DNA from: Paludibacteraceae bacterium
GTDB taxonomy: Bacteria; Bacteroidota; Bacteroidia; Bacteroidales; Paludibacteraceae
Length of the DNA: 64,000 bases
Assembly (NCBI GenBank): GCA_024399955.1
Contig: JAKSNH010000001.1
Coordinates: 186,001 to 250,000 of the forward strand
Reading direction: 5' to 3'
Shown: piece by piece, positions 1-64,000 of the stretch
How positions within the stretch are numbered: the first letter of the stretch is position 1
Layout: each line of letters begins with the position of its first letter
Position numbers and translations under genes: made by a program
Notes under the pieces: model-generated
Seen by the model: only the letters and a program-made list of their open reading frames with translations
Told to the model about the DNA's origin: nothing
Database searches by the model: none

Positions 1-776
1 TGCGCGAAGCCCGTACATACGGCTATGACGTGCTCATCGTAGATACTGCCGGTCGATTGGCGATAGATGAACAGATGATGCAGGAGATTACGGCTATCAA
101 GAACGCTATTGATCCTAGCGAAACGTTGTTTGTTGTGGATAGCATGACCGGTCAGGATGCCGTTAATACGGCTAAGGAATTTAACGACCGTCTTAACTTT
201 GATGGCGTTATCCTGACTAAACTGGATGGTGACGCTCGTGGCGGTGCTGCACTCAGTATCCGCAGCGTGGTGGATAAACCAATCAAGTTCATCGGTACAG
301 GAGAGAAAATGGATGCCTTGGATGTGTTCCATCCTTCTCGTATGGCGGACCGTATCTTAGGCATGGGTGACGTGGTGAGTCTGGTGGAACGCGCCCAACA
401 ACAATATGACGAACAAGAAGCACGCCGTATCAGCAAGCGTATCGCTCATAACCAATTCGACTTTAATGACTTTATCGGTCAACTTCAGCAAATCAAAAAA
501 ATGGGTTCCATCAAGGACCTGATGGGTATGATTCCCGGTATGGATAAGGCGATGAAGAACGTAGAGGTTAGTGACGATGCCTTCAAACCTATCGAGGCTA
601 TTATAGGCAGTATGACGCCGTACGAACGTGCCAATCCGGGATGCCTAAATGGCAGCCGTAAGGATCGTATCGCTCGCGGTTCGGGCACCAGCATCGTCGA
701 ACTGAATCGCTTCCTCAAGCAGTTTGAACAAACCAGTAAGATGATGCGTAAAATGCAACAAATGCGTAGAAGATAA
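1..776 (+). CDS. ffh: Signal recognition particle protein Ffh, C-terminal part (5' end outside window)
   Basis: The SRP GTPase binds 4.5S RNA and signal sequences of nascent membrane proteins and delivers ribosomes to FtsY. The window opens inside the gene: the frame is already open at base 3 ([14 protein letters not shown]), so there is no start here. Visible parts are the G3 motif DTAGRL, the G4 motif TKLD, the GGAALS loop after it, and the methionine-rich M domain ([21 protein letters not shown] at the end). About 257 residues are present, so roughly the N domain and the P-loop are missing. The stop overlaps the next start by one base (TAATG), which suggests translational coupling. Confidence 0.97.
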
Positions 777-1414
777 TGAAAAAAGCACTTTTGACACTCT
801 TAATCGTCTGCCTAATTGCTTTCGGAATAGGCATTATGCGCTCTAAATGGTACGTCATTGTAGAGGATATAGCGGTGATGGAAGCCGTTCCGTATATGTC
901 TTGTTTCCAAGAATATGCTCCCACCATCGGTTGGGACTGGGAAATGTTGGCTGCTGTGGCATGGAATGAGAGCCACTTCAATCCTAAAGCTACTTCCCAT
1001 GTAGGAGCATGTGGTGTAATGCAATTAATGCCTAAAACGGCTCGCCGATTTGGACTGAACGACACCACCATTTGGGATCCCGAGGACAACATACGTGCCG
1101 GAGTGGAGTATATCCGTTACTTGCAGCAGAAATTCTACTTTATTTCGGACACAGTTGAACAAACCAAGTTCGTGCTGGCCTCTTATAACGCCGGTCCGGC
1201 GCATATCATGGATGCCCGATGTTTAGCCCGCAAGTATGGCGAAAGTCCGTATCGATGGAGTACCATAGAGCATTACTTGGACTTGCTCTCCGAAGAACCA
1301 TTCTACACCGACTCGGTTGTTTTGTATGGTGCTTTTAATTCCACCGAGACCTGCCATTACGTGCATAGCGTTTTACGCACCGCAAGAAAATATAAATCGA
1401 TATCACAGGAATAA
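776..1414 (+). CDS. Lytic transglycosylase, SLT domain, membrane-anchored
   Basis: Predicted murein lytic transglycosylase of 212 aa that cleaves the MurNAc-GlcNAc bond in the periplasm. An N-terminal hydrophobic stretch (residues 4-20) serves as signal anchor. The Slt/MltC-type core follows: WNESHF carries the probable catalytic Glu65, followed by GACGVMQLMPKTARRFG and later LASYNAGPAH, all classic of the SLT fold. It overlaps ffh by one base, and folD starts one base past its stop, so the three are probably one transcript. The exact subfamily cannot be fixed by eye. Confidence 0.9.
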   Translation: MKKALLTLLIVCLIAFGIGIMRSKWYVIVEDIAVMEAVPYMSCFQEYAPTIGWDWEMLAAVAWNESHFNPKATSHVGACGVMQLMPKTARRFGLNDTTIWDPEDNIRAGVEYIRYLQQKFYFISDTVEQTKFVLASYNAGPAHIMDARCLARKYGESPYRWSTIEHYLDLLSEEPFYTDSVVLYGAFNSTETCHYVHSVLRTARKYKSISQE

Positions 1415-1415
1415 A

Positions 1416-2291
1416 ATGACTATATTAGACGGAAAGAAAATTGCAGCAGAAATCCGTGCCGAACTGAAGGCACAAATAGCTGATTTATTGGCCAATCATC
1501 AACGTGCTCCTAAACTTGGAATCGTTATTGTGGGACATAACCCGGCTTCTGAAACGTATGTGAATAATAAAATGAAGGCCTGTTTAGAAGTGGGCATCGA
1601 AGCTATTCGCATTGCTTTTGAAGACTCTATTACTGAAAAAGAACTGCTGGCGGAAGTGGATAAACTGAACCATGACGACTCAATAGATGGGTTCATTGTG
1701 CAGCTGCCGCTGCCTAAGCATATAGATGAACAAACCATCACCTCTGCTATTGATTATCGCAAGGACGTAGATGGATTGACGCCCGAGAATGTAGGACGTG
1801 CCACCAAAGGTCTGCCGTGTATCATTTCGGCTACTCCTCGAGGAATACGTGAGTTACTTAGTCGCTATGCTATACCTACCGATGGTAAACATATCGTTGT
1901 GATTGGTCGCAGCAATATAGTGGGTAAACCTATGGCTTCGTTGCTCATGCAAAAGCACGAACGAGGAAATGCAACCGTCACTCTGTGCCATAGTCATACG
2001 GCGCATTTGAAGGAAATATGTCTGTCGGCAGATATCATCATCGTGGCTGTCGGTCATCCCGGATTACTGACGGCTGATATGGTGAGTCCTGGAGCAACCG
2101 TGATTGATGTGGGAATAACACGTGTTGACGATTCGCAGTCGGAAAGGGGATATCGCATTAAAGGCGATGTGGACTTTGATAACGTAGCTCCTAAATGTGA
2201 CTTTATAACACCTGTTCCCGGTGGAGTAGGTCCAATGACTATCGTCAGTCTGCTCCAAAATGCCCTCCAAGCCTACAACTCTAAACGTTAA
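1416..2291 (+). CDS. folD: Bifunctional methylenetetrahydrofolate dehydrogenase / methenyl-THF cyclohydrolase FolD
   Basis: Interconverts 5,10-methylene-, 5,10-methenyl- and 10-formyl-tetrahydrofolate for purine and formyl-Met synthesis. Length 291 aa, normal for FolD. Diagnostic motifs in order: SETYVNNKMKAC with the catalytic Lys, DGFIVQLPLPKHI, KDVDGLTP, the nucleotide-binding VIGRSNIVGKPMA, and the C-terminal PVPGGVGPMT. The frame is open further upstream to 1317, but that part overlaps the transglycosylase gene and has no homology. The ATG at 1416, one base after the preceding stop and starting MTILDGKKIA, fits the family. Confidence 0.97.
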   Translation: MTILDGKKIAAEIRAELKAQIADLLANHQRAPKLGIVIVGHNPASETYVNNKMKACLEVGIEAIRIAFEDSITEKELLAEVDKLNHDDSIDGFIVQLPLPKHIDEQTITSAIDYRKDVDGLTPENVGRATKGLPCIISATPRGIRELLSRYAIPTDGKHIVVIGRSNIVGKPMASLLMQKHERGNATVTLCHSHTAHLKEICLSADIIIVAVGHPGLLTADMVSPGATVIDVGITRVDDSQSERGYRIKGDVDFDNVAPKCDFITPVPGGVGPMTIVSLLQNALQAYNSKR

Positions 2292-2314
2292 ACTATCAAC
2301 TCTCAACGCCAAAT

Positions 2315-3415
2315 ATGGATATTCTTAATCGAATAGAAGGATTGGAAGCTAAGTTTCACGAGGTCAGCCTAATGATTACTGACCCTGCTGTGATTGCAGA
2401 TCAGGCGCGTTATGTGCGTCTGAACCGCGATTATAAGGAATTGGAACGTGTGTTAGTTTCAACTGAAAAATACAAAAAAGCCCTCAAGAGTCTGGAAGAA
2501 GCAAAACAACTGCTCTATAACGAGTCCGATCCGGAACTCAAGGAGATGGCCCGTATGGAGGTGGATGAGTTAGAACCTCAGATACCTGTTTTGGAAGAGG
2601 GAATCAAACTAATGTTGCTGCCCCGTGACCCCGAAGACGGCAAGAACGTTGTCATGGAGATTCGCGGAGGAACAGGAGGAGATGAGGCCGCGCTATTTGC
2701 CGGAGACTTATTTCGTATGTACACCAAGTATTTTGAACTCAAAGGATTTAAATATACCGTGTCTTCTTGCTCCGAAGGAGCCGTAGGTGGCTATAAAGAA
2801 ATCATCTTTAGCGTCACAGGCGAGAATGTATATGGTACGCTCAAATACGAGAGTGGGGTGCATCGCGTACAGCGCGTGCCAGCTACCGAAACACAGGGAC
2901 GACTGCATACATCGGCTGCTACGGTAGCGGTGCTGCCCGAAGCAGAGGAGTTTGAAGTTAATATCAACGAGGGCGAGATACGATGGGATTACTTCCGCAG
3001 CGGTGGAGCAGGAGGACAGAACGTGAATAAAGTGTCATCCGGCGTACGTCTGCGTTATAATTGGAAAAATCCCAATACGGGCGAAGTGCAGGAGATACTG
3101 ATTGAATGTACCGAGACGCGTGACCAGCCTAAGAACAAAGAACGGGCATTGTCTCGTCTGCGCACAATGATCTATGACAAGGAACATCAAAAATACATCG
3201 ACGACATAGCTGCGCGACGCAAAACAATGGTCTCAACCGGTGACCGAAGCGCTAAGATTCGCACCTATAACTATCCGCAGGGACGTATCACGGACCATCG
3301 TATCGGATTAACCATCTACAACTTAGCCGCCTTTATGGATGGCGATATACAAAGCGTGATTGATGCCCTAACTGTTGCCGAAAACGCTGAACGACTAAAA
3401 GAAAGTGAGTTATGA
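2315..3415 (+). CDS. prfA: Peptide chain release factor 1
   Basis: Recognises UAA and UAG in the ribosomal A site and triggers peptidyl-tRNA hydrolysis. Length 366 aa. The GGQ catalytic motif is at residues 233-235 (SGGAGGQNVN). The stop-codon-reading tripeptide is PAT near residue 189 (RVPATETQGRLH), which marks RF1 rather than RF2 (SPF). The N-terminal helical domain carries the usual YKELERV segment. The 23-nt gap after folD contains a short CAACT/CTCAAC repeat stretch. The stop overlaps the next gene in an ATGA arrangement. Confidence 0.97.
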   Translation: MDILNRIEGLEAKFHEVSLMITDPAVIADQARYVRLNRDYKELERVLVSTEKYKKALKSLEEAKQLLYNESDPELKEMARMEVDELEPQIPVLEEGIKLMLLPRDPEDGKNVVMEIRGGTGGDEAALFAGDLFRMYTKYFELKGFKYTVSSCSEGAVGGYKEIIFSVTGENVYGTLKYESGVHRVQRVPATETQGRLHTSAATVAVLPEAEEFEVNINEGEIRWDYFRSGGAGGQNVNKVSSGVRLRYNWKNPNTGEVQEILIECTETRDQPKNKERALSRLRTMIYDKEHQKYIDDIAARRKTMVSTGDRSAKIRTYNYPQGRITDHRIGLTIYNLAAFMDGDIQSVIDALTVAENAERLKESEL

Positions 3416-6315
3416 GAAAAACATTGGTTATCTTTTTATCTTTGATTGCATGGACTGCTCAAGCCAAGGAGTATGCCTATTATTCCGTGCCGAATGATCC
3501 GATGAATGGACGCATCTATACATTAGACAACGGATTGACGGTCTTCCTAAGTCGTAATACCCAAAAGCCTGAAATCCAGACCTTCATTGCCGTTCGTGCC
3601 GGAGCGCAGAACGATCCGCTGGAATCCACCGGCTTGGCGCATTATCAGGAGCATATCATGTTTAAGGGTACTACACATTATGGTACAACTGACTATGAAA
3701 CTGAGCAAGTCTATCTCACCAAAATAGATAGCCTGTATGATATCTATGGTCGCACTTCTGATGCTGCTGTCCGTAAAGCCATCTACCACCAAATTGATAG
3801 TGTGTCGTATCTGAGCAGCCAAGTGGCAATCGCTAATGAGTTTGATAAACTGATGAGCATAATTGGTGCTAAAGGAGTAAATGCCTTCACTTCCACCGAT
3901 ATGACATGTTACCACGAGATTATTCCTGCCGGTGAACTGCGTCGCTGGGCGATGATTGAGTCCGATCGATTCCAAAACCTCGTTATCCGTGGTTTTCACA
4001 CTGAATTAGAAGCCGTATATGAGGAATTTAATATGTATTCCACGATGGACCAAGATAAGGTCATGCAGGCGGCTAATAATATCCTTTATCCTCAAGTGCC
4101 GTATCGTCAGCACTCGGTGATTGGTACCCAAGAGCACCTGAAGAATCCGTCATTAACCAATATACGTCGTTTTTATCAGACCTACTACCGTCCTAATAAC
4201 GTGGCGGTATGTCTGAGTGGTGACTTGGATTATGACCATACGATTGCTATCGTAGATGAGTACTTTGGTCAATGGCAGCCTAATAATAACCTGCCTAAGA
4301 TCGTTATCCCCGTTCAACCATCTTTATCTGCTCCCAGGGATACTATCGTTTATGGCAAGGAAACTCCTGAATTATGGTTGGCATGGTCGATGCCTGCTGT
4401 CCAAGATGAGGATCGAAATGCCATAGAAGTGATGTCCCAAGTGCTTCAGAACGGCAAATGCGGATTAATGGACCTGGATATTGATCAAAAGCAATTGCTC
4501 CTTGCTTCGGCTACCGGAGTCATGCCGGGCAATGACTATTCCACGTTCTTTGCAATCGGTTATCCTAAGGCCGGTCAGAGTCTGGAACAAACACGTGCTA
4601 TTCTGCTCGCCGAGGTGGAGAAACTTAAGAAAGGTGATTTTAGTGAAGACTTGCTTCAAGCCATTATTGTTAATTCCCGCCGAGATGAAATGGAGAGTTT
4701 AGACGATAATACCAATCGTGTATTTAGTTATGTAAACTCGTTTATTTACGGCATTCCCTATGACCAAGTAGTGCATCAGGTTGATGCGATGGCAAAAATA
4801 ACCAAGGACGATGTGGTGCGCGTTGCCAATAAGTACTTAGGTAATAACTACGCTGCCATCTATAAGCAGCAAAAAGAGGACGCTAATCCGTCTTCCGTAG
4901 ATAAACCGGCTATTACGCCTATTGAAATGAACCGCGATAAGTCCTCATCCTTTGTCACTAATCTGGCGCAGATAGAACCGGAAGCGTTGCAACCTCAGTT
5001 CTTGGATTTTGATAAGGACCTTAGCCGTACGAATCTGAAAGGTGACCAACAACTGCTTTATAAACAAAATACCGACAATGAGTTGTTCTATCTCACCTTG
5101 ACGGTGGCTAAAGGCAAAGATGCCGATCCGGTGATTGACTTGGCTACGGACCTGATTGAATATTTAGGCACCCAAACAATGGGCGCAGATGAATACGAAA
5201 CAGCGTTGTATAGTCTGGCGGCTGAAGTGGATATATACAATACCCACAGCCACACAATCTTCAGCGTGAGCGGTTTGCAGGAGAATTTCGCTAAGACATT
5301 GGCTTTATTAGAGGATAAGGTGCTGGATTATCAACCTAATGATGCTATCTTAAAAGAACTTATCAAAGATAATATCAAGGCGCATCATGATGCCAAGAGC
5401 AATCAGGGGGCTTGTTTCTCCCAATTGATGACGGCCGGACAGATTGGTCTCAAAGCCAATGCCGCTGCTACGCTTACACCTAAGCAAATGAAGAAAATGT
5501 CGGCTGCCGAAGTGATGAACCATGTTAAATCGTTGATTCCGGGTATAGCGACGGTTACGTACTACGGACCGGCTACTCAAGATGAAGTGGCACAAACGCT
5601 TAATACGCAATCGCGTATGATTGCAATGGGCAATAAAGACCAACAATATGCCATTACACGCCTGCAACCCGAACTAATCACTCAACCTGAAGTATGGATT
5701 GCTCCCTATAAGGCTAATAATATCTACCTCTTCCAGTTCGCTAACTGGGGAGATAAATACTCACCTCGGAACGAAGCCATTGCTACGCTCTTTAATGAGT
5801 ACTTTGATGGCTCAATGGGGTCCATTGTCTTCCAAGAAATGCGTGAGAGTAGGGCATTATGCTATGCATCAGCTGCCGAATACAGCGTCGCCGAATATGC
5901 CGGCGAGAATAATGTGTTCTTTACCTATATCATCTCTCAAAACGATAAACTCAAGGACTGCTTGCAGGCTTTTGATTCGATTTGCACCATCATGCCGTTG
6001 TCCCAATCGGCCTTTGAGCAGGCGCAGAACGGACTGATTAAACGCATTGAGAAAAGACGCTATGTGGGACAAGAGGTCCTTAACGCGTACGTGCGATATA
6101 TATACAAAGGTTGGAACCACGATTATACGCGTGATATCTATGAGGCATCCAAGACCTTCACTTTGGACGATGTGGTTAGTTTCCAACAAAATAACGTGGC
6201 AAATCGCACCTATCGTTACCTTATCTTAGGTGACCCCAAATCGTTGGATATGAACTTCCTCAAATCCCTTGGCACCGTCAAACAACTTACATTAAAAGAT
6301 ATCTTTGTTTACTAA
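3412..6315 (+). CDS. M16 family zinc metalloprotease, exported
   Basis: A 967-aa pitrilysin/insulysin-type peptidase. A signal peptide (MRKTLVIFLSLIAWTAQA) directs it out of the cytoplasm, probably to the periplasm. The inverted zinc motif HxxEH is HYQEH at residues 77-81, and the distal Glu ligand lies in EAVYEEFNMY. Four M16-type lobes are suggested by length, with active and inactive halves (second half from about residue 520). It starts inside the prfA stop (ATGA) and is followed two bases later by rsmE. Substrate unknown; related Bacteroidota enzymes are often annotated as insulinase-family proteins. Confidence 0.93.
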   Translation: MRKTLVIFLSLIAWTAQAKEYAYYSVPNDPMNGRIYTLDNGLTVFLSRNTQKPEIQTFIAVRAGAQNDPLESTGLAHYQEHIMFKGTTHYGTTDYETEQVYLTKIDSLYDIYGRTSDAAVRKAIYHQIDSVSYLSSQVAIANEFDKLMSIIGAKGVNAFTSTDMTCYHEIIPAGELRRWAMIESDRFQNLVIRGFHTELEAVYEEFNMYSTMDQDKVMQAANNILYPQVPYRQHSVIGTQEHLKNPSLTNIRRFYQTYYRPNNVAVCLSGDLDYDHTIAIVDEYFGQWQPNNNLPKIVIPVQPSLSAPRDTIVYGKETPELWLAWSMPAVQDEDRNAIEVMSQVLQNGKCGLMDLDIDQKQLLLASATGVMPGNDYSTFFAIGYPKAGQSLEQTRAILLAEVEKLKKGDFSEDLLQAIIVNSRRDEMESLDDNTNRVFSYVNSFIYGIPYDQVVHQVDAMAKITKDDVVRVANKYLGNNYAAIYKQQKEDANPSSVDKPAITPIEMNRDKSSSFVTNLAQIEPEALQPQFLDFDKDLSRTNLKGDQQLLYKQNTDNELFYLTLTVAKGKDADPVIDLATDLIEYLGTQTMGADEYETALYSLAAEVDIYNTHSHTIFSVSGLQENFAKTLALLEDKVLDYQPNDAILKELIKDNIKAHHDAKSNQGACFSQLMTAGQIGLKANAAATLTPKQMKKMSAAEVMNHVKSLIPGIATVTYYGPATQDEVAQTLNTQSRMIAMGNKDQQYAITRLQPELITQPEVWIAPYKANNIYLFQFANWGDKYSPRNEAIATLFNEYFDGSMGSIVFQEMRESRALCYASAAEYSVAEYAGENNVFFTYIISQNDKLKDCLQAFDSICTIMPLSQSAFEQAQNGLIKRIEKRRYVGQEVLNAYVRYIYKGWNHDYTRDIYEASKTFTLDDVVSFQQNNVANRTYRYLILGDPKSLDMNFLKSLGTVKQLTLKDIFVY

Positions 6316-6317
6316 AC

Positions 6318-7025
6318 ATGTTTTTTGCTCCAGATATATTATCCACTTTAACTCTTCCTGAAGAAGAGAGTGCTCATTGCGTGCAGGTGTTGCGCGTCGC
6401 TATAGGTGATCAGATTGCCATTACTGATGGGAAGGGCACTATCTATCAGGCAGAAGTGACCAATCCTCATAAGAAACATTGTGAGGTGCGTATTCTGTCC
6501 TCTGAGCAGCCTGAACCGATCCATCGCGGGCATATACATATCGCCATTGCCCCAACCAAGAACATTGATCGTTTGGAATGGATGGTGGAGAAATGCACCG
6601 AGATAGGTGTCGATGAAATAACGCCACTCTTATGCCGTTATTCGGAGCGCAAGACGGTGAACGACGATCGATTACAACGTATCATGGTGGCGGCCACTAA
6701 ACAGTCGCTCAAAGCTACTTTTCCGGTCATTCATCCAATGACCCCTATCCGAGACTTTATTGCGCAAACCCAAGCGCAAGACTTATTGATTGCCCATTGT
6801 GCAGATGGTTATGCCGCTAATCCCAATAAATATGCCTTGCAACAATGCGTTACACCGGGTCACTCGGTAGTCGTGCTAATCGGTCCTGAAGGAGATTTTT
6901 CCGAAGAGGAAATCAATCTCGCTTTGCAGGCTGGATATCGTCCGGTATCACTCGGTAAAGCGAGGTTGCGCACAGAGACTGCAGGACTGGTGGCAGGACA
7001 TACGTGTGTGTTAATGAACGAATAA
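6318..7025 (+). CDS. rsmE: 16S rRNA (uracil-1498-N3)-methyltransferase RsmE
   Basis: SPOUT-fold methyltransferase that methylates U1498 of 16S rRNA with S-adenosylmethionine. Length 235 aa, normal. The N-terminal PUA-like domain starts MFFAPDIL. Motifs visible are WMVEKCTEIGVDEITPL, the SAM-knot segment LIGPEGDFSEEEI, and the C-terminal LGKARLRTETAGL. The gene begins two bases after the M16 protease stop and is followed four bases later by the PAP2 gene, so it is an internal operon gene. Confidence 0.96.
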   Translation: MFFAPDILSTLTLPEEESAHCVQVLRVAIGDQIAITDGKGTIYQAEVTNPHKKHCEVRILSSEQPEPIHRGHIHIAIAPTKNIDRLEWMVEKCTEIGVDEITPLLCRYSERKTVNDDRLQRIMVAATKQSLKATFPVIHPMTPIRDFIAQTQAQDLLIAHCADGYAANPNKYALQQCVTPGHSVVVLIGPEGDFSEEEINLALQAGYRPVSLGKARLRTETAGLVAGHTCVLMNE

Positions 7026-7029
7026 GACT

Positions 7030-7620
7030 ATGGAACAACTCATTCAAATAGACCAAAACTGGTTAGTGGCCATCAATAACTGGCACTCCGTATGGGCAGA
7101 CCATGTGATGTGGATTATTTCTGCTAAACTCACATGGCTTCCCCTCTATGCATTACTTGTTGGCTTACTCTTCTGGCGTTTTGGTTGGAAAAGAGCCCTT
7201 ATTATGCTATGTTTCTTTGGCGCAGCCGTCGGATTGAGCGACTTTATTTCTTCGGGTATCATTAAGCATTGGGTCTGCCGTCCTCGTCCCACCCATGAAC
7301 CTCTCTTGGAGGGTATGCTGCATATCGTGAATGGTTATCATGGAGGCATGTATGGATTCGTTAGTTCCCACGCTGCTAATACGATGTCTTGTGGCTTGCT
7401 CTTTTCGCTGATATGGCGGAATTGGAAAGCCACCCTTCCGCTTATGCTGTGGGTGGCTCTAAATTGCTATAGTCGTATGTACTTAGGGGTGCATTACCCC
7501 GGAGATATAATAGGAGGACTTATTGTGGGGGCATTGATGGCTCTGGTGGTATATTGGGCGCTGGGGAAGGTCCTGGCAAGGCTTCGTATGGATGTTGAGG
7601 ACGACGTGGCTCGGGGTTAA
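7030..7620 (+). CDS. PAP2-family membrane phosphatase
   Basis: Integral membrane phosphatase of the PAP2/undecaprenyl-diphosphatase superfamily, 196 aa. The three superfamily motifs are present: KHWVCRPRP (KxxxxxxRP), SSHAANT (PSGH-like), and SRMYLGVHYPGD (SRxxxxxHxxxD). Several hydrophobic helices flank them. Likely substrates are lipid phosphates such as undecaprenyl diphosphate or phosphatidylglycerol phosphate, which cannot be told apart by sequence alone. The last 101 bases overlap the 3' end of a gene on the opposite strand. Confidence 0.92.
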   Translation: MEQLIQIDQNWLVAINNWHSVWADHVMWIISAKLTWLPLYALLVGLLFWRFGWKRALIMLCFFGAAVGLSDFISSGIIKHWVCRPRPTHEPLLEGMLHIVNGYHGGMYGFVSSHAANTMSCGLLFSLIWRNWKATLPLMLWVALNCYSRMYLGVHYPGDIIGGLIVGALMALVVYWALGKVLARLRMDVEDDVARG

Positions 7621-7918
7621 TTTGAGTATTCATAAAACGACTGTATTGCTCCGGAGTCAAGATGGTCTTTAACTCCTCATTGGCTGCCTCCATTCGCTGT
7701 AATTGCTCCATACGTGTGTTACTTTGCTGACGCTGATAAGCATGATGGAGGTACATGTTAAAAATCTTACGACGCTGCGTGGTATCACGGATATTCAACT
7801 CACGGCACATCATCTCAGTATGTTTGGCAGCCTCCTCTTCAGGCAAACGTTGCGGTATCTGAGCGCATAAACATCCAACTAAACTGAGACCACTAATAAG
7901 AAAGCAAATACGATTCAT
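7520..7918 (-). CDS. Small secreted protein, unknown function
   Basis: Encodes 132 aa. The N-terminus is a clear export signal (MNRICFLISGLSLVGCLCAQ); VGC could be a lipobox. The mature part is helical and charged, containing ILTPEQYSRFMN, a phrase seen in small periplasmic Spy/CpxP-like and DUF4890-like proteins of Bacteroidota, and it ends in a Pro-rich tail (PGPSPAPNIPPEPSMPPQ). That tail is encoded inside the 3' end of the PAP2 gene on the other strand, an unusually long convergent overlap. The start lies only 42 bp from the divergent FtsX-like gene. Function not assigned. Confidence 0.65.
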   Translation of the reverse strand: MNRICFLISGLSLVGCLCAQIPQRLPEEEAAKHTEMMCRELNIRDTTQRRKIFNMYLHHAYQRQQSNTRMEQLQRMEAANEELKTILTPEQYSRFMNTQINPEPRRPQHPYEALPGPSPAPNIPPEPSMPPQ

Positions 7919-7959
7919 AAAAATTGTTAATTTAGTACACCAAATAAACTACAAAAATT

Positions 7960-9183
7960 ATGCCATCTCGAGCAGAAACATTTATAGCTAAGCGCCTTTT
8001 TTTTGTGCAGGATGATAAGCGTGCTTCTCGGCCTGCTGTTAAGGTGGCTTTGCTCGGTATCATCATCGGTGTAATCGTCATGATTATCACATTCTGCGTC
8101 GTGGTGGGATTTAAACGCACGATTGCCTCTAAAATAGCCGGATTTGGTGCACATATACAAATCACTAATTTTGAGGATAATGACACCTATGAACTCACTC
8201 CTATTACGGTGACGGACTCCTTGCTGGATGAAGTGCAACAACTGCCTTATGTCACCCATGCTGTGCCTTTCCTCACCAAGCCAGGAGTAATCAAAACAAC
8301 CGACGCCGTGCGAGGAGTAGTGGTGAAGGGCACTAATTACTGGGATTATTTCCAAAGCAACATCGTTCGTGGCGCTATCCCTCAAACACCCCAACAGGTA
8401 TTGGTCTCTAACGAACTGGCTGCGTGGCTACATTTGGATGTGGATAGTACATTCTTTTGTTATTTTGTGGGCGAGAGCCTGCGTGTGCGCAAATGGACTG
8501 TCTCCGGCATTTATCAGACCGGATTTGCCGAGTTTGACGGACTATTCTTGATTGTGCAGGAACCGGTTATTCGTCAACTCAACCATTGGTCGGACTCTTT
8601 GGCTTCTGGCGTCGAGGTGATGATTGATGACTTGGATCATTTAGATGTGGCTGCCGAAAATATCTATTTTGCTACCGTCAATAGGATGCAAGCTAACGGA
8701 GAAGTGCTGAATACACAAACCATTGAGCAACTTAATCCGCAAATTTTCTCATGGCTGGATCTATTGGATATGAATGTGGTTATTATTATCATTCTTATGC
8801 TATGCGTATCCGGCTTTAATATCGTTTCCGGACTGATTATACTCATTTTAGATAGTATTCGTCTCATTGGTACGCTCAAGGCCTTAGGTGCAGATAATCG
8901 TTTTGTACGCCGTGTCTTTGTTACCCAAGCCGTCATGTTGGTGGGGAAGGGTATGTTGTGGGGCAATATTATTGGACTTAGCATGGCTGCTATCCAATAC
9001 TTTACGCATATCATCCCATTGGAGGCTTCTACGTACTACGTCAGTTACGTACCTATTGCCTTTCCTTGGATGGCGTTGATACTGCTTAACATAGTTACGC
9101 TGCTGATTTCCTTCGTCATCTTATTGGCACCATCGGCCATCGTGACACGCATCTCTCCCGCTAAAGTAATGCACTTCAATTAA
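7960..9183 (+). CDS. FtsX-like / LolCE-type ABC transporter permease
   Basis: Membrane subunit of 407 aa. One N-terminal transmembrane helix (ALLGIIIGVIVMIITFCVVV), a long periplasmic domain from about residue 55 to 270, then three more helices typical of FtsX/MacB permeases (NVVIIIILMLCVSGFNIVSG; IILILDSIRLIGTLKALGA is the coupling region). This layout matches lipoprotein-release permeases of the LolC/LolE group. No partner ATPase is adjacent, which is common for this gene in Bacteroidota. The start codon is ATG, 42 bp from a divergent gene. Confidence 0.9.
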   Translation: MPSRAETFIAKRLFFVQDDKRASRPAVKVALLGIIIGVIVMIITFCVVVGFKRTIASKIAGFGAHIQITNFEDNDTYELTPITVTDSLLDEVQQLPYVTHAVPFLTKPGVIKTTDAVRGVVVKGTNYWDYFQSNIVRGAIPQTPQQVLVSNELAAWLHLDVDSTFFCYFVGESLRVRKWTVSGIYQTGFAEFDGLFLIVQEPVIRQLNHWSDSLASGVEVMIDDLDHLDVAAENIYFATVNRMQANGEVLNTQTIEQLNPQIFSWLDLLDMNVVIIIILMLCVSGFNIVSGLIILILDSIRLIGTLKALGADNRFVRRVFVTQAVMLVGKGMLWGNIIGLSMAAIQYFTHIIPLEASTYYVSYVPIAFPWMALILLNIVTLLISFVILLAPSAIVTRISPAKVMHFN

Positions 9184-9213
9184 CAATATGCAATAATCAA
9201 TATGCAATAATCA
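9184..9213 (+). repeat. Direct repeat just before a start codon
   Basis: The 30-nt spacer between the FtsX-like gene and the GSCFA gene is almost entirely two copies of a 15-nt AT-rich unit (CAATATGCAATAATC type). Its reverse complement resembles the repeat at 53994-54037, which also sits directly before a start codon. Confidence 0.75.
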
Positions 9214-10005
9214 ATGGAATTTACTACGAAAGTTGACATTAAGAATAACCCTTGGCAAATCCGACTGGAGGACCATCTGCTGCTGCTTGGCTCGTGCTTT
9301 TCCGATAATATGGCGGATAAGATGAAGGAGTATTATATGCAGGTGGAGGCCAATCCTTTTGGCACGTTGTATAATCCTATTTCCATTGCTCATCACATGG
9401 ATTCTCAGGAGGTTCAGCAAGCCGATGTCCTTATTATTACGTTTGGCTCGTCATGGGTGTATGAATTAGATGGAAAAGTGGTGGATAACTGCCAAAAACG
9501 TCCGGCTAATCTCTTTACGCGTCGTCGTTTGACGGTGGATAACATTGTGTCGGCATGGCGACCTATCTTAGATAAGTACAAGTCCAAACGGTTCATCTTT
9601 ACTGTTTCGCCTATCCGGCATATCAAAGATGGATTGCATGAGAACCAGATATCCAAAGGTATCTTATTGCAGGCGGTGGATGAACTGATGCATGGTAATG
9701 TTACACGAACGGCTTATTTCCCCAGTTACGAAATCCTGATGGACGAGTTGCGTGACTATCGCTACTATGCCGAAGATATGCTGCACCCGTCTAAAACGGC
9801 TGTGGATTACTTGTGGGAGCGATTCCGAATCATGTTTGTCTATAGCCAATCTACGACTGATAAGATGCATGCGCTGCACCAACTATGGTTGAATAAAAAC
9901 CATAAACTGCTGCATCCGGATACCAAGGAAGCAAAGGACTTCCTCAATAAAGTGGACCGCGAGTTCCAACTCCTCTCCAAACAATTCCCTTGGATAAATG
10001 GTTAA
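9214..10005 (+). CDS. GSCFA domain protein
   Basis: A 263-aa cytosolic protein of the GSCFA family, named for its N-terminal signature, here LLLGSCFSDNMADKM followed by ANPFGTLYNPISI. The family is an SGNH-hydrolase-like fold with a predicted Ser/Asp/His catalytic centre; the usual C-terminal block DMLHPSKTAVDYLWERF (residues about 189-205) carries the His. The biological substrate is not established. The gene follows the FtsX-like permease after a 30-nt repeat-filled spacer and precedes an RluA-type gene by 21 nt. Confidence 0.92.
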   Translation: MEFTTKVDIKNNPWQIRLEDHLLLLGSCFSDNMADKMKEYYMQVEANPFGTLYNPISIAHHMDSQEVQQADVLIITFGSSWVYELDGKVVDNCQKRPANLFTRRRLTVDNIVSAWRPILDKYKSKRFIFTVSPIRHIKDGLHENQISKGILLQAVDELMHGNVTRTAYFPSYEILMDELRDYRYYAEDMLHPSKTAVDYLWERFRIMFVYSQSTTDKMHALHQLWLNKNHKLLHPDTKEAKDFLNKVDREFQLLSKQFPWING

Positions 10006-10026
10006 TTGGCTAATTGGATAATTATT
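10003..10026 (+). repeat. TAATTGG repeat before a start codon
   Basis: Between the GSCFA stop and the pseudouridine-synthase ATG the DNA is two tandem TAATTGG(C/A) units followed by TAATTATT. The same TAATTGGC unit recurs at 50780-50803. Confidence 0.6.
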
Positions 10027-10704
10027 ATGCAAGTTCTTTACGAAGATAATCACATTATTGCTGTCAGCAAGACCTGCAATGAGATTGTGCAAGGAGATAA
10101 GACGGGTGATAAACCCCTGTCGGAAACCGTTAAAGCCTATATCAAGGTTAAGTATAACAAACCCGGTGAAGTCTTTTTAGGGGTCACTCATCGCTTAGAT
10201 CGTCCTACCAGTGGGGTAGTGCTCTTTGCTCGTACCAGCAAGGCATTGACGCGTCTGAATGATATGTTCAAATCCCATGAGCAGATTCGTAAGACCTATT
10301 GGGCGATTGTGGAGCATGCGCCTAAGAATCCCGAAGACAGACTTGTTAATTACTTAGTGAGAAACGAAAAACTCAATAAATCTTTCATCGCCTCGTCTAA
10401 GTCGGAGTCTGCTAAACAGGCCATTTTATCTTATCGCACTTTAGCGCAGGGGGACCGTTATACGTTATTGGAAATCAATTTAGAGACCGGACGGCATCAT
10501 CAGATTAGGTGTCAGTTAGCTGCCATCGGTTGTGTCATCAAGGGTGACCTTAAGTATGGCGCTAAGCGCAGCAATCCTGATGGCGGTATTTGTCTGCATG
10601 CTCGTAAAGTGGAGTTTGTTCACCCTGTCTCCAAACAGGATATTTCTATCGTTGCCCCTGTTCCGGACGATAACCTCTGGCACGCCCTCACCGCCAATCT
10701 ATAG
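10027..10704 (+). CDS. RluA-family RNA pseudouridine synthase
   Basis: Isomerises uridine to pseudouridine in an rRNA or tRNA target. 225 aa from the ATG at 10027; an in-frame TTG at 10006 is possible but the homology starts at MQVLYEDNHIIAVSK. The catalytic Asp is D58 in GVTHRLDRPTSGVVLF, the RluA-family signature; LETGRHHQIRCQLA is the second conserved block. No S4 domain is present, so it is the short RluA/TruC/RluC-like form; the target nucleotide cannot be told. A strong hairpin terminator follows. Confidence 0.92.
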   Translation: MQVLYEDNHIIAVSKTCNEIVQGDKTGDKPLSETVKAYIKVKYNKPGEVFLGVTHRLDRPTSGVVLFARTSKALTRLNDMFKSHEQIRKTYWAIVEHAPKNPEDRLVNYLVRNEKLNKSFIASSKSESAKQAILSYRTLAQGDRYTLLEINLETGRHHQIRCQLAAIGCVIKGDLKYGAKRSNPDGGICLHARKVEFVHPVSKQDISIVAPVPDDNLWHALTANL

Positions 10705-10741
10705 TTTAGAGCACTCCAAGACACCTTAGAGCAAGCCGACT

Positions 10742-10776
10742 AAATAGAGGAACACATCTGTGCTCCTCTATTTTTT
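10742..10776 (+). terminator. Intrinsic terminator after pseudouridine synthase
   Basis: A stem of about 14 bp (AAATAGAGGA at 10742-10751 with TCCTCTATTT at 10764-10773, one internal mismatch, loop TC) is followed by a run of T on the plus strand. Confidence 0.85.
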
Positions 10777-10841
10777 TGTCTATATGTCAAAATCCTTATT
10801 CTATTCAAAACTTTTATGAAATATTTGTGTATATGAAACAT

Positions 10842-12134
10842 TTACGCTTTCAAACATGCCAACGGAATCACTTTGACACCATCAGGACGGGTATATGCCA
10901 TCCTGCCACCGGTAATGACAATCTTCAAATCGGGCTCACGCAATAGGTTCTGCTTCTCCTGAAGGTTATGCTCACGAATAAGTCGGTGCATTTCACATAA
11001 ATGTTTTGCGCCATCTTCTATCTCGCTGCTACCCAATTTGCACTCTATTAGGGCATAGCGTCCATCGCCTAAATGGAGCACAACATCTGCTTCTAAACCA
11101 TATTTGTCGTGATAATAGGATACTTCTCCGTCTAACGCATCCGAGTACGCACGCAAGTCCCTGATACACATCTGCTCAAATTGGAAACCAAATGTTTTCA
11201 GTTGTGTTTGGAGAACTTCGGGGGAGAGTTGCAATGCTGCGACTGCTATAGAAGGGTCGCAAAATCCGCGTTTAGGAGTATTGCGTATGGCGGCTTTACT
11301 TCGAATAGCAGGACACCATGCAGGAATATCTTCAATAATGTACAAGCGTTCAAACGCCGACACATAATCCTCAAAAGTAGGGCGTGTGCAATACACAGAA
11401 TCTTGCTCTGTAATGTCTGCTACCATTGAGCTGGTCTTTGCTAAGGTGGAGATATTGCGAGCGTATGTGCGCAATAGCATTCTTGCCAAATGAGGATTAC
11501 GACGTACACCATCCACTTTTTGAATATCTCGGTCGCATAATGTGCTTACATACTTGCGTGCAACCTGTAAGGCACTCTTTTCGTTCTTGCTCAATACTGC
11601 TTGTGGCCAACCACCACGGCAGGCAGCATAAATCAGTTGCTCCACGGTCATAGCCGACTGCTTGCCATCAATGTCTAAATCGGGGTTGCTAAATAATTCT
11701 ATCAACGATATTTCACCGGTTGACTCTCCCGATTCCCATAAACTCATAGGACGCATTTTAAGCGACGCAATACGACCTGTCCCTGTATGACGAATCTTAC
11801 TATCGTCAACACTATTAGAACCTGTCAAGATAAACTGCCCGGGTAAACCTCGTTTATCAACCATAGTTCGTACGGCATCCCATAGCACAGGAGCATCTTG
11901 CCATTCGTCAATCAAACGAGGCGTATCACCTAACAATAGCAGTGAGGGTTTTGTCTTTGCTGTTGACTGTAATTCTTCAAAATCATCTGGGTCTTGCATG
12001 CGTAATACGCTACCGGCTTGCTGTTCGGCAGTAGTAGTTTTTCCACACCATTTAGGACCTTCTACCAGTACGGCTCCCATTGCTTCCAAGAGGAGTCTTA
12101 ATTGATCATCTGCAACACGTCTTAAGTATGCCAT
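10842..12134 (-). CDS. DUF4143 family ATP-binding protein (AAA ATPase fused to nuclease-like domain)
   Basis: A 430-aa protein with an N-terminal AAA P-loop (Walker A GPKWCGKTT at residues 26-34, Walker B LIDEWQ near 74) and a C-terminal DUF4143 domain ending in a PD-(D/E)xK-like segment: ADVVLHLGDGRYALIECKLG shows the D...ExK pattern. Family members are common, often horizontally moved, and their role is not established. Homology is recognisable but the sequence differs strongly from the second copy at 51467. It has its own promoter (12181-12212) and an array of A-tract repeats upstream. It is flanked by a terminator and tRNA-Pro, as an isolated accessory gene. Confidence 0.9.
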   Translation of the reverse strand: MAYLRRVADDQLRLLLEAMGAVLVEGPKWCGKTTTAEQQAGSVLRMQDPDDFEELQSTAKTKPSLLLLGDTPRLIDEWQDAPVLWDAVRTMVDKRGLPGQFILTGSNSVDDSKIRHTGTGRIASLKMRPMSLWESGESTGEISLIELFSNPDLDIDGKQSAMTVEQLIYAACRGGWPQAVLSKNEKSALQVARKYVSTLCDRDIQKVDGVRRNPHLARMLLRTYARNISTLAKTSSMVADITEQDSVYCTRPTFEDYVSAFERLYIIEDIPAWCPAIRSKAAIRNTPKRGFCDPSIAVAALQLSPEVLQTQLKTFGFQFEQMCIRDLRAYSDALDGEVSYYHDKYGLEADVVLHLGDGRYALIECKLGSSEIEDGAKHLCEMHRLIREHNLQEKQNLLREPDLKIVITGGRMAYTRPDGVKVIPLACLKA

Positions 12135-12180
12135 AATTGTTTTCTTTTATATATAAAATTGCAAATTTCATTTCAGACTG

Positions 12181-12212
12181 CAAAATTACTAAAAATAAAT
12201 GAATTACGCAAA
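12181..12212 (-). promoter_or_regulatory. Promoter of the DUF4143 ATPase gene
   Basis: Read on the minus strand: TTTG at 12212-12209, 20-nt spacer, TAATTTTG at 12188-12181, giving a start near 12174 and a leader of about 40 nt. Standard Bacteroidota form. Confidence 0.75.
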
Positions 12213-12278
12213 TTATTTTCAATTTTATCTGCATTTTATTTTCAATTTTTTCTGCATTTTACTTTCAATTTTATCTTA
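12212..12278 (-). repeat. Three A-tract repeats (21-23 bp) abutting a promoter
   Basis: Three units at 12212-12232, 12233-12255 and 12256-12278, each containing TTTTCAATTTT(A/T)TCT or a one-base variant, in tandem. On the minus strand they lie directly upstream of the -33 element of the DUF4143 gene and carry AAATTGAAA cores spaced about two helical turns apart. They could be UP-like curved DNA or an operator. Confidence 0.8.
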
Positions 12279-12390
12279 TCTGACATTATTCTATATTACA
12301 GCGATAACGTGCATTATTAAGATGATGGATTTAGATTTTATGGCAACTTGATGAAGAATCTATCTTTTTTTTCATTTTTCTGTAAATAAA
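12279..12390. other. Non-coding AT-rich spacer
   Basis: Between the A-tract array and the tRNA-Pro promoter. No gene is seen. The part from about 12358 on resembles DNA upstream of the second DUF4143 gene (51331 on). Confidence 0.6.
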
Positions 12391-12422
12391 TTTGGCTATG
12401 TCAAAAAAAAGTTGTAATTTTG
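12391..12422 (+). promoter_or_regulatory. Promoter of tRNA-Pro
   Basis: TTTG at 12391-12394, 20-nt spacer containing CTATGTCAAAAAAAA, TAATTTTG at 12415-12422. The core and about 35 bp upstream are nearly identical to the promoter at 51364-51395. Confidence 0.85.
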
Positions 12423-12446
12423 CAGTCGCTTTCGTGAAAAAAGCAT

Positions 12447-12520
12447 CGGGAAGTAGTTCAGTCCGGTAGAATGCCTGGTTTGGGACCAGGTGGTCGCAGG
12501 TTCGAATCCTGTCTTCCCGA
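12447..12520 (+). tRNA. tRNA-Pro (anticodon UGG)
   Basis: A 74-nt cloverleaf. The acceptor stem is CGGGAAG (12447-12453) with CTTCCCG (12513-12519) and discriminator A at 12520. The anticodon arm reads CCTGG-TTTGGGA-CCAGG, giving UGG. The T arm contains GGTTCGAATCC. CCA is not encoded. The gene has its own promoter and a bidirectional terminator. Confidence 0.97.
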
Positions 12521-12525
12521 CATAC

Positions 12526-12565
12526 AAAAAACCGTAAATGCATCTGCACTTACGGTTTTTATTTT
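12526..12565. terminator. Bidirectional terminator between tRNA-Pro and M3 peptidase gene
   Basis: Stem AAAACCGTAA with TTACGGTTTT plus inner TGCA/TGCA, flanked by A-run on the left and T-run on the right, so it can end transcription from both sides. Confidence 0.85.
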
Positions 12566-12582
12566 TGTGTAATTGTAAACAC

Positions 12583-14724
12583 TTACTTAATCAGGCCATC
12601 GCGGCGGAGTAGGGCATCGATAGTAGGATCACCTCCGCGGAAACGACGGTACAATACCATCGGCTCCTCCGTATTACCTCTCTCCAATACATTGGTGCGC
12701 CAACGATCGGCTGTCTCCTTATCAAAGATGCTGCCATTCTTTTGCTGAGCCAGTTGGAATTGTGCAAAAGCATCAGCATCCAGTAACTCGCTCCACTTGT
12801 AACTATAATAACCGGCTGCATAACCTCCGGAGAAGATATGTGTGAATGCTGTAGCCATCTGAGTGCCTTCTACATTAGGCATAACACGAACTTGCTCCAT
12901 AGCCTCGTTAGAGAAGTTAATCACAGCCTTGACGGTATCTCCATCTGCTACCTCAAAGGGAGCTGTCAGCGTGTGCCAAGACATATCTAAGAAACCAAAC
13001 GATAACTGACGAACGCAAGCGTATGCAGCATGGTAATTGGTGCTCGCTTTAATCTTGTCAATCAGTTCTTGTGGCATAGCTTCGTTGGTCTGATAATGTT
13101 TAGCAAAGGTATCTAGGAATTCTTTTTCACCTAAGAAATTCTCATTGAACTGAGAAGGTAATTCTACAAAGTCACGAGGTACATTAGTGCCACTGAGCGC
13201 CGAATACTGACACTTAGTCAACATACCATGTAGGGCGTGACCGAACTCATGCAGGAATGTCTCTACCTCGTCATAGGTTAGTAGGGCAGGTTTGGTTAGG
13301 CTGTCTGTTACAACAGGACGGGTCATATTCATGACATTGACGATGTGCGGACGATGATCCGTGCCATCAGCATTCAGATATTGCGGTTGGAAATCATTCA
13401 TCCAAGCACCACCACGCTTACCATCACGTGGGTGGAAGTCACTATAATAAACGGCTAAGAAATTGCCTTCGGCATCCAATACATCGTAAGCCGACACTTC
13501 CGGGTGATAGACTTGTATATCGTCGTTCTTCACAAACTGCAGACCATATAAACGCTCGGCTAAGCCAAACACACCTTGCTTAACGGACTCTAATTCAAAG
13601 TAGGGACGAAGAATATCGTTGGAGATACTATATTTGGCATCCTTGAGTTTCTTGCTGTAATACGACCAGTCCCAAGGCATCAGTTCACCTTCAAAACCGA
13701 GTGTCTGAGCGTATTCCTGCAACTCTTTCACTTCGTTCTTGGCCGGAGCCACATAGGCATCACGCAGTTGACCCAAGAAGTTCATTACGTTTTCTTGCGT
13801 CTCGGCACAAGTCTTATGCAGCGATTTCTCAGCGTATGTCTGTTTGCCAAATAACTGAACCATTTGCAGACGTGTATTAACAATCTCCACGATGAGGGCG
13901 GTGTTGTCATATTCGCCACCGATGCAACGTGTATTATATGCCTTATATAATATCTCGCGCAGCGCGCGCGTGTTGCAGTCTTCCATGACCGGGATATACG
14001 TGGTAGGTTTGAGGTCCAGCATATAACCGGTCTTGCTATTCTTCTCTGCAATGCCTCTCAAAATAGCCTTGGTATCCTCATTGAGTCCATCCAACTGGCT
14101 CTCGTCCGTAATCTCATACGTCCAAGCATTGGTGGCTTTCAATACATTTTGACCATACTGAGTGGTTAGGTTGCTCAAACGCATCGTCAGTTCGCGCAGT
14201 TGTTCTTTTCCGGCTTCGTCTAAATTGGCTCCGTTCTCGGCAAAGCCTTCATATACGTCCTCCAATAGTTTACGTTGTTCGGGGTTCAGATCCAACGACT
14301 CACGTTGATCATAAACGGCTTTAATACGTTGGAATAAACCTTCATTGAGCAAAATAGTTGTGGAGTACTCGCTGAGCATCGGTGAGAGTTTAACCTCTAA
14401 TTCCTGCATCTGTTCGTTGGTCTCGGCGGAGGCTAAGTTAAAGAAGCATGAAGCCACTAAGTCCAACATCTTGCCGGAACGATTATAGGCTTCAATCGTA
14501 TTCTCAAACGTAGGAGCTTCCGGATTATTGACAATCGCATCAATCTCGGCTAAACCACGCTTCATGCCTTCCTCAAAGGCAGGTTTGTAATGCTTAGTTT
14601 GGATTTCGTTAAAGGGGAACGTACCATGAGGAGTGGTCCAATTCTCATACTCGAAGAATGGGTTTTGTTTGGCGCAACCCATAAGCGCACTAACGGCTAA
14701 GGCCATAATGGTAAGTTTCTTCAT
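12583..14724 (-). CDS. dcp: M3 family metallopeptidase (Dcp-like dipeptidyl carboxypeptidase), lipoprotein
   Basis: A 713-aa zinc peptidase of the thimet/Dcp group that trims dipeptides from peptide C-termini. The N-terminus is a lipoprotein signal (MKKLTIMALAVSALMGCAKQ, lipobox LMGC), so it is exported and lipidated, unlike cytosolic Dcp of E. coli. The zinc motif HEXXH is TFLHEFGHALHGML; the ISNDILRPYFELESV and FHPRDGKRGGAWM blocks are M3-typical, and YSYKWSELLDADAF lies near the C-terminus. It has its own promoter at 14779-14810 and ends at the shared terminator with tRNA-Pro. Confidence 0.95.
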   Translation of the reverse strand: MKKLTIMALAVSALMGCAKQNPFFEYENWTTPHGTFPFNEIQTKHYKPAFEEGMKRGLAEIDAIVNNPEAPTFENTIEAYNRSGKMLDLVASCFFNLASAETNEQMQELEVKLSPMLSEYSTTILLNEGLFQRIKAVYDQRESLDLNPEQRKLLEDVYEGFAENGANLDEAGKEQLRELTMRLSNLTTQYGQNVLKATNAWTYEITDESQLDGLNEDTKAILRGIAEKNSKTGYMLDLKPTTYIPVMEDCNTRALREILYKAYNTRCIGGEYDNTALIVEIVNTRLQMVQLFGKQTYAEKSLHKTCAETQENVMNFLGQLRDAYVAPAKNEVKELQEYAQTLGFEGELMPWDWSYYSKKLKDAKYSISNDILRPYFELESVKQGVFGLAERLYGLQFVKNDDIQVYHPEVSAYDVLDAEGNFLAVYYSDFHPRDGKRGGAWMNDFQPQYLNADGTDHRPHIVNVMNMTRPVVTDSLTKPALLTYDEVETFLHEFGHALHGMLTKCQYSALSGTNVPRDFVELPSQFNENFLGEKEFLDTFAKHYQTNEAMPQELIDKIKASTNYHAAYACVRQLSFGFLDMSWHTLTAPFEVADGDTVKAVINFSNEAMEQVRVMPNVEGTQMATAFTHIFSGGYAAGYYSYKWSELLDADAFAQFQLAQQKNGSIFDKETADRWRTNVLERGNTEEPMVLYRRFRGGDPTIDALLRRDGLIK

Positions 14725-14778
14725 TGTTAATGTGATTTTTTTATGTTGTTATACACATATTTGACGTGAAATACGCTG

Positions 14779-14810
14779 CAAAGTTACAAAAAAAAATGCA
14801 AAGTGCCAAA
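14779..14810 (-). promoter_or_regulatory. Promoter of the M3 peptidase gene
   Basis: On the minus strand: TTTG at 14810-14807, 20-nt spacer, TAACTTTG at 14786-14779. It is back-to-back with, but not interleaved with, the promoter at 14815. Confidence 0.75.
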
Positions 14811-14814
14811 AAAA

Positions 14815-14846
14815 TTTGCACAATTGGAAAAAAAGCAGTATCTTTG
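14815..14846 (+). promoter_or_regulatory. Promoter of the steroid-reductase-like operon
   Basis: TTTG at 14815-14818, 20-nt spacer, TATCTTTG at 14839-14846. A start near 14853 gives a leader of about 20 nt before the ATG at 14872. Confidence 0.85.
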
Positions 14847-14871
14847 TAGCCAAATATTAAAATTGTTTTAT

Positions 14872-15654
14872 ATGGAAAATATCTACTCATTAGAGTTCTT
14901 TAACAACTTTTTATTTATTATGGCATTAATAGGTGCCATCGTCTTTGTAGCTTTATACTTTGTAGATGCCGGCTATGGCAAAATGCGTACCGAGAAATGG
15001 GGTCCGGCAATCAATAATAAAGTAGGTTGGTTTTTGATGGAAGCACCGGTGTTTATCGTGATGTGCTATTTATGGGCCATTTCGGAGCATCGTTTCCAAT
15101 CTCCTTTGTGGGCTTTCTTCCTGATTTTCCAATTCCACTATTTCCAGCGCTCCTTTGTGTTCCCCTTCCTATTGAAAGGCAACTCCAAGATGCCGGTGAT
15201 TATCATGGCATTGAGCGTGATGTGGAACTTAATCAATGGTTATGTACAGGGCTACTGGTTATTCCATTTGGCTCCGCTGATTAGACCATATTCTGTTGAT
15301 TGGTTCTCTTCGTGGCAGTTTATCACGGGTGTATCTATCTTCTTTGTGGGATGGATTATCAATATGCATTCGGATTATGTGATTCGCCACTTGCGTAAGC
15401 CTGGAGATACGAACCACTATTTGCCTAAGAAGGGTATGTATCGTTTGGTAACCAGCGCCAATTACTTGGGCGAGATTACCGAGTGGTTAGGTTGGGCTAT
15501 TCTAACATGGTCTTGGGCTGGCGCATTGTTCTTCTGGTTCAGTTGCTGCAACCTCGTTCCGCGTGCTAACTCTATTTACTACAAGTACATGGAGGAGTTC
15601 CCCAACGAGTTTAATCGCAAGAAACTAAAACGAATCATTCCATTTATTTATTAA
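14872..15654 (+). CDS. Steroid 5-alpha-reductase (SRD5A) family membrane protein
   Basis: A 260-aa polytopic membrane protein with full-length similarity to SRD5A1/2, which reduce the delta-4 double bond of 3-oxo-delta-4-steroids with NADPH. Recognisable blocks in order: GWFLMEAP (the Glu, residue 57, matches the catalytic Glu57 of human SRD5A2), HYFQRSFVFPFLLKG (its Tyr matches catalytic Tyr91), MHSDYVIRHLRKPGD, VTSANYLGEITEWLGWA (NADPH site) and the C-terminal RIIPFIY. The Gln before the catalytic Glu in the human enzyme is Met here. The true start is the ATG at 14872, about 20 nt after the predicted transcription start. The next gene starts one base after the stop. The substrate is inferred, not shown; it could be a bile acid, a steroid hormone or another enone lipid. 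Confidence 0.88.
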   Translation: MENIYSLEFFNNFLFIMALIGAIVFVALYFVDAGYGKMRTEKWGPAINNKVGWFLMEAPVFIVMCYLWAISEHRFQSPLWAFFLIFQFHYFQRSFVFPFLLKGNSKMPVIIMALSVMWNLINGYVQGYWLFHLAPLIRPYSVDWFSSWQFITGVSIFFVGWIINMHSDYVIRHLRKPGDTNHYLPKKGMYRLVTSANYLGEITEWLGWAILTWSWAGALFFWFSCCNLVPRANSIYYKYMEEFPNEFNRKKLKRIIPFIY

Positions 15655-15655
15655 T

Positions 15656-16948
15656 ATGAATAAGCTTTTTACCAAGTTCAAACTTGGACCTATCACGCTA
15701 CGTAACCGTTTCATCCGTTCCGCAGCGTTTGAAAACATGTGTACTAATAACACCCCTTCACAGATGTTGGAGGATTACCACGTTAGCGTAGCTAAGGGTG
15801 GTGTAGGTATGACCACCGTTGCTTATTGCGCAGTGGATTTGAGTGGTGTTAGTTTTGATGGTCAATTATACGTGCGTGAAGAAGCATTGCCCGGTTTGAA
15901 GAAACTGACCGATGCCGTGCATGCTGAAGGTGCTATGGCCAGTATCCAATTAGGTCACTGTGGTAACATGACCCACATCGCTACCTGCCATTGCTTGCCT
16001 GTTAGCGCTTCTACCGGATTTAACTTGTATTCGCCTACTATCCATCGCCGCCTCAAAGTGAGCGAGATTCATAACTTAGTTAAGAAGTTTGGTGAGGCAG
16101 TGGATTTCTGCCGTGAAGCCGGTTTTGACTGCGTGGAGATTCATGCCGGTCATGCATATCTGATTTCGCAGTTTATCTCGCCTCGCACCAACCATCGTCA
16201 CGACCAATATGGTGGCTGCTTTGAGAATCGTGTACGATTCCTGAATGAGGTATTAGACGAGGTGATGGAGCACGCAAAAGCCGATAAGAAAGCCGGTAAA
16301 CGTGCCTTAGCCGTAATCGTCAAGACCAATATGACCGATGACTGTTGGCGCGGTAGTGATATGAATGAAGGTATCCGCATCGCCAAGGAGATAGCCAAGC
16401 ATAAAGTGCATGGTATTGTTCTGTCGGCAGGAACCGTTTCTGCTTCCCCGATGACGATTCTGAGTGGTGCTATGCCTATCAAGGCCCTTGCGCACTATAT
16501 GCCGGGTAAGATGTGGTGGCTCAAAGCTGCTCTATTATGCGGTGGCGGTAAGGTAATGATTCCTACTCAGAAATTCCACGAACTCTATCTGATGGACTGG
16601 GCTAAGCAATTCCAAAAAGCCTTTGCTGAGGATTCAGAAGTAAAAGATACCACTCTCATCTATGTAGGTGGCGTGCAGTCCGGCGTGAACTGCCAACAGA
16701 TTATGGACGAAGGATTTGAACTCTTCCAATTGGCGCATGTACTCATCAAAGATCCTGAGTTCGTGCATCATGTAGAAGAAGATATTCAATATCATGCTCG
16801 CTGTGGTCGTTCTAACTACTGCATCGGACGTATGTACACCCTTGAGATGAAGTGCCATGAGTGCGTTGAACGCGATGGCGAGGTGATTCCTAAGTCACTA
16901 AAGAAAGAAATTGACCAATTAGAACGTCGCTGGGACGCTAAACATTAA
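15656..16948 (+). CDS. Old-yellow-enzyme family NADH:flavin oxidoreductase
   Basis: An FMN-binding TIM-barrel ene-reductase of 430 aa, similar to the N-terminal part of BaiCD/BaiH and 2,4-dienoyl-CoA reductase. Visible: PITLRNRFIRSA (start of barrel), QLGHCGN near residue 98, EIHAGHAYLISQF with His163/His166, SPRTNHRHDQYGG. The Cys-rich segment near the end, CGRSNYCIGRM then KCHEC, departs from the usual CxxCxxxC cluster motif, so an Fe-S cluster is uncertain. The FAD/NAD domain of full-length family members is absent. It sits one base after the 5-alpha-reductase-like gene and four bases before an SDR gene, suggesting joint action on the same enone substrate, possibly the 5-beta or delta-4 reduction step. 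Confidence 0.88.
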   Translation: MNKLFTKFKLGPITLRNRFIRSAAFENMCTNNTPSQMLEDYHVSVAKGGVGMTTVAYCAVDLSGVSFDGQLYVREEALPGLKKLTDAVHAEGAMASIQLGHCGNMTHIATCHCLPVSASTGFNLYSPTIHRRLKVSEIHNLVKKFGEAVDFCREAGFDCVEIHAGHAYLISQFISPRTNHRHDQYGGCFENRVRFLNEVLDEVMEHAKADKKAGKRALAVIVKTNMTDDCWRGSDMNEGIRIAKEIAKHKVHGIVLSAGTVSASPMTILSGAMPIKALAHYMPGKMWWLKAALLCGGGKVMIPTQKFHELYLMDWAKQFQKAFAEDSEVKDTTLIYVGGVQSGVNCQQIMDEGFELFQLAHVLIKDPEFVHHVEEDIQYHARCGRSNYCIGRMYTLEMKCHECVERDGEVIPKSLKKEIDQLERRWDAKH

Positions 16949-16952
16949 GAGT

Positions 16953-17780
16953 ATGCTTTCATTAGTTACAGGTGCAAGTTCGGGTATCGGATTGCAATAC
17001 GCAACCCAATTAGCCCGCGATTATCATACAGACTTATTATTGGTTAGTAACCAAGAGAAAGAACTGCAAGAAGTAGCGGCTCAATTGGCACAAGAATATG
17101 GCGTTAAAACAATCGCCAAGTATGCTGATTTGAGTAAAACGGATGCTGCTGAAGAGTTATTTGCTTATTGTCAGGATAATAACCTGCAAGTAGATATCCT
17201 CATCAACGATGCCGGCGTTTTCTTCTTCAATCCTTACTTGGAAACATCTATGAAACGGATTGAGTTGATGCTCAATCTGCACATGATTTGTGTGGCTAAG
17301 ATGTGTCGTCTATTTGGCGAAGCAATGGCCAAGCGCGAACTGACAGAGGAAGAGAAGAAAGAAACCGTCTTGGGTCGTCCTCGTAAGAAAGGATATATCC
17401 TGAATATGTCCTCTATGTCGGCATGGATGGCCATGCCGGGTATCCAAACCTACAATGCTACCAAAGCCTTTATTTATAACTTCAGTAAGTCTATTTGGTA
17501 CGAACTCAAGCCACTTGGAGTCAATATCACAGTAATGGCTCCGGGTGCTGTAGATACGGCTTTATTCGGTTTGGCTCCTAATTTGCGCAAGTTAGCCGTG
17601 GCATTAACGGTAAGTATTCCGCCTGAGAAACTCGTTAAGAAAGCCCTCCGCAAGATGTTCCGTGGTAAAAAGGCTTCTACGCCCGGATTTATCAATTGGC
17701 TTTGTACACCATTATTAAAACATACCCCCGATTGGCTAGTATTCCTTGCCATCAAGTATGTCGGTAAATATCAAAAATAA
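16953..17780 (+). CDS. Short-chain dehydrogenase/reductase (hydroxysteroid-dehydrogenase-like)
   Basis: Classical SDR of 275 aa. Cofactor motif TGASSGIG at residues 6-13, NDAG at 85-88, catalytic Ser153/154, Tyr167 and Lys171 (YNATK). A charged insertion (residues about 129-147, RELTEEEKKETVLG) and a hydrophobic C-terminus (GFINWLCTPLL...WLVFLAIKYVG) suggest membrane association, as in 17-beta-HSD/3-ketoacyl reductase relatives. It is last in a three-gene unit with a steroid-reductase-like and a flavin ene-reductase gene, which suggests it handles a 3-oxo/3-hydroxy step. A fatty-acyl or quinone substrate is not excluded. Confidence 0.88.
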   Translation: MLSLVTGASSGIGLQYATQLARDYHTDLLLVSNQEKELQEVAAQLAQEYGVKTIAKYADLSKTDAAEELFAYCQDNNLQVDILINDAGVFFFNPYLETSMKRIELMLNLHMICVAKMCRLFGEAMAKRELTEEEKKETVLGRPRKKGYILNMSSMSAWMAMPGIQTYNATKAFIYNFSKSIWYELKPLGVNITVMAPGAVDTALFGLAPNLRKLAVALTVSIPPEKLVKKALRKMFRGKKASTPGFINWLCTPLLKHTPDWLVFLAIKYVGKYQK

Positions 17781-17807
17781 TTATTAACAATTAACACATT
17801 TTCGATT

Positions 17808-18989
17808 ATGAGAAGAAACTTGCTTCAAATGTCTTTAATGTTAGTTATTGGTTTAGCAATGGTAAGTTGCTCGACGTATAAGTCGTATTCTTATACGTCC
17901 CGTTCGGCTTCTATTCGCCAATTAACTATGTCTAGTCAGGCACCAGACGCGGAGGTACAGGTCGATTTCACTAAGAAAGTGACCGCTACATCCCAGGCTT
18001 ATGACTCGAAGTACGATGCTATTGAGGATGCACTTTATCAGTGTATCACGAAGTATGGCGTTGATGTTGTTGTAGATCCTATCTACAAGTTTGAGTTTAA
18101 CGACAAGTATGTCGTTACGGTTACCGGTTTTGCCGGAACATTCAAAACTGCGGAGGACGGAATTGATGTTGAGTCAATGAAGAACGTCTCCATGGATGAC
18201 GTTGTAAAGTTCAAGATGTTAACAGATCCGTCGTTTGCTAAGTATTATTACGAGGCACAAAAACCAGTTAGTGGTAATGTAACCAATTATTACCTCAATG
18301 ATGCATCGTCTGCTCAGCCTGTTAGAACAAAGGCTTCTGCATCTGTTTCTGAGCCTGCTTCTGATCTTGCTCCATTGGCTTTACCTACATCCAATGAAAC
18401 CAAGAAGGTTTCAAAGGATGATCAGAGTCATGAGTTTTCTATGAAGAATAGTGCCATTTATGGTCCATCAGATAAGTTTATTTGCAGTTTGGAATTTGGA
18501 TATATTTCAAAAAGAGGAAAAATTGACGGCAACAAATATTCTTATTTAGGTGGAGTGAAGGACAAAACAACTCCCGGTTTCCGCTTTGGTTTAGGTATCA
18601 ACCCCACTTTCAAGTATGGATTAGGCTTTAAGACCGGTTTATATATGGATTATATTCATGAGAGTTCTATAAATGGGCATGATATTGCTTTCAATATTCC
18701 TCTGCAAGTCTCTTATCGGTATGAGTTTGTGAAGAATCTAAGTGCCTTTATCTATCTCGGTCCCGTGCTGGATATGGAAGTATGGAATAGTTATGATTAT
18801 GGTAAGTATCATTCTCACTCTGACCTTTATGACCCAGATGATTTCCTCGACGTTCAACTTGGTATAGGTATGGGTATTCAATATAAACGCCTGCGCTTTA
18901 CTGTAGGTGGTGAATTTGGAATGGTTAAGCATGACAATGATGCTAATCGTCAAAAGCCCATCATGGCAAGTTTATCCATTATGTTATAA
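17808..18989 (+). CDS. Lipoprotein with repeat domain fused to a probable outer-membrane beta-barrel
   Basis: A 393-aa protein. The signal ends in a lipobox (LAMVSCSTYKSYSYTSR). Residues about 20-150 match the small lipoprotein encoded next door at 19030: both have (K/S)SYxYTSR, then D(V/I)VVDPIYK and (T/L)TGFAG. A linker (TKASASVSEPASDLAPL) leads to a C-terminal part of about 180 residues with alternating aromatic/glycine strands (FGYISKRGKIDG, GFRFGLGINPTFKYGLGFKTGLYMD), ending in MASLSIML, typical of an eight-stranded porin-like barrel. Function unknown. Spacing of 27 nt from the SDR gene leaves open whether it is co-transcribed. Confidence 0.75.
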   Translation: MRRNLLQMSLMLVIGLAMVSCSTYKSYSYTSRSASIRQLTMSSQAPDAEVQVDFTKKVTATSQAYDSKYDAIEDALYQCITKYGVDVVVDPIYKFEFNDKYVVTVTGFAGTFKTAEDGIDVESMKNVSMDDVVKFKMLTDPSFAKYYYEAQKPVSGNVTNYYLNDASSAQPVRTKASASVSEPASDLAPLALPTSNETKKVSKDDQSHEFSMKNSAIYGPSDKFICSLEFGYISKRGKIDGNKYSYLGGVKDKTTPGFRFGLGINPTFKYGLGFKTGLYMDYIHESSINGHDIAFNIPLQVSYRYEFVKNLSAFIYLGPVLDMEVWNSYDYGKYHSHSDLYDPDDFLDVQLGIGMGIQYKRLRFTVGGEFGMVKHDNDANRQKPIMASLSIML

Positions 18990-19029
18990 TCAATTTAACT
19001 TAGTAAATAATCTATAAAAATATATTGTT

Positions 19030-19617
19030 ATGAAAAAGATTCAATTTTTAGCAGTTGGTGCATTAGCACTATTATTGGCTTCTTGTGGAAGCTCTAAATC
19101 GTATACATACACCTCTCGTACCATTAGTATTGCAGATGGTGTTGAACTTTTGCCAACGCAAACGTATGTTGACGTTAACCCTGATTTCAGCAAACGTATT
19201 ATGGCAGAGTCTTCTGTTTGTTCTTCAACGGAAGAGGCTATGGATGAAGCAAAATACAATGCTATCGTGAATAATAAAGTGGATATCGTTGTAGATCCTA
19301 TCTATAAGATTGAGGAGTCATCTAATGGTTATAAGGCTTACTTGACCGGTTTTGCAGGTTATTACGTTAATCCTCGTACGGTATTGGGTGACATCAAGGC
19401 AATGGAAGATGTATCAAAGGAAGCAGTTGAGAAATATCTCATGATTCATGATGCAAAGCAAATCGTTCCTTATATGTATCAGCAGAGCGACCATATTTGC
19501 ATCAACCATGGTGGTCATTGTGGCAAGGCTCCTTCTGCTCCTGCACAACAAGTGACAACCGCTCCTACCACGACAACTACAACAAGAACTTCTTCCTCTT
19601 CTTCCAGACGTAAATAA
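19030..19617 (+). CDS. Small lipoprotein paralogous to the preceding gene
   Basis: A 195-aa predicted lipoprotein (lipobox LLLASCGSS). Its body matches the N-terminal domain of the gene at 17808: KSYTYTSRTISI, a DxSKRIMAESS segment, DIVVDPIYKI and LTGFAGYYV. It lacks the barrel and ends in a low-complexity Thr/Ser tail (TTAPTTTTTTRTSSSSSRRK). Forty nt separate the two genes; a hairpin terminator follows. The pair probably arose by tandem duplication with gain or loss of the barrel. Function not recognised. Confidence 0.75.
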   Translation: MKKIQFLAVGALALLLASCGSSKSYTYTSRTISIADGVELLPTQTYVDVNPDFSKRIMAESSVCSSTEEAMDEAKYNAIVNNKVDIVVDPIYKIEESSNGYKAYLTGFAGYYVNPRTVLGDIKAMEDVSKEAVEKYLMIHDAKQIVPYMYQQSDHICINHGGHCGKAPSAPAQQVTTAPTTTTTTRTSSSSSRRK

Positions 19618-19638
19618 AAGGATAGATGCACATAAACT

Positions 19639-19670
19639 AATAGCCGGCTAATAACCGGCTATTATTGTTA
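19639..19670. terminator. Terminator between converging genes
   Basis: Stem AATAGCCGG (19639-19647) with CCGGCTATT (19655-19663), loop of 7 nt, followed by ATTGTTATT. It lies between the lipoprotein gene and the converging transporter gene and could serve both. Confidence 0.7.
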
Positions 19671-19686
19671 TTATACATGTGTATTA

Positions 19687-21123
19687 TTACCAAATAGCTA
19701 TTTGAGTGAACATAACGTAGGCGAGTGCGAAGCCGATAATACCAATCAGTACTCCTACTTTAGCCATTTGTGACGTAGCCACCATCTTGGTGGATGCAGC
19801 AATGGCATTGGGTGGAGTAGAGATAGGCAGGATCATCGCCAGCGATGCACAGATGGCTACAAACGGGATGAGTGTGCTCATTCCTCCTGCGGCTGCAAAA
19901 GCCTCATGATTGGCTGCTGCCGGATCTTCCATTGCATGACCTACAACCACCATAATAGGTATCAGCAATGCCGCTGTAGCCGAGTTGCTGATGAAGTTAC
20001 TTAGTCCGTAGCAGACTAATCCTGCAATCACAATCACCAGAATCACATTCATGTGCTCAAACGGTATGGCGTTAATCATCGTGTGGGCTAATCCTGTTTC
20101 TTCTAATCCTGTACCTAAGGCGAATCCGCCGGCTACTAACCATAGTACACTCCAATCAATCTCCTTGAGGTCCTCGCTCGTGAAGACACCGGTCATGGTA
20201 TAAATAGCTACCGGGATAAGAGCCACGATATTGGAATTGATGCCGGTGAGTGACTCCGTTACCCATAAGAGAATAGTCACAAAGAAAGTAATCCAAGCAA
20301 TCCATGCTTTGGCATCCATCTTGCGTTCCTGAACAGGGATGTGCAATTCGATTTTATCGCTCTTGAAGGGGAAGAAAAGCAGCAATAACCCCCATACAAT
20401 AAGCAGCATAATCAGCATATAGGGCACCATGTGTGCCATCCATTCTCCAAAGGTAATCGTATATCCGGCATTCTGTAAAGCACCAACGGCAATGGCGTTA
20501 GGCGGTGTGCCAATCGGTGTGCCTATACCTCCTAAATTGGCTGCAAAAGGAATGGCCAAGGCAAATCCTACACGACCGGTCTCTTCTTTAGGCAACGATC
20601 TGAGTACAGGAGCCAAGAAAGCCAACATCATAGCGGCTGTGGCAGTATTGCTCATAAACATAGAGAAGAGAGCAATCGTAATAAGGAATCCTAATAACAC
20701 CCATTTGGGACGTGTTCCGAAGATACCTAACATAGATTTGGCAATCACGGCATCCATGCCGTATTTACCTGCAATATGTGCCAATACAAAGCCTCCCAGG
20801 AAGAGCATAACAACAGGGTCTGCAAAGGCCGACATGATGTGTTTGTAATCCACTAATCCTTCTAACCCAGATGGTGATACACAACTCAGGCCGCCCGTCG
20901 AGACGGTCAGTAGCATCAGCACGATTACAATAAGTGAGGTGACCCAATTAGGAATCACTTCCATAATCCAACTCAATGCAGCAAAGACAAAGATGGCAAT
21001 CATTCGTTGCTGAACGATGGTTAAACCCTCCATGCCAAAACATGATGTAGGCAGAAGCCACAAGACGAGTGGCAGAATAACGACTAAGGGCAAACAGACC
21101 CCATACTTAATGGCATTACTCAT
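19687..21123 (-). CDS. DASS (SLC13) family sodium:carboxylate symporter
   Basis: A 478-aa inner-membrane transporter of the divalent anion:sodium symporter family, for C4-dicarboxylates or similar anions. Both pseudo-symmetric SNT signatures are present, MSNTATAAMM and ISNSATAALL, each paired with a TPPNAIA stretch (GTPPNAIAVG and STPPNAIAAS). About eleven hydrophobic helices. The start overlaps the stop of the HAD gene by four bases, so it is the last gene of a long minus-strand run. Substrate (succinate, citrate or sulfate) cannot be read from sequence. Confidence 0.92.
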   Translation of the reverse strand: MSNAIKYGVCLPLVVILPLVLWLLPTSCFGMEGLTIVQQRMIAIFVFAALSWIMEVIPNWVTSLIVIVLMLLTVSTGGLSCVSPSGLEGLVDYKHIMSAFADPVVMLFLGGFVLAHIAGKYGMDAVIAKSMLGIFGTRPKWVLLGFLITIALFSMFMSNTATAAMMLAFLAPVLRSLPKEETGRVGFALAIPFAANLGGIGTPIGTPPNAIAVGALQNAGYTITFGEWMAHMVPYMLIMLLIVWGLLLLFFPFKSDKIELHIPVQERKMDAKAWIAWITFFVTILLWVTESLTGINSNIVALIPVAIYTMTGVFTSEDLKEIDWSVLWLVAGGFALGTGLEETGLAHTMINAIPFEHMNVILVIVIAGLVCYGLSNFISNSATAALLIPIMVVVGHAMEDPAAANHEAFAAAGGMSTLIPFVAICASLAMILPISTPPNAIAASTKMVATSQMAKVGVLIGIIGFALAYVMFTQIAIW

Positions 21124-21755
21124 GGTAGTATTTGTTTAATCCAGTTATTGTCCGGCATGGCTTGGATACATTGAAAACCAAATTGCCGTCCTGCCTCGAT
21201 ATTGGGCAGTAAATCATCAATATAAACGGTATCTTGTGGATCTATTCCGGTCTCTTTCAATATCAACTCGTAACAACGCGGATCCGGCTTGGACATATGT
21301 ATCTCGTTGGAGAAGAAGATCCTTTTGGCGACTTGCAGTTCAGGACAATGAGCCAGTGTCCAATCTACGTGCAATTCGTTGATATTACTGAGTACATAGA
21401 TGTTCTTTCCTGCAGCAATCAGTCGTTTAAGCACCTCTTTCTTTTCCGGCTGAATACCTATCAGCATAGCATACCAAGCATCAATGACCTGTTGTTTAGT
21501 GGTATTGGGGCGGCATTGACTAAGTATGGCATCAATGAAGCCTTCGGTAGAGATGACTCCCACTTGATATTGGGCAATCAACTCCGAACTATGTCCACCC
21601 AATAAGCCTTCGGCATTCACCATTTCGCTAAGCGAATTAGGTATATTGCCGGTTGGTGGCACTTGCACCATTTTTTCAAAGGATAGGAGTGAGCGACGTA
21701 CATCGATGTCAATCAATACACCTCCTAAATCAAAAAGAACATTGCTGTAATTCAT
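21120..21755 (-). CDS. HAD-superfamily hydrolase
   Basis: A 211-aa HAD phosphatase of the subfamily IA (epoxide-hydrolase-like N-terminal) type. Nucleophile motif NVLFDLGGVLIDID at the N-terminus, motif II VLSN(I), motif III with Lys in SKPDPRCYELI, and motif IV VYIDDLLPNIEAG. The open frame continues upstream, but the ATG at 21755 (MNYSNVLFDLGG) is the family start. Ten nt follow the CPBP gene and four bases overlap the transporter. Likely a small-molecule phosphatase; substrate unknown. Confidence 0.9.
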   Translation of the reverse strand: MNYSNVLFDLGGVLIDIDVRRSLLSFEKMVQVPPTGNIPNSLSEMVNAEGLLGGHSSELIAQYQVGVISTEGFIDAILSQCRPNTTKQQVIDAWYAMLIGIQPEKKEVLKRLIAAGKNIYVLSNINELHVDWTLAHCPELQVAKRIFFSNEIHMSKPDPRCYELILKETGIDPQDTVYIDDLLPNIEAGRQFGFQCIQAMPDNNWIKQILP

Positions 21756-21765
21756 ATTATATCTA

Positions 21766-22401
21766 TTAAATAGGGAACCAAATAAAAACGGCCGCATCCC
21801 ACAGGGCGTGACTAATCACGATAGCAGGGAAGTGCTTGGGACATAGCCAATATAGTCCGCACCAAACAACGCCGCATACGGCAGCCGCCATAATGAGCAT
21901 GAAATTAAATGAGAAAATATGCACCAGCGTATATGCTGCAACGGCTACTATAACGGCTATCCATTCCGGTTTAGTCTTAGCGTGAGCGCGATGGATAAGG
22001 GACTGCTGAATATATCCGCGCCAGAAGAGTTCTTCGGCAGGACCAATCACCAGCAGCAATAAGCACGATAACAAAACAGGATTGATTCCGTCTTTGATGC
22101 CATAGATGCCATCTACCTGATGCCGAGCGAAGGAAGGGAACATCCATTGGCTGACTTTATCGCCTATCCAGAAGACACCCCATAGCACAGCCGCAATCGC
22201 GACGCCCAATAGAATATCTATTAGCCATTGCTTCAAGGGCACAAATAGATGTTCCTTGATTGATTTTCGTCCATTATACAACGCTAATACAATCAGGATA
22301 ACAGCCGAACCTACCATACATGGCCAGAAAGGCAGGTATGGAGCGGTCCAAGGACTGAACATCAGCGTCCAAAGAACAAGAGCAATCGCAAAGGCTATCA
22401 T
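21766..22401 (-). CDS. CPBP-family intramembrane glutamic protease
   Basis: A 211-aa membrane protein of the CAAX-protease/bacteriocin-processing family. Motif 1, EELFWRGYIQ (EExxxR), motif 2, LVHIFSFNF, and motif 3, ISHALWD, place Glu and His residues in membrane helices. Family roles vary from prenyl-protein-type processing to bacteriocin self-immunity; here the neighbours are menA and a HAD gene with four-base and ten-base junctions, which gives no clear functional clue. Confidence 0.9.
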   Translation of the reverse strand: MIAFAIALVLWTLMFSPWTAPYLPFWPCMVGSAVILIVLALYNGRKSIKEHLFVPLKQWLIDILLGVAIAAVLWGVFWIGDKVSQWMFPSFARHQVDGIYGIKDGINPVLLSCLLLLVIGPAEELFWRGYIQQSLIHRAHAKTKPEWIAVIVAVAAYTLVHIFSFNFMLIMAAAVCGVVWCGLYWLCPKHFPAIVISHALWDAAVFIWFPI

Positions 22402-23279
22402 AGTAGGCGTATGGCTAAAAAGGCAATGAAGACAAGCACCAGATTAACTAACTGATGTTGTGCCGTCATTTGATCCAGATTATCAATCTTACCACCATTA
22501 CTCAGTTGGTGCATCACTTTAGTATTGCGGAAGGCGACTATAGATGCTAAAGCCGACGCTATTAAGACGGGCCATGGCATCTTGCCGATACAAACGCAGA
22601 ACAATACCCATACAACGGGCAACCATACTTCGATGTAATACACCCACTGGCAGGCTTTAGGTCCAATCAGCATAGCAAAGGTATGAATCTTGGCATTGCC
22701 GTCTCTGCCGCAGTCGCGCGTGTTATTAGCGTGCAGCACAGCTACCGTGATGGTGGCAAAGGACAACGTAATCCATAAAGAGGACCAAAGAATCTGACCG
22801 GTCATCACAAAAGCGGTGCCTAATGTAGGCAGAATACCAAAGGTTAGGAAGATATCTAAATCACCGAGTGCATGGTACTTGAGCCAAGGATAAAGGATGA
22901 TGAGTAAGGCTCCTATGCCTCCGATGATGAGCAATGGCCAACCTGTGAAATAGGTCATAACAAAGCCATTGATGGTGGCGATAACCAATAATACCCACGC
23001 ATAGATGAGTGTTTGGCGTGCCGTTAATAAGCCGCCGGTGATGGTAGGAGAACCGATAGAAGGGTCGGTATCTACACCTTTCTTGTAATCATAGTAGTCG
23101 GAAAATAAGTTACTGGCTGCGTGAAAGAGAATAATACCAATAATCGCCCAAATACCAAATCCGACGTTGGCGTCAGGGTTGACGTACTGCATGTATTCGT
23201 AAGTCAGCCATACAGGGGTAACGCTGACAGGAAAAGACCATGGTCGTGTTGCAATAAAATAACGTTTTAAAGTGTTCAT
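22398..23279 (-). CDS. menA: 1,4-dihydroxy-2-naphthoate polyprenyltransferase MenA
   Basis: A 293-aa UbiA-family membrane enzyme that attaches the polyprenyl tail to dihydroxynaphthoate in menaquinone synthesis. The Asp-rich prenyl-diphosphate site is NLFSDYYDYKKGVDT, the second site is NNTRDCGRDGNAK. Seven to nine hydrophobic helices. Its stop overlaps the start of the CPBP gene by four bases. No other men genes are in the window; the 183-nt gap to ribF upstream may contain a promoter or an internal processing site. Confidence 0.92.
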   Translation of the reverse strand: MNTLKRYFIATRPWSFPVSVTPVWLTYEYMQYVNPDANVGFGIWAIIGIILFHAASNLFSDYYDYKKGVDTDPSIGSPTITGGLLTARQTLIYAWVLLVIATINGFVMTYFTGWPLLIIGGIGALLIILYPWLKYHALGDLDIFLTFGILPTLGTAFVMTGQILWSSLWITLSFATITVAVLHANNTRDCGRDGNAKIHTFAMLIGPKACQWVYYIEVWLPVVWVLFCVCIGKMPWPVLIASALASIVAFRNTKVMHQLSNGGKIDNLDQMTAQHQLVNLVLVFIAFLAIRLL

Positions 23280-23462
23280 AATTGTATATTTATAAATTTA
23301 TAGTTGCTTAATGGTTGCTTCTACTCCCGTTAAGAACACGTACCTATAAGGTTTTTCGTCACTTTTCGTGAAGGTTTAGTATTTCGGAGAGGTACATTTT
23401 GAGTGTTGTAAGGGCGAATGCTATATGATTTTTGAATTGAACAAGAATTTTGGAAAAAGTTG
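23280..23462. other. Non-coding gap between ribF and menA
   Basis: A 183-nt stretch with AT-rich DNA next to menA. No convincing TTTG/TAnnTTTG pair, riboswitch or gene was seen. It is the only sizeable gap in the minus-strand run from rho to the DASS gene. Confidence 0.5.
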
Positions 23463-24401
23463 TTACGAAATTGTGTGTAGATAGGCTAAATCCTTTTGAA
23501 TCTGAGTTTGGAGATCCGCAGGGGAATCAAAACGCTGTTCGTCACGCACAAAAGTCGTTAACTCAACGGTTAAGTGCTTGCCGTATAAATCCTTGCCCCA
23601 CTTGGGGATATGCACCTCAACGGTCGTCTCATTCTCGCCAAACGTAGGATTAGTGCCGATATTCACCAATACTTTTATATCGGAGTGCTCGGAAGCACCG
23701 GAAGCACCGGAGGCACCTCTTAAGCGTCCAATATATACGCCATGCTTAGGCAGTAGCTTCTCTTTTGCCACTTGGATATTGGCGGTAGGAAAACCTAAAT
23801 CCGTTCCAACATGGCGTCCGTGTACCACTTCGCCGCTCAGTGAATAGGCATAGCCTAACATCTCATTAGCTTGTTCAATACGTCCTTCCTCCAGAGCCCG
23901 ACGAATCTGCGTAGAAGAGATGGCTCCCTGAGGCGCTTGACCTATCGGCAATACTTCCAAACCAACCTCTGCCCCGAACTGCTTATATTGGTCAAAGTTC
24001 ATAGATATACCGGAGTGTCCGGAGACACCGGAGGATATATCGGAGTGCCCGGAGGCACCTAAGCACCCAAAACGGTGGTCGTAGCCCATCAGCAGGGTAG
24101 TGACTTGGCATTGACTGACCAGCACCTGCATGAACTCCTGTGCCGTCATGTCTTTCACCACAGCAAAGTCAAAGCAGAAAATCTGCTTAACACCGGTCTG
24201 ACGCAGCAACTCGATTCGTTCATCATAGGTGGTCAGCAACGGCGGTTGCTCGCCCTCCGTCAGCAAGCGAGGGTGCGTGGCAAAGGTGATAATAGCCGAA
24301 GAAGTGCCATTGGTCTGTGCCGTGTGCAGCAGTTGGTCGATCAAGTAACGATGACCTATATGCACGCCATCAAAAAAGCCTATTGTTGCGCTGTAAGCCA
24401 T
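23463..24401 (-). CDS. ribF: Bifunctional riboflavin kinase / FAD synthetase
   Basis: Converts riboflavin to FMN and FMN to FAD. Length 312 aa. The N-terminal adenylyltransferase domain shows IGFFDGVHIGHRYL and MGYDHRFG; the C-terminal kinase domain shows GRHVGTDLGFPTANI and VHIPKWGKDLYG. Two Gly/Ser/Ala insertions are unusual: GASGHSDISSGVSGHSGIS after DHRFGCL, where relatives have a short loop, and GASGASGASEHSDI after YIGRLR in the kinase domain. Both are encoded by copies of the same 23-nt repeat. The start overlaps the upstream receptor gene by 32 bases. The catalytic motifs are intact. Confidence 0.93.
   Translation of the reverse strand: MAYSATIGFFDGVHIGHRYLIDQLLHTAQTNGTSSAIITFATHPRLLTEGEQPPLLTTYDERIELLRQTGVKQIFCFDFAVVKDMTAQEFMQVLVSQCQVTTLLMGYDHRFGCLGASGHSDISSGVSGHSGISMNFDQYKQFGAEVGLEVLPIGQAPQGAISSTQIRRALEEGRIEQANEMLGYAYSLSGEVVHGRHVGTDLGFPTANIQVAKEKLLPKHGVYIGRLRGASGASGASEHSDIKVLVNIGTNPTFGENETTVEVHIPKWGKDLYGKHLTVELTTFVRDEQRFDSPADLQTQIQKDLAYLHTIS
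23677..23716 (-). repeat. In-frame short-repeat insertion in ribF, kinase domain
   Basis: Contains a 23-nt copy at 23677-23699 that matches 24037-24059 with two mismatches, followed by further 9-nt units encoding (G)AS. Confidence 0.85.
24009..24063 (-). repeat. In-frame short-repeat insertion in ribF, FAD-synthetase domain
   Basis: Tandem imperfect 9-nt units encoding SGHSGI, SSGVSGH and SDI; it includes the second 23-nt copy at 24037-24059. Confidence 0.85.
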
Positions 24402-27210
24402 TGGGTGGAGTAGATGCTGATGAGGTATTATTCATTTTATATATGAAGGTGAGCATAATGTACGTCGGCAGTGTATTCACTTTTTGGTAACTGACGTAGT
24501 TCTCACCCACCGTCTGAACGATGTTCTTGTGGTTGTTGAGTATATCAAAGGCCTTGAGTGTCAGTGTGGCATTCTTCCACGTCTTATCAATGGAGGCATT
24601 CAGCATTATTTCGTTCACATCCGTCAGACCTGTATAACCATAACGGGCTGTATAACCGCAGTCAGCCGATATATTCCATTGCTTAGGCAGGTGGAACACC
24701 ACATCGCCTGTAATCGTCCAATCCAGCACATGCGTAGTGTTCTTGCGATTGGCAGAGTTCATTGAGTAAGAGTAGGTGACACGTCCTTGCAACCCCAAGT
24801 CCACTATATCATGCGTGAGACGTAAACTCAGATTCTCGCTGGCCCGCACGTTACCGGTGCGACTAAGCGAACCCAATACTACTTGATTGGCTGCAATAGC
24901 CGCTTCAATATCTGCTGCCGTAGCATCATGGTTAATATACGCAATGCGTTGGTTGTAACCAATTGAAGTGCGCGTATTGAATTGCAGCATCTTATTGGCA
25001 AAAGGCGTGCTATACATCAAGTTAGCACTTACATCAAACGGCAGCGACTTGGCATTCACCGTCTGTTGATAGAGCTTACCTTTCTCGTCGTAAATACTGT
25101 TATTCACCAGGGCGTCCTTGGTCAGATTAGCCTGAATACCGGCCATCAGATTGGAGAAATTATCCTGATTGAACTTCGAGTACATCAGTCGCAGCGAGTG
25201 CTTGAAGGCCGGCTTAAGTGACATATTACCTATCGTCTCATTCATAGCGTTGGAGTTATTACGCACCGGCTCTATCTGAGTAAGCGACGGCTGCGAGGTT
25301 GTGCCTCGATAGGTGATACGAGCGTACTGTTTCTTGCCAAAGTTGTACTTAAACGAAGCATTTGGACTCCAGTTCCAGGCATACACCCATTTATCGCGAT
25401 TGAGTTTACCGCCGTAGTAACTGATGGAGTGGGTCTGACTGGGATTGAACTTAACACCTACCGTCAGGTTGAAATTCTGCTCTATCCATTGGTAGTTCAA
25501 CTCAATTGCCTCCGAGAAGAAATCGTTCTGCAACTTATTACTATACACTGAATCAGACTGATACGTATGACTAATCGTATCCATTGTCATCTGATCCTTG
25601 TTGCTATTGCGACTATTGCCTGAGAAGGTGATGGCGGTTTCTAAGAAATGGTTGCGACCATAGATAGGCTCCACAAACGACACCCTTAAGTTGTAATTGA
25701 CAGCATCATTACCCGAATTGGTGTATTGATCCAACGTCGTTTTATGATGCAGCGAATCGCGGTTAAACGTGCTGGAATAGCCCTTGGTATTGGTATAACC
25801 CACCTCGGCGTTCATGGTTAGTTTGCGACCGGGCTTATAGAACGAATGCGAGTAAATAGCCTTCAGTCCTGTTCCAATCTGTTCCGAACGGCTATATTGC
25901 TGCTGTGTACCGTCGTTGATGCTGTCGGTCTGAATACTATCCTGACGGGTGTACGAATAGGTCTCGTTGGAGGACGAATGCGAGTTAGAGTAGGTGATAC
26001 GTGGCTGCAGAATCAGTTTATTAAGCGTATCAATCTGATACTCCAACTCAAGACGTGCATTCAGGTTCCAGCCCTCGCTGGTGCGAGTAGTGCGATTATG
26101 ATTACCATAGGTAATATTCCCTGCCGAATAACTCTCTTTATTCAACTCCGACTCGGTGTCATTATGACTGTGATTAACGGTTACATCTCCGCCAAAGACC
26201 ATACTGGTTTGCGCATCACGTTTGTGCTTAAGGTGGTCATTGAGGTCTATATTGGTATTTATACCAATGTTCTCCGCCCTGGTCAGTCCTGCGTTCTGTC
26301 CGCCTAAGTTACCTCGACCGCGACCTGAACGAATCTCATTGGTGTTATTGGCATTGGCCATAATGGTTGTTTGGCTTTCGCCCAAAAGGATATTAGTCAT
26401 CAATCCTGCCGAATACCTCAAATCGTTCTTGGCGGTCCATTTATCAAAAGCAGGGTAGATGTCTGCACCTAATCCACCATTATAATTGCCAAATACTCCT
26501 TTCTTGCGGTCCGGCTTAAGAGTCAGGTTAATTATGCGCTCTGTCTCGTCGTCTTCAAAGCCGGTTAATTGCGCCATCTCGGACTTCTGGTCAATCACCT
26601 GTATCTTCTCAATCATCTCGGCAGGGATATTCTTGGTTGCCGACTGCACATCGTTACCGAAGAACTTCTTACCATCTACTCTCACACCTTTTATCTGCTC
26701 TCCATTCACCGTTATATTGCCTTCTTTATCCACTTCAATACCGTTCATCTTCTTGAGCAATTCCTCCACCATAGCACTCTCGCCCACTTTAACGGCCGCG
26801 GTGTTATACTCAATAGTATCTCCCTTAACGGTCATCTCGGCTGCATGGCCCTTGACTTGCACTTCTTGCAGTAACTGCACATCTTCTGCTAAACGGATAT
26901 CCGGCACAATCAGATGGTCGTTCTTAACCTCAATCGAAGTCCTTGCCTCAATATAACCTAAACTGCCGGCATAGAGTTTATACTTGCCTGCAGCAATATC
27001 CGTTAACCAATACTCACCATCCATAGAGGCTTGTGCGCCTTGCACCATCGTACTATCGCCGTTCTTGGCATAACTGAATAAACGAACAGCAGCCAGTTCA
27101 ACCGGACTGCCGTCTGTTTGACTAACTACCTTGCCGCGAATCGTATATCGCGATTGTGCCATCACAAGGCACGAAAACAGGGATAATGTGACGAATAGAA
27201 CGTGCTTCAT
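24370..27210 (-). CDS. TonB-receptor-like outer-membrane beta-barrel protein
   Basis: About 946 aa from the ATG at 27210, which opens a signal peptide (MKHVLFVTLSLFSCLVMAQ); the open frame extends 27 codons further into the upstream gene without support. A carboxypeptidase-regulatory-like domain follows (YTIRGKVVSQTDGSPVELAAV), then a plug-like region (EELLKKMNGIEVDKEGNITVNG) and a large barrel rich in aromatic-ended strands. The plug is shorter and lacks a clear TonB box, as in OMP_b-brl_3 proteins. Its start lies four bases after the stop of the beta-helix lipoprotein gene. Substrate unknown. Confidence 0.9.
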   Translation of the reverse strand: MKHVLFVTLSLFSCLVMAQSRYTIRGKVVSQTDGSPVELAAVRLFSYAKNGDSTMVQGAQASMDGEYWLTDIAAGKYKLYAGSLGYIEARTSIEVKNDHLIVPDIRLAEDVQLLQEVQVKGHAAEMTVKGDTIEYNTAAVKVGESAMVEELLKKMNGIEVDKEGNITVNGEQIKGVRVDGKKFFGNDVQSATKNIPAEMIEKIQVIDQKSEMAQLTGFEDDETERIINLTLKPDRKKGVFGNYNGGLGADIYPAFDKWTAKNDLRYSAGLMTNILLGESQTTIMANANNTNEIRSGRGRGNLGGQNAGLTRAENIGINTNIDLNDHLKHKRDAQTSMVFGGDVTVNHSHNDTESELNKESYSAGNITYGNHNRTTRTSEGWNLNARLELEYQIDTLNKLILQPRITYSNSHSSSNETYSYTRQDSIQTDSINDGTQQQYSRSEQIGTGLKAIYSHSFYKPGRKLTMNAEVGYTNTKGYSSTFNRDSLHHKTTLDQYTNSGNDAVNYNLRVSFVEPIYGRNHFLETAITFSGNSRNSNKDQMTMDTISHTYQSDSVYSNKLQNDFFSEAIELNYQWIEQNFNLTVGVKFNPSQTHSISYYGGKLNRDKWVYAWNWSPNASFKYNFGKKQYARITYRGTTSQPSLTQIEPVRNNSNAMNETIGNMSLKPAFKHSLRLMYSKFNQDNFSNLMAGIQANLTKDALVNNSIYDEKGKLYQQTVNAKSLPFDVSANLMYSTPFANKMLQFNTRTSIGYNQRIAYINHDATAADIEAAIAANQVVLGSLSRTGNVRASENLSLRLTHDIVDLGLQGRVTYSYSMNSANRKNTTHVLDWTITGDVVFHLPKQWNISADCGYTARYGYTGLTDVNEIMLNASIDKTWKNATLTLKAFDILNNHKNIVQTVGENYVSYQKVNTLPTYIMLTFIYKMNNTSSASTPPNGLQRNNRLF

Positions 27211-27214
27211 TGCC

Positions 27215-28624
27215 TTATTGCCATTCATAACATCCTGCATCTGGATGCTCTTGCTTGCGAACGAATCCGTTGCGGTCATTAGGATAAGCATCTATATATT
27301 GACCTATTCCGCGTGCCGGTGATACACTGTCTAAACGAAAATCAAAGTACTTGTATTTCTTATACATGTAATACACGTTCTTAAACACCGTATCTTGCTC
27401 TCCGGCATAAGTAATAGCCTGACAGCCTTCTCCCACTAAACTATCATTACGCAGATAACTATTTTCCACTTTGCCGGGGAAGGTGTGCAACGACGTATCG
27501 GCTACAACTAAGTTATTCTTCTGCACTCCGGTAATAATCGAGTTGCATATATCTACTCTTGCTGCACTATCTACTAGCACCGCCGGCACGTTCTCGCGGC
27601 CCACTTGATGGATATTAAGATTCGAATTAGGATACCCAAAGAAGCCTGCAATCGTCGTATAAGTCACATTGTGTTGACCGCTGCCTAAATAGAGTAGGTA
27701 AGATGCGCAGTTGCTAATCTCCGTGTTAATAATCGTGGCATTAGCATACTGCATCACCACACCATATCCCGCATGGTTGTGAATGCGACTATTAGTCAAA
27801 CTCAGTTTGGCGGTAGGTGTCTTATTAACCGTATCTCCCATGCAATAAATGCCGGTTGAACCACCTATTATCTCGGCGTGGTTAATCTTCCATTCTTGTC
27901 CGGATGCCGTAGTATCAATCAAGTATAACCCTCCCCATTGACCGCTGGCTACACGATAGGGTACATGCTCAAAGAGGTTATCTAAGCGGTCGCCCATAAT
28001 AGTGACGGGACGGTCTAACTCGCCCTGTATATCGATGTCTCCATATACCTGGATATTGGCTTTATTATGCATATAAAGCGTGGTGTTGGCAGGAATAGTC
28101 AGTTTGCCTTTAACTACCAACGAATCGTAAATAAGGTAGTTAGAATCGGCCTTTAATGTAAGCGGACCATCCGTGATGACACCCTTCATCCGATGCACAT
28201 TCATACCGTATGCTTGCAAGCCAATAGACTGAATAGAACCATTCACCAAGAAACGGATAGTATCAATCTCCAACGGAAGTGCATTCGTCGTATAAGGGTC
28301 AATCTGAGTGCGAACAAACAGGAAGATACTATCCTTGCCGTAAATCTCTATATCACGCAGGTTATCCATTTTATTCTCACCATCTACGTTGATAAAGAAC
28401 TTATCGCCTTTATCCAACCAAACACGAGAAATACGGATAGCGTTGGAGTTACGATTATAAATCATCACCTGCTGGGTAGAACTGCCCATCCCGGTGAAGA
28501 CCGTATCAAAACACACAGAATCGGCAGAGAAGGTTAAACGCATACTGGGGTCACTCGAGAACTGATGCTCCTTACAACCCACCAACAGCAACAACGCAAA
28601 AAATATATACAGGCACTTCTTCAT
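27215..28624 (-). CDS. Lipoprotein with right-handed beta-helix repeats
   Basis: A 469-aa protein with a lipoprotein signal (MKKCLYIFFALLLLVGCKEH). After a C-terminal-type Ig-like start (RLTFSADSVCFDTVFTGMGSS) come many short turns with repeated N/T/G pattern such as NKANIQVYGDIDIQGEL, SLTNSRIHNHAGYGVVMQYANATIINTEISNCASYLLYLG, typical of pectate-lyase-like helices. No catalytic site was recognised. It overlaps the porT stop by one base (TAATG) and lies between two outer-membrane barrel genes, so it is probably a surface or periplasmic partner. Confidence 0.85.
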   Translation of the reverse strand: MKKCLYIFFALLLLVGCKEHQFSSDPSMRLTFSADSVCFDTVFTGMGSSTQQVMIYNRNSNAIRISRVWLDKGDKFFINVDGENKMDNLRDIEIYGKDSIFLFVRTQIDPYTTNALPLEIDTIRFLVNGSIQSIGLQAYGMNVHRMKGVITDGPLTLKADSNYLIYDSLVVKGKLTIPANTTLYMHNKANIQVYGDIDIQGELDRPVTIMGDRLDNLFEHVPYRVASGQWGGLYLIDTTASGQEWKINHAEIIGGSTGIYCMGDTVNKTPTAKLSLTNSRIHNHAGYGVVMQYANATIINTEISNCASYLLYLGSGQHNVTYTTIAGFFGYPNSNLNIHQVGRENVPAVLVDSAARVDICNSIITGVQKNNLVVADTSLHTFPGKVENSYLRNDSLVGEGCQAITYAGEQDTVFKNVYYMYKKYKYFDFRLDSVSPARGIGQYIDAYPNDRNGFVRKQEHPDAGCYEWQ

Positions 28625-29328
28625 TATTCAAAGTTAAAAGTAATCACTAACATCTGATTGCGTAATCGATCTAACGCATTCGTGTAAAAATGGTCTCCGG
28701 CAGGTAATTCAGGACGCTCACTCACCGGTGTAATAGCATTCTTAAAACCTACTTGATATCTAATCTCCGGACAAAACTTAAACCAGCGGAAATAGAAGTC
28801 GCATCCAAAACCGAAACTCACAAAGTAATCCATCATCTGTTGGTAGATAACGCGGTCTTTCTGACGACCAAAGTCAAAACTAACTCCTCCTCCGGCAATC
28901 AAGTACGGTCGGTAGTTCTTCTCTCGCTCAGCACTCCACTTAATCATCAATGGCAAAGCCAAAGGTAACGATAGTAATTCGGCATTCTTACCGGCACTGC
29001 CTTTAACAGGCGCTCCGCTGGAGGTCTTATACGTGATTGTCTTTTGACCAAAGTAGAGAGTAGGGATAAAACGCAAGTTAAGATGGCGGCTCATACGTAA
29101 GTCGCATATAAATCCTACATTAAAACCGGGCAGCACCTGACTAACCCTAGCGTGATAAATCTCTCCGTCTATCTCTTGCTCACTATCGGTCACGCTGTAA
29201 GCCATCAGGTTAGTACCTAATGAGAAGCCAAAGTGGATGAGTTTATCATCTATGTATGGATTATTCATCTGAGCCCTCGCCACCGAAGTCATCATCAGCA
29301 GCGTGGCTATCAATATTCTTACCTTCAT
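28624..29328 (-). CDS. porT: PorT-family outer-membrane protein (type IX secretion associated)
   Basis: A 234-aa predicted outer-membrane barrel with signal peptide (MKVRILIATLLMMTSVARAQ). The family's N-terminal IHFGFSLGTNLM and the following LPGFNVGFICDLRMSRHLNLRFIPTLYFG match PorT/SprT, first known as essential for gingipain export by the type IX system of Porphyromonas. No other T9SS gene (porK-N, sov, porV) lies in the window. The start overlaps the upstream TonB-receptor gene by 68 bases, and the stop overlaps the beta-helix gene by one. PorT homologues in bacteria without a full T9SS are possible. Confidence 0.75.
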   Translation of the reverse strand: MKVRILIATLLMMTSVARAQMNNPYIDDKLIHFGFSLGTNLMAYSVTDSEQEIDGEIYHARVSQVLPGFNVGFICDLRMSRHLNLRFIPTLYFGQKTITYKTSSGAPVKGSAGKNAELLSLPLALPLMIKWSAEREKNYRPYLIAGGGVSFDFGRQKDRVIYQQMMDYFVSFGFGCDFYFRWFKFCPEIRYQVGFKNAITPVSERPELPAGDHFYTNALDRLRNQMLVITFNFE

Positions 29329-31858
29329 GTTTCTTTGGTTTCATATTTCCGAAGTTGTAGGTCAGCCCCAAACTAATGGTGCGACTATGCCAGCGATTCT
29401 CCTGATACTGCCAGAAGCCATCACCTTCGGATGTACTACGTCGTGCTCGTGAATCTAATATGTCTCGTACGTTAAACGTCAATGCTAAAGCACCATCTAA
29501 GAACGTCTTTCTAAGTGCTAAATCAATAAAGTAACTATGCTCCGTCTTACCCTGAGCCATCACACGAGGTGAATTATATTTGGCGGCGATTTGACCTGAG
29601 AAGGTTTTGGTAAACAAGAAATTTAGGTTAATTCGCGCAGAAAAAACAAATATATTCTGCTCCTTAATGGTAATCGGATCAAAGGGCACACCATTCAACA
29701 TTGGAGTATAGGTGGACTTATCCATTCGGTTGTAATAGAAGTCCAAACTGGTGGTAATTTGCAGCAGTTCCTTAAAGAGTTTATTCTTAGCTACAAATTC
29801 CAATCCTGCCTCGTGGCGTTTACCAAAGTTAGCCCAAGTATTACGCATAATGTCGCCGTCTCGGAACTTGATATTCTGACGAACGTCTTCAGCAAAACGG
29901 TAGAATAATCCTGCACTAATCGTGTGACGCTCCCAGGTCTTGAGATAATTAAGTTCCAAGGACGAACTATACTGCGGCAAGAGGAAGATATTACCATATG
30001 TGATATTAGTTGGGTCACTCAGGTCCTGACGAGGATTGATTTGATGGCCTCTCGGACGCTGAATGCGACGCGTGTAATTAAGTTGCAGTTCGTGGTTCTT
30101 GGGGAAAGCATAACTAAGATACACACTGGGGTAGGCTTGGAAATAAAGCGTATCTTGTGTGAAATGCTGCATACTGCCTAATGCATCGTAATAATTGGCC
30201 TCGATGTGTCTCTTGAATAACTCTGCACGCAGACCAACCAACACCGAGAACTTATCCCAAAAACGATTGCCATAAGTCAAATAAAGAGCGTGTGTTTGTT
30301 CATTCTCCTGGAAATTATCGTAGAAGTCCTTCTTCTCTGCTCCACGAGTGTGTTGCTCATCACTCTCCCAAGCGTCTGCTGAAGTATTACGCCAACCTAA
30401 ATCAGTCTGCCAGCCTGCTTCCAAACGAGACTTCTCGTTCGGCTTCCACTCATAATCCGCCTTGAGTTGCAACTTCTTATTATTGTTCTCATTCAATTGC
30501 TCCTCCACTGTTGTACCCGGAAGTTCTTCGCGAGTTGCAACATCATAGTGTGTGTCGTGATAAAAATGGTCACTATTCCAAGTATGCTCATCAAATTGGG
30601 CGGACATATTCAATTTATGTTTAGAATTGATATCAAACTGCCAATTGATGCGAGCATTATAGCCCGGATGGTATCCTTGACCCTTCTGGGTGCGTTTATA
30701 CAAGTCGGTAAGCACCTCGGTATTATCGGAATGGCGTGGACCTACATAATCGGTTACATCGTATTCTTCATACCATGTAGGATTATTGCTGCGATTAGAG
30801 AATGCACCATTCGTCTTATCATTCTTGGCTGTAATCAATCCAAAGCCGCTAATACCAATCGTAGAACGGTCCGTAACATGAAAATCCAATCCTGCACGAA
30901 TAAACATACCACCACCATTATGTCTATTCTCGCCATCTTTCTTAAGACGAGTAATATGAGTGGCATCCTGGGGATTGATAGCATCATAACTGTATCGGTC
31001 ATTAATAGTACCGCCATTAGCAGAATGGTAGTGATAGCCTAAGTTAGCATAACCCTCTACAACGCCTTTATTAAAGTTGAAGTTGGCACCGATACGTCCT
31101 CCTGGCGGAACATCCCACGGCTCAGATAGGGTATAGTCAATAGCCGCATTCACCGAACCATAATAGCCGGCTTTGCGGTCTTTCTTCATAACCAAGTTGA
31201 TGATTCCGGCTGTGCCTTCAGGAGAGAACTTTGCTCCAGGATTGGTCATTACTTCAATCTCTTTAATGCTGCCTGCCGGCATTTGCTTAAGTATATCTGC
31301 ACGATTTTCGGCTGTTAACCCTGCCGGGTGACCGTTAATCCATATTTCAACGTCTTCGGAGTTACGCAACGAGATATTGCCTTCTTGGTCCACATCTACT
31401 GATGGCACTTGCTCCAAGGCATCGGTAACACTACCTCCGGCGGCCGCTAAACTCTGATCTACCGTAAAGATCTTCTTGTCTAACTCAAAACGCATCGTGG
31501 AACTCTGACCAACAACCTCTACTTCTTGCAGCGTCTCGGTATTCTCCTCTAAATAGAACTTACCGGCATCGTTATTACCTCCCTTAAGATGCAGCGTCTT
31601 CTTGGCTTCCTTATAGCCTACAAATGAAATGGCTAACACATAATCTCCATTTTGAACGTTGGTGAGAGCAAACATGCCGTCTTCGTCCGTAATAGCGCCC
31701 GCAGCGGGTACGCTCTCTCCAGCGCGCGTAAGAGAAACATTGACATAGTCTAATGCGTGACGGGAGGACGCATCTAAAACACGTCCCGTAATGGTATTTT
31801 GCGCCCAAAGGACTATCGTGCTACATAGTAGCAAGGATATGGTTAATAGCTTCTTCAT
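29261..31858 (-). CDS. TonB-dependent-receptor-like outer-membrane protein
   Basis: An 865-aa exported protein: signal MKKLLTISLLLCSTIVLWAQ, a carboxypeptidase-regulatory-like domain (NTITGRVLDASSRHALDYVNV, residues about 21-110), a plug domain (TDALEQVPSVDVDQEGNISLRN; EIEVMTNPGAKFSPEGTAGIINL) and an outer barrel from about residue 230. The C-terminus carries an extra acidic tail (DSHAADDDFGGEGSDE) encoded in the region overlapping porT by 68 bases. Its start lies 38 bases inside the aroQ gene. No TonB box was picked out. The cargo is unknown. Confidence 0.92.
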   Translation of the reverse strand: MKKLLTISLLLCSTIVLWAQNTITGRVLDASSRHALDYVNVSLTRAGESVPAAGAITDEDGMFALTNVQNGDYVLAISFVGYKEAKKTLHLKGGNNDAGKFYLEENTETLQEVEVVGQSSTMRFELDKKIFTVDQSLAAAGGSVTDALEQVPSVDVDQEGNISLRNSEDVEIWINGHPAGLTAENRADILKQMPAGSIKEIEVMTNPGAKFSPEGTAGIINLVMKKDRKAGYYGSVNAAIDYTLSEPWDVPPGGRIGANFNFNKGVVEGYANLGYHYHSANGGTINDRYSYDAINPQDATHITRLKKDGENRHNGGGMFIRAGLDFHVTDRSTIGISGFGLITAKNDKTNGAFSNRSNNPTWYEEYDVTDYVGPRHSDNTEVLTDLYKRTQKGQGYHPGYNARINWQFDINSKHKLNMSAQFDEHTWNSDHFYHDTHYDVATREELPGTTVEEQLNENNNKKLQLKADYEWKPNEKSRLEAGWQTDLGWRNTSADAWESDEQHTRGAEKKDFYDNFQENEQTHALYLTYGNRFWDKFSVLVGLRAELFKRHIEANYYDALGSMQHFTQDTLYFQAYPSVYLSYAFPKNHELQLNYTRRIQRPRGHQINPRQDLSDPTNITYGNIFLLPQYSSSLELNYLKTWERHTISAGLFYRFAEDVRQNIKFRDGDIMRNTWANFGKRHEAGLEFVAKNKLFKELLQITTSLDFYYNRMDKSTYTPMLNGVPFDPITIKEQNIFVFSARINLNFLFTKTFSGQIAAKYNSPRVMAQGKTEHSYFIDLALRKTFLDGALALTFNVRDILDSRARRSTSEGDGFWQYQENRWHSRTISLGLTYNFGNMKPKKHEGKNIDSHAADDDFGGEGSDE

Positions 31859-32240
31859 AACAATTGGACCCCATAATGGTGGTCTGACAGACCTCGGTTA
31901 ATAAACTTACACGGCGGAAGTCCTCTCGCCGAGTAATATCGCTTAGGTGCACTTCAATAACCGGCACCTCACATAGTTCTATCGCATCGCGTATACTGAC
32001 GCTGGTATGCGTATAGCCTCCGGCGTTCAGTATAACGGCTGCATATTCATCTTTACGGACCTGTTGTATTTGGTCAATCAGATCGCCTTCGTGATTCGAC
32101 TGATAATACGTCAACCATAAATCAGGGTGGGCTTGTTGCAAGTCCACAATAATCTGCTCCATGCTACGTTTACCGTACAAGTCGGGATTCCTTCGCCCAA
32201 GCAAGTTCAGATTAGGTCCATTGATGATCAGTATCTTCAT
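31821..32240 (-). CDS. aroQ: Type II 3-dehydroquinate dehydratase
   Basis: Catalyses dehydration of 3-dehydroquinate in the shikimate pathway. Length 139 aa, normal for AroQ. Visible are INGPNLNLLGRRNPDLYG with the catalytic Tyr, YQSNHEGDLIDQIQ, LNAGGYTHTSVSIRDAI and EVHLSDITRREDFRR with the active-site His and Arg. The ATG lies two bases beyond the rho stop, and its 3' end overlaps the TonB-receptor start by 38 bases, so rho, aroQ and the receptor probably share a transcript. Confidence 0.95.
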   Translation of the reverse strand: MKILIINGPNLNLLGRRNPDLYGKRSMEQIIVDLQQAHPDLWLTYYQSNHEGDLIDQIQQVRKDEYAAVILNAGGYTHTSVSIRDAIELCEVPVIEVHLSDITRREDFRRVSLLTEVCQTTIMGSNCYEEAINHILATM

Positions 32241-32242
32241 CT

Positions 32243-34027
32243 TTATTGTCTAACGCCATTGACCGCCAGCAGGAACTCGTCATTGTCCTCTGTGCGTTCC
32301 ATGTATGTTTTCAGTTTTTCCATTGCCTCAACGCCATTCATGTCGGATAACTGTTTGCGGATTTGCCACATACGACTAAGCACCTCCGGAGGCAACAGCA
32401 AATCGTCACGACGAGTACTGGAGGCAGGTATATCTACAGCAGGGAAGATGCGCTTATTAGCCAACTTACGGTCTAATTGCAACTCCATATTACCGGTACC
32501 CTTAAACTCCTCAAAGATAAGGTCATCCATCTTACTTCCGGTCTCCGTTAGAGCAGTTGCTATAATAGTGAGTGAACCTCCAAATTCAATATTACGAGCA
32601 GCACCAAAGAAACGCTTAGGTTTATGTAATGCTTGCGCTTCTACGCCGCCGGATAGCACTTTACCACTCGCCGGAGCCACTGTGTTATATGCACGAGCCA
32701 AACGTGTGATAGAGTCGAGTAGGATAACTACATCTTTGCCACATTCCACTAAGCGACGGGCTTTCTCATATACTATATTAGCCACTTTAACGTGGTTGTC
32801 GGCCGGCTCATCAAACGTAGATGCAATCACTTCGGCATTGACACTACGAGCCATGTCGGTTACTTCCTCGGGACGCTCATCAATGAGCAGAATCATCATA
32901 TAGACCTCTGGGTGGTTGTCCAAAATAGCATTAGCTATCTGCTTCAATAACACCGTCTTACCGGTCTTTGGTTGTGCTACAATCAAACCGCGCTGACCCT
33001 TACCAATCGGACTGAATAAGTCAATGATACGAACGGACAACGGATCTTGACGATTGCCCTTGCAGAGCGTGAACTTCTCATCCGGGAAGAGGGGCACTAA
33101 GTCCTCAAAAGCAGGACGTTTACGAGCCTCTTCTATATCCAGTCCATTAATAGTCAACACGCGATCTAACGGATGTACTTTCTCATTCGTTTTCTCACTT
33201 ACGCGTACTATGCACTCTACTGTATCACCCGGACGAAGACCATACTGCCGAATCTTAGCCTGATTGACATATACGTCTTTAGGAGAGGAGGCATAGTTAT
33301 GTTCAGGAGAACGTAAGAATCCATAACCATCTTTCTCTATCTCCAATACACCGACTGCAGGCACATATTGCACCTCCGGAGCATTCTCTGCCGGAACTGC
33401 TGCAGGAACTTGTGCCGTCTCTTCCTTCACTTCTGCCGGTTGAGCGGTTTGCTGAACCTGCTCTTTGCCTTTCTTCTTGCGTTTCTTATTGGCTTGTTGT
33501 GGTTGTGGTTGTGGTTGTGGTTGTGGTTGTGGTTGCGCCTGCTCTTGAACCGGAACGCGTGGCTTAGGCTGTTGGGCTACAGGAATATTAGGCATTGGTT
33601 GTTCTAATTGCGTCTCCGCTTGTACTTCAGGAACAGGAGCGAACTTCACCTTCTGCACCTTTTGTACCGTGCGATTAGGAGTGTGATTATTATTCTTTAA
33701 GTCCTCCTGCATCTGCTTAACTTGCTCTTTCTCAGAACCAACAGTCACCAGCATCTTTTCTACTTTGAGGTTCTCCGTATTTACTTTTTGTGCGCCTGCA
33801 GACGTACGCATACGTACCCGTTGACGCGGAGCACCGTCTTTCTTAATAGCCTTGACGTCCTCTTTTGCCTGCACTTTCTCTGCTCTCTGATCGGCTTGTG
33901 CATCTAAAATCTCATAAATGAGAAGTTGCTGATTCTTTGTGTTACGCACTTTGATGCCAAGCCCTTTGGCGGCCTCTTTTAACTCGTCGAGCGTCATGCG
34001 CTCAAGTCTTTTCATGTCGTATTGCAT
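32243..34027 (-). CDS. rho: Transcription termination factor Rho
   Basis: Hexameric RNA helicase that ends transcription. About 594 aa from ATG at 34027 ([18 protein letters not shown]); 34015 is an alternative. The N-terminal Rho domain ([13 protein letters not shown]) is followed by a long low-complexity insert including repeated PQ units ([12 protein letters not shown]) and a Lys-rich patch, as in other Bacteroidota Rho. Then comes the RNA-binding OSB fold ([13 protein letters not shown]...[10 protein letters not shown]) and the ATPase core with Walker [10 protein letters not shown], Walker [10 protein letters not shown] and the Q/R loops. Its promoter lies at 34086-34117. It is the first gene of an eleven-gene minus-strand run. 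Confidence 0.96.
33497..33534 (-). repeat. Hexanucleotide repeat in rho coding PQ repeats
   Basis: At least six consecutive near-perfect 6-nt units (CAACCA on the coding strand) encode the PQPQ tract in the N-terminal insert of Rho. Copy number could vary by slippage without frame change. Confidence 0.85.
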
Positions 34028-34085
34028 AGTGTAATATAATATGTCTTTTGGGGAAAACGGAGAGATAATCTCCTTAAATCGGGTG

Positions 34086-34117
34086 CAAAGATACGACTTT
34101 TTTCTCAATTACACAAA
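34086..34117 (-). promoter_or_regulatory. Promoter of rho
   Basis: On the minus strand: TTTG at 34117-34114, 20-nt spacer, TATCTTTG at 34093-34086. The leader is about 50 nt. Confidence 0.85.
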
Positions 34118-34132
34118 TTTTTTTATAAAAAT

Positions 34133-34164
34133 CTTGTATATTTCAAAAAAAAAGTATAATTTTG
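34133..34164 (+). promoter_or_regulatory. Promoter of the small secreted protein gene
   Basis: CTTG at 34133-34136, 20-nt spacer with TATATTTCAAAAAAAAA, TAATTTTG at 34157-34164, followed by an ATG at 34198. Confidence 0.75.
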
Positions 34165-34197
34165 CACACAAATTCCAATCTAATCAAATATTTTTAT

Positions 34198-34683
34198 ATG
34201 AAAAAAACACTTTTATTTGGCTTGGCAGTTGTTATGCTGCTTTGTTCGTTTAGTTTAAAGAACCTCTTTGGTTCTAAATCCACAGAAACAACTACCACTA
34301 CTACAGAAACTACAACTACCATTAATCCTGACGGTAAGGCTGCAGGTGCTGCGTTACGTGCTTTATACACGAACTACAAAGCAGCAGGTAAGTTTGATGT
34401 TAAAGATCCCAGCAATATTTTAAACACCATTAGTTTGATTACTAATTGCAAAAATCTCAAGGAGAAAGCATCCGATAAGGCCTATTGGACTAGTTTTGCT
34501 TCCGGTTTGGTGGCAGGTTCGGAGCAACTGGTGACAGAAGAAATCTCGGATCAGGTTACCGAAGGACTGAATACCTTGGTATCTAATGTAGATACATCTA
34601 AATTAGAAACAGTTGCAGATAAAGCTGCTACCGTTAAAACAGCCGCTACGGAATTGCAAGATATCTTTGCTTTATTCAAATAA
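34198..34683 (+). CDS. Small secreted protein, unknown function
   Basis: A 161-aa protein from the ATG at 34198; the frame opens earlier at 34162 but that part overlaps the promoter. A signal peptide (MKKTLLFGLAVVMLLCSFSL) is followed by a Thr-rich linker (KSTETTTTTTETTTT) and a helical domain (GAALRALYTNYKAAGKFDVKDPSNILNTISL...). The predicted helices and the lack of cysteines suggest a compact periplasmic or surface protein. No family was recognised. The next gene starts one base after its stop. Confidence 0.75.
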   Translation: MKKTLLFGLAVVMLLCSFSLKNLFGSKSTETTTTTTETTTTINPDGKAAGAALRALYTNYKAAGKFDVKDPSNILNTISLITNCKNLKEKASDKAYWTSFASGLVAGSEQLVTEEISDQVTEGLNTLVSNVDTSKLETVADKAATVKTAATELQDIFALFK

Positions 34684-34684
34684 G

Positions 34685-36004
34685 ATGAAATATACATCCT
34701 ATATCATGCTGGCGGTCATCGTTTGTATGACCGCTTGCTGTAATTACACAGGGGAAACATTCAATTGTGTATTAACGGCTGATACGATTGCCGGAGATAT
34801 TTCAGCCCTAAAGGCTGCCTTAAAAGCCGACTATACTCGCTTTGGCGTAACATTACACTCTTACGAGTTCCATCGCATCGTTGATACACCTGCCCCCAAA
34901 GGCTATCAACCGTTTTATATCAGTCATTATGGCCGTCATGGTTCTCGCTCTAATTGGGGTAATGAGCCATACATAAACGTAAAAAACATGCTGGAAGAGG
35001 CTAAACAGAAAGGTGTGCTAACCGATAAGGGTGAGACACTACTCGTTAAAACGGACTCTATCCTTTTGTTATACGATGGTATGGATGGTCGATTAACGGA
35101 TCGAGGAGAGAGAGAGCACGCTCGCTTGGCTGAACGTATGTACTACCGTTTTCGTCCGGTCTTTTCTAGCAATAATGGTCGGCCTATCCTTATCCAATCT
35201 ATCGCCAGTAAATCGCCGCGATGCATTGTATCTATGGCTGCCTTCACCAATAGTCTGACTTCTCTCAATCAACACATCGGCTATAATTTTGATACCGGAG
35301 ATAGAATGCAGGAATATATTGATTGCTGCAAACGCGAATCGGATCGGATGAAGGATAATATTAGGCGAATACAAGATTCCTTGATGGTACAATTGCCCCT
35401 TGACTCAACTTTTGTATTAGAGGCCTTGTTTTTGGACACCAAGGACCTACAACTGCCTAATCTAAAGGATTTTCAAAGGGATATCTTTAATACTTGTGCA
35501 GTTGCCCAAGATTACGATGTCGCGCTGAATGTATTGGATTATATGGCTTTTGAAACGGCTTATTATTGGCAAATGGACGCCACTTATACGATTGCGCTGC
35601 GTACTTGCAATATCGTAGGTATCAGTGATGAAAGGATTCCTAATGCTCAAATAGCCGTGAATGAACTGGTGGAAAAAGCCGATGCTGCTATTGCAGATGG
35701 CATATATGTTGCCGATTTGCGTTTCGGTCACGACTATCCGTTAGTTTATTTTGTGAATCGCTTAGGCATTAGCGGAGTAGGAGAACAACTGCTGCCGGGT
35801 GAGATTGAACAGCGTTGGTGGGCACATAGAAACATCACGATGGCATCTAATCTGCAAGTCGTTTTCTATCGGTCCGATAAGAATGAAGAAATCCTTGTGA
35901 AAGTGCTATATAATGAAGTTGAACGCCATATAATGGGGCTTGAACCCGTTAGCGGTCCTTATTATCGCTGGACGGATGTCCGGAAGAAGTGGTGCAATAA
36001 TTGA
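34685..36004 (+). CDS. Histidine-acid-phosphatase family lipoprotein (MINPP/phytase-like)
   Basis: A 439-aa exported phosphatase of the branch-2 histidine superfamily. The N-terminus is a lipoprotein signal (LAVIVCMTACCNYTG). The catalytic motif RHGxR is YGRHGSRSNW near residue 82, and the proton-donor motif HD is FGHDYP near residue 347. Members in gut Bacteroidota cleave inositol phosphates or sugar phosphates; the exact substrate is not known. The open frame begins earlier at 34613 inside the preceding gene; the ATG at 34685, one base after that gene's stop, opens the signal peptide. Confidence 0.88.
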   Translation: MKYTSYIMLAVIVCMTACCNYTGETFNCVLTADTIAGDISALKAALKADYTRFGVTLHSYEFHRIVDTPAPKGYQPFYISHYGRHGSRSNWGNEPYINVKNMLEEAKQKGVLTDKGETLLVKTDSILLLYDGMDGRLTDRGEREHARLAERMYYRFRPVFSSNNGRPILIQSIASKSPRCIVSMAAFTNSLTSLNQHIGYNFDTGDRMQEYIDCCKRESDRMKDNIRRIQDSLMVQLPLDSTFVLEALFLDTKDLQLPNLKDFQRDIFNTCAVAQDYDVALNVLDYMAFETAYYWQMDATYTIALRTCNIVGISDERIPNAQIAVNELVEKADAAIADGIYVADLRFGHDYPLVYFVNRLGISGVGEQLLPGEIEQRWWAHRNITMASNLQVVFYRSDKNEEILVKVLYNEVERHIMGLEPVSGPYYRWTDVRKKWCNN

Positions 36005-36011
36005 TAAAAAA

Positions 36012-36043
36012 TTTGCATAAGTCAAAAAAAAGCAGTACTTTTG
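36012..36043 (+). promoter_or_regulatory. Promoter of RNase P RNA gene
   Basis: TTTG at 36012-36015, 20-nt spacer with AAGTCAAAAAAAAG, TACTTTTG at 36036-36043, about 10 nt before the P1 helix. Confidence 0.85.
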
Positions 36044-36052
36044 CAGTCCGAT

Positions 36053-36386
36053 ACAGTAGATTGGTTTGTCGCTTGTTATGGGAAGAAAGCAATTTATTGT
36101 TTAATCCCCTAAGAAGAGGAAAGTCTGGGCACTATAGAGCAGCATAGCGGTTAATGGCCGTCAGGCAGTAATGTTTGGTCCCTGCTACAGAGACGAGTCC
36201 GTTGTTAGCAATAACACGGGGTGAAACGAGCATACTATGTAGTGCAATTCCATGTAAACCTGCGATTGAGGCTTGCTCGGCCAAGCGGGAGGGTAGGAAG
36301 CGATAGAATGACGCAGTAATGCGTTCATCAAGATTAATGACAAACGCACCACAAGGTGTACAGAACCCGGCTTATAAATCTGCTGT
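36053..36386 (+). ncRNA. rnpB: RNase P RNA (class A type)
   Basis: Catalytic RNA that matures tRNA 5' ends. Conserved blocks: GAGGAAAGTCTGGGC at 36116 on (the usual GAGGAAAGTCCGGGC with one change), GGGGTGAAACGAGC, and ACAGAACCCGGCTTA near the 3' end. P1 is formed by ACAGTAGAT (36053-36061) and ATCTGCTGT (36378-36386), followed by a T-run. Its last 15 nt overlap the 3' end of the opposite-strand O-methyltransferase gene. Confidence 0.95.
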
Positions 36387-37013
36387 ATCTTTTTTATGAA
36401 TGATAGTTAGCCCGTCGCGAAGTGGCAAAATAACCTTTTCTAAGTTGTCATTCGCCATGACGGCATCGTTAAAGACGCGCAAGCCTTGTGTTTGTGCGTC
36501 TTTGTCGTAAGCGGGGTCTATGATATGCCCATCCCAAAGCGTGTTGTCCGCTAATATCCAACCTCCCTCGCGTACGTGAGAATATATAAGGTCTAAATAG
36601 ATTGGATACTCCCGTTTATCGGCATCAATAAAAACTAAATCAAAATCGTTCGGAAGAGTAGGGATAATCTCTTTACAGTCACCTAATCTTAGGATAATGT
36701 TTCGAGTATGTTTCGATAATGTTAGGTTTTTGACAATGGTTTCTTGCAGTTCATCATTGTGTTCTATCGTAATCAGCTCACCATCTTCCGCCAGGCCCTC
36801 TGCTAAGCAAAGTGCCGAATAACCGGTGAAAGTACCTAACTCTAAGATGCGTTTGGGACGAATCATTTTACTAAGCATGGATAAGACTCGACCTTGAACT
36901 TGACCGGACAACATATGTGCGTTTAAGATGTGCTGATTGGTGTCACGATTAATCGCATGTAAAAGGGCAGATTCCTGTGAAGAATGTTGCTCAATATAGT
37001 CTTCTATCGTCAT
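36372..37013 (-). CDS. SAM-dependent O-methyltransferase (class I, COMT-like)
   Basis: A 213-aa cytosolic methyltransferase of the caffeoyl-CoA O-methyltransferase-like family 3. SAM motif I is RILELGTFTGYSALCLAEGL, with DLVFIDADKREYPIYLDL (metal-binding Asp) and ILADNTLWDGHI downstream. The methyl acceptor in bacteria (catechol-type compound or tRNA) is not evident. It is transcribed from a promoter interleaved with that of the divergent Lrp gene, and its 3' end overlaps rnpB by 15 nt. Confidence 0.92.
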   Translation of the reverse strand: MTIEDYIEQHSSQESALLHAINRDTNQHILNAHMLSGQVQGRVLSMLSKMIRPKRILELGTFTGYSALCLAEGLAEDGELITIEHNDELQETIVKNLTLSKHTRNIILRLGDCKEIIPTLPNDFDLVFIDADKREYPIYLDLIYSHVREGGWILADNTLWDGHIIDPAYDKDAQTQGLRVFNDAVMANDNLEKVILPLRDGLTIIHKKDTADL

Positions 37014-37031
37014 AATTTATCAATTTGCTTG

Positions 37032-37062
37032 CAAAAGTACAAAAAAATTTGTATATATCAAA
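37032..37062 (-). promoter_or_regulatory. Promoter of O-methyltransferase gene, interleaved with Lrp promoter
   Basis: Minus strand: TTTG at 37062-37059, 19-nt spacer, TACTTTTG at 37039-37032. It lies inside the same 48 bp as the plus-strand promoter. Confidence 0.8.
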
Positions 37063-37079
37063 AAAAAATGGTAATTTTG
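37048..37079 (+). promoter_or_regulatory. Promoter of Lrp-family gene, interleaved with O-methyltransferase promoter
   Basis: TTTG at 37048-37051, 20-nt spacer with ATATATCAAAAAAAAA, TAATTTTG at 37072-37079. Confidence 0.85.
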
Positions 37080-37118
37080 CAGTCCAATTCAGAAAATTAC
37101 TAACAAATTAACATATAT

Positions 37119-37571
37119 ATGGATAAAATTGACGAATTAGATCGCAAGATTTTGAACTTAATTACCCGCAATGCACGATTGCCATTTCGTGATGTTGCAG
37201 AGAAATGTGGTGTTAGCCGCGCTGCTGTGCACCAACGAGTACAAAAAATGTTTGACAATGGTGCCATAGTAGGTTCCGGCTATCAGGTTAACCCTAAGAT
37301 GTTGGGCTATGACTTGTGCGTTTTGGTAGGTATAGCTTTGACAAATGGTAGAAAATACACCGAAGTAGTGACCGAATTGGACAAAATTCCAGAGGTCATA
37401 GAGGAGTACTATACCTTAGGCGCATACTCGATGATGATTAGGATGTTTGCTAAGAATGACAAGGACTTATTGCGCCTTCTTACTCAATTACAATGTATTG
37501 AGGGTATTGCAAAAACCGAAACATTAACTTGCCTTGAGCAAGGTATAGGAAGAGCACTTCCTATTGAATAA
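37119..37571 (+). CDS. Lrp/AsnC family transcriptional regulator
   Basis: A 150-aa regulator with an N-terminal helix-turn-helix (ELDRKILNLITRNARLPFRDVAEKCGVSRAAVHQRVQKM) and a C-terminal RAM/AsnC ligand-binding domain (DLCVLVGIALTNGRKYTEVVTELDKIPEVIEEYYTLGAYSMMIRMFAKN). Such proteins sense amino acids or related metabolites. It precedes trpS by nine nt, and its promoter is interleaved with that of the divergent methyltransferase, so an autoregulatory effect on both genes is possible but not shown. Confidence 0.95.
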   Translation: MDKIDELDRKILNLITRNARLPFRDVAEKCGVSRAAVHQRVQKMFDNGAIVGSGYQVNPKMLGYDLCVLVGIALTNGRKYTEVVTELDKIPEVIEEYYTLGAYSMMIRMFAKNDKDLLRLLTQLQCIEGIAKTETLTCLEQGIGRALPIE

Positions 37572-37580
37572 GAAAAAATT

Positions 37581-38570
37581 ATGGAACGAGTAATTAGTGG
37601 AATACGTCCTACCGGTAATCTGCATTTAGGTAACTATTTCGGTGCCGTAAAGAACTTCGTACGAATGCAAGATGAGTATGATTGTATGTTCTTTATTGCC
37701 GATTGGCATAGTCTAACTACGCATCCTACGCCGGAGAATATCCGTCAGTCGGCACGCACTATCTTAGCGGAGTATCTGGCTTGCGGTATAGATCCAGAGA
37801 AAGCACCTATTTACATCCAAAGTGATGTCAAGGAAGTGTTAGAACTCTATCTCTACCTCAACATGAACGCCTATTTAGGCGAATTGGAACGCGTGACAAG
37901 TTTTAAGGAAAAAGTGCGTCAGCAGCCGGATAACGTGAATGCCGGTCTATTGACCTATCCAACCTTGATGGCCGCAGATATATTGATGCATAAGGCCGAT
38001 AAAGTGCCGGTTGGTAAGGACCAAGAGCAAAATATGGAAATGGCACGCTTATTTGCCCGCCGTTTCAATCGTATCTACAACATAGAATACTTTAAAGAAC
38101 CCCAGAACTTCTACTATACCAAACAGGCCGTAAAGATTCCCGGATTGGATGGTAGCGGTAAGATGGGTAAAAGCAATGGTAATTGCATCTATTTGTTCGA
38201 GGACGACCAAACCATTACCAAAAAGGTAATGCGAGCTGTGACAGATGCCGGACCACAAGCTATGAACTCCGAAAAACCTGAAGTTATTCAGAATCTCTTT
38301 ACTTTAATGGAAGCCGTTTCTACACCGGATACAGTGGCATATTTCAACGATAAATGGAATACCTGCGAGATCCGCTACGGAGATATGAAGAAACAACTGG
38401 CTGCAGATATCTGCGCTACGGTGGCTCCTATTCGTGAGAAAATCGAGATGTATAAGAACGATGATGCTTTGCTGCAACGTATCGCCAACCAAGGTGCTGA
38501 ACGCGCTCGCGAACGTGCTGCACAAACCATTAAGGAGGTGCGTGAAATCATTGGTTTTAGAGCAAACTAA
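37581..38570 (+). CDS. trpS: Tryptophanyl-tRNA synthetase
   Basis: Class Ic aminoacyl-tRNA synthetase that charges tRNA-Trp, 329 aa, normal length. HIGH-type motif is TGNLHLGNYFGA, and the KMSKS-type motif is GKMGKSNGN; GKDQEQNMEMARLFA is the tryptophan-pocket segment. Nine nt separate it from the Lrp gene. A probable 6S RNA begins 18 nt after the stop and may be made as part of the trpS transcript or from its own weak promoter. Confidence 0.96.
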   Translation: MERVISGIRPTGNLHLGNYFGAVKNFVRMQDEYDCMFFIADWHSLTTHPTPENIRQSARTILAEYLACGIDPEKAPIYIQSDVKEVLELYLYLNMNAYLGELERVTSFKEKVRQQPDNVNAGLLTYPTLMAADILMHKADKVPVGKDQEQNMEMARLFARRFNRIYNIEYFKEPQNFYYTKQAVKIPGLDGSGKMGKSNGNCIYLFEDDQTITKKVMRAVTDAGPQAMNSEKPEVIQNLFTLMEAVSTPDTVAYFNDKWNTCEIRYGDMKKQLAADICATVAPIREKIEMYKNDDALLQRIANQGAERARERAAQTIKEVREIIGFRAN

Positions 38571-38588
38571 ATTCGTTGCAACTAGTTA

Positions 38589-38790
38589 GACGTTGCATTG
38601 CATAGAGACCGGAAAACTCAACAGATTATTATTAACGGGAAGTCTGCCTTTTCAATGGCGTGCCGGTACTTCTTGCCGTGACCCATCATTAGATGGTAGC
38701 GAGAAGGTGGCCGGATTACAAAGACTTGGTAAGGTCCTAAATCCTATTTTTAGGAGTTTTCTCGAGTAAAAAGCAATGTAACGTCTTTTT
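38589..38790 (+). ncRNA. Probable 6S RNA (RNA-polymerase-binding regulator)
   Basis: About 200 nt. Closing stem GACGTTGCATTGC (38589-38601) with GCAATGTAACGTC (38773-38785), one G-U pair. Next helix GAAAACTC with GAGTTTTC. Then an open central region, a helix AAGTCT/AGACTT, and a long apical arm (CCGG..CCGG; ACTTCTTGC with GCGAGAAGGT; CCATC-ATTA-GATGG). A small hairpin TCCTAAA/TTTAGGA lies on the 3' side of the bubble, as known for 6S. A T-run follows the closing stem. The candidate -7 TAAATTCG at 38568 is weak. Assignment rests on shape, not on sequence search. Confidence 0.6.
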
Positions 38791-38802
38791 TTTGCAAAAA
38801 AA

Positions 38803-38834
38803 TTTGGCTATATCAAAAATATTTTGTACCTTTG
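38803..38834 (+). promoter_or_regulatory. Promoter of TPR-protein/ribH operon
   Basis: TTTG at 38803-38806, 20-nt spacer with CTATATCAAAAA, TACCTTTG at 38827-38834. Confidence 0.85.
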
Positions 38835-38872
38835 CAGCACTATTTATGAAATAAATAAAAATAAATACTATT

Positions 38873-39550
38873 ATGGCAAAACAAAATTTCAAAAAAGAAG
38901 ACGAGCAACTCGAGAATGTAGGCGAGGCTCTGAGTACTACCGGTCAATGGATTGAGGATCACCAAAACTTGCTTTTAGGCATTGTGGCTGCTATCGCAGT
39001 TGTTATTTTTGGCTTTATTGCTTTGAATAACTATGTACTTAAGCCCAAGGCATTAGAGGCTAGCAACGAAATTGCTAAAGCAGAGGTTTATTTCATGCAA
39101 GGCGATTGGGAGAAGGCCCTAAATGGTGACGATGCAGAATGCATTGGATTTGAGGAAATCGCTCATTCTTATGGTTCATACCAACAAGGTGAGTTGGCGC
39201 ACTTATACGCCGGCATCTGCTACTACCAACTAGGTCAATACGATGAGGCTGCTGCTAATCTGCGTAAGTTTTCGGCTGATGATGTAATGGTTAATCCTGC
39301 TGCTAATCAGTTGTTAGGTGACGCATACGTTCAAATGGACGAATTGGAGAAGGCCGTTAAGGCTTTTGATGCTGCCGCTAAGTCCGGTAACGAATTAATT
39401 GCTCCGATGAGCCTGAAGAAAGCCGGTTTGGTTTATCTGGAAATAGACAACAAACAGGCTGCTCATAAATGCTTCGTGCAGATTCGTGATAACTATCCTC
39501 AATCGCAAGAGGCTCAGGATATTGAGAAGTTTATTGCTTTAGCTCAATAA
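38873..39550 (+). CDS. Membrane-anchored tetratricopeptide-repeat protein (YfgM-like)
   Basis: A 225-aa protein: a short charged N-terminus, one transmembrane segment (LLLGIVAAIAVVIFGFIALNNYV, residues about 35-57), and a periplasmic helical region with TPR-like repeats (HLYAGICYYQLGQYDEAAANL; QLLGDAYVQMDELEKAVKAFDAA; KKAGLVYLEIDNKQAAHKCF). This layout resembles YfgM-type chaperone partners of the Sec translocon, which is a family-level comparison only. It is first in an operon with ribH, five bases before it. Confidence 0.9.
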   Translation: MAKQNFKKEDEQLENVGEALSTTGQWIEDHQNLLLGIVAAIAVVIFGFIALNNYVLKPKALEASNEIAKAEVYFMQGDWEKALNGDDAECIGFEEIAHSYGSYQQGELAHLYAGICYYQLGQYDEAAANLRKFSADDVMVNPAANQLLGDAYVQMDELEKAVKAFDAAAKSGNELIAPMSLKKAGLVYLEIDNKQAAHKCFVQIRDNYPQSQEAQDIEKFIALAQ

Positions 39551-39554
39551 TATT

Positions 39555-40055
39555 ATGACAACGGATTTAAGTAAATACGATTCGTCTGTACTGCCTAGCG
39601 CTGACGCCCTTCAACGTCAGCGCTATGCTATTATAGTTGCAGACTGGAATAAGGAATATACCGCACCTATGGCAGATGGTGCCAAGCAAACATTGCTGGA
39701 ACATGGTGTGCTAGAGGAGAATATTCTGGTGAAACACGTTCCCGGTACGGTGGAACTAACTTATGCTGCGGGACGACTGATTCCTCAGCCTAATATCAAT
39801 AATCGTCATTCTCGCTTTGATGCAATCATCGTGATTGGTTGTGTCATCAAAGGCGAAACGCCTCATTTTGACTATGTGTGCCAATCGGTTACGAACGGCG
39901 TAGCCATGTTGAATACAAAAGGTGTGACTCCTGTTATCTTCTCCGTGCTGACTGTCCTTAATGAGAAACAGGCCAAAGAGCGTTCAGGTGGTAAATTAGG
40001 CAATAAAGGCATTGAAGGCGCCGTAACAGCCCTTAGAATGGCTAATCTAGGTTAG
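39555..40055 (+). CDS. ribH: 6,7-dimethyl-8-ribityllumazine synthase
   Basis: Penultimate enzyme of riboflavin synthesis, joining the pyrimidinedione with 3,4-dihydroxybutanone phosphate. 166 aa. Motifs: ADWNKEYTAPMADGA, VPGTVELTYAAGRL, IGCVIKGETPHFDYVC with the catalytic His, and GNKGIEGA. A loop after RLIP (QPNINNRHSR) is longer than usual. A perfect 11-bp inverted repeat sits in codons 14-24 (39596-39625). The partner riboflavin genes ribBA (61367) and ribF (23463) are elsewhere. The aspartokinase gene starts one base later. Confidence 0.94.
   Translation: MTTDLSKYDSSVLPSADALQRQRYAIIVADWNKEYTAPMADGAKQTLLEHGVLEENILVKHVPGTVELTYAAGRLIPQPNINNRHSRFDAIIVIGCVIKGETPHFDYVCQSVTNGVAMLNTKGVTPVIFSVLTVLNEKQAKERSGGKLGNKGIEGAVTALRMANLG
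39596..39625 (+). repeat. Perfect inverted repeat early in ribH
   Basis: TAGCGCTGACG (39596-39606) and CGTCAGCGCTA (39615-39625) pair perfectly across an 8-nt loop, about 40 nt into the coding sequence. This would form a stable mRNA hairpin behind the initiating ribosome. Confidence 0.95.
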
Positions 40056-40056
40056 T

Positions 40057-40794
40057 ATGAAAATCTATAAATTTGGTGGCGCTTCCGTCAAGAATGCCGA
40101 ACGAATCCGTCATTTGGCCGATATAATCGCCCGCGAGAAGGACGATTTGATTATTGTGGTAAGTGCGATGGGTAAAACCACCAACCAATTGGAGGAGTTT
40201 ACTCAGATGCTCTATCCGGATGCTACGTACGAGGATCGGGATTATGACCGCCTCTACGACCAAGTTGTCTCTACGGGCGAATTGCAGTCAACTCGTATTG
40301 TTTCTGCTTTCCTCAACCATGCCGGAATATCTAATCATTGGATGGATATTACCGCTTTGCTTAGAACGGACGATACGTTCCGTGAGGCTAAGGTGGACAA
40401 GACTACTTCTGAGCAGCAAATCAAGAATTACCTTAATCAACATCCTGCGCACATCTACGTCACGCAGGGCTTTATAGGTGGCACCCGAGATGGACTCCGT
40501 ACTACCTTAGGTCGCGAAGGCTCAGACTATACGGCGGCTCTATTGGCGTATATGTTAGATGCCGATTCAGTTACACTCTGGAAAGATGTGAAGGGTGTGT
40601 ATAGTGCTGATCCACGTAAGGTGAAGGAGGCAGAGTTAATCCGTGAAATGACCTATCAGGAGGCAGCAGCTTTGGTGGAGAAAGGTGCACAGATCGTGCA
40701 TAAAAAGACCTTCCAACCACTGATGGAGAAGCAAATACCACTTTATGTAAAACCTTTCTTACATCCCGAAGAACAGGGAACGATAATTCATTAA
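40057..40794 (+). CDS. Short aspartate kinase without ACT domains
   Basis: 245 aa, catalytic amino-acid-kinase domain only. The N-terminal KFGGASVKNAERI and ALLRTDDTFREAKVD are aspartokinase motifs, as are FIGGTRDGLRTTLGREGSDYTAALLAYMLDA and WKDVKGVYSADPRKVKEAELIREMTYQEA. The usual C-terminal regulatory ACT domains are absent, and the stop is just after the domain end (EEQGTIIH). So feedback inhibition through ACT is not expected; a second, regulated aspartokinase is likely elsewhere. It starts one base after ribH, and the YitT gene follows nine bases later. Confidence 0.9.
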   Translation: MKIYKFGGASVKNAERIRHLADIIAREKDDLIIVVSAMGKTTNQLEEFTQMLYPDATYEDRDYDRLYDQVVSTGELQSTRIVSAFLNHAGISNHWMDITALLRTDDTFREAKVDKTTSEQQIKNYLNQHPAHIYVTQGFIGGTRDGLRTTLGREGSDYTAALLAYMLDADSVTLWKDVKGVYSADPRKVKEAELIREMTYQEAAALVEKGAQIVHKKTFQPLMEKQIPLYVKPFLHPEEQGTIIH

Positions 40795-40803
40795 TCTGTG
40801 TCT

Positions 40804-41988
40804 ATGGAAAACACTTGGCGTCAATTCTTTGTCGGCTCCTATTGGAAGGACTTAGGTCGGACTTTCTGGCAGAATCTACATACTGTTAAGTTTTGGAGAG
40901 AGTTGGTTATAATGACAGTCGGAATGCTGTTTGGTGCAGCAGCCGTATATTACTTCCTAATGCCGAGCCACTTAATCGTAGGATCTATATCGGGTTTATC
41001 GCTTGTAATTAATACGGCGATGGGAGGTAATGCCGATACGTTATCCTTATGGGTCATGGGAATCAATGCTTTCTTGCTGATATTGGCCTTCCTGTTAATC
41101 GGCAATGAGTTTGGTGCCAAAACGGTTTATACAGCGATGATCTTGGGTCCGCTTATTCAGGTATGGGATCGTATTTGTCCCTATACCTATTTTACCCACC
41201 AAGTCATCTATAACCCGGATATCCAAGCCCAAATAGCTAATGGCCGTACGGTTTTGGATGTTAATGGCAATCCTTTCTTGCTTAGCAGGAGTGGAGAAGT
41301 ATTGCAGCAGGTTAAAGACTCCGTGATGTCTGCCGGATTAGGCATGGGAGATGTCTGGTTTGACCTTATCTGCTTTGTTCTCTTACTATCCGCCTGTCAA
41401 GCCTTTGAATTCCGCATTAATGCCTCTACCGGAGGATTAGATATATTGGCAAAGATAATCAATAAGTACTTGCATTTTGATATTGGTGCATCGGTTAGTA
41501 TAGGTGGCGCAATCATTTGCTGTACGGCCTTCCTTATCAACGACTTCCGAATGGTGGTTATTGGTTTGATAGGAACATGGATTAACGGATTGGTGGTAGA
41601 TTACTTCACCGTCTCGCTCAGTAACAAGAAACGCGTCTGTATCATCACGCCGGAGCATGAACGAATACGCAAGTATATAATTGAGAACTTAGGTCGAGGA
41701 TGCTCCTTGTACGAAGTAACCGGAGGATATACACATACACAACATGTCGAAATCCAATCACTATTGACGAAGGACGAGTATTCCGAACTGCTTAAGTACA
41801 TGCGTGATAATCATATTGACTCATTCATGACCGCTGGTAATTGCTCGGAAATACACGGAACATGGCTCATTCATAAGTCACGCTACGAGAACTTTATTGA
41901 CGATATACAAGAGCGTGTGCTCCAGTATGAAAGACGTCACCAACTATTGCGTGAAAAACGCGAAGAAAAAACGAAACAAAACAACTGA
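40804..41988 (+). CDS. YitT family membrane protein (DUF161 and DUF2179 domains)
   Basis: A 394-aa inner-membrane protein. The N-terminal half has five or six hydrophobic helices (ELVIMTVGMLFGAAAVYYFLM; GSISGLSLVINTAMGG; STGGLDILAKIINKYLH), and the C-terminal soluble domain is DUF2179 (CIITPEHERIRKYIIENLGRG...TLL-type ...SFMTAGNCSEIHG). ATG at 40804 chosen over the GTG at 40798. Family function is not established; related proteins are suggested to be transporters. It precedes a sugar nucleotidyltransferase by six bases. Confidence 0.9.
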   Translation: MENTWRQFFVGSYWKDLGRTFWQNLHTVKFWRELVIMTVGMLFGAAAVYYFLMPSHLIVGSISGLSLVINTAMGGNADTLSLWVMGINAFLLILAFLLIGNEFGAKTVYTAMILGPLIQVWDRICPYTYFTHQVIYNPDIQAQIANGRTVLDVNGNPFLLSRSGEVLQQVKDSVMSAGLGMGDVWFDLICFVLLLSACQAFEFRINASTGGLDILAKIINKYLHFDIGASVSIGGAIICCTAFLINDFRMVVIGLIGTWINGLVVDYFTVSLSNKKRVCIITPEHERIRKYIIENLGRGCSLYEVTGGYTHTQHVEIQSLLTKDEYSELLKYMRDNHIDSFMTAGNCSEIHGTWLIHKSRYENFIDDIQERVLQYERRHQLLREKREEKTKQNN

Positions 41989-41994
41989 TATAAT

Positions 41995-42894
41995 ATGAAA
42001 CCAACATTGTTTATTTTGGCTGCCGGAATGGGTAGCCGTTATGGAGGCTTAAAGCAGATTGATGGTCTGGGACCTAATGGCGAAACCATTATGGATTATA
42101 GCGTTTTTGACGCTATGCGTGCAGGATTTGGTAAGGTGGTGTTCGTTATCCGCAAGGATTTTGAAGAGGACTTCAAAACGGTGGTTCTCAGTAAGTATGC
42201 TGATAAAGTACCATGCGAGATTTGCTTCCAATCCATAGATAAGGTTCCTGCAGGATTCCCCATCAACCCTGAGCGCACAAAGCCTTGGGGTACTAACCAT
42301 GCCGTGTTGATGGCTAAGGATATCATTAAAGAGCCTTTTGCGGTTATCAACGCCGATGACTTCTATGGCAAGGAGTCATTCCAAGTGCTCGCGGATTACC
42401 TCAAGAGTATTGAAGGAACACAAGGTAAATGGTGCATGATTGGTTATCGTGTCCAAAACACACTTAGCGAGAATGGTACCGTTAGCCGTGGCGTATGCTC
42501 TACCGATTCCAAGGGCTTTCTGGCCGATGTGGTGGAACGTACTAAGATTGAAGAAAAAGCCGGCAAAATCGTTTATACCGAGGACAATGTAGATACTGAG
42601 ATTCCACTTAATACACCTGTTTCCATGAATATGTGGGGATTCACACCGGAATACTTTGCTTATGCCGAAGAGGGGTTCAAAGCCTTCTTAAAAGAGAATG
42701 GTCAGGAACTTAAAAAAGAGTTTTATATCCCAACGTTAGTGAATGATATGATTGTGGCAGGTAAGGCTACTTGCCAAGTATTAGATACACCCAGTAAGTG
42801 GTTCGGTGTCACCTATGCCGAGGATAGACCGCAGTTTATACTCAAGATAAACGAATTGGTTAAAAACGGCGTCTATCCAAATAAACTATTTTAA
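41995..42894 (+). CDS. Sugar-phosphate nucleotidyltransferase (NTP_transferase family)
   Basis: A 299-aa cytosolic enzyme. N-terminal Rossmann signature LFILAAGMGSRYGGLKQIDGLGPNGETIMDYS with the GxGxR and Lys of the active site, and VINADDFYGKESF with the metal-binding Asp. It is followed 11 nt later by galE, and manA is further on, so a nucleotide-sugar role (glucose-1-phosphate to UDP- or dTDP-sugar type) is likely; the exact sugar is unknown. The family is commonly annotated only as nucleotidyltransferase in Bacteroidota. Confidence 0.85.
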   Translation: MKPTLFILAAGMGSRYGGLKQIDGLGPNGETIMDYSVFDAMRAGFGKVVFVIRKDFEEDFKTVVLSKYADKVPCEICFQSIDKVPAGFPINPERTKPWGTNHAVLMAKDIIKEPFAVINADDFYGKESFQVLADYLKSIEGTQGKWCMIGYRVQNTLSENGTVSRGVCSTDSKGFLADVVERTKIEEKAGKIVYTEDNVDTEIPLNTPVSMNMWGFTPEYFAYAEEGFKAFLKENGQELKKEFYIPTLVNDMIVAGKATCQVLDTPSKWFGVTYAEDRPQFILKINELVKNGVYPNKLF

Positions 42895-42905
42895 TTCATT
42901 ACTTT

Positions 42906-43937
42906 ATGGCAAGAATACTTGTAACAGGAGGAACCGGCTATATCGGCTCGCATACCGTGGTTTGCTTGATGCAGCAAGGGTATGATGTGGTTATTGTGGA
43001 TAACTTAAGTAATAGTAATATAGAGGTTCTGGATGGTATAGAAAAGATTGTAGGTCGCCGACCGGATTTTGAGAATGTCAATTGCAACGACTACGTCAAT
43101 ATGGAACGCGTATTTACGCAGTATCCGGATATCCAAGCAGTCATTCATTTTGCAGCTAGCAAGGCTGTAGGCGAATCGGTGGAACAACCGCTGATGTACT
43201 ATCGCAATAACTTAGGTTCGTTAGTGACTATATTGGAGTTGATGTTGGTGCATAATGTGCCACATATCGTCTTCTCTAGTTCATGTACTGTGTATGGACA
43301 GCCGGATAAGGCCCATCTCCCTGTAGATGAAACTGCTCCTATCCAAAAGGCTTTATCGCCTTATGGCAATACCAAGCAAATAAACGAAGAGATTATCTGC
43401 GATACATGCCACGCCAATGCTAATCTACATGCGATTATCTTACGTTACTTCAACCCGATTGGTGCTCATCCATCTGCTTTGATAGGTGAACTGCCTAATG
43501 GGGTGCCTAATAACCTGCTGCCTTTTGTGACCCAAACAGCAGCCGGATTACGCGACAAACTGCGAGTATTTGGTAACGACTACAATACGCCTGATGGTTC
43601 ATGCATCCGGGACTATATCTATGTTGTGGACCTAGCTAAGGCTCACGTTAAAGCCGTTGAACGCATGTTGGCTGGTCTGCCTACAGACCAAGTCGAGGTC
43701 TTTAACTTAGGTACAGGACGCGGATTGAGCGTCTTAGAGATTCTGCGCACATTTATTAAAGTGTCCGGCATTCATATCAAGTATGAGATTGTAGGCCGTC
43801 GCGAAGGAGATATAGAGCAAGTATGGGCGAACCCCAAGAAAGCAAATGAAGTATTGGGTTGGAAGGCCGATACACCAATCGAAGATGTGTTGCGTAGTGC
43901 GTGGAACTGGGAGAAGAAACTGCGTGGTATAGAATAA
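42906..43937 (+). CDS. galE: UDP-glucose 4-epimerase
   Basis: Interconverts UDP-glucose and UDP-galactose with bound NAD. 343 aa. NAD motif VTGGTGYIGSHTVV, HFAASKAVGESV, SSSCTVYG with the catalytic Ser/Thr, and YGNTKQINEEII with the catalytic Tyr/Lys pair; YFNPIGAHPSALIGE and NLGTGRGLSVLEI are typical of GalE. It is placed between a nucleotidyltransferase gene and manA, giving a small sugar-nucleotide operon for surface glycans. Confidence 0.96.
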   Translation: MARILVTGGTGYIGSHTVVCLMQQGYDVVIVDNLSNSNIEVLDGIEKIVGRRPDFENVNCNDYVNMERVFTQYPDIQAVIHFAASKAVGESVEQPLMYYRNNLGSLVTILELMLVHNVPHIVFSSSCTVYGQPDKAHLPVDETAPIQKALSPYGNTKQINEEIICDTCHANANLHAIILRYFNPIGAHPSALIGELPNGVPNNLLPFVTQTAAGLRDKLRVFGNDYNTPDGSCIRDYIYVVDLAKAHVKAVERMLAGLPTDQVEVFNLGTGRGLSVLEILRTFIKVSGIHIKYEIVGRREGDIEQVWANPKKANEVLGWKADTPIEDVLRSAWNWEKKLRGIE

Positions 43938-43953
43938 ATGACTGATTATAACT

Positions 43954-44883
43954 ATGTTATATCCACTTAAATTCAAACCTATTGTTAAACCCAAAGTATG
44001 GGGGCAGGAGAGTTGGATAATCAGCGCCTATAATAATGAACAAACAGTTGTAGAAAACGGCTTTTTGGCAGGAAATACATTAGGTGAACTGATAGAGATT
44101 TATATGGACGAACTGGTGGGAGGTGCTATCTACCAAATATTTGGTGATGAATTTCCATTACTCTTCAAAACGATTGATGCGCAGGACGATTTGAGTGTTC
44201 AGGTGCACCCTGATGATATGGCGGCTGCTGAAGTAGAGCAGTTAGGCAAGAGCGAGATGTGGTATGTATCCCATGCAGACCCTCAGGCCTCTATCATATT
44301 AGGCTTTAATCGTGCCACCAATCGTGAAGAAGTGGCAACCAGCCTCGAACAAGATACCATCATGGATACCTTGCAAATCGTTCCGGTTCAGCAAGGCGAT
44401 GTGGCTTTTGTAGAAGCAGGATTAGTGCATGCCCTGCGTAAAGGCACACAAGTGGTGGAAATCCAACAATCCAGCGACTTGACCTACCGTTTATATGATT
44501 ATCGCCGTCCTGGATTAGATGGCCAACTCCGAGAATTGCATGTTGATCAGGCACTCAACTGCCTTAACTACGATGCCAAAACGGATCCGCTCGTCAATTA
44601 CGATAATCCGGTTAACTCAGCTGTCTCGCTGGTCGAAGATGAGCATTTCTGCACGAATATACTGCATTTCGATAAGTCTATCCATCGCGATTATGATGAG
44701 TTAGATAGTTTTGTTGTCTATGTCTGTGTGGAAGGACAAGTGCGTGTTGAAGCCTTGGATGGAGAGGAAGGCGAATCGATTACTCTAATGAATGGAGAAG
44801 CTGTGCTGATACCGGCATCGCTGAAAGATATACGATTAACCCCTGACGGTAATGCCAAGGTGTTAGAAGTATATGTCATTTAA
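43954..44883 (+). CDS. manA: Class I mannose-6-phosphate isomerase
   Basis: Zinc enzyme converting fructose-6-phosphate and mannose-6-phosphate, 309 aa. The cupin core shows FPLLFKTIDAQDDLSVQVHPDD with the metal-binding Gln/His, GKSEMWYV with Glu, FVEAGLVHALRKGTQVVEIQ with the second His, and a catalytic-site YDYRRPG loop. It closes the sugar operon. Its stop TAA abuts the converging rsmD stop so that the two stops form TAATTA, with no spacer. Confidence 0.94.
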   Translation: MLYPLKFKPIVKPKVWGQESWIISAYNNEQTVVENGFLAGNTLGELIEIYMDELVGGAIYQIFGDEFPLLFKTIDAQDDLSVQVHPDDMAAAEVEQLGKSEMWYVSHADPQASIILGFNRATNREEVATSLEQDTIMDTLQIVPVQQGDVAFVEAGLVHALRKGTQVVEIQQSSDLTYRLYDYRRPGLDGQLRELHVDQALNCLNYDAKTDPLVNYDNPVNSAVSLVEDEHFCTNILHFDKSIHRDYDELDSFVVYVCVEGQVRVEALDGEEGESITLMNGEAVLIPASLKDIRLTPDGNAKVLEVYVI

Positions 44884-45411
44884 TTAGTTTTGAAAAAACG
44901 AAAAGTGAACACTTCCGTAGATGCGCGTCTCAATCCATTTGGGATGCGCATTAAAATTATTATCCTTGCCGTGCTCTAAAACAAACAATCCGTCCTGCTT
45001 GAGCAAAGGCAATACCAAGTCCGGCAGGGTAGGTATCTTGTCTAAGGCGTAGGGCGGATCAGCAAAGATAAAGTCATAACGTGCCTGACAAGCATGTATG
45101 AACTTAAAGACATCGCTACGCACCAGCGTCAAGTTTTTGATTCCTAATTGTTTGCAGACGGATAGAATGTAATTCTGCTGAGTGTGGGCCAACTCGATAG
45201 AGGTGACTGAACGAGCGCCGCGGGAAACAAACTCCAATCCGATACCGCCTGTGCCGGCAAAAAGATCCAGCATATCAATATCCTCAAAGTCAATGCGATT
45301 ATTCAGTAAATTGAATAAACTCTCCTTGGCAAAATCCGTTGTTGGTCTTGCTGTGATATTTTTAGGGGGCGTCATTCGGCGCCCCCCATATATTCCGGAA
45401 ATGATTCTCAT
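44884..45411 (-). CDS. rsmD: 16S rRNA (guanine-966-N2)-methyltransferase RsmD
   Basis: Methylates G966 of 16S rRNA. 175 aa from the ATG at 45411 (MRIISGIYGGRRMTPP); the open frame 20 codons upstream overlaps the gene above and lacks family similarity. SAM-binding block DMLDLFAGTGGIGLEFVSRGA and catalytic motif IV FADPPYAL (xPPY) are present. Fourteen bases separate it from the upstream membrane-protein gene, so the two are probably co-transcribed from 46238-46269. Confidence 0.93.
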   Translation of the reverse strand: MRIISGIYGGRRMTPPKNITARPTTDFAKESLFNLLNNRIDFEDIDMLDLFAGTGGIGLEFVSRGARSVTSIELAHTQQNYILSVCKQLGIKNLTLVRSDVFKFIHACQARYDFIFADPPYALDKIPTLPDLVLPLLKQDGLFVLEHGKDNNFNAHPKWIETRIYGSVHFSFFQN

Positions 45412-45424
45412 CTCATCATCTACG

Positions 45425-46183
45425 TTATTCCCAGTTTCCTGCGTTGTTATTTGGAGCCTCAATGCTACCAATCTTCAGTCCGGGATAATGCTCCAGCTTA
45501 GTCTCTTTGTCAATCAGGTTAACGCGTTCCTGATCATCCAAGTCTGCCAGATACGTGTTGTAATGTGCGCGAACCTCAATCAGAGGCACTTTAATACCTT
45601 GTGAAGTGGTGTAGTCATTGTTCACTTCGGTCTCAAAGCGAAGCTTGTTGGTATAAGGAATATACGTGATTTGAGCCACGTTCTCTGCTGTATATTCGCC
45701 TTTGTACAACGTCTCAATCATGTTCTTATAAATAGTATCACGACGGAAACCATTCAGGCCATTAATTTGTACATCTCTGTCGTTCTCCCAGATATAAGCA
45801 TATAACTGGTCTTTGTCATCAATTTTCAACTTAGCAGCAGCCTTAGCCAATGCTTTCTCTAAGATACGCGTAGCCTTCAACTCGGTCAAACCAGCTTCTA
45901 ACTGCTTATCCGTCAAACTTCCTTCCTTCATCACCTCTTTCTTAGGGGTGTTCAGCAGGAACAGAATTAACGAATCCAAATCGCCTTGGTAGCGACCGTT
46001 AACAAGTTTAAACTCAGCCTCTGCGGCACGAATGTTAACCAGATTTTTAACAACAGCTACTTCGCGCTCCGCACGCTTCTGCTCAAAACGAATAGGGGTA
46101 ACTACGCTGTCAATGCATACATATACCAAGAAGATACATGCAATACCCAACAAAACAGAATAGGATACTTTTGGATTTTTCAT
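45425..46183 (-). CDS. Membrane-anchored protein with pseudopilin-like segment, unknown
   Basis: A 252-aa protein with one N-terminal transmembrane helix (VSYSVLLGIACIFLVYVCIDSVV) and a soluble body. Residues about 46-75 (NLVNIRAAEAEFKLVNGRYQGDLDSL) resemble the helix-and-loop of type II secretion pseudopilins (GspG-type), but there is no prepilin peptidase site, so the resemblance may be chance. The rest is charged and helical. It lies upstream of rsmD in the same operon, behind its own interleaved promoter. Function unknown. Confidence 0.8.
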   Translation of the reverse strand: MKNPKVSYSVLLGIACIFLVYVCIDSVVTPIRFEQKRAEREVAVVKNLVNIRAAEAEFKLVNGRYQGDLDSLILFLLNTPKKEVMKEGSLTDKQLEAGLTELKATRILEKALAKAAAKLKIDDKDQLYAYIWENDRDVQINGLNGFRRDTIYKNMIETLYKGEYTAENVAQITYIPYTNKLRFETEVNNDYTTSQGIKVPLIEVRAHYNTYLADLDDQERVNLIDKETKLEHYPGLKIGSIEAPNNNAGNWE

Positions 46184-46237
46184 ATTAAAAAGTAGATTTA
46201 GTTACGATTATAGTGCCTCTTTTTCAAAAAGGACGTG

Positions 46238-46269
46238 CAAAGATACACTTTTTTTTGGATATATGCAAA
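46238..46269 (-). promoter_or_regulatory. Promoter of rsmD operon, interleaved with divergent promoter
   Basis: Minus strand: TTTG at 46269-46266, 20-nt spacer, TATCTTTG at 46245-46238. Confidence 0.85.
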
Positions 46270-46285
46270 TTTTTTTGTAATTTTG
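46254..46285 (+). promoter_or_regulatory. Promoter of the regulatory-domain protein/recR operon, interleaved
   Basis: TTTG at 46254-46257, 20-nt spacer, TAATTTTG at 46278-46285. Confidence 0.85.
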
Positions 46286-46312
46286 CGCTGAATTTATTGA
46301 AAAAGACGATTG

Positions 46313-47566
46313 ATGATGTTTCGTTTTATATATCAACGGGCATTTATAGTGGTTAGTCTGCTGCTTGTTTTTGCTTCTATGTCGGCTTCTTTATACCAAG
46401 GAAGGGTGGTGGATGAGCAAGGTCAAGCTTTGGGCTACACTTCTATTTATTTGAAGCAGGCGCCTATCTATGGTACGGCTACCAATACGGACGGTTACTT
46501 TGTACTGGACGTAGATGCTGATTCGGCTTCGTCACTCGTGCTTTCCTGCATAGGATATGCTACTCAAGAGTTGCCACTCGCTACCTTCGCTCAAGCGGAT
46601 GCCATAGTTACCTTGTCCGAGCAGCCTGTTTTACTGACTCCTACCACAGTGGAAGCTAAGAAAACGCGTCAGTCTAAACGTAAGAAAAAAGCCGCTATCT
46701 TGCATGAGATATATACTCAATTGCAGGCCGAATGCCCCTCGCAACCTGTTCAATATAACATTGTGAGTGATATTCGTATGGATGCTAAGAACTCACCATG
46801 GGGCATGGAGCAGATGATTGGGGAGGTTATCCAAATTCCTTCTTCCGATGTTACCTTGCCGGATAGTATTCAGTTTATTGGCAAGTACTGCAAACGCTAC
46901 TGCGATTCGTTAGTGCGTCAGCATGCGGATCGGCTATTGGGAGAGGAGCAGGATAAGAGACGGCAATATATCGCGCAGTCGATTGATTCTGGTATGATTG
47001 TGCATCGTGAGATATGGAAACTCTCGCAGATAGACAAGTCGGCCTTGTTAGATTTGAGCGACGAACTATCGCGATGGACGATGACTAAACCCGATAATAA
47101 GCACGCCTTATTAACATACACGCGCAAGCGCGACTACTTCTTAGGGATTGTTAAAGTGGTTGAGTCTCAGAACTTATTGGTGGATCATTCGGCATCACTA
47201 CAGACGTACATGCAGGATATACATGTTAAACTCTTCTTGCCCTTTAGTATTCGAATCAAGGACAGCGACTTAGAGTGGCTCAACCTGCTGAATATGGATG
47301 ACGAACGGATTGATAAATTCCGTCTCAAGAAAGCTGATTTTACGATTCATTTTGAAACGCAATATACGCATCATGGCGACCTGTTGGTGCCTAAGCAAAA
47401 GAGCGCTTTGGTGGAGGGCTGGCTGGAGGATAAGAACAAAGTTCAGCTACCTTGCAGGTTCCGTGGTGTACAATACATTACCGATATTCAAACCGATGAT
47501 GTCCGTCCTTTGCCCAACTATAGTAAGCGAAGCAAAGTGGCGCGTGTAATAGTACCTATTTATTAG
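46313..47566 (+). CDS. Exported protein with carboxypeptidase-regulatory-like domain
   Basis: About 417 aa with a signal peptide ([19 protein letters not shown]), then a carboxypeptidase-regulatory-like fold ([22 protein letters not shown]...[15 protein letters not shown]...[15 protein letters not shown], residues about 28-100), a basic patch ([13 protein letters not shown]) and a long region of unknown structure. This N-terminal domain is typical of outer-membrane proteins of Bacteroidota, but no receptor barrel or plug was recognised. ATG at 46313 or 46316. The start of recR follows after one base. Function unknown. Confidence 0.8.
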
Positions 47567-47567
47567 A

Positions 47568-48197
47568 ATGAACGAATATCCAAGTATATTATTAGGCGAA
47601 GCCGTCAATCAGTTTGCTTCTCTTCCTGGAATGGGACGTAAGTCGGCGTTGCGCCATGTGTTGGCACTCTTGCGGCGTTCGGATGCCGAGGTTGAGCAGT
47701 TTACTTTGTCTATTTCCAAACTCAAAAAGGACATTAAATACTGCCGCCAATGCCATAATATTAGTGACCAAGAACTCTGTCCCATCTGTTCCGGACTGCA
47801 TCGCGACCGTTCTACGGTCTGTGTTGTGGAGAATATCCGAGATGTGATGTCGATTGAAAATACCGGTCAGTATAACGGCTTATACCACGTCTTAGGCGGA
47901 GTCATCTCGCCCATGGATGGCATTGGACCTAAGGAACTGGAGATAGACTCACTCATGGCGCGTATTGTGCCTGAGCACCTGCAGGAAATTATATTGGCAT
48001 TGCCTACTACCATGGAAGGGGATACCACGAATTTCTATATCTATCGCAAAATCCAGAATATGCAGTCTGAGGCGGCTATCCCAGACCTTAAGGTTAGTCA
48101 AATTGCACGAGGTGTGGCAGTCGGAAATGATATTGAATATACCGACGAAATAACATTAGGTCGATCTATCTTAAATCGAACCGAGTATAAGGGTTAA
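47568..48197 (+). CDS. recR: Recombination mediator protein RecR
   Basis: Acts with RecF/RecO in gap repair and RecA loading. 209 aa, normal length. Helix-hairpin-helix [17 protein letters not shown]; zinc finger CRQCHN...CPIC; Toprim domain [38 protein letters not shown]; and the C-terminal Walker-like region [19 protein letters not shown]. It follows the regulatory-domain gene with one base between them. Confidence 0.97.
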
Positions 48198-48215
48198 AAT
48201 AAAATCAATCTATAT

Positions 48216-48650
48216 ATGAAACGCTTGAATCTTTATTATTATGGCATGTTGGTGCTGGCAGTTATAGCTGCTACAGTCACGTATTTCTTGATTATGAAGG
48301 ATATCGTTCTGCCGATTGATCCGCTTAGTGTGCCGGGGCAGGTTATCCAATACATCATCATCTTAGATGCTATTGTATCGATACCGTTAGGTTTATGGCT
48401 GCATAAGCGTGTATGTACGCGCCTTGCGCAACAGGATGAGTCGGAACAGCGCACCCAAGCCTATTATCGTTCTGCGGCTCGCCGTATCTTTATGGTCAGT
48501 AACGCCATGGTGTTGGGCATCGCGGCTTTCTACCTCATGGGAGGCTATATGTCGATGCTATGGCTCGCCGGAATATCGGCGATTGGATGGTACTTCACCA
48601 AACCGACCGAGAAAAAGATGTTTATGGAACTGCAACCTGAGCAGTATTGA
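48216..48650 (+). CDS. Small integral membrane protein, unknown function
   Basis: A 144-aa protein with four predicted membrane helices (YYGMLVLAVIAATVTYFLIM; VIQYIIILDAIVSIPLGLWL; MVSNAMVLGIAAFYLMGG; MSMLWLAGISAIGWYF) joined by short basic loops. No family was recognised. It lies 18 nt after recR and 24 nt before a HAD-like gene in the same orientation, so it is likely part of the recR transcript. Confidence 0.85.
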   Translation: MKRLNLYYYGMLVLAVIAATVTYFLIMKDIVLPIDPLSVPGQVIQYIIILDAIVSIPLGLWLHKRVCTRLAQQDESEQRTQAYYRSAARRIFMVSNAMVLGIAAFYLMGGYMSMLWLAGISAIGWYFTKPTEKKMFMELQPEQY

Positions 48651-48674
48651 TATTGACTTTTAAACGCTAATGAT

Positions 48675-49097
48675 ATGACGATAGCCGTTGATTTTGATGG
48701 AACCATAGTGGAACATGCTTATCCGCAGATAGGTAAGCCCATTCCTTTTGCTACCGAAACGCTTAAACAACTCATTAAAGAAGGACACCAAGTCATCTTA
48801 TGGTCCGTGCGTGAAGGAGACTTACTCAAACAAGCCGTTGATTATTGCCACGAGCGTGGTGTGGATTTTTATGCGGTCAATACCAATTTCCCGGGCGAGG
48901 AGAACATCCATGATGGTTTGACGGCGCATAAACTGACGGCAGATCTCTTTATTGACGACCGCAACTTAGGTGGATTGCCGGAGTGGGGTGTTATCTACCA
49001 AATGATTCATTCGGGACGTCCCTATACGCCGTATCAAAATACGATTCCGCAGGAGATTCCTGTTAAGAAAAACTGGTTACAAAAATTGCTATCATGA
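48675..49097 (+). CDS. Small HAD-like hydrolase
   Basis: 140 aa. N-terminal nucleophile motif IAVDFDGTIVEH (DxDGT), motif II LWSVREGD, and a late Asp pair FIDDRNLGG for magnesium. It lacks a large cap domain, so it may act on phosphorylated macromolecules or small nucleotides. Related uncharacterised proteins occur widely in Bacteroidales. It overlaps the following acetyltransferase gene by four bases (ATGA). Confidence 0.88.
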   Translation: MTIAVDFDGTIVEHAYPQIGKPIPFATETLKQLIKEGHQVILWSVREGDLLKQAVDYCHERGVDFYAVNTNFPGEENIHDGLTAHKLTADLFIDDRNLGGLPEWGVIYQMIHSGRPYTPYQNTIPQEIPVKKNWLQKLLS

Positions 49098-49588
49098 TTA
49101 CCTTGCGCAAAATAGAACCAACCGATTTGCCTTTCCTCTACCAATGGGAGAATGATGCTTCTGCATGGGCTGACGGCTCCAATCATAATCCGCTTAGTCA
49201 GCAGGACTTGCGGGACTATATCGCTAATACCACCGGAGATATTTACAGGGATGGGCAACTGCGATTGATGATTGTGCAAGATGGAGTTACGGTAGGTTGT
49301 GCCGACTTGTTTGATTTGGATATTCGTAATCGTCGTGCTGCAATTGGTTTATACCTCGCGCCTGAGTATAGAGGGCAAGGGTGGGGGGCTCAAGCCATGG
49401 ACCAATTGGAGCAATATGCGTTTAGATTTTTGCATTTGCGCCTCATTTATGCGGTGGTGGCAGAAACGAATCTTTCCTGCCGTAAAATCTACGAAGATAG
49501 AAGATATTTGCGCTCATCTCCTCTTCGCCACTGGACCCTTGAGTCTGATGCTGTCATCTATTCCAAATTCTACGACCATGACGATTAA
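49094..49588 (+). CDS. GNAT-family N-acetyltransferase
   Basis: A 164-aa acyl-CoA-dependent transferase. The RimJ/RimL-type acetyl-CoA loop is GLYLAPEYRGQGWGAQAM (Q/RxxGxG/A pattern) near residue 96. The substrate is unknown; ribosomal protein or small-molecule amines are common. It overlaps the HAD gene by four bases and the MBL gene by 11, so translation may be coupled. Confidence 0.9.
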   Translation: MITLRKIEPTDLPFLYQWENDASAWADGSNHNPLSQQDLRDYIANTTGDIYRDGQLRLMIVQDGVTVGCADLFDLDIRNRRAAIGLYLAPEYRGQGWGAQAMDQLEQYAFRFLHLRLIYAVVAETNLSCRKIYEDRRYLRSSPLRHWTLESDAVIYSKFYDHDD

Positions 49589-50120
49589 GACTTTTTATTG
49601 CAATCCATATAGAGAATGCACGTATGTCGTGACCATCCAGGAGGGACAATGCCTCATGGTTGATCCGGGCATGTACGGAGAAAAAGAAGAGAAACGTGTG
49701 CAAGAATACTTGGATGAGAATAAACTAACTCCCGTTGCTATTCTGATTACACACTACCATCCGGACCATATATGCGGACTGGACTATATGAAGCAACATT
49801 ATCCCAATGCGTCGGTAATTGACACTCACCTCTCATCCACTCACCCTCTCACCCTCTCAACTCTCCAGATTATTCCTACTCCCGGGCATAAAGAGGATGC
49901 CGTATGTTTTTACTTTGAGGATGAAGGTATTATTTTCACCGGTGATACGTTGTTTATGGAGTCTGTCGGACGTACCGACCTACCGGGAGGTGATACGGTG
50001 GCGTTAATGCAGTCGCTCAAGAAATTAGAAGCGTTGCCAAAGGCTACGCAGGTCTATCCCGGACATGGATACCCTACAACCATTAAACATGAAATAGACC
50101 ACAACCCATACATGGGTTAA
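49578..50120 (+). CDS. Metallo-beta-lactamase-fold hydrolase (glyoxalase II-like)
   Basis: A 180-aa MBL-fold hydrolase from the ATG at 49578, overlapping the upstream gene by 11 bases; a longer open frame from 49299 is just a shadow of that gene. Zinc motif HxHxDH is THYHPDHICG; later ligands are TPGHKEDAV, FTGDTLFMESVGRTD and YPGHG. This is the glyoxalase-II-like layout without its C-terminal helical domain. The segment THLSSTHPLTLSTLQ, encoded by CTC-rich repeats (49826-49866), is unusual in this place and may be a repeat insertion. Confidence 0.9.
   Translation: MTIKTFYCNPYRECTYVVTIQEGQCLMVDPGMYGEKEEKRVQEYLDENKLTPVAILITHYHPDHICGLDYMKQHYPNASVIDTHLSSTHPLTLSTLQIIPTPGHKEDAVCFYFEDEGIIFTGDTLFMESVGRTDLPGGDTVALMQSLKKLEALPKATQVYPGHGYPTTIKHEIDHNPYMG
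49826..49866 (+). repeat. CTC-rich short repeat inside MBL gene
   Basis: Imperfect tandem units of 7-8 nt (TCACCCTC, TCAACTCTC, TCATCCAC) encode the Ser/Thr/Leu/Pro-rich stretch before the IIPTPGH strand. The same CTCAACTCTC flavour occurs in the spacer before prfA (2292-2314). Confidence 0.7.
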
Positions 50121-50158
50121 TAATTCCAATAGAACACACAACTAAATATATAAATGAT

Positions 50159-50764
50159 ATGAAAAAAGTAATTGTTATCGTCAACGTTCTCGTTGGTTTA
50201 ATTCTTATGGGCTGCCAAGGTCAATCAAATTCTTCTACTATGAAACAAGACAATGTGATTGAAAACATCCGCACACGTGTTTCGGTGCGTCAGTTTACTG
50301 GAGAGAAGATCACCGAAGAACAAATCCAGACATTACTCCAATGTGCTATGTCTGCTCCCAGTGCCATCAATCGTCAACCATGGGCCTTTATTGTGGTTAC
50401 AGAGGATAGTGTACTTGCCCAATTAGGTCAAGCCTTCCCTTACAGCCGTTGCGACCAACATCCGGCTATTGCTATCGTTCCTTGTGGTGATATGAGCAAA
50501 GCCATTGAGGATGAAGGACGTGATTTTTGGATTGATGATGTGAGTGCTGCTACTCAGAATATCTTGCTCGCAGCCCATTCTATGGGCTTAGGAGCCGTTT
50601 GGACCGGACTTTATCCTACCGAGCGTTATATGCAGGCACAGACGTTACTTGGACTGCCTGAACATATCATCCCTTTGTGCATCGTTCCTGTTGGCGTTCC
50701 TGCCGAACAGCCCGAGATTAAAGATAAATGGAATACGTCCAATATCCACTATAACCGCTGGTGA
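50159..50764 (+). CDS. Nitroreductase family protein with lipoprotein signal
   Basis: A 201-aa FMN-dependent nitroreductase-fold protein: ENIRTRVSVRQFTGEKITEEQIQTLLQCAMSAPSAINRQPWAFIVV is the typical N-terminal signature, and later GLGAVWTGLYP and IIPLCIVPVGVPAEQPEIKDKW. Unlike cytosolic relatives it begins with a lipoprotein signal (VLVGLILMGCQGQSN), with about 25 residues before the fold. If processed, the protein would sit in the envelope, which raises the question of where FMN and NAD(P)H come from. Lipoprotein nitroreductases do occur in Bacteroidales. Confidence 0.88.
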   Translation: MKKVIVIVNVLVGLILMGCQGQSNSSTMKQDNVIENIRTRVSVRQFTGEKITEEQIQTLLQCAMSAPSAINRQPWAFIVVTEDSVLAQLGQAFPYSRCDQHPAIAIVPCGDMSKAIEDEGRDFWIDDVSAATQNILLAAHSMGLGAVWTGLYPTERYMQAQTLLGLPEHIIPLCIVPVGVPAEQPEIKDKWNTSNIHYNRW

Positions 50765-50766
50765 TT

Positions 50767-50803
50767 CCTACTTGGCTACTTGGCTAATTCCTAATTGGCT
50801 AAT
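50767..50803 (+). repeat. CTAATTGG/CTACTTGG short tandem repeat
   Basis: After the nitroreductase stop the units CTACTTGG (x2), CTAATTC, CTAATTGG, CTAATTG follow in tandem. The same units are seen before the gene at 10027. Confidence 0.75.
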
Positions 50804-51321
50804 TGCTCGCCGTTCAAAGCACACTTGTAAATGCTTTTAATTAGGCTGCTTGCAGCCCCCGAAAGAGCTCGTGAGAGGTCTTTCGGAGAGGAGGAACGCA
50901 ACACGCCTGTTGATTAAGCTTCGCGGCAATCAACCATTGCGTGCTCGCCGTTCCGACGACGGGTGTTTGTCGGGTGTTTATAAGCCCCTGCGGCTACCCA
51001 CCGCCTCACAGCCTACAACTTAGCGTTCCAAAATGCGGTTCATAACGGACTCCTAAGCGGTTCATAGCGGGTTACGATACGGTTCCCATAGCCCATACGA
51101 CTGCGAATATGCGACCCCTCCGCGTTGCTTATTCTCGGTGATGTCCCTAACGCCGCATTTTTGCCCCTATTTGTATCAATCTTTCTGCTAGAAACTCAAG
51201 AAGGAACATCAAGGAACTTCCGGGAACTTCCCGACTTCCCGAACGAACCAAATGTGCCGTATTTACTGGGATTTATTGGTGTGCTCTAAGCACCTCACGG
51301 ACACGTGGTTTTTAGAATTAT
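50804..51321. other. Structured non-coding DNA upstream of the second DUF4143 gene
   Basis: No gene was recognised. It holds several strong inverted repeats: GGCTGC-TT-GCAGCC (50844-50857), CCGAAAGA/TCTTTCGG (50859-50886), ACGCAA/TTGCGT (50896-50942) around GTTGATT/AATCAAC (50909-50934), competing with GGAACG/CGTTCC (50893-50954). The 12-mer TGCTCGCCGTTC occurs at 50804 and 50942. GCGGTTCATA or its variant recurs at exactly 22-nt spacing (51035, 51057, 51079). Around 51200-51245 lie GGAAC/TTCCC repeats. Base composition is GC-richer than the gene that follows. Confidence 0.6.
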
Positions 51322-51344
51322 AGATAGAATAATCTATCTTTTTT
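51322..51344 (+). terminator. Weak hairpin with T-run
   Basis: AGATAGA (51322-51328) with TCTATCT (51333-51339), then five more T. An AT-only stem, so a weak terminator at best, and it is also part of the region shared with the tRNA-Pro upstream sequence. Confidence 0.35.
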
Positions 51345-51363
51345 GCATTTTTTTGTGTTAAAA

Positions 51364-51395
51364 TTTGGCTATGTCAAAAAAAAGCAGTAATTTTG
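51364..51395 (+). promoter_or_regulatory. Promoter of the second DUF4143 ATPase gene
   Basis: TTTG at 51364-51367, 20-nt spacer, TAATTTTG at 51388-51395. Similar to the tRNA-Pro promoter over about 67 bp including its upstream part. Confidence 0.85.
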
Positions 51396-51466
51396 CGTCC
51401 AAAATCACTTTTATAAAAGTTATTATTACCTAATATTGTACATTTACAATCTAAAATACAAATACT

Positions 51467-52663
51467 ATGATTTCAAAATTAGTTGCGATTTACTACAAAG
51501 CATTAGAAAATGTTTCTCTTGATTTTACGCGTTATTTGTATGCGCAAATCAATTGGGAAAACCGATTTATTATGATAAAAGGAGCAAGAGGCGTTGGCAA
51601 AACAACGATGTTGCTTCAACATATTCTACGCACATTTCCGGACAAAAGCCAAGCTTTATATGTATCTGTTGATAACTCATGGTTTGCTACTCATTCGATG
51701 GTTGAACTCGCAGAATATGCCACTTCACACGGAATAATGAACCTCTTTTTTGACGAGGTACATAAATATAACCATTGGGATCAACAACTTAAAGAGATGT
51801 ATGACTCGTTCCCTAAATTAAAAGTTGTTGTCACCGGTTCTTCTATGCTTCAATTAGAGACCTGCCAAGCAGACTTAGGTCGCCGTATACGCCAATATAC
51901 ACTACACGGAATGAGTTTTCGAGAATATCTACAATTAGAGGGAGTTGTGTCGTGGCAACCGCTGGAATTGGACAACCTTCTCAAAAACCATTTGTCACTT
52001 GCTGCTAAATTGACCAATGAGCAACCCATCCTTGCATATTTTGAAAAATACCTGCAAGAAGGCTACTATCCATTCTATCGTGAACAAGGTGACGGATTCC
52101 TACAAAGATTAGAAACGAACATCAACAATGTTATCAATGTAGATATCCCTGCGGTGGATAAAACAATCACATACGAATCCGTTTATAAAATGAAGACGTT
52201 ACTTCGCATTCTTGCCGAACAAACCCCTTATACATTGAATATCAACGACTTATCAAAGACATTAAGATGCTCTCGTGATATTGTTTATAAAATGTTTGAC
52301 TTAATGCATCGTGCCGCTCTTATTCGCCGTTTATATACAAAAGAAGGAGGAATGAAAGTGCTTCAAAAGCCGGAAAAGATATTGTTTAATAATACCAATC
52401 TAATGTATGCATTATCACAACAAGTGGATACCGGAACTATGCGTGAAACATTTTTTGCCAATATGCTTGCCGCCAATCATCAGATTTGTATGCCTCAAAA
52501 AGGCGATTTATTCGTCGATGAGAAATACCTATTTGAAGTTGGAGGTAAGAATAAAGATTATGGTCAAATAGCCAATAAAGAAAACAGTTACGTTGTCCGT
52601 GATGGGATTGATATTGGTTGTGAAAATAAAATCCCTCTTTGGATGTTTGGACTGCTTTATTAG
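51467..52663 (+). CDS. DUF4143 family ATP-binding protein, second copy
   Basis: A 398-aa AAA-type protein. Walker A GARGVGKTT at residues 39-47, Walker B LFFDEVHKY near 93, sensor VVVTGSSMLQLE, then an HTH-like region (INDLSKTLRCSRDIVYKMFDLM) and the DUF4143 C-terminus ending in DEKYLFEVGGKNKDYGQIANKENSYVV, where the nuclease-like E.GG/K pattern is visible. It is far more AT-rich than the flanking genes and stands alone between structured non-coding stretches, so it may be horizontally acquired. The leader is about 70 nt. Function unknown. Confidence 0.9.
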   Translation: MISKLVAIYYKALENVSLDFTRYLYAQINWENRFIMIKGARGVGKTTMLLQHILRTFPDKSQALYVSVDNSWFATHSMVELAEYATSHGIMNLFFDEVHKYNHWDQQLKEMYDSFPKLKVVVTGSSMLQLETCQADLGRRIRQYTLHGMSFREYLQLEGVVSWQPLELDNLLKNHLSLAAKLTNEQPILAYFEKYLQEGYYPFYREQGDGFLQRLETNINNVINVDIPAVDKTITYESVYKMKTLLRILAEQTPYTLNINDLSKTLRCSRDIVYKMFDLMHRAALIRRLYTKEGGMKVLQKPEKILFNNTNLMYALSQQVDTGTMRETFFANMLAANHQICMPQKGDLFVDEKYLFEVGGKNKDYGQIANKENSYVVRDGIDIGCENKIPLWMFGLLY

Positions 52664-52684
52664 TTTCTTTCTCTACAATACATC

Positions 52685-52722
52685 AAAGGTCGCTTGGCGT
52701 TTCCGCCCGCGACCTTTTGTTT
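52685..52722 (+). terminator. Terminator of the second DUF4143 gene
   Basis: AAAGGTCGC (52685-52693) with GCGACCTTT (52709-52717), inner GGCG/CGCC, then TTGTTTT. The CCTTTGATG at 52789-52797 can also pair with CATCAAAGG at 52681, so two folds compete. Confidence 0.8.
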
Positions 52723-52735
52723 TATACAGACCAAC

Positions 52736-52968
52736 AAAAAAACGCGGATTCCTGCTCTGCTTATCCGCTAGTTGAGGCCGTAGGAAGCCTTTGATGTCGA
52801 ATAAGCAATTAGAAATCCACGCGTGCGTATATAGAATAATGTATATACACCCATGGACATCTACCACTTACTTGTTTTCGCAAGAGGGACGCTTCCCTCC
52901 CCTCACCCAGCGTGGATTTCGTTATGTTCCCCTATTTAACGTCAGTGGGTGACGTTTTTGCAGTTTTG
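52736..52968 (-). ncRNA. Candidate structured ncRNA with own promoter and terminator
   Basis: About 230 nt on the minus strand. A Bacteroidota promoter (52974-53006) starts it near 52968. From 5' to 3' it can form ACGTCA/TGACGT, a long helix AAATCCACGC/GCGTGGATTT enclosing a hairpin AGGGA/TCCCT and a GTATATA/TATATAC hairpin, and ends in GCGGAT/ATCCGC (52768-52744) followed by seven T. No open frame with coding character was seen across it. It does not match RNase P, tmRNA or 6S in outline. Inferred from sequence only. Confidence 0.6.
52744..52768 (-). terminator. Terminator of the candidate ncRNA
   Basis: Minus-strand GCGGAT, 13-nt loop, ATCCGC, followed by G and seven T (52742-52736). Confidence 0.75.
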
Positions 52969-52973
52969 TGCTG

Positions 52974-53006
52974 CAAAATTACAGAAAAAAAAATGATATA
53001 TGCAAA
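52974..53006 (-). promoter_or_regulatory. Promoter of candidate ncRNA
   Basis: Minus strand: TTTG at 53006-53003, 21-nt spacer, TAATTTTG at 52981-52974. Back-to-back with the ABC permease promoter at 53023-53053. Confidence 0.7.
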
Positions 53007-53022
53007 TATTTCATACAATTAT

Positions 53023-53053
53023 TTTGATATGTCAAAAAAAAAGTGTACCTTTG
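53023..53053 (+). promoter_or_regulatory. Promoter of the first ABC-2 permease gene
   Basis: TTTG at 53023-53026, 19-nt spacer with ATATGTCAAAAAAAAA, TACCTTTG at 53046-53053. The predicted start is about 53059, only a few bases before the ATG at 53063. Confidence 0.85.
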
Positions 53054-53062
53054 CAGCGCGAA

Positions 53063-53950
53063 ATGAGAAATGAGAAAGAAAATATACAGGAAGCCTCCAA
53101 GCACTATTGGAATATCCAGATTTCGCCGAAGGATCACCTTCTGACATTGGATTGGAAGGAGATGTGGCGGTATCGCGATATGTATTGGCTGTTCGTGATG
53201 CGCTCGTTCAAGACCGCGTATAAACAGACTATATTAGGTCCATTGTGGTTCCTTATCACGCCTGTTTTGTCGGTTATCGTGTATGTGGCGGTGTTTGGCG
53301 GTATTGCTAACATCCCTACGGATGGCGTTCCGCCGGCTTTATTCTACTTGTTAGGCATATCGGTGTGGGGCTATTTCGCTTCATGTCTTAGCAGCACCGG
53401 TAACTCGTTCGTGAGCAATGCCGATATATTTGGTAAGGTTTATTTCCCTCGTCTGATTATGCCTTTGGTGGCGGTGACGGTGAATGTGCTCAGTTTCCTT
53501 ATTCAGTTGGCCATCTTCTTTGCCTTCTATATCTACTACCGTATCTATCCTATGGAAGGTATGGCGTTGCAGATGCACTGGCATGTCATTCTATTCCCTA
53601 TACTGATGTTTATCCTGGCCATGATGGCAGTGGGATTCGGTATGATTGTGTCCAGTATGACCACTAAGTACCGCGACCTGCAAATAGCCTTCGCTAAAAT
53701 CATCAGTCTGTGGGTCTATATCACTCCGGTTATCTATCCGTTATCCATGGTAACTAACCCTAAACTGCACTTAGCTATGTCTCTTAACCCCGTTACACCT
53801 ATCATCGAGGCTATCAAGTACTCGCTGTTGGGAGTGGGGCAGTTCTCATGGCTGTGGCTGGGCTATTCGGTGTTGATGACCGCTATTCTGCTTATTATCG
53901 GCTTAATGCTATTCAATAAAGTACAAAAGTCATTCATGGATACAGTGTAG
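53063..53950 (+). CDS. ABC-2 type permease, polysaccharide-export type (copy 1)
   Basis: A 295-aa membrane subunit of the Wzm/KpsM/TagG type, moving glycans or lipid-linked glycans across the inner membrane. The amphipathic start KEMWRYRDMYWLFVMRSFKTAYKQTILGPLWFLITP is typical, followed by six hydrophobic helices; the ISLWVYITPVIYPLSMV block near residue 210 is a family marker. The ATG at 53063 is supported by the family start; upstream residues in the frame are promoter sequence. No ATP-binding Wzt-like partner lies in the window. It is about half identical to the copy at 54038 by eye. Confidence 0.92.
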   Translation: MRNEKENIQEASKHYWNIQISPKDHLLTLDWKEMWRYRDMYWLFVMRSFKTAYKQTILGPLWFLITPVLSVIVYVAVFGGIANIPTDGVPPALFYLLGISVWGYFASCLSSTGNSFVSNADIFGKVYFPRLIMPLVAVTVNVLSFLIQLAIFFAFYIYYRIYPMEGMALQMHWHVILFPILMFILAMMAVGFGMIVSSMTTKYRDLQIAFAKIISLWVYITPVIYPLSMVTNPKLHLAMSLNPVTPIIEAIKYSLLGVGQFSWLWLGYSVLMTAILLIIGLMLFNKVQKSFMDTV

Positions 53951-54037
53951 GGGGGCGTAGAGCGTAGAGCGTTGAACGTTTAGCGTTTAGAGTTGATTAT
54001 TGTATATTGCATATTGTATATTGCTAATTGCTAATTG
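53951..54037 (+). repeat. Spacer made of short repeats between the two permease genes
   Basis: The 87-nt gap starts with AGCGTAGAGCGTTGAACG type units and ends with GTATATTGCATATTG and CTAATTG units running into the ATG at 54038. The AT part matches 9184-9213 in the inverse orientation, and the first part resembles the 2279-2314 spacer in the inverse orientation. Confidence 0.7.
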
Positions 54038-54916
54038 ATGATAGATAAAGATATAAATAGTACTGGGGTGCCTAACGGCACCTGGACGACGGTGATTTCG
54101 CCGAAGGAGCGTCATCGTGGTTTAGGGCTGAAGGAGGTTTGGCAGAAGCGGTATCTGTTGTGGCTCTTTGTGAAAAGAGACATAACGGTGCAGTTCAAAC
54201 AAACCATCTTCGGTATGGGCTGGTACTTTATCTCGCCGCTTTTCTCTACGATTATCTATATGGTGGTGTTTGGACGCATCGCCTCTATTCCTACCGACGA
54301 TATTCCGCAGCCGATTTTCTACCTGAGTGGCGTGTGCCTATGGGAGTATTTCTCGCTATGTCTAACATCTGTCTCTACTACTTTCCAAACCAATTCAGGA
54401 CTATTTGGTAAGGTCTATTTCCCCCGATTAGTGACACCGCTCTCCGTTTGTATAGGTAAACTCTTCCGCTTTGGATTGCAACTCAGTACATTCGTTATTG
54501 TCTATATCTACTTTGTGCTACGTGGAGTGCATCTATGCCCCAACTGGTACTTGCTGCTCTTCCCCGTTATCGTGGCTTGTATGATAGGCATCGCCATGGG
54601 ATTAGGATTGATGGTATCCAGTATGACCACTAAGTACAAGGATCTGGTGAATTTCTTCCCAACCTTTGTATCACTATGGATGTACGCCACACCTATTGTC
54701 TATCCGCTCAGTTACGTCACTAATCCCACCTTGCATCAAGTGATGCTGCTCAATCCCATGACCCCGCTCGTGGAAGCCTTCAAATACGGCGCTTTCGGTG
54801 CAGGATCATTCTCGTGGATGAGCTTCGGTTATGCAGTGCTATGCACGATTATCTTGCTTGTGATAGGTATAGCGATGTTCAATCGCAAGCAGAAATTCTT
54901 TATTGACACTATCTAA
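54038..54916 (+). CDS. ABC-2 type permease, polysaccharide-export type (copy 2)
   Basis: A 292-aa paralogue of the preceding gene: KEVWQKRYLLWLFVKRDITVQFKQTIFGMGWYFISPLFS at the N-terminus, GKVYFPRLV in the middle and VSLWMYATPIVYPLSYVTNPTLHQVMLLNPMTPLVEA near residue 210. Each copy is followed by a family-typical helix pair. Two different permeases in tandem could form a heteromeric transporter or serve separate substrates. ATG at 54038 follows a TTG at 54035; there is no cognate ATPase gene next to it. Five bases separate it from the DUF2851 gene. Confidence 0.92.
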   Translation: MIDKDINSTGVPNGTWTTVISPKERHRGLGLKEVWQKRYLLWLFVKRDITVQFKQTIFGMGWYFISPLFSTIIYMVVFGRIASIPTDDIPQPIFYLSGVCLWEYFSLCLTSVSTTFQTNSGLFGKVYFPRLVTPLSVCIGKLFRFGLQLSTFVIVYIYFVLRGVHLCPNWYLLLFPVIVACMIGIAMGLGLMVSSMTTKYKDLVNFFPTFVSLWMYATPIVYPLSYVTNPTLHQVMLLNPMTPLVEAFKYGAFGAGSFSWMSFGYAVLCTIILLVIGIAMFNRKQKFFIDTI

Positions 54917-54921
54917 TCGCT

Positions 54922-56109
54922 TTGCCGGAGTATTTACTACATTATATTTGGCAGCAGGGACTCTTTCTTGCCTATCCTCAAACCACTACCGATGGTCGTT
55001 CGGTAGAGGTGCTCTCTACAGGTCGCCATAACCATGATGCAGGCCCGGACTTCACCGATGTGCACTTGCGCATAGATGGGGTAGATCTGTATGGTCAGAT
55101 TGAGATTCACGTCGCAGCGTCGGATTGGCATCGTCATCATCATGACAAGGATGCCGCCTACGACCATATCCTGCTGCATGTAGTGCGCAAAGCCGATAAA
55201 GAGGTGTTTAACTCGCAAGGCGAACCGGTGCCTCAACTCGAATTGACCTATGACGAGAAAGACTATGTCGGTCACTTGCTGCATGATGCTATGCTGATGG
55301 ATTCGGCTTGGGCTACGCATCGCTGCGCTCAGTCGATATTGACCGACCCGTCGCTGATTACCATGGGATGGAAGCAGACTTTATTAGAACGCCGATTGCA
55401 ATGCAAGACCGAGTCAATTGAACGGCTACTAACGGTATCGCATAATGATTGGAACACCGCTTTCTATGTGTCACTTGCGCACGCGTGCGGGTTTCATATT
55501 AATGGTGTACCCATGGAGATGTTAGCTTTGGCTACACCCTTGTCCGTGCTGTATAAGCACCGCTCATCATTGGAACAACTGTCGGCTATTTTGTTAGGAC
55601 AGGCAGGATTATTAGACCCCAACGATCCGCGCTATCGCGAATACACCTTCCTACGCACTAAGTTTGGACTGACACCCATCCAACCTACGCTATGGAAGCA
55701 TAGTCGCATGCGCCCCATATCGCACCCTGCCGTTAGAGTGCAACAACTGGCGATTATCATTCATGATACGGAGTTCCTCCTCAGTCAATGTATGGAAACC
55801 AAAGACGTAGATACCTTACGCTCTTTCTTCCAATCCTCCGGAATGGGCAAGAGCAGCATAGACGGACTCATTATCAATACCGTGGCACCCTTCCTATATG
55901 CTCGCGGACAAAAAACGCAGGCTATGCACCTGCTGCATGCGCTGCCGGCTGAGTCCAATCGTATCATACGACAATGGCAAACACTGGGTCAGACCGTTAC
56001 GGATGCTTTTGATTCGCAAGCTCTGATCCATCTCTATACCACATGCTGCGAACAAGGGCAATGCTCCTCGTGCGCAGTGTGGTCAGAGTCAGTAATTAAA
56101 CAATCTTAG
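54922..56109 (+). CDS. DUF2851 family protein
   Basis: A 395-aa protein of a Bacteroidota family of unknown role. It starts with TTG at 54922 ([15 protein letters not shown]), the only reasonable start after the preceding stop. Typical blocks: [54 protein letters not shown], and a Cys-containing C-terminus ([15 protein letters not shown]). An HxxxH/D-rich centre near residue 70 suggests metal binding, not shown. Its last 14 bases overlap the opposite-strand gcvT. Confidence 0.9.
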
Positions 56110-57175
56110 CGGGAATGAGTTTCTCGCGGATATTGATGTAAATAGTCGTCTCTTTGGCCGCAAAGGCTTTCTGAACATATCCCATACCAATACCCACTTT
56201 GGTGGTAGGCAACATGATACCGGAGGTAACGTGACCAATCTCGTGACCTTCTGCATCGCAGATAGGATAACCATTACGAGGAATAGCACGCTCCTGCATC
56301 TCAAAATGCACTAACTTACGGGTTATGCCTTCGGCTTTTTGCTTAAGCAAGTACTCCTTGTCAATAAAGTCCTTGGCATCAAACTTGGTGATCCAGCCTA
56401 ATCCGGCCTCTAATGGTGAAGTGGTATCATCGATGTCATGACCATATAGGCAGTACCATTTCTCCAAACGCAAACTATCTCGAGCACCTAAGCCAATGGG
56501 GGCTAACCCAAATTCCTTACCTACTTCAAACAAAGCATTCCAAATCTGAATACCATCTTCTTTCTTGAAGTACAACTCAAAGCCTCCGGCTCCGGTATAA
56601 CCTGTGTTACTGAGTATAACACCCTGTATGCCGGCAAAGGACCATTCACGGAAAGCATAATAAGGAATGGCACTTAAATCGGCATCCGTCAAGCGTTGTA
56701 ATAACTCAGTGGCCTTAGGACCCTGAACAGCTAATTGACCGTATTTATCCGAAGCATTCTCTAAGGTCAGACCTTGCGGATAACGCTTAGCCTGCTCGGT
56801 GCACCATGCCCAGTCCTTATCTATATTGCCGGCATTAACAACCAATAAGTACTTAGTCGTGGAGTATTTATATATAATAAGGTCATCTACAATACCGCCC
56901 TTGCCATTGGGGAAACATGTATATTGTGCCTTACCTGCATCTAATTTAGATACATCGTTGGTGGTGATGTACTGCAAGAAATCCAGGGCCTTCTCGCCCT
57001 TAACCCAGAACTCACCCATGTGACTAACATCAAATACACCTACGCCCTCACGAACGATACGGTGCTCCTCCTGAATACCCGTTGGGTACTGGATAGGCAT
57101 ATTAAAACCTGCAAACTCGGCCATGCGGGCTCCGAGTGAAATGTGAATGTCTGTAAATGGAGTTGTTTTTAACAT
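56096..57175 (-). CDS. gcvT: Aminomethyltransferase, glycine cleavage system T protein
   Basis: Transfers the aminomethyl group from lipoyl-GcvH to tetrahydrofolate, releasing ammonia and making methylene-THF, the substrate FolD uses. 359 aa. N-terminus [53 protein letters not shown] and [21 protein letters not shown] in the middle; the C-terminal half has PRNGYPICD. No gcvH or gcvP lies in the window. The D-2-hydroxyacid dehydrogenase gene is 19 nt upstream on the same strand. Confidence 0.95.
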
Positions 57176-57194
57176 AGTATAGAAAATTTAGTTG

Positions 57195-58100
57195 TTATAA
57201 TACAATATTCATATCTTGTTCCCTGCCGTCTATAAACGCCAATATATTGTCGCTCACGTTCTCGCACATAGCGATTCGTCCTTCCCACGTGCCTGTGCCT
57301 ACATGCGGCGAAAGCACCACATTGGGCATCGTTAATAATTCAGGGGATACGGCAGGTTCATGTTCATATACATCCATAGCAGCTCCGGCAATCACACCTT
57401 GCTGCAAGGCTCGCACCAGGGCTTGTTCGTCTATATGCGCCCCGCGAGCAGTATTGATGAGGTAGGCGGTGCGTTTCATCTTACTTAGTGCCACTGCGTC
57501 AATGAGATGATGCACTTGCGGCGTGTAGGGTAGGTTAAGACTGACAAAGTCGCTTTGGGTCAGTAAATTGTCCATACTGACATATTGATAGCTGCAGTCG
57601 GACTTGATATGACGGTTATGGTAGATAATGCGCATTCCAAATGCCTCTGCTCTGCGTGCCAAAGCCATACCGATACGTCCTAATCCGATAATGCCTAATG
57701 TGCTACCATATAAAGTATGGCTCAGGTTATTCATTACCCCAAAAACGGGTGGGGTATCGGAACGCATCTGATGGTCAAGTTCCACCGTGCGTCGCGCCAA
57801 AGATAGCATCAGACTAAATGCCAATTCAGCCGTAGGTTCAATCACCGGCTCCGGAGTGTTCGTGACACGAATGCCACGCTCACGACATGCGTCCAAGTCA
57901 ATATTATTAAATCCTACACCAAAATTAGCCACTAATTTCAACTGCGGCATACGTTCCAAGAGGGCCCGAGTAACAGGATAATCAAAGGTAGCAACCAATA
58001 CCTCAGCCTGCGGCGCAAAGTCCTCGGCTGACAGCAATTGATGTCCGCTTAATCGCGAAAAACCTTCCTTTGGAAGAGATGTAGTAAATGCAATTATCAT
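57195..58100 (-). CDS. D-isomer 2-hydroxyacid dehydrogenase (glyoxylate/glycerate type)
   Basis: NAD(P)-dependent oxidoreductase, 301 aa. N-terminal half-domain with KLVANFGVGFNNIDLDACRERGI, the Rossmann motif LGIIGLGRIGMALARRAEAFG, NTARGAHIDEQALVRAL with the catalytic Arg, DVYEHEP with Glu, and LSPHVGTGTWEGRI with catalytic His. This matches the glyoxylate/hydroxypyruvate reductase group. Co-transcription with gcvT hints at glycine/serine metabolism, an inference. Its promoter is interleaved with that of cdd. Confidence 0.93.
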   Translation of the reverse strand: MIIAFTTSLPKEGFSRLSGHQLLSAEDFAPQAEVLVATFDYPVTRALLERMPQLKLVANFGVGFNNIDLDACRERGIRVTNTPEPVIEPTAELAFSLMLSLARRTVELDHQMRSDTPPVFGVMNNLSHTLYGSTLGIIGLGRIGMALARRAEAFGMRIIYHNRHIKSDCSYQYVSMDNLLTQSDFVSLNLPYTPQVHHLIDAVALSKMKRTAYLINTARGAHIDEQALVRALQQGVIAGAAMDVYEHEPAVSPELLTMPNVVLSPHVGTGTWEGRIAMCENVSDNILAFIDGREQDMNIVL

Positions 58101-58110
58101 AAATTGTTTG

Positions 58111-58141
58111 CAAAATTACAAAATAATTTGCATATTTCAAA
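58111..58141 (-). promoter_or_regulatory. Promoter of hydroxyacid dehydrogenase/gcvT, interleaved with cdd promoter
   Basis: Minus strand: TTTG at 58141-58138, 19-nt spacer, TAATTTTG at 58118-58111. The leader is only about 5 to 10 nt. Confidence 0.85.
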
Positions 58142-58158
58142 ATTTTTTTGTACTTTTG
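58127..58158 (+). promoter_or_regulatory. Promoter of cdd operon, interleaved
   Basis: TTTG at 58127-58130, 20-nt spacer, TACTTTTG at 58151-58158. Confidence 0.85.
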
Positions 58159-58177
58159 CGGGAAAATTCCAAATATC

Positions 58178-58660
58178 ATGAAAGAACTTAATATTAAGAC
58201 CACTATTTTGTCCTATCAATGGGACGAATTATCAAAGGAAGATCAGGAATTGTTGCAGGCTGCTAAGGAGATGACTAAGAACTCATATAGTCCTTATAGC
58301 CAATTCCAAGTAGGAGCAGCAGCTCGTTTAGCTGACGGTCAGGTTATTAAGGGTTGTAACCAAGAGAATGCAGCATACCCCAGTGGCTTATGTGCCGAGC
58401 GCACCACACTCTTTGCCGCCAATGCTAACCATCCTACTACACCGGTGATGTCGCTGGCTATTGCATGTCATACTCAAGGCCATTTCACCGAGAATCCGGG
58501 TGCTCCTTGTGGTGCATGTCGTCAAGTCATGCTGGAAACAGAACATCGCTACAACCAACCTATGCGCGTGCTGCTGTATGGCGAAAAAGCCACGTACGTC
58601 TTTAAGTCCGCCAGCGACCTGCTTCCGATTGGGTTCTTTGCTGAAGATTTGGAAGGATAA
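58178..58660 (+). CDS. cdd: Cytidine deaminase
   Basis: Zinc enzyme of pyrimidine salvage converting cytidine to uridine. 160 aa from the ATG at 58178, about 13 nt after the predicted transcription start; an in-frame ATG at 58148 lies inside the promoter. Motifs: YSPYSQFQVGAAA, NQENAAYPSGLCAERTTLFAA (CAE) and NPGAPCGACRQVMLE (PCxxC). The LptF/G gene starts 11 bases after its stop. Confidence 0.96.
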   Translation: MKELNIKTTILSYQWDELSKEDQELLQAAKEMTKNSYSPYSQFQVGAAARLADGQVIKGCNQENAAYPSGLCAERTTLFAANANHPTTPVMSLAIACHTQGHFTENPGAPCGACRQVMLETEHRYNQPMRVLLYGEKATYVFKSASDLLPIGFFAEDLEG

Positions 58661-58671
58661 CCGATTCATTC

Positions 58672-60141
58672 GTGAAAAAACTTGATCTATACATGTTGAG
58701 GAACTTCATGGGGTTGTTCCTACTTACCTTCATGATTTGTTGCTTCATTTTGTTGATGCAGGTACTTTGGGCCCGCATCAATGATATCGTGGGTAAGGGT
58801 GTGGAGATAACCGTGCTATTAGAGTTCCTCGTTTATGCCGTAGCCTCTGTGGTGCCTTTGGCACTGCCGTTGGCGATTTTATTGGCCAGTTTGATGACCT
58901 TTGGTAACTTAGGTGAGAAATTTGAACTGACTGCCATGAAAAGTGCCGGAGTCAGTCTATTCCGCATTATGCGTCCCCTTACTATCTTTATCGGTATCAT
59001 CTGTATAGGGGCTTATTTCTTCTCCAACTATGTGCTACCTAAGAGCCAAACTAAATTATGGGCATTGGTGTTCTCGCTAAGGCAGAAAGCACCGGAATTG
59101 GATATACCTGTAGCGGAGTTTTATTCCGGACTAAGCGGATACAATATATACGTTGGTAAGAAAGATGTGCGGTCCGGATTATTGCACGATATCATGATCT
59201 ATGATTATTCCAATGGCTTTGAGGACGCTTCGGTTACGTTAGCCGATTCCGGACGAATAGCCTTTACGGCGGATAATCAGTATATGCTGCTGCGGCTGTA
59301 TAATGGCGAGAGTTTTGAGAATCTCAACCAGCAGGAACAACGCACTCTGGATAGTCGAAATGTGCCTTATCGCCGTGAGACCTTTGGTTCCAAGCAACTG
59401 CTAATAGACTTTAATACCGAGTTCACTCGTTTTGACGAGAGTGTGATGCAAGACCAGCATGTGAGCAAGAATGTCACACAACTGCGTCAGTCGATCGATT
59501 CGGTGGGGGCACTCAGCAAAGCGCGTGCCCGCGAGCAGGGGGATCGTATGGTGAATAGCCGTTATTTCGGTCGGGAATGGTGCAGTGGACGCGAATTGAG
59601 TCCCATAGCAGAAGAGATGAAAGAGGAATATAACATCACCAACCTGGCTACTTCATTAACTGCTTTTCAGATGCGCCAAGCCATGAATATCGCTGTGGAC
59701 AAAGCGCGTGTGATGCGGGACGCTATTCAGTATAACGCAGTCATGCTGGATGATTATGACCGCTATGTGCGCAAGCATGCTATTGAGTTGCATCGTAAGT
59801 TCACTCTCTCCTTTGCCTGCTTAATCTTCTTCTTTATCGGCGCTCCATTAGGTGCAATTATTCGTAAGGGTGGACTAGGCGCTCCTATCGTCATCAGTGT
59901 AGTAATGTTCATTATCTACTACATCATTGATAATACCGGTTATAAGATGGCTCGCGAAGCCTTGTGGCCTGTATGGCAAGGTATGTGGCTCAGTTCAGCC
60001 GTGCTTTTGCCTATCGGTGTGTTCCTGACCGTTAAGGCGGCTACTGACTCAGGACTATTCAATCCTGAAGTATGGCTCAAAGTATGGGAGAAGGTGACGA
60101 CCGGCATCAAAACCAGGTATCAACAATTACGAAATAAGTAA
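58672..60141 (+). CDS. LptF/LptG-family permease (lipopolysaccharide export)
   Basis: Inner-membrane subunit of the LptB2FG exporter that extracts LPS, 489 aa. Six hydrophobic helices in two bundles of three ([34 protein letters not shown]; later [25 protein letters not shown] and [17 protein letters not shown]) flank a long periplasmic beta domain, the arrangement of Lpt permeases. [25 protein letters not shown] is the coupling segment. GTG start at 58672. LptF and LptG cannot be told apart here. Confidence 0.92.
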
Positions 60142-60149
60142 TACAAGAT

Positions 60150-61367
60150 ATGAATCTAACAGAACGTTTTTTGAAGTATGTGTCTATCTGGACGACCTCC
60201 GATGATAGCACGCATACTACTCCTTCTACCGCACGTCAATTAGACTTAGCTAATTACCTTAAAGGTGAGTTGGAACAGATAGGTATGACCGAGGTGACCC
60301 TCGATCAGAATGGTTACGTAATGGCTACCTTGCCAGCTAATACATCCAAGCCTAAACCTACATTGGGCTTTATTGCACACATGGATACCGCTCCGGATGC
60401 AAGCGGTAAGGATGTTAAGGCTCGCATAGTGACTAACTATGACGGCAAGGACATTGTGCTCAATCCTGATAAGAACATCGTTCTGCAGGTAAGTCAATAT
60501 CCGGAAATACGCAATTACATAGGTCAAGATATCATCGTTACAGATGGTACGACACTGCTTGGCGCGGATGATAAAGCCGGCATAGCCGAGATTGTAACCG
60601 CTATGGAGTACCTAATCCAACATCCTGAAATAGAACATGGTAAGATTCGTGTAGGCTTTACACCGGATGAAGAGATAGGTGAGGGGCCGGACCACTTTGA
60701 TGTGGCTGCTTTCGGTGCCGATTGGGGATATACCATGGATGGCGGTGCTATCGGTGAATTGGAGTTTGAGAACTTCAATGCTGCCGGACTAAAAGTGCAC
60801 GTACATGGAATCAATGTGCATCCGGGCTATGGGTACCAAAAAATGAAAAATGCCCAACTCATTGCGCATCAGTTTATCGCCATGTTGCCGGAGAACGATA
60901 TACCGGCCAAGACTCGTGATTACGAAGGTTTCTTTCATCTCACATCTATGTCCGGCTCAGTAGAAGAGGCTACGCTATCCTTCATCATCCGTGATCATGA
61001 TCGTATCCGTTTTGAGGAACGCAAACAAATGGTTATACAGATTCAAAAGACGCTGAACCGCCAATATGGCGAAGGAACAGTGGAGATTGAACTCAAGGAC
61101 CAATATTATAATATGCGCGAGAAAATAGAGCCATGTATGCATGTCATTGACCTGGCTATGGCTGCTATGACCGAGGCCGGCGTTACACCCAAGGTACAAC
61201 CGATTCGTGGTGGAACAGATGGAGCACGACTCAGTTTCATGGGACTGCCTTGCCCGAATATATTTGCCGGAGGAGAGAACTTCCACTCGCGCTTCGAATA
61301 TGCCCCCATACAAAGTATGGAAAAGGCTATGCAAGTAATAATCAATATTATTCAGTTAGTTAAGTAA
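60150..61367 (+). CDS. pepT: Peptidase T (tripeptidase)
   Basis: Zinc aminotripeptidase of family M20, 405 aa, cytosolic. Motifs: [14 protein letters not shown] (metal His/Asp), [34 protein letters not shown] (catalytic Glu pair), and [19 protein letters not shown]; the late [10 protein letters not shown] supplies the last His. It precedes ribBA, whose start overlaps this stop by one base (TAATG). Confidence 0.95.
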
Positions 61368-62623
61368 TGGATAAGATAGAAGAGGCCTTATTGGATTTTC
61401 GTAATGGTCAATTCGTGATTGTAGTGGATGATGAGGATCGTGAGAACGAAGGCGATTTTATCATTGCGGCCGAAAAAATAACACCGGAGAAGGTGAACTT
61501 CATGCTTCAGCATGGACGTGGTGTACTATGTGCACCTATCTTAGAGAGTCGCTGTGCTGAATTAGGTTTGATTCACCAAGTGGCGAATAACACTAGCATG
61601 TTAGGCACTCCCTTTACGGTTACTGTGGATAAGTTAGAAGGTTGCACGACCGGTGTCAGCGCACACGACCGCGCTGCTACTATCTTGGCTTTGGCGGATG
61701 AACGGTCCACGCAAGATACGTTTGGTCGGCCGGGACATATCAATCCGCTTTATGCCAAGCATCGTGGCGTACTCGAACGTGCCGGACATACCGAAGCCGC
61801 CATTGACTTATGCCGATTAGCCGGAGTCAAACCTGCCGCTGCGCTCATTGAGATAATGAACGAAGATGGTACGATGGCGCGACTGCCACAATTAGAAGAG
61901 GTGGCTAAGCAATATAACCTCAAACTGATCTCTATAAAGGATCTGATTGCATACCGCATGAAGCATCCGTTATCGAAGGATAATCGAAACATAATCGAAA
62001 CATCATCGAAACATGATCCTAAGATGAACGTTATGTTGGAGCGTGGGGAAACAGTCTTCTTACCTACTGCATACGGTGAGTTCCAATTAACTCCCTTCCG
62101 CGACCTGACTACCGGATTGGAACACGTGGCATTAACCAAAGGCGAGTGGCAAGAGAATGAACCTATCCTCTGTCGAGTACATTCCAGTTGCGCTACAGGA
62201 GATATCTTTGGCAGTCGTAAATGTGAGTGCGGCGAACAACTGCATAAAGCCATGCAGATGATTCAGAAACAAGGACAAGGTATTCTAGTTTATATGAATC
62301 AGGAGGGTAGAGGAATAGGATTGATGAATAAGATTCGTGCATATAAACTGCAAGAACAAGGGGAAGATACCGTTGAAGCCAATGTGCACCTAGGATTCAA
62401 ACCGGATGAAAGAGACTATGGAGTAGGGGCTGAAATACTGCGTCAGATGGGGGCAAAAAAGCTTAGATTGATGACCAATAACCCCGTTAAACGAATAGGG
62501 TTGGAAAGTTATGGCATAGAAATTGTAGAGAATATACCAATAGAGATTGCTCCCAATCCGTATAATGAAAAATATATGCGGACTAAAAAGGAGAAAATGC
62601 ATCATGAACTGGTTCTGGTTTAG
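61367..62623 (+). CDS. ribBA: Bifunctional 3,4-dihydroxy-2-butanone-4-phosphate synthase / GTP cyclohydrolase II
   Basis: First enzymes of riboflavin synthesis, 418 aa. N-terminal RibB domain: [51 protein letters not shown]-terminal RibA domain: [21 protein letters not shown] (zinc Cys), [18 protein letters not shown] and LMTNNPVKR. The inter-domain stretch [14 protein letters not shown] (residues about 205-218) is encoded by three tandem 11-nt units (61982-62014). Both domains keep their active-site residues, so it should be functional. Confidence 0.95.
61982..62014 (+). repeat. Three 11-nt repeats in the ribBA linker
   Basis: AATCGAAACAT at 61982, 61993, and with one change (CATCGAAACAT) at 62004. 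Each copy is read in a different frame, but the total of 33 nt keeps the reading frame. Confidence 0.95.
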
Positions 62624-62672
62624 GCGCTAAGCAGACCGTTCGATTACGTTAAACAATTAAAATTGGTGCTTT

Positions 62673-63962
62673 ATGAGAAATTGGTCACTAATGATGGCTT
62701 TGTTGCTGATAAGCAGCTGGTCAGTAGTTCGAGCCGATGAGAAAATCACGGTCGAAGCAACGAGTACGGACATCAGCGAAGGTTTAGACCTGAAAGCTGT
62801 AGCATCGTTGTTCGGAGAGGTTAAGAACCTCGAAGAGTTTGAAACGCGCCTCAATGCCGATACGTCTCATTTGAACAACTTAGACCTCAATGGTGATGGC
62901 GAAGTGGATTACCTGCGCGTAGTAGAAGTAGAACAAAACAGCAATCACATGGTGCTGATTCAAGCCGTACTGGCTAAGGATGTGTTCCAAGATATAGCTT
63001 CTATCTTAGTGGAAAAAAGTGGTACAGAGGTAACCGTTCAAATCAAAGGTGATGCGTATATCTATGGTGAAAACTATATCATTGAACCCGTATATATCTA
63101 CCGTCCTGTCATCTATGATTGGTTCTGGGGTCCGTATTGGGTTTGCTATACTTCACCTTGGTATTGGGGCTACTGGCCCGGATGGTGGCGTCCTTATCCT
63201 TGCTGGGGCTATCATGACTACTGGGTACATATCCATGTATGGCACCATGGTCATCCCTGCTGCTCCTACCGATATGCTCGCACCGAACATAGCATAGCCG
63301 CACCGATGCGCGGACAACAAAGTCGTTCTGACTATGCACGTATCTCCGGTAACCGTTCGTTTACGGAGCGCACAGGAGTCGCTAATGCAAGAGAGCTGAG
63401 TGCTCGCAGCAGAACAGCACAAGTCAGTTCAGCCGCCACACCTTCACGCTCGGCTACGACGGTGTCCCGCTCTGGATCATCCACGGCATCCCGCTCGACA
63501 TACGGCAGTTCGTACACACGCAGCGGTTCTGCTTCGGCAACAGCGTCACGTTCGGCTTCTGCAACAGCGTCAAGGTCAGCATCTGCAACGACATCACGTT
63601 CGGCAACTACGACACCCAGTCGTTCGTCATCAACGTCCTATACTGTTTCTCGTAGTTCGTCAACGCCCGCATCATCAAGCGTAACTCGTTCAACGACTTA
63701 TACGCCCAGCCGTTCCTCATCTGCGTCCACATCAAGGTCAACGTCCTCGTCCTATACGCCTTCTCGCGGCAGCAGTTATAGCGGAAGTTCTTATTCCGGC
63801 AGTAGCCGCAGTAGTAGTTATAGTGGCAGCAGTTATAGCGGAGGAAGCCGCAGTAGTGGATATAGTGGAGGCGGTTATTCTGGTGGAGGCTATTCCGGTG
63901 GAGGCCGTAGCGGTGGAGCCAGTTACTCCGGTGGCGGTGCCAGCCGTAGTGCTAGACGCTAA
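62673..63962 (+). CDS. Secreted protein: EF-hand-like start, W/Y-rich centre, Ser/Arg/Gly repeat tail
   Basis: A 429-aa exported protein (signal MRNWSLMMALLLISSWSVVRA). Residues about 40-130 hold a short domain with a calcium-binding-type loop (LDLNGDGEVDYLRVVEV). The centre (about 145-205) is extremely rich in Trp, Tyr, Pro and His (WFWGPYWVCYTSPWYWG; GYHDYWVHIHVWHHGHPCCS). The last half is low-complexity: SRSASATASRSAS units, then SYSGSSYSGSSRS and GGYSGGG units. Similar proteins are known in Bacteroidota without assigned role; a surface or matrix protein is a guess. The terminator follows directly. Confidence 0.82.
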   Translation: MRNWSLMMALLLISSWSVVRADEKITVEATSTDISEGLDLKAVASLFGEVKNLEEFETRLNADTSHLNNLDLNGDGEVDYLRVVEVEQNSNHMVLIQAVLAKDVFQDIASILVEKSGTEVTVQIKGDAYIYGENYIIEPVYIYRPVIYDWFWGPYWVCYTSPWYWGYWPGWWRPYPCWGYHDYWVHIHVWHHGHPCCSYRYARTEHSIAAPMRGQQSRSDYARISGNRSFTERTGVANARELSARSRTAQVSSAATPSRSATTVSRSGSSTASRSTYGSSYTRSGSASATASRSASATASRSASATTSRSATTTPSRSSSTSYTVSRSSSTPASSSVTRSTTYTPSRSSSASTSRSTSSSYTPSRGSSYSGSSYSGSSRSSSYSGSSYSGGSRSSGYSGGGYSGGGYSGGGRSGGASYSGGGASRSARR

Positions 63963-63970
63963 TACAATTA

Positions 63971-64000
63971 AAGTCGCTGATAACCTCAGCGACTTTTTTT
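63971..64000 (+). terminator. Terminator at the end of the cdd to Ser-rich-protein run
   Basis: AAGTCGCTGA (63972-63981) with TCAGCGACTT (63987-63996), 5-nt loop, followed by a T-run to the edge of the window. Confidence 0.9.

Follow-up and report, generated by a model that had tools for sequence, protein, structure and literature searches.

A decayed copy of a multicopy, structured Bacteroidales leader RNA, likely a conditional transcription terminator, in a Paludibacteraceae genome

In a 64,000-nucleotide stretch of a Paludibacteraceae genome (hereafter, the window), we found a minus-strand unit that is likely a decayed copy, probably without function, of a leader RNA that is conserved and multicopy in Bacteroidales and acts in cis as a conditional transcription terminator. 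The family is large, multicopy, absent from Rfam, and previously unlisted; no description of it was found in the open-access papers searched. Bacteroidales are the dominant members of many gut and rumen communities, with surface glycans and secreted proteins that vary. A leader family upstream of such surface functions would form a second, RNA-based layer of control beside the UpxY proteins of Bacteroides with a trigger open to direct testing, and would supply a missing annotation in many genomes.

A structured minus-strand RNA unit in the window

The original prediction described a Bacteroidota promoter on the minus strand followed by strongly self-complementary DNA ending in a hairpin plus seven T, and both sequence and folding confirmed it. 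The predicted promoter (52974-53006, minus strand) combines a -33 box, TTTG (53006-53003), with a -7 box, TAATTTTG (52981-52974), which are of the Bacteroidota -33/-7 type and place the expected transcript start near 52967. About 230 nt without a gene lie between this promoter and the hairpin with its seven T. Folded over 241 nt, the window RNA has a minimum free energy (MFE) of -78.5 kcal/mol as compared to -59.4 ± 4.6 kcal/mol in dinucleotide shuffles (z = -4.17), and its fold was matched or beaten by 0 of 200 shuffles. The remaining RNA unit (52736-52967, minus strand) was assigned to the leader family as a deleted copy by this fold and by its match to covariance model R1 (G000:C1:238737-238946(-), 91.1 bits, E 8e-24).

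All parts of the unit are on the minus strand. The closing helix P1, which is kept in family copies, has its 5' strand, GAAATCCACGC, at 52910-52920, and the predicted 10-bp helix AAATCCACGC/GCGTGGATTT is exact at 52910-52919 and 52813-52822. The 5' strand of P1 competes with the terminator and with helix P4 for 52811-52822. Further along, alignment with two sister copies (C6 and C1:297388) places a deletion junction at 52873-52880, where a single CGAAAACA is left. The 5' strand of P4, AGATGTCCAT (52853-52862), has its partner at 52811-52820, and the 5' arm of the terminator, CGTGGATTTCT (52811-52821), is an alternative partner in both P1 and P4; this arm was placed by the MFE fold, by covariation on pairs outside the model, and by folding of the 3' part alone. 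An inner terminator stem, ANTI, follows with its 5' strand GCTTATTCG at 52798-52806 (91% paired with covariation in alignment A6) and its 3' strand CGGATAAGC at 52759-52767, also supported by covariation. Between these lie three orphaned 3' strands whose partners are deleted in the window copy, namely those of helices INN (ACATCAA, 52791-52797), MID (TTCCTACG, 52779-52786), and OUT (TCAACTAG, 52768-52775). The 3' arm of the terminator, AGGAATCCGCG (52743-52753), was placed by covariation and by folding of the 3' part alone, and the U-run of seven T (52736-52742) comes directly after the stem arm.

The AAA_14/DUF4143 ATPase gene on the plus strand (51467-52663; Pfam AAA_14, E 1.2e-27) lies outside the unit and is an incidental convergent neighbour. 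Cross-talk with this gene had been proposed through CATCAAAGG (52681-52689) and CCTTTGATG (52788-52796), but the two segments are inverted copies of each other within a single strand; CAUCAAAGG is present in both the ATPase mRNA and the minus-strand RNA, which therefore cannot pair with each other through it. On the other side, two ABC-2 type exporter permease genes (53000-54916) start divergently from the RNA promoter, whereas in a relative (L056) a similar permease pair lies upstream of the RNA and on the same strand, which suggests a rearrangement in the window.

The unit is not RNase P RNA, tmRNA, or 6S RNA, as had been predicted, since it has no Rfam match, and a bacterial RNase P RNA of class A is encoded elsewhere in the window (36053-36390, plus strand).

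A large RNA family outside Rfam

A 19-nt core of the RNA is found at 77 loci in one-per-species genomes. These are named uncultured Bacteroidales or Paludibacteraceae, or Candidatus Colicola or Colivivens, with one record labelled Pseudobutyrivibrio, and they come from rumen, horse, and other herbivore guts. Model R1 was built from 75 copies of the window's subfamily in a plain MAFFT alignment (A2). It matches 148 of 151 congeneric genomes, 63 of 295 sampled genomes across Bacteroidales, and 10 of 392 in a sample of the phylum, seven of which belong to other orders of the same class (Bacteroidia). The window's own genome has matches in 20 places, the window copy (91 bits) among them. The leader RNA is about 190-330 nt long, and a compact form of about 190 nt makes up about a third of the diverse sample. 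Plasmids gave no match to the family, while viral contigs gave four pattern matches, two of them only weak matches to the model.

Scans with Rfam models found no match at the RNA in the window or at 45 loci with related copies (E up to 0.5-1), including no known aptamer and no EAR/epsC (RF01735) or JUMPstart (RF01707) element. The check suggested with the original prediction, a covariance search and comparative folding in relatives, thus returned no Rfam match, and it yielded a large and strongly covarying family. The proposal of a new ncRNA was even understated as regards a structured RNA outside Rfam on the minus strand, but its stand-alone nature found no support, since the relatives are same-strand leaders.

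Some copies have other RNA elements or repeats nearby. DUF805b (RF02914) lies between the leader terminator and the next gene at L005:1896-1930 (G000:C1, about 297783-297817), so that leader and DUF805b are two RNA elements in tandem; it also occurs beside copies at L174:1038-1073 and L207:1451-1485, one of these below the gathering score. An abiF RNA (RF03085) is found near a distant leader copy (L177:939-975). At L055 (G006:C2), a repeat of about 100 nt, itself dispersed in many congeneric genomes, is inserted in the variable 5' loop of the leader.

Covariation of the conserved helices

In alignment A2, three long-range helices were recognized, OUT (columns 61-68/265-272), MID (71-77/255-261), and INN (96-102/238-245). 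Pairing over thirty pairs, with the inner stem counted in, is 97.3% as compared to 34-46% in slid controls, and double-change cells number 447 against 134 ± 10 in shuffles. In A6, which represents the diverse set, OUT, MID, INN, and P4 (123-131/214-222) are 97.5% paired with double changes in 30 of 30 pairs and 1047 double-change cells (299 ± 18 in shuffles), and P4 has 96.9% of its cells paired with double changes in all 8 pairs; since A6 rows were aligned with a model containing these four helices, all these counts lean towards their pairs. A2 is free of this bias. The terminator stem (213-218/294-299) and ANTI (229-236/274-281), whose pairs are absent from the model used to build the alignment, reach 91.1% pairing, and 11 of their 14 pairs have changed on both sides. 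A local 5-bp terminator stem (273-277/293-297) was rejected as poorly conserved (66%), and the long stem 213-223/289-299 was adopted instead.

When the sequence is read as RNA, the pairs admit G-U and not A-C, for example CG51/UG35 and CG45/UG42 in P4. This one-stranded tolerance of G-U argues for selection on RNA. Two nearly invariant dinucleotides, GG at 248-249 and CC at 263-264, lie on either side of MID3'. The variable 3' segment covaries in cis with an upstream segment through the INN helix, and its reading as a variable guide was rejected.

Two competing folds

The 3' part, folded alone, gives a terminator hairpin. Its stem stops no more than 2 nt from the U-run in 75 of 75 copies of the window's subfamily and in 83 of 86 diverse copies, with energies of -33.6 and -32.4 kcal/mol, respectively, as compared to -18.4 and -21.1 kcal/mol in shuffled sequences. 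Local terminator stems are predicted in 12 of 83 copies. The alternative is a rod made of OUT, MID, INN, and P4, which uses the 5' arm and the loop strands of the terminator: the loop strands OUT3', MID3', and INN3' covary with the upstream strands OUT5', MID5', and INN5', and the terminator 5' arm covaries with P4. Judged by strand overlap and geometry, the rod and the terminator would be mutually exclusive and would not coexist as a pseudoknot.

The two folds have equal average energies in the window's subfamily (-90.1 and -90.9 kcal/mol). There, the copies divide about evenly into those whose full-length MFE structure is the rod and those for which it is the terminator, and the rod appears in nearly all when the RNA is cut before the terminator 3' arm. 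This even balance is confined to the window's subfamily; in diverse subfamilies the full-length RNA favours the rod by about 16 kcal/mol, with the rod as MFE in 90 of 95, so that a switch in these copies would depend on help or on kinetics.

Position, downstream genes, and alternative explanations

The leaders keep a fixed orientation to genes. The nearest downstream open reading frame is on the same strand for 64 of 72 copies of the window's subfamily and for 89 of 92 diverse copies, at median distances of 45 and 70 nt, and the upstream genes are much less strand-biased (50/69 and 25/35). A Bacteroidota promoter box pair lies upstream of 61 of the 72 related copies, as compared to 1.5 expected in shuffles. 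This position just upstream of a same-strand gene argues against a family of stand-alone, trans-acting sRNAs, in which the terminated RNA of about 230-330 nt would itself be the product and would pair with distant mRNAs. Such a family would be consistent with the own promoter and terminator, with the many copies, and with the very stable full-length rod of most subfamilies; its model would be FopS, paralogous sRNAs of Bacteroides deposited in Rfam, in which a single-stranded 5' seed is followed by one terminator hairpin and which act in trans on susC mRNAs (PMC11697453). FopS resembles our family in being multicopy in Bacteroidales and linked to glycans. However, the leaders differ from the simpler FopS in fold and covariation and lack the layout of a 5' seed plus one hairpin; their hypervariable segments covary mutually in cis rather than serving as free seeds, and no conserved unpaired seed comparable to that of FopS (PMC11697453) was found. 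We consider this explanation improbable and prefer the cis-acting leader.

The window's subfamily leads surface-polysaccharide operons. Among the first and second downstream genes, glycosyltransferase family GT2 was found in 18 of 135 as compared to 2 of 136 upstream (Fisher p = 1.3e-4), GtrA was found nine times downstream and never upstream, and DegT, FdtA, GLF, LicD, and MBOAT are also among the enriched surface-polysaccharide families; NusG is absent from the families listed for these genes. Other copies in the window's genome stand ahead of signal-peptide proteins, BspA-type LRR proteins, and radical-SAM-peptide clusters, and across the order the leaders precede secreted, lipoprotein, LRR, and radical-SAM-peptide genes, as well as some restriction and methylase genes. 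The downstream genes are functionally diverse and so point to no single ligand.

Surface-polysaccharide operons are also the cargo of known processive antitermination systems, and the leader could be an element of this kind, like EAR/epsC or JUMPstart-ops, that recruits an elongation factor with which the polymerase passes terminators in long glycan operons. UpxY/RfaH-type antitermination relies on a specialised NusG paralogue of the same genome, whose gene is usually the first of its operon. A NusG match was found in 55 of 61 genus genomes, exactly one in 51 of these 55 and more than one in four, and the window's genome encodes one NusG-domain protein. Paralogues of the UpxY type are thus nearly absent, which leaves no obvious dedicated factor, and dependence on UpxY/NusG was rejected. 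Both JUMPstart and EAR/epsC are RNA elements known from such operons, and EAR/epsC, from Bacillales, is a structured RNA that sits in exopolysaccharide operons and affects the elongation of transcription (PMC2864571). It belongs to a different phylum, and our family differs from it in ending in its own terminator and in also serving non-glycan genes. The Bacteroides UpxY proteins control surface-polysaccharide operons, in whose untranslated region they keep transcription from terminating prematurely (PMC9409006). JUMPstart/ops with RfaH and UpxY share with the leader the control of surface-polysaccharide operons, but they need a NusG paralogue, while the leader is a long-range folded RNA of 190-330 nt. 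In addition, the leader's terminator sits within the element, which captures its arms, and many copies precede single short secreted-protein genes. Antitermination of this kind is therefore an unlikely account of the family.

The dispersed copies, the diverse cargo, the deletions, and the flanks shared between copies could also suggest a DNA-level element such as a transposon end, a recombination site, or a REP/MITE-like repeat, but pairs kept through many double changes and G-U (not A-C) on one strand, the presence of a promoter and a terminator, the constant orientation relative to the gene, and the lack of a transposase trend among the neighbours make this very improbable. A retron, a transposon guide, or another RNA-guided system, as prompted by the many copies and variable segments, was likewise rejected, with no trend for reverse transcriptase or transposase among the neighbours of copies. 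Genes of RhuM, AbiEii, Fic, and DUF4143 type recur upstream of or beside copies (e.g., L043, L046, L048, L049, and L051), and the loci concerned resemble hot spots of defence or toxin–antitoxin genes.

A possible mechanism

The leader family probably decides between an early stop and the continuation of transcription into the gene. An intrinsic terminator shortly upstream of a gene, as expected of an attenuator, is present in the family and not at the window locus. A competing conserved fold, likewise expected, is seen in the covariation on both folds and in the bistable energies of the window's subfamily, and its competing strands are deleted in the window copy. Terminator/antiterminator leaders of the riboswitch or T-box kind likewise have two competing folds, one of which is an intrinsic terminator located shortly before the first gene; our family differs from them in its lack of a known aptamer, its diverse cargo, and a rod of OUT, MID, INN, and P4 unlike any Rfam family.

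In the mechanism that we propose, the first strands to fold in the nascent RNA would be the upstream ones (P3/LOC), and the emerging 3' strands would then either capture these upstream strands, giving the rod and read-through, or pair mutually, giving the terminator. If the rod forms first, the polymerase would pass; if the upstream strands are kept in hairpins of their own (P3/LOC) by a ligand, a protein, a pause, or a folding delay, the terminator would form and the gene would be off. Termination, read-through, any trigger, and the direction of the switch are all inferred. More tentatively, and with somewhat more doubt than belief, one may see here an order-wide class of RNA switches, with up to 20 copies per genome under one shared signal, that sets the variable surface and secreted repertoire and replaces UpxY-type proteins where these are absent.

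Deletion and decay of the window copy

Two close further copies in the same genome (G000:C6:6887-7260 and G000:C1:297388-297753) were found by genome search, and both carry about 126 nt in the middle of the RNA that are missing from the window copy. The C6 copy has two CGAAAACA repeats (8-bp direct repeats) about 126 nt apart, of which the window copy keeps one. The missing segment is the most conserved part of the leader RNA and holds OUT5', MID5', and INN5', each the 5' half of a conserved long-range helix. With these strands deleted, only the terminator fold is possible, and the window copy is probably locked in termination, as far as its sequence tells. The terminator at the window locus is followed by no same-strand gene, its next neighbour being convergent. 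We take the window copy to be a decayed relic that is probably non-functional.

Across the orthologous DUF4143 gene and its terminator, a sister genome (G050, locus L010) shows 97% identity, but its RNA is cut down to the first ~65 nt fused to the U-run. The expectation that homologous loci conserve the paired positions was borne out overwhelmingly in the family, but not by the window copy, without its 5' halves, or by the G050 locus, without almost the whole RNA. The window and C6 copies have 219 nt in common at 100%, including the ATPase terminator, which points to recent exchange or copying between loci. At the C6 copy, a HigB/HTH toxin–antitoxin pair with the same shared terminator (L038:6056-6819) stands in place of the window's DUF4143 gene, and glycan genes lie about 1 kb beyond this pair.
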